14,918 nt of DNA from Irineochytrium annulatum (Eukaryota; Chytridiomycota; Chytridiomycetes; Chytridiales; Chytridiaceae). The DNA lies in assembly GCA_027600665.1 (NCBI GenBank), contig JADGJL010000727.1, forward strand, positions 1 through 14,918, read 5' to 3'. The stretch's first letter is position 1, and each line of letters begins with the position of its first letter. Of this stretch, positions 1 to 14,918 are shown piece by piece. Both the position numbers and the translations under genes were made by a program. The notes beneath the pieces were generated by a model. The model saw only the letters and a list, made by a program, of their open reading frames with translations. It made no database searches and had not been told where the DNA came from.

Positions 1-1193
1 GAGTGGAGGGACGAAGCGGGGAGATAACAACAGAGATAGGAGGAATGGGTGGTGGGGAAGTGGCGTGAATAATGAAGCTATTGCATATCGTTATATTAGC
101 ATGTCCTTCCTGCCTGATTAATGTTGCCTAGATGATATGTACTTATCAAAATTACATGTGTTTACTACGTCTTCATTAATTTTCTGCTCCTTGTATTTTG
201 GTTCGACCTGGATCGTTTACTTCAAACCCTATTTCGCATCTTACAAATATATTACGCTGTTGTGTATCATGGCAACTGCGGGTGTGTATCAATTTTGATG
301 AACTTCCATCGCTGCCTTCCCCACAAATTGTTTTCAGAATTTTATTCAAAGCTTGCGGCGCACATGTCATCTATTTATAAGGGACAGTAGTAATCCACAA
401 GGGAGATATATAGCAGCTTGCTGACTAGTACTGCGGAATTACGGCGAATTCCTGAGTGCACGGACGGTAGGTTGATCTCCAATTCGTGGAAAGTTTTTCT
501 TCTCAGATCGTAGGGGTCAATGAGAGCTGAATTGCGGGATGAGTGTTCGTGTTTTAAGGTGGATGCGGACAAGGAGCCCGAAGGGCGATATTGTCTCTCA
601 CTCGTGCCGTGACCATGTGCAGACGCGTCGTCAGCGTTCACAAGGCCGGAGCGACTTCGGTCATGTGGAACGATGCCCTCTTTGCTTCCCTTGCCCTCCG
701 GAGACCCCTTTCGCGAATAAACCCTCGCGATGGCCATCTCGAGAGAAGCCCTGAACAAAAAAGCAACAGAACATGGAGCGAAGTCGCAGAAGTAGGTGAA
801 AAATGTATTCGGTTGACAAAAAAAAAAGAAAATGTTTGTTATGAGAAATGCATAGGCCAAAAAAGAATGAAAATGGCCTTATGGAAAACCAAGAAAAGAT
901 AAGAAACGAAAAACTGCAGTCAAGAGGCCGATTGGCGCACAGATACGAAAGAAATCGTCTTTAAAGAAAAAAAATTAGAATTATGATGCAAAAGGCTATA
1001 GTAGTGGTAGTACGATAGACAGAAAAGTCATAAGAGAAAAGCGGCGAATGCAAGCTCACCTTTACATTATTAACGAACAGAAAAACAAGAAAAATGCACA
1101 GCGAATTGCAAAACCTTCATGCCCCCCTCACAAGTGACCAAAAAGAAAAAAAAAGAACAAAGAAAAAGAACAAAAAAAAAAATCACTTTACGC
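1..1193. other. AT-rich flank without a supported gene
   Basis: This stretch is clearly richer in A and T than the rest of the window and has no recognisable protein domain. The part from about 880 to 1193 holds long A-runs on the plus strand, densest at 1138-1183; read on the minus strand this is a T-rich tract just after the stop of the WSC-domain gene, so it is probably that gene's 3' untranslated region. No clear AATAAA signal was seen there. A minus-strand frame from an ATG at 737 down to 375 (120 codons) has moderately GC-rich third positions and could be part of an unrecognised gene, but it has no motif and no convincing splice partner. No tRNA, rRNA or repeat array was seen. Confidence 0.5.
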
Positions 1194-4100
1194 TTAAGCC
1201 CACCGGCTCCGCCGCACCGCGGGGGCGGGGGCGCTCACCGTCAATGCGCTCGCACCAACAACATACTGATAAACGCTCAGCGTGCTCCCCGCCCCACAAA
1301 TCCCGTTCCCATCCACCTTGCACGCCATGCTACACTTGCTTGCGGGAGCGTCGACAACCGTCGCATTCCTCCAGGTCGTGTCGCACCAGCACTCGGACCC
1401 GTATTCGAGGCCGCAGAACGTCATGGGTGGGGACGCGGCCCGGCCCTTGGCGAGGCAGGCGGCGGTCGTGTGGCCGGAGCCGTAGAGCTTGCTGAAGGTA
1501 CGCGGGTTGCCCGGGTCGGAGTAGCAGCCTAGGTACGACCAGCCGGATGTTGGGGTGGCGATTGAGGACGTTGAGGTGGTGGTAGAGGTCGTCGAGGTGG
1601 AAATTGACGTGGCGTCCGAGGTCGTTGCAGTAGAGCTCGCGGTCAAACTCGTCGCGTCGGAGGAGGTCGCCGCCGCAGCGGACGTGGTGGAGGAACTGGT
1701 CGGCACCCCAATGGCGCCCGCCCGATACTGATAAGCGCTCAGCCGGTTCCCATTCCCACAAATTCCTGTCGCGCCGGGCGCATTGCACTTGGTGCTGCAG
1801 TCTGAGTCCGGCGCCTGCACGCTGGTTGTGTTTTTGAACTGGGTGTCGCACCAGCACTCGGACCCGTACTCGAGCCCGCAGAGCGACTGGCCGGCCGAGG
1901 CGCCCTTAGCGAGACACGCCGCAATCGTGTAGCCGGAGCCCCACCGCTGGCCGAACGGGTGCGGGTTGCCGCGGTCGTAGAGGCAGCCGATGGCCACCCA
2001 GTTGGAGGGGACAGAAACGGCGGTTGTTGTGGTGGTTGCTGCGGTCGTTGTAGTGGAGGTGGAAGTCGGCGCGGAAGTAGTGGAAGGCGGCGTAGCGGAT
2101 GATATCGAGGATGTTGCAGGCGTTGTGGTGGTCGAGGTTACGGGTCCAATGATCGACTGCGCGATGTACAGCGTGAGCCTATTCCCGCTCCCGCAGATCT
2201 CGGCCTTGTTGCCGTTGCACGGATCATTGCACTGCGCGAGCGGCACGTCGACGCTCGTCGTGTTCAGGAAGCTGTTCCCGCACCAGCATTCGCCGCCATA
2301 CTCCAGCCCAGCGTAGCTGTACGCCGAGCACGCCGACAGGCAGTCCTCGACCGTTCGCTTCGGGTTCTGCATCTGCTTCGAAAGCGTCCGGCCGGCCCCG
2401 TTAGCAGCGTCCAAGACGCACCCGTAGGAGACCCAGCCCGCCACCTGCGGGAAAGTCTGCCTCGCGACGAAGTTGATCTCGATTGCTCCGGTGCTGGCCG
2501 GGTCGTTCGTGTTAAGCTCCCATGGCGCCGTGAAGACCTGGGGCGGCGAGCCGACGACGTAAGGGTTCACGGTCGGGCTGGTGAACGTCACGGGGACAGT
2601 GACGGTTTGACCGGGAGCGATAAGCTCCTGCTCGAAGATCGCGTTGTAAAGGGCCTGAATAGCGCCGGCGTAGGGCGGCTTGCACTTAGTGATGAGGAGG
2701 TTGGACTTGCCGACATTCGAGACAAGGACATTGAGGGTCACGTTCTCGCCCATTGGTTTAGAGCCGAAGTCGACGTTCAGAGAGGAGGTGTAGGTGCCGT
2801 CGAGCTGTTGGGTATCGAGCTTCAGGGCGGGCGGACCCGCGGCGGACCCCGTGAGAAGGAGAGAGGCGGAGCCTCCATTGGAGGTGAAGGCGACGTTGTC
2901 GCTGTAGACGCCGTCGGCGGTCGGGGTAAACTTAACGGAGAGCGTTAAAGTGCTGCCGGAGGGGAGGGTGTAGGGCAACTTCGGGGCATTCAAGACGGAG
3001 AAGGGGCCGGTATTAGCGGGGTAGTCGATGCTGGACACGACAAGGTCCTGGGACCCATCGTTGAGGACGATAGCGGTTGCCGTGTTCGAGGTCAAGCCAG
3101 TGACGACACCACCAAAATCAATCGAGTTGGGCTGAAGGACGAGGTTGGCGCCGTTCGCGAGGGCCGCGCCGTGAAGGGATGCGAGGGCGTAAAGCGAGAT
3201 GCCGTTCGCGGTGACGGTAAGGTTCAAGACGGCGTTGTAGGATCCCGGCGCGGTCGGGTTGAACGTGAGGGAGATGGGGAAGGGAGCCTTCGCCTGGAGC
3301 TGAATGGGGAAGTTGATGGGGGTAGTGAGGGTCCACGAAGGGTCGGAGATTTTGACGCCAGTGACCGTGACGGCATTGGCGCCAACAACGAAGTTGACGG
3401 GCTGGACGGACGTGTTAAAGCCAACGACAACCTTGCCGAAGTCGACGGACTGGGCCGTTAGCGGGGTTGTGAGGGGAGAGCCGTACTTAATCATTCGCCC
3501 GTCCGACGTAACGATGTAGACGCTGCCCTGGCTGAAGGCCGGGCGGGTGAACTTGTTGAACGCATAAATCCCGGCAACGGAAGCCTAATGCACAAGTTAG
3601 TACAATGAAAAAGGCAAAGGCGACGGCTACGTAACCCACCGAAAAAAGCGGTGCCAGGTCCCCATTCTGCGGCACGGCCTTAAACGCGTAAATCGACGAG
3701 CTGTAATCCATATACCACACAATGGCCGACCCGGGTGCCCCGTTCATCGACGTGACAATCGGCGAACCCGAAAACTGCCTCGCATTGTTCTTGGCCTGGC
3801 CCGCGAATGAGAATCCGACCGTATCCCCGCTGGACGAGAACCGGTACGCCTGAAGCGGGCTCCCGGCGGGTATGGCATACATGAACCCGCCGTCCTCGAC
3901 TCCCGGGTACATCGCCACAGATCCGAACATAGAGCCCGGCAGCGTGACCGTCGCGAGGACGCCGTCCCCGCCCTGTGCGCCTTGAGCGAATCCGCCGAGA
4001 TTGTTGGCGTCCATCACGTACACCAAGCCCGTCTTGCCAACGGAGGCGCAGAGCTTCGGATGCGAGGGCGTACTGAAGACCGTGCCCTGCGGGAAGAGCG

Positions 4101-5445
4101 TCACACCGCCCGACCCAAAGTCCCTATCCCCGCCGTTCAGCTGCTGATAGTTGTACGGCATGAAGAAGTCCTGCGCATGCATCTTCCCCGACGCGTCTAT
4201 GCCAAAGTTGATGGTTGACTGCCCGAGCTGCCCCGGTGGCGAGTTGCCGGCCGTAGCGACCTTGGTGGGTGAGTCGTCCCCGTTGCCCGTGACGACGAAG
4301 AGTCGGTTCGAGGAATCCGAGGCCACGCCGCCACCAGACATCCAGATCCCGGACCCGCCGTTGTTGATGTTGGTCGTGGCGCCGCTATTGGTCACAACAG
4401 CCGAAATAAGGGTTCCTGTGCTTGCCTCAAAGGACATGACCCATCCCGTGAAGTTGAACAGGTCGCTATTTTTTTTGCGAATGAGTACTGCACTGCGAAT
4501 GCGGCGAATCCAAAAACAATCTCACCAGTGCGAACCAAACGCAGCATACACGACCCCGTTCTGGAACATGACGGCGGGCCGCTGCAAGACAATCCCGCCC
4601 TGGAATACGCGCCGCTTGTCGTTGTCCGCCACAATACCCTCCAGATCCACCGGGTACCCATTCATCTCCTGCAAACCATCCACACGCACGCCATGGAAGT
4701 GATACCGCCCATTCAGCGGCGCCCCACCGGGAAACATCCCTGGACCCGTCCCCGCCGCGTAAGTCTTTGAGAAAAAGTACGCGACACCGGTTGCGGGGTC
4801 AATTGCGGGCGTGCCGATGACGCCGACATTCGCATTGTTGATGTCCCCGCAGTTGACGTCCGTGCCGACGTTAAAGGGCACGTCCACGTTGGCGGCGTTG
4901 AGGACGGCGCCAGTGCCGGCGTCGAGGGTGTAGATATTGTTGTTGGTGGTGGCGACGAAGACGGCCTGCTTGCCGGTGGAGGGGAGGGTGTAGACGAGGG
5001 GTGAGGCGTAGCAATGGCCGGGCGCGCTGTAGTGATAAGCTAAATAACGCTATTCACGGAGATAATTGAACTCTACTACTTACACCCCGTTGATGGTTGG
5101 GAGGGATGCCTGATACAGCTGCCCGAAGGCGTTGGAGCCGACGATGTTCGGGTCCAGGTTGGCATTGGGCCTGCGAGTCGGAGAGCAGAGTAAGCTCCAT
5201 AGCCACATCATCACGCCCCATCACGAGATCGGGTCGTCGCGTCCACGTCGTCGCCAGGTCCACGACGTCGTCATACTCAAAGAGAGCACTCACACATATC
5301 CATGCCGCAAGTTTCCTCCGGTTGCCGTCAAGAAGTCGTCCGCCACGACCGACCGTGGGGCCAAGACGGTGGTCAGGGCCGCCGCGATAGCGAAGGCTCC
5401 CGCGGCCATCCTCCGCCTCTCGGGTGTAGCTGCTGCTCTAAACAT
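1194..5445 (-). CDS. Secreted PQQ-like propeller / ASH / triple-WSC protein
   Basis: Five exons give 1318 residues: 5445-5294, 5170-5084, 5026-4526, 4465-3640, 3584-1194. Introns are 123, 57, 60 and 55 nt; donors include GTAAGT and GTGAGT, and the last intron has a perfect TACTAAC at 3602-3596. Residues 1-35 look like a signal peptide (RRR, then an Ala-rich core, cleavage near VVA/DD); Met13 is an alternative start. Residues about 36-550 resemble bacterial-type PQQ-like beta-propellers, with blade phrases such as NIYTLDAGTG, FGSHCDLFNFTGW and IWMSGGG. Three Ig-like modules of the ASPM/SPD-2/Hydin type start at the phrases VDFG, SIDFG and VDFG near residues 569, 676 and 793. WSC domains follow at about 905-1000, 1050-1145 and 1202-1300, each with the Cys-rich core around LEYG.ECWC, joined by Thr/Ser-rich linkers likely to be O-glycosylated. 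WSC domains are known as carbohydrate-binding or wall-sensor modules. No C-terminal membrane helix is seen, so I infer secretion into or beyond the wall. Enzyme activity cannot be judged. Confidence 0.88.
1378..1881 (-). repeat. Near-identical 39-bp direct repeat inside WSC domains 2 and 3
   Basis: Positions 1378-1416 and 1843-1881 match at 37 of 39 bases. They encode the same core of the second and third WSC domains (the CGLEYGSECWCDT segment). The two domains also share the phrase AACLAKG and the same layout, whereas the first WSC domain differs more. This points to a recent internal duplication of one WSC unit with its Ser/Thr linker, or to gene conversion between them. Confidence 0.8.
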
Positions 5446-5906
5446 GGTCGGTGGACGCTCTATGTTCTATGGAGGGCCGTCTAGGGAGCAGGCCAGAGCT
5501 CTGGTGGACTGAGATCGATTGCGGTGTACACGCTGGACTTGTCAGTTTAGTAGCTGAGACGGAGTTGCTCGATGTGGAAGAAATTTTTGCATGGCACGGA
5601 GGTCCAGGAGTCACGACGTTTCTTGCAAGCTTATCAGAACGTCACGATGTCGCGTGGGCGCACTGGTGGCCCCACTGACGCCACATACCTCTTACGCGAC
5701 GATAACCAGTGCAACAAATAATTTGAGCAGTGCTACGCCGCTCGTGATTCGCTGTAATTTAGGGCAGCTTCTATTTAAAACTCTAAATTTTGAACACATC
5801 AGATTTCTGTTCGACTTGTGGTGGTTGCAAGAAGATGGAAAGCAAGTAACATACGAGCGAGAAAGGGGAAGGTTCGCAGATGATTATAATAGACAAAGGT
5901 CCCTAA
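5446..5906. other. Spacer between two co-directional genes
   Basis: These 461 bases lie downstream of the PARP stop and upstream of the surface-protein start, both on the minus strand, so they should hold the PARP 3' end and the surface-protein promoter. An AT-rich patch at about 5760-5800 includes TATTTAAAA on the plus strand, too far from the start at 5445 to call a TATA box with any confidence. Plus-strand frames here (for example 5451-5678) show no family motif. Nothing else was recognised. Confidence 0.5.
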
Positions 5907-8900
5907 TTACGCCTTAAATTGAAGCAAATACTTCAACCTGACCCTATTCGCATCGTAAACAATGTACTGCAACATAGCCGTCAGTGGGTACATCGCGGCA
6001 AAGCAAACAACATACCTCGTTGTAGTTCAAGTACCCGGAAATTTCTCCCGCCGACTGAAGCGCGCCGCAAGGGACCCCACATCCGTCCGGCCCAAGCACG
6101 AGCCCCGAACGGTCCGGCCTCATTCTCCCAACCCCCTTCGTCGAGCTCGTACCCCTCAGCGGCTCCTCCATGTACCAGCTAGTCTCCAGGCACGAAGACT
6201 CGCCGAGGGCGACCTCGCACAGGAACATGAACCGATCGCTCCCCGAGCTCCAGCCGCAGTACGGCAGCGACTTGCTAAATGAATCGGCCGTATATATTCC
6301 CTTGCCGAACATCAAGCCCGTGCTAGGGGCCTCGGGCGGGGCGATTTTCAGGCCGCGCGCCAGGATACCGGCGACGTTGAGCAGCCGCGTGCCGTGCCAG
6401 AGGAGCAGATTGCTGGGCCGCAGGCCCTCGTTGTCCTCAACGATGGTCTTTCCGGCGCCGACAAAGTCCTTAAACGTTTCGACCTCCTCCAAACGAGTAA
6501 CGGCAAAGATATTCACAATTTCAGGTGTCTGCGTCGCCGTCCGCGTTACGTATCGTTCGATCAGGTTGTACTCTGGCGTATGCTTCGGGATAACGCTGAT
6601 TTTGGCGCCGAGATTTTGGTATATGGCGTCAATCCTTGCTCGGCCATCTGAATAACGACATTTAGAATATTTCGCTATGGAATCGAATCCTACTTAGGTC
6701 AAGGAGGTCCTCATGAATGTAATTCATTGACTCGTTGATGTCAGACCTGAGAGTTGCAAAATGTAAGTGGTCATTTTCAAAGACCGTTTATACTGACATT
6801 ACATCCAACATGTCCCTTCTATCCTTAATCGCGTCCGTTGTATTTATCATCGGAGGCGTCGACGATCCGTAATCATGAGGTATCAGCTCGTAGAAGTGGT
6901 TCGTGAGTTCATCTTCAGCGGTTAAGCATTAGCGCAGATCTGTCTTCGTTACCAATCAAGCCGTCAAGTTCCTTGCGCTCATCTTCGCACTCTTTAACCT
7001 TTTGACCCCTGTACGAGTTAATAAATGTCAAGCGAGTGACGTGCTCGGCAAGTGTGGATAGAATTGTATAGCCCTCGTGTATCTGCGTGTGACTAAATTG
7101 GCCGACCGGAAGTCGCTTTAAGTCAAGATTCAGCCCTGACAGGTCGCGGCCCATCAGCTCTTTGTCAGTGGCCTTCTCCAATAGCTCCTGAATTGGCTTC
7201 GCAAGAGCTGATTTCGCTTTAATGGCCGGTCTGCGAAGGGTTAGAAGTAGTTTGACAACAAGCACGCACTTCTCTTTCGTGGGGTAATATCTCAGTTGAA
7301 ACGAGTATTTCTTGGTATCCCGCTTGAACTCATATCGCTCGGACCAACTGTTCCGAGTTTTTTCTTTAAACTTCGCTATGAACGCGGCCTTTGCGGTACT
7401 CAAATCTGGTCGAACACGGGTTAGCGCTGGGTGAAAGGAAAAAGAAAAATAGCGCGCCATGAAGGAAACACAAATATCTTATACCATAGAATTCTTCTCT
7501 CTTGTCGCCTTGCCTGCGAAAAAGAACCTGTAAAGATTTTGTATGGGTGATAGGCACATTACCCGTAATACATCTCGCCCATCCTTCCCCATCTGCGTTA
7601 AAGGCTGCGTCAGAGGAGACAATTACAGTCAAGTGACAAGCAATGGGTAATAGGGACCTTGTGTACACCACATACGGGGCGACTGACGTAATGCTGCGGA
7701 TAAAGTTGATCCGCTCCGTCAGTGAGTTCCGCTCCTTCGAATTTTGATTCAAGACATCCGGGTTTTCAAGGAGTTGGATGACGTAGAACTTATTATGTCC
7801 GTGCGACCCATGCTTTATTTCAACGAGCATGAGAAAAGCGTCGTAAATGTCGTTCCTCTTTTGTTCTTCATCAAATTCGACCAGGACGCGATACGCCGAG
7901 TTCCCAAAACGGGGGTCGACGGGAATATCAAGATCCGTCGCATGTTTGCGCTGACGTTCCGCCTCTGCATTCGCAAGCTTCTTCCGCGCTTCCTTCATTC
8001 GCTTCTCGAGATCCCTCTTCTCCTGAAGCGCCTTCGCCATCCCTTCCATTGACACGCCGTTTGCAAGCCTTTGATAATTCGAGCGAAGCTCAACCCCTTT
8101 CTTAACGAGTGCATCAAAAGCGGCATGTTTGCCCGCCTGCACGCTTTTGTTAACTCAGATCAAGTGATTCTTTACTTACGGGAATGGTGCGCTTGACGTC
8201 CTGAAGCACTGACTCGAACCCCTCACCGCAAAACGCAACCCAGCTCACCACTGAACGCCCCTCTTTATCGGCGGATAGCGGGTCTGCACCTGCGTCCAAC
8301 AAGGGCTTTAATTTCCCATATGATGGCATGATAACCCCGATGCTCTCCTCGACCAATACCACGTAGTAAAGCGGCGTTTTCCCTTCTGCGTCCCTAAGGT
8401 CGACGAGCTTCTTGACCGCGTCCGCGCCAACGAGACCTTTCAACCAAGCGAGCGCCCACGCCGATCTTCGTTGGAACCCGAAAATTGCAAGATGATGTAG
8501 CGGAGTCCGCTTGGAGATCGTGTCCCCAACAGCCATGAGGTCGACAATTCGTGATCGGTCTTCATGTGACAACAACGACGTAAGCTTGGATCTTAGCCCC
8601 GTGTTTCCGCCTATAATGGCGGCATGGAGCACATTGATGCCGCCTACGGTTCCAAACCCCTGTTTCGTTAATTCATCGTCCCATTGCACGCCTTCAGAAA
8701 GTTCGCTCAGCATTCCGACCGCGCTGAAAGTCTTTTCCTCCTTGGCAGCATCAAGAACTAGATCCATCAATGTTTCTTCTATAGGCGTTGTCTTGGACCG
8801 ATCTACTGGAAGCTCATCATCGTCGGCCAGCGGCTTTCTGCGATAGCAATAAAGCAGTAGATGCAGCAATTGAGAGTAGATTTTGTAGTGGCCGCCGCCG

Positions 8901-11900
8901 TTTGAATTCCCGTTTAGTCCGTTCGCTTTTCCAATCCCAAAAACTGCCCGCTCTTTAATTAATCTGATTGCGATACTTGAGGCATTTTCCGTAATAGCAT
9001 CCTACGACCGTAAACGTTAGAAGAGGGAGTGCCGGTCTACAGATTACCTTAAAAGCCCGAGCGGTATCCAAAGTAGGATCTGCAAGCATGATCTCCACGA
9101 TGTTTTGAAACTTCTCCTTCCGCTTTAAACAGAACCGGAAAGCCGACATCTTAGCCGTGGGATCGTCTGTCAAGCACTTCTTGGACGTAGAAGAGGACGA
9201 GGAGGAGGAGGAGGCGGAGGATGACGATGACGGTGAGGCTGAGGCTGTTGGCTGGACGCTGCAGTTAACATCAGCGCCTTTCCGCAGCAGGGCGTACGCC
9301 GTCGCAAAATTAGAGGCCATGAGAGCGTAGCTCAAAGGCGTGTTTCCCGCCTTCGTTTGGACGTTGATGTCGTCAAGCTTCAACAACTCCTCAACGCTCT
9401 TCCCAGCTTGTGGTAGAGAGCAAGCAAGATGTAGAGGCAACGCGCCGTCGTTGTCCGGTGCTCGGAGAGGTATGACACTTGAATCACTTAATCCTTTTCG
9501 TATGGCGGCCACCTGTTTCAGAAGATACCACGGCTCGATTTCCCCTGCATGGAGATAGAGGAGGTGAACGACTGTGCGTCCTTCCGAATTTGCGGCTGAT
9601 TATTGATGTTAGGCACAAATGTTGAATAGTTACTCACTACCTTTGAAGTTCACACTGGCGCACGAGGCGAAGGCGTTTAGGGCCTCCTCTCTCTTTTTGC
9701 CTGACAGCAACATCGGGACATAGTGCAAGGGACATGAGCCGACATATTCCGCAGTATGCCCTTTCACCGGCCCCTTCGGCGTATTCACGTTTTCCCCACG
9801 TTTCACCATCACGTCCAGCAAAAGCTCAAGCATTTCAACCTGCCCTGCGCGTACGCACAAATGCAAGATTGTCTCGCCTGACTCCTTATCCAAACACTCT
9901 TCACTTGACCAGTAGTCTCTCTTGCTAAGGTTTACCGGGTAAGTTGCTGAATAGTTCAGATGGCTCGAGTAGGCCTCGAAAAGAGCCTTCGCATACACAT
10001 ATTTGTCATGAAGAATAGCCTCTTGAAATGGCGTCTTATGCGTGGTCGGGTGCGGGCGATCGATAAGACACGGTTCCTTTTTAGTCATATACTTCAGTAG
10101 GGTTGCAAGTAGCGGAACGGCCGCTTCCCCTTCGGATTTCAGCAGCACCTCCAGCGCTGTGTGTTTCTTTGCGTCCAGTATGTTAACGTCAACGCCGTTC
10201 GATAGCAGGTACTCTAGCATTTTAGCGGTCGCGGTGTCCACATTGCTTAAATACTGATGCAAAACGCCTCCAAATTGGACCTCCGATGCACTCATGACGT
10301 GAATGCCACCGACGTAGTCGTAAATCTGCACTGCTTAGCGGCCGGAAGTGCGTAACGAAAAAATACCTTGTTAAAAGCAGCTATTACTTCATCCTCCGTT
10401 AAGAACTGCATCTTCTTCATCTCGCAGTACTGGTGCTTAGGGCCACCTTCGCCAATAGCCACCCCCTTCGAGTCCTTTCCAGCTTTGCCGAGAATGCAGT
10501 GCGTGCTTCCGGTCGCTTCGACGCGAAATTCTCCTCCACAAAATTCAACCATCCTCTTCAGCGCCGATGCTCTGGATTCGAAAACGCCCGTCGTAGTGAT
10601 TTTGGAGCCCACGTATGGGAGGAAGACGTCCCCCTCCGCCTCCCCGTCCACCTCCATACGATCCGGTTTCTTTTCAACTGCGTCATTAAGAGTCGCGTTC
10701 AGGTCAACCCCGTGCTCGACGCACAACCGAACGCATTCAAAATGGTTGTTAAGAACGGCCTTAATAAATATCGCGGAGCCGTCGTCCGATCGCGAGTTTA
10801 CGCTGATGTTCCTGGCAAGAAGGTACCGCACCACCCGCACGAACCCATTCGAAAGGGCTTCCGCCATCATCTTCGCGCCTGCGACGTCGTCGGGTACGTA
10901 CGCCGGAACGTGGCGCGGTCGGAAGCGCGCCGGAGACATAGGGTCCGCGTTGTTGACGGGCTCCATGAGGGTGCGGAGAATCGGGACCGAGTTGGCCTGC
11001 ACGGCGGCCAGAGCAAGGTCATCCATGAAGTCCACTGTGGAGAACGGGTCCGCATGGTGATCCTCTAACTTGAAATCCTCAACGTCGAGATTGTCATGTT
11101 TGCCGGTCGGCTCTGGTACGGTGGCGAGCACGGCGAGGAACATCGGGAAGTCCTTATTGGCAACGGCCTCCGTTATCGGGCCCTCTAATGCGCCTTCGCT
11201 CTTCAGGTGCTCGCTCTCCTCATTTGCAATGAAAAAGAAGTCGACATTGCGAAGCTTAAAATTATTCGTCAGCAAGATTTAAAAGAACACGGAAGCAACT
11301 CACGTCGATGACAGAGCTAAAAAACTCTGCTGAGGTCTCGTAGGCTACAAGGGGAGCCACCCTAGCCAACTTGGCACTTAACAAACATGTGGCGTTCTTT
11401 ATGCAGTGTGATTGCACCGCCGCCACTATCGCATTTTGCAGCTCGTCGTTGATCATTCTTTCAGGGAGCACGCCTTCAATCTTCGTTAGCAAAAGCTCGA
11501 GGACCGGCGAAGCCCCATTTGAAGCGACGTGGATGCCCTGCATTTCAGTTGCCTTCTCGTCGGCCAAATTCCAAGCTTTCCCGCCCATAGCTGCATAATA
11601 GAAGAGAGGCCGGTCGTTAGTGTCTGTTAACGTCAGATCTCCGCCCATCGAAACGAGATGCTTGAATATCTCAAGGTTCCCCCTCAAGGCCGCGCAATGC
11701 ATCGGCGTCAAGTAGATGCCTAGCGAGCCCGCGTTGATCGTCTCCGCATTCAACTCCTCCGTGACCTCGTCAACAGAGTTAGCCGTTAAGCACTGCCAGT
11801 GAAGTTTCGTGAACGGGCCGTCGTTGGGAAGGTGATCCGAGGCCTGGTCGCGACCGAGCATATCTGTCCTCGCACGCACAAGGGCCGGTACGGATGAAGC

Positions 11901-13323
11901 GCCATTGGGGCGCTTTTCAGATGTCTTCATCTCGATCATTTGCTTGATAGCTAACACGAAGTTCGAAGGCTCGTAATATGACAAGCTCGCTATAGCAAAA
12001 GTCTGGAGCTCTTTAATCGTCGGTGGATTTAATTTAAGCAGATGTTGGAAGAATTTCGGGGTCAATGTCGACGTCGCGTCCGCCAGCCATTCAACCCGCT
12101 TTCCGGCGCGGGCGGAGACCACGGCGTTCAAAAGCTCGGCATCTGAACGATTGATTGCGATGCTTGACGCAGTCGTCAAGAACTCAACCGTCACGTCCTT
12201 AAATTCTGCAGAAGTAAAACTTAGAAAAAATGATGATCTCAAAACCATAACACTTATAAAATCGCCGCTCACCTGTGAAAGCAGCGAGTTTTTGAAAAGT
12301 AGTGACGTCCCCACGATGACAGCATTGCTCCAGCATTCGCTTATGAGATTCTGCACTACATTTGTAGACTTCTGGTTCCTCTTCCCAACCATCGAGAAAT
12401 TTCTGCAGCGCAATCCGCCTCTCTCGGAGTTCTTTCTTGCTCGTCTCCTTCTCCTTCTGCTCCGTTTTCCACTCCTCCAACATTTCAGTTGGAACCATCG
12501 ACGCCTCGACCCATTTCAGCCTAGCGACCTTCGACGCGCGTTGACCCCTCCCGGCGCGCCCGTCGACTTCAATCTTCACGTTATACTCGATGTCGCCGGA
12601 GTCCTTGACGCGCTGCTTGAGCACTTCCACGATAGACATGCCGTTTTCTTCGAAGGCGTCTATCAAGTCCCGGTCGACGTCCTCCTCCTTGACCCATTTG
12701 CCGTCAATCATGTACTCCGTCTTCCCCCGCAACGTCTTGCAGTCCGTGATCGCGCCAGCGTCGCTCCCCGCGGACTTCCCCGGCGCCGCTCGACCGGATG
12801 CACCGCTCTCCCCCTTCGTAGCCTTCGATGCCACCCTCCGAGACGACCGCCTCCCTGCGGTGGCCTCCTCCGTCACCTTCTCGTCCTCGTCTTCACCGTC
12901 CACAACCATGTCGTTATCTTCACTTTCATCTTCCACTTTGGCAGCCTTACGCGGCGTTGCTTCGGCCTCATCCTTGGTCGATGGCCTGCCACGCTTTCTG
13001 GCGCTCTTCGCCGGGGCCGGCGTTCCGTCAGCGTCATCGTCAGCGGCCGCCGCCTTCGCCTTCCCGCGAGACGAGGTTGCCGCGGCTTTCGATTTCGCCG
13101 TGGACGCCGGGGTCCTTCCCTTCGCTGCAGACGCCGCGGCCTTGCCCTTCGCCGGCGTCTTCCTCGTTGATTTCCGCGTAGTGGCCTTCGTCTCCTCCTC
13201 GTTCTCCTCCTCGTCCTTCTCCTCCCCGCCGTCATCGTCATCCAGCACCACCATGACGTCGTCATCCTCCTCGGGTTCCGCCTTTTTCTTCGCGGCCGAC
13301 TTCGCTGCGCGCTTCGGGGGCAT
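5907..13323 (-). CDS. Ankyrin-BRCT-WGR poly(ADP-ribose) polymerase
   Basis: Fourteen exons in one frame give 2255 residues: 13323-12273, 12205-11304, 11254-10367, 10325-9641, 9595-9048, 9001-8180, 8136-7658, 7592-7563, 7513-7485, 7426-6953, 6912-6798, 6746-6694, 6647-6016, 5966-5907. The N-terminus is Lys/Ala-rich with acidic runs (about 16-46, 131-152) and an AT-hook-like KRGRP (110-114), suggesting a nuclear protein. Ankyrin repeats begin near 480 (LTPMHCAALRG at 516). A BRCT-like domain lies at about 861-947 (VGSKITTTG, FCGGEF, FLTEDEVIAAF). More ankyrin repeats run from about 950 to 1620, interrupted by a Ser run. A charged coiled-coil-like stretch leads to WGR (about 1765-1875), the PARP helical domain (about 1884-2030; LPVGQFS) and the ART domain. 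His2110 (LLWHGTR), Tyr2144 (GKGIYTAD) and Glu2236 (NYNEY) form the H-Y-E triad; the 34 and 126 residue spacings equal those I recall for human PARP1 (H862, Y896, E988). By family it adds poly(ADP-ribose) to proteins using NAD+; WGR suggests activation by DNA ends, ankyrins suggest protein targets. No zinc finger or SAM domain was seen. Confidence 0.9.
7231..7269 (-). other. Possible extra in-frame 39-nt intron
   Basis: Between the WGR and helical domains, a segment starting GTGCGT and ending TTCTAACCCTTCGCAG is exactly 39 nt and can be removed without changing frame. As coding sequence it would give CVLVVKLLLTLRR, which looks like translated pyrimidine-rich intron. Without it the text reads YYPTKEKPAIKAKSALAKPI, closer to the linker usual in PARPs. 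If it is spliced, the protein is 2242 residues. Other introns of this gene are as short as 40-43 nt. Confidence 0.55.
7485..7592 (-). other. Two micro-exons coding the WGR core
   Basis: Exon 8 (7592-7563, 30 nt) and exon 9 (7513-7485, 29 nt) are separated by a 49-nt intron. Exon 8 reads, with one base borrowed from each side, R-WGRMGEMYYG, the motif that names the WGR domain. Exon 9 reads QGDKREEFY. Using the earlier AG at 7529-7528 instead of the one at 7515-7514 would break the frame into exon 10, so the downstream acceptor was chosen. The donor of the intron before exon 8 is GTCCCT, which is weak, but the WGR motif only appears if it is used. Confidence 0.75.
9184..9246 (-). repeat. Serine-codon microsatellite within the ankyrin region
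   Basis: The plus strand shows a run of GAG/GAC-type triplets; on the coding strand these are Ser codons giving SPSSSSSASSSSSSSSTS at about residues 1293-1310 of the PARP. It sits just after an ankyrin repeat ending GADVN and before a Lys-containing segment. Triplet repeats like this vary in length between strains without changing frame, and the run is probably a flexible linker that splits the ankyrin array. Confidence 0.75.
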
Positions 13324-13562
13324 GATCGTGATGTCCTAGAGGTCTGGTCAAACGGTGAATTAGCGTGAGAAAATCGGCATAAGCCCAAGAGTGTTGATCA
13401 TAGGCGAGTCAACGTTCGGGATTGCTCAGCGAGCGCGATCGCCGTCGCGCAGTCCTGTGTCCTGTGTCGGGCGTCGTACCTGAAGCTGCAGTGCAATCCA
13501 AGGCTTGAATACAACGTTGTGGTCAAAGCCGTCCAGAGATCAGTAAATTGTGGTTAGTCATC
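13324..13562. promoter_or_regulatory. Divergent promoter between PARP and DJ-1-family genes
   Basis: The PARP start (13323, minus) and the DJ-1-family start (13563, plus) are 239 bp apart and point away from each other, so both promoters and 5' leaders must lie here or overlap it. The middle is GC-rich, with CGCGATCGCCGTCGCGC at about 13435-13450 and a perfect tandem pair of TCCTGTG at 13453-13466. No TATA box was recognised. Shared regulation is an inference from geometry only. Confidence 0.55.
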
Positions 13563-14446
13563 ATGCCGCGAGTCGGTACGGCAGCTTCCTTCATTGGTCG
13601 TTCTTCTGCTCTGCTCCCAAGGTTTCTCTGATGGCTTCTGACCGGCACGGCTTTCTCTTCCAGCCGTCGTGCTCTTCGACAACTTCGCGTCGCTCGATGT
13701 CTTCGGCCCACTCCAAATCCTCACGCATCGCCTGGCGAAGCCGGAGTTCTCGATCCTGAACGTGTCGAGGGATGGGAAACCTGTCCTGTGCTCGACGACG
13801 CAGCACGTCACCGTGCACTGCTCGTTCGCGGCAGTCCTTGAGGGCAAGGAGAAGGTCGACACCTTGTTCGTGCCCGGCGGGATGGGTACGAGATCTCTTT
13901 GTGATGACACAGAATTTTTGGACTCCTTGAAGGCGATGAGCGAGAAGGTTCAGGAAGTGTGGTCCGTTTGGTGGGTGTTCGCGAGTACTTGTCTCTTCGC
14001 TCTTCCAAGCTAACCAAAGATTGCGTAGCACCGGCTCCGCGTTACTGGCTAAAGCTGGCCTCCTCGACGGCATCAAAGCGACGGCGAATAAAGCATCATA
14101 CGTTTGGAACACGTCCCAGGGCCCCAAAGTCCAATGGGTCCACAAAGCGCGATGGGTGCATGACAAGAAGGGCGGGAAGGAGTACTGGACGTCTTCGGGT
14201 GTCGCGGCGGGCATGGACATGGCGCACGCTATCGCCACTGCCAGGCTCGGCGCGGCCACGGCCAAGACCATCGTGGATCAGATCGAGTACGAGCCCCATA
14301 CGGACTCGTCCTGGGACCCGTTCTCGGAGACCTTCAAGCTGGCCGAGCAGCCAAGCCCTGGGAAGCGCGCGCGTGAGCCTTCACCGGCCAAGTCGCCGAC
14401 GAAGGGTGAGAACGGGAAGCCGGCTCAGCGACCGCGGGAGACTTGA
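13563..14446 (+). CDS. DJ-1/PfpI-family (class I GATase-like) protein
   Basis: Three exons, 13563-13575, 13664-13970 and 14029-14446, give 245 residues. The first coding exon is only 13 nt but yields MPRVAVVLFDNFASLDVFGP, the usual start of this family; the donor is GTACGG. Intron 2 (58 nt, donor GTGGGT, branch-like GCTAAC) splits the nucleophile codon: TG from exon 2 plus C from exon 3 makes Cys107 in WSVCTGSALLAKAG. Other family marks are PGGMGTR (75-81), the ATANK segment, and WTSSGVAAGMD (160-170). The layout Asp16-Cys107-Thr108 resembles isonitrile hydratase-like members (remembered as Asp17, Cys101, Thr102). Members are variously hydratases, glyoxalases, deglycases or of unknown activity, so the reaction cannot be assigned. 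Residues about 211-245 are an extra tail with GKRAREPSPAKSPTK, which resembles a nuclear signal with Ser-Pro sites. It is divergent from the PARP gene. Confidence 0.88.
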
Positions 14447-14688
14447 ACGCGACTTGGTGTTAGTTTGGTTTGTCACAATCGCCCACACCAGCCATGAACG
14501 TGGATGTCACTTAGGTCGTGTGAAGATCCAGGGTGCATCGGCGAGTGTGGCGGTGGAGTATGGTGCCCTGGTACCATTAAAAGACTGTATTGTAACGGCA
14601 AGGAGAAGGCGCACTTGCAGATTTTGTGGCAATTGGAAGATCGAGGAGACACTTGACGACCAGCCTTGACCGTCGATCGCCATCAGTG
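14447..14688. other. 3' flank of the DJ-1-family gene
   Basis: This 242-bp stretch follows the stop codon and should contain the 3' untranslated region. Frames running through it give no recognisable protein, and no consensus AATAAA was seen; ATTAAA occurs near 14577 on the plus strand and is a possible weak polyadenylation signal. No other feature was recognised. Confidence 0.4.
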
Positions 14689-14880
14689 ATGTTCCCGTTG
14701 CGGATCAAGGCCGCCGACGCCGTCGTCAGCACCATCACGGCGTCCCTCCCGGCAATGCAAACGGCCGTCCAAACCGCCGCGGCGGCGATGTCGACAGGGC
14801 CCGCCAACACTTCAGACACCGCCACTTTCATCTGCGAGGTGCTTGTCGACCTCCAGATCTTCTACTCTCTTCGTCGTTAA
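14689..14880 (+). CDS. Short GC3-rich open frame, unknown
   Basis: An ATG at 14689 opens a 63-residue frame ending in TAA at 14878-14880. Its codons end overwhelmingly in C or G (for example GCC GCC GAC GCC GTC GTC AGC ACC ATC), unlike the upstream flank and much like the genes in this window. An AG at 14685-14686 just before it could be a splice acceptor, so it may be the last exon of a gene rather than a free-standing one. The product is Ala/Thr-rich with no domain I recognise, and no function is proposed. The antisense frame (14831-14577) is open too but is less likely. Confidence 0.3.
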   Translation: MFPLRIKAADAVVSTITASLPAMQTAVQTAAAAMSTGPANTSDTATFICEVLVDLQIFYSLRR

Positions 14881-14918
14881 ATGTTGGCAGCTGGGATCCG
14901 CGCTTCGCCGGGCAGGGG

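Follow-up and report, generated by a model that had tools for sequence, protein, structure and literature searches.

Gene structure and domain order

The window analysed here, a 14,918-nucleotide stretch of Irineochytrium annulatum DNA (contig JADGJL010000727.1), carries on its minus strand a predicted ankyrin-PARP gene that runs from an ATG at 13323 to the end of its stop codon at 5907, exactly the span given in an initial annotation of this DNA. The 14 exons and 2255 residues proposed there were revised to 15 exons and 2235 aa, and the joined multi-exon protein itself was retained. From the N- to the C-terminus, the product comprises a charged tail, a predicted chromo-like module, ankyrin block A, a BRCT domain, ankyrin block B, a linker, and the WGR, helical and ART domains, as follows (all on the minus strand):

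5907..13323, minus: whole gene, 15 predicted exons, 2235 aa, collinear with Rhizophlyctis rosea P0003
12763..13323, minus: low-complexity Ala/Lys/Glu/Asp-rich tail, aa 1-187 (translation, composition)
12634..12762, minus: predicted chromo-like module, aa 188-230 (weak structure model; aromatic cage not visible by eye)
10631..12205, minus: ankyrin block A, aa 351-859, with intron 11303-11255 inside it
10367..10630, minus: predicted BRCT, aa 860-947, between the ankyrin blocks (leave-one-out profile, predicted fold, PDB profile matches)
8113..10325, minus: ankyrin block B, aa 948-1640 (Pfam Ank_2, 1.1e-22), introns inside it
7924..8112, minus: charged linker, aa 1641-1703 (sequence, identity to R. 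rosea)
7221..7923, minus: WGR region, aa 1704-1860, motif YVVYTRWGRMGE (W1793; Pfam WGR, 1.4e-11), split by four introns
6694..7211, minus: helical PARP regulatory domain (HD/PRD), aa 1864-2006 (Pfam PARP_reg, 3.3e-23), introns inside it
5910..6646, minus: ART catalytic domain, aa 2007-2235 (Pfam PARP, 5e-53; alignment to human PARP1)
6394-6396, minus: H2090 of the catalytic triad, in the ART
6292-6294, minus: Y2124 of the catalytic triad, in the ART
6016-6018, minus: E2216 of the catalytic triad, in the ART

All 14 introns are GT-AG and measure 39-79 nt, with a GTC donor in two. The 39-nt intron at 7269-7231 (GTGCGT..CTAAC..GCAG) is additional to those of the initial annotation and keeps the frame. 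An earlier version of our gene model had 2228 aa, being 7 residues short near aa 1988, and it or its pieces served for the Pfam searches on three pieces, PDB matches, homologue search, R. rosea alignment, ankyrin-region search, BRCT profile and hhalign comparisons. The intron at 6797-6747 was re-placed, whereupon MLDVMSDINESM agrees with MLDVMSDVAEAM of R. rosea, and the initial siting of intron 12 (MLDSMNY) was abandoned after comparison with the same species. The joined reading frame of the 15-exon model is free of stops, and, as read from the predicted exons, the ankyrin and WGR-PARP parts likely form one gene. A single gene with a single transcript is also inferred because one annotated R. 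rosea protein is collinear with it (“Poly [ADP-ribose] polymerase 2”, P0003, 2152 aa). This protein has the same ankyrin-BRCT-ankyrin-WGR-PRD-PARP order and is collinear from about residue 192 into the catalytic domain, with 44% identity over the WGR stretch (aa 1713-1860) and 51% over the ART; it differs in that overall identity is 28% and the annotated protein ends before the catalytic-Glu stretch.

WGR, helical and catalytic domains

Pfam searches on three pieces covering the 2228-aa model called PARP, PARP_reg, WGR and Ank_2 (the last at 1.7e-14 and 1.1e-22), so that of the families listed for checking in the initial annotation only BRCT was not called, and the single ankyrin-BRCT-WGR-helical-ART protein described there was borne out by the 15-exon model, Pfam and the BRCT profile together. 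The WGR core is preceded by an insert, judged by eye, and the protein ends in ...LLQFKA, without the C-terminal tail of PARP1. The WGR-HD-ART part aligned to PARP1 (E=1.1e-65), PARP2 (3.9e-58) and PARP3 (9.7e-31); the PDB matches at E<=0.001, 50 distinct sequences, were all PARP1, 2, 3 or 4, with no tankyrase among them, and Pfam matched no SAM domain in the three pieces at E<=0.1. By its predicted WGR, PRD and PARP domains with an HYE triad the protein belongs to Clade 1 (the PARP1 group), and with WGR and PRD present and SAM not called it falls outside the tankyrases (Clade 4), as had been proposed from the sequence. Human PARP1 shares the BRCT-WGR-HD-ART order and the catalytic triad, but has zinc fingers and no ankyrin repeats.

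Across the I. annulatum assembly, the PARP catalytic domain had one match, which is this gene, and a PARG match that has a QEE motif scored 2.2e-38. Neither HPF1 nor zf-PARP gave a match in this assembly, in searches where no control matched either. The WGR family matched only one exon of this gene, weakly (E=0.109) because introns split the domain. A candidate fungal RPB2 (L006) was discarded, as it is bacterial rpoB.

A predicted BRCT domain between ankyrin blocks

A profile built from the BRCTs of R. rosea and a EukProt protein (P0026, m.72817, 2222 aa) recovered the I. annulatum BRCT at 860-947 with E=1.4e-12, first among the 122 non-profile sequences of 124 searched (next, 1.7e-6), and in this leave-one-out test it scored far above the BRCTs of PARP1. 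The predicted fold runs strand-helix-strand-strand-helix-strand-helix, and PDB profile matches agree with the identity, in a listing for exon 3 where ankyrin rows take nearly all of the best 50 places. The structure model of exon 3 has middling confidence (mean pLDDT 68) and gave no Foldseek match at E<=0.001. When the three pieces of the 2228-aa model were searched with Pfam, no BRCT was called at E<=0.1, and a further Pfam scan called none; on the isolated stretch its BRCT model reached 0.22, outranked by the unrelated Hirudin model at 0.016, both under the cut-off. Profile and predicted fold thus identify the stretch as a BRCT, of the TopBP1/RFC1/PARP1 kind, though Pfam's own model stays sub-threshold.

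Of the 83 ankyrin-PARPs among the matches listed, two have an annotated BRCT, namely Rhizophlyctis and P0026. The latter has the ankyrin-BRCT-ankyrin-WGR-PRD-PARP order with its BRCT at 768-851, but shows no chromo-like module by eye and is 42% identical over the ART. All three carriers have the domain between ankyrin blocks and share a stretch in its second half. A concealed BRCT in rotifer ankyrin-PARPs was considered and rejected: the weak profile matches near residues 780-835 are attributed to chance because that stretch consists of ankyrin repeats (hhalign probability 2.5%). In a title-level search, mostly of the open literature, no title mentioned an ankyrin-PARP with a BRCT within it or any PARP from these chytrids.

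The flanking ankyrin blocks consist of degenerate repeats; an in-house 14-repeat profile, of little use for counting, placed 2 above 2 bits in the I. annulatum protein, 5 in R. rosea and 2 in P0026. A search with the ankyrin region (aa 480-1000) listed three matches at E<=1e-8, none of them R. rosea, and is uninformative on distribution because it was dominated by unrelated ankyrin proteins and scored the 7995 candidates with the most shared words.

Phylogenetic position among ankyrin-PARPs

The ankyrin-WGR-PRD-PARP layout was catalogued in 2010 as Clade 1A across eukaryotes, fungi included, in the account of PMC2964712, and the same combination of ankyrin, WGR and PARP is termed “Clade 1-ank” in that of PMC4245714. 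Its members (Dictyostelium, Paramecium, C. elegans PME-5, animal “tankyrase-like” proteins, Mucorales, Zopfochytrium, Dinochytrium) carry WGR, PRD and PARP after their ankyrin repeats, as does I. annulatum, but no BRCT is annotated among those listed. Besides R. rosea, at least seven named early-diverging fungi have the layout among the best 120 of 143 matches, where PME-5 was not recognised. The type is unusual for fungi, as first suggested, and the concern raised then that the architecture might be widely catalogued applies to the ankyrin-WGR-PARP layout.

Our tree comprised 58 rows, two of them flagged for long branches, with 39 ankyrin rows, PME-5 not among them. A classical group of 34 rows (amoebae, a ciliate, animal “tankyrase-like” proteins, Mucorales and four chytrids) was recovered at 100/99 with the I. 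annulatum protein outside it. The latter paired with Rhizophlyctis at 100/99, within a five-row set that also holds P0026 (94/91, not starred). In a scan of four chytrid Clade 1A members, each showed a C-terminal tail bearing a sub-cut-off zf-CRD match and two a PBZ, both features absent from I. annulatum. Fungal Clade 1E (Colletotrichum, Mycothermus and kin) shares BRCT, WGR, PRD and PARP, but has no annotated ankyrin and lies on the opposite side of the deepest drawn split, which sets I. annulatum apart from these Pezizomycotina PARPs. A single clade of all fungal ankyrin-PARPs, a grouping named after the tree was viewed, was rejected (AU p 0.0002), and therefore fungi appear, from these sequences, to hold two ankyrin-PARP lineages, with the I. 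annulatum protein in the small second one, apart from classical Clade 1A.

That the distant P0026 has its BRCT in the same position leans towards age over recent fusion. The initial annotation had offered either loss of an ancient form from most fungi or an independent fusion; with two fungal lineages this was too strong, and the lean towards age is what survives of it. Tentatively, and with somewhat less than even confidence, we propose a second ancient ankyrin-PARP lineage alongside Clade 1A, with a BRCT between ankyrin blocks as its hallmark, whose member in this chytrid would be the sole PARP and would join a chromo-like chromatin contact, a BRCT/WGR damage contact, a scaffold and polymer synthesis. 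Separate origins of the BRCT-ankyrin layout in the chytrid and P0026 lineages are possible, if rather doubtful: P0026 pairs with the BRCT-less P0007 at 100/100, and forcing the three carriers into one clade, which is neither demonstrated nor rejected, costs 38 log units (p-AU 0.053), against which stand the common site, the shared second-half stretch and the leave-one-out score, and P0007 has only 1238 aa, so that loss or truncation could account for its missing BRCT. It is unlikely that the protein is an ordinary PME-5/Clade 1A ortholog with a locally added BRCT. The gross layout, for which it had been called PME-5-like, does hold, and all 39 ankyrin rows, Dictyostelium and Paramecium included, lie on one side of a 100/98 branch; yet it stands outside the 34-row core that holds the animal PME-5-like proteins, a clade joining it to the other seven fungal rows is rejected, and R. 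rosea and P0026 have the BRCT at the same place.

Proposed mode of action

In PARP1 and PARP2, unfolding of the helical domain opens the ART to NAD+. Given the domain order, intact triad, WGR motif and helical domain, which are the parts read from sequence, the I. annulatum protein is probably a Clade 1 enzyme of a second lineage, with ankyrin blocks flanking the BRCT and a complete H-Y-E centre, that acts as a DNA-break-activated poly-ADP-ribosyltransferase on an ankyrin scaffold. The WGR would bind the end of a DNA break and touch the helical domain, which would unfold and let NAD+ reach the ART, and the enzyme would then ADP-ribosylate itself and proteins bound by the ankyrin blocks. The BRCT may supply an extra contact to DNA or phospho-proteins and the chromo-like module one to chromatin or a partner, and the PARG of the same assembly would strip the chains. 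For C. elegans PME5, induction by DNA damage and association with chromatin have been reported (PMC2964712).

For the chromo-like module, reading of methyl-lysine is probably not the function. Its chromodomain fold matches come from a poor N-terminal structure model (mean pLDDT 56.8) that gave no Foldseek match at E<=0.001, Pfam Chromo had no match in the protein, and no methyl-lysine cage residues were seen by eye at what we take to be the cage positions.

A tankyrase-like action, in which ankyrin clusters catch peptide motifs and the ART works without DNA, would suit the long ankyrin arrays ahead of the ART but is quite improbable, since its WGR and helical domains set the protein apart from the tankyrases of PMC2964712, the SAM domain of tankyrases was not called here, and the nearest solved relatives are PARP1/2/3. 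That two adjacent genes, one for the ankyrin part and one for WGR-PARP, were wrongly joined from predicted exons is very improbable in view of the single R. rosea protein aligning over almost the full length, the uninterrupted frame, and a linker between ankyrin block B and the WGR that is 40% identical to R. rosea (65 aligned residues within aa 1641-1712).

Biological implications

The broad ankyrin-WGR-PARP layout is already known from fungi, amoebae and animals, and the I. annulatum protein appears to represent a little-known second branch of it. Fungal ankyrin-PARPs would split into two lineages that are patchy even within one family: in the Chytridiaceae, Irineochytrium has the BRCT type and Zopfochytrium the classical type. 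This split is relevant to the question of when ankyrin repeats were first combined with DNA-break sensing. A genome that pairs a single PARP of this sort with a PARG may make a compact setting in which to study the contribution of an ankyrin scaffold to a PARP activated by breaks.

Gene structure and domain composition

The features of the window are given below.
13323-5907, minus strand: PARP gene, 15 exons joined, 2235 aa
1194-3584, minus strand: open frame in which Pfam matches WSC three times (1.1e-35) and also HYDIN/ASH-type Ig domains
13642-14013, plus strand: Pfam match to the DJ-1/PfpI family (3.9e-8), divergent from the PARP gene

Pfam recognised nothing in the frames adjoining the WSC frame (3487-4521 and 4522-5049). 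The gene ends in the initial annotation (5907 and 13323) were exact, while its 14 exons and 2255 residues were slightly off. All 14 introns are GT-AG and span 39-79 nt. Intron 6797-6747 was placed to yield MLDVMSDINESM, with which the Rhizophlyctis rosea counterpart MLDVMSDVAEAM agrees, and the WGR-region junctions to yield YVVYTRWGRMGE, with which YQVYTRWGRMGG of R. rosea agrees. Two WGR-HD introns carry GTC 5′ splice sites, 7657-7593 (GTCCCT) and 6797-6747 (GTCAGT), both placed solely by the conserved protein that splicing restores.

On the joined protein, Pfam (three pieces of an earlier 2228-aa model) identified Ank_2 (1.7e-14 and 1.1e-22), WGR (1.4e-11), PARP_reg (the helical domain, HD; 3.3e-23) and PARP (the catalytic domain, ART; 5e-53). 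The catalytic triad residues are H2090, Y2124 and E2216, the codon of the last directly preceding the final intron. Among PDB sequences, WGR-HD-ART matched PARP1 (1.1e-65), PARP2 (3.9e-58), PARP3 (9.7e-31) and PARP4 (1e-11), and tankyrase was absent from the 50 distinct sequences matching at E<=0.001.

Comparison with Rhizophlyctis rosea

A single annotated R. rosea protein (P0003) aligned to window residues 192-2205 (2228-aa numbering) at 28% identity, covering the N-module (19%), ankyrin A (29%), BRCT (26%), ankyrin B (26%), linker (40%), WGR (44%), HD (39%) and ART (51%). Because one protein spans all parts including the linker, sequence comparison makes it unlikely that the ankyrin and WGR-PARP parts are two adjacent genes. 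As annotated, P0003 stops at ...GRTGYLVEFD and lacks a counterpart of the catalytic-Glu stretch that ends the window's penultimate exon, perhaps an annotation slip.

Relatives and phylogenetic placement

A search with residues 1700-2228 (proteins 0.55-1.75x the query length) returned 143 matches, 120 of them listed. Among the matches listed, Ank_2 was present in 83/120 (precomputed Pfam annotation, hand count), and BRCT accompanied it in two of the 83, P0003 and P0026 (a EukProt protein); ankyrin-WGR-PARP also occurred there in other named early fungi, namely Dinochytrium, Borealophlyctis, Zopfochytrium, Powellomyces, Cunninghamella, Halteromyces and Phycomyces nitens.

The tree drew on 57 of the 120 listed matches, with fewer rows kept for rotifers, insects and metagenome copies. 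Two rows, P0018 and P0100, received a flag for length, and rooting was by midpoint only. The window paired with Rhizophlyctis (100/99), and both grouped with P0006, P0007 and P0026 (94/91, not starred), whilst the remaining 34 ankyrin rows formed one set (100/99) and a branch (100/98) separated all 39 ankyrin rows from 19 ankyrin-less rows. A clade of the window, Rhizophlyctis and the seven other fungal ankyrin rows, a grouping named post hoc with the tree already known, was rejected (p 0.0002). A clade of the three BRCT carriers was not rejected (p 0.053), yet was 38 log units worse and is not supported. The observation in the initial annotation is real and correctly placed, and the protein is probably not a plain Clade 1A member.

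Ankyrin-PARPs have been described before (Citarelli et al.): ankyrin-WGR-PRD-PARP proteins, fungal ones among them, were catalogued as Clade 1A in 2010 (PMC2964712), and Perina et al. 2014 (PMC4245714) name Clade 1-ank for amoebae, PME-5 and Saprolegnia and suggest several separate origins of ankyrin plus PARP. The accessible text of the Clade 1A/Clade 1-ank accounts holds no mention of BRCT within them. Thus the kind is already known, while the BRCT variant and the second ankyrin-PARP lineage appear new within the literature searched.

Other modules were observed among classical-type chytrid ankyrin-PARPs, with C-terminal PBZ zinc finger matches in Borealophlyctis P0102 (residues 2327-2351, 1.6e-6, above cut-off) and Zopfochytrium P0107 (1620-1641, 0.0026, below cut-off), in contrast to the statement in PMC4245714 that fungi yielded no PBZ. 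Powellomyces hirtus P0115 starts with a Pfam chromodomain (126-170, 6.3e-9), and chromo-type modules, one of which is predicted in the window protein, may therefore be present in both fungal ankyrin-PARP lineages. Lagenidium giganteum (oomycete) P0001 gave three successive alignments to WGR-HD-ART, and either carries three PARP units or reflects a fused gene model.

PARP complement of the host

The fragmented assembly of this host (Chytridiales, Chytridiaceae; 26.9 Mb, 1082 contigs) was searched in six frames, exon by exon. RPB2 put together from its contig C423 was 100% identical to that of Irineochytrium annulatum in the best local alignment, which covered 60% of the query. The PARP catalytic family PF00644 had one match, the window gene (2 candidates scored), and a classical chytrid WGR-ART query matched the window contig alone. 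PARG (PF05028) lay in pieces on contig C359 (best 2.2e-38, QEE motif present), with a second match on C456 (8.8e-8). HPF1 and zf-PARP had no match, in searches without a working control, so that silence does not equal absence. A bacterial rpoB/rpoC stretch on contig C392 (L006) points to bacterial sequence in the assembly.

Proposed mechanism

In PARP1/2, WGR engages both the DNA break end and the helical domain; unfolding of the latter opens the ART. The window protein has the parts for this type of activation (WGR, helical domain and ART), and contact of its WGR with a break would likewise lead the helical domain to unfold and the ART to open. The ankyrin blocks would hold partners or substrates, and the BRCT, of the TopBP1/RFC1/PARP1 kind, would supply a phosphate-linked contact. 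PMC2964712 reports DNA-damage induction and a chromatin location for PME5, which would fit the same use in the related lineage.
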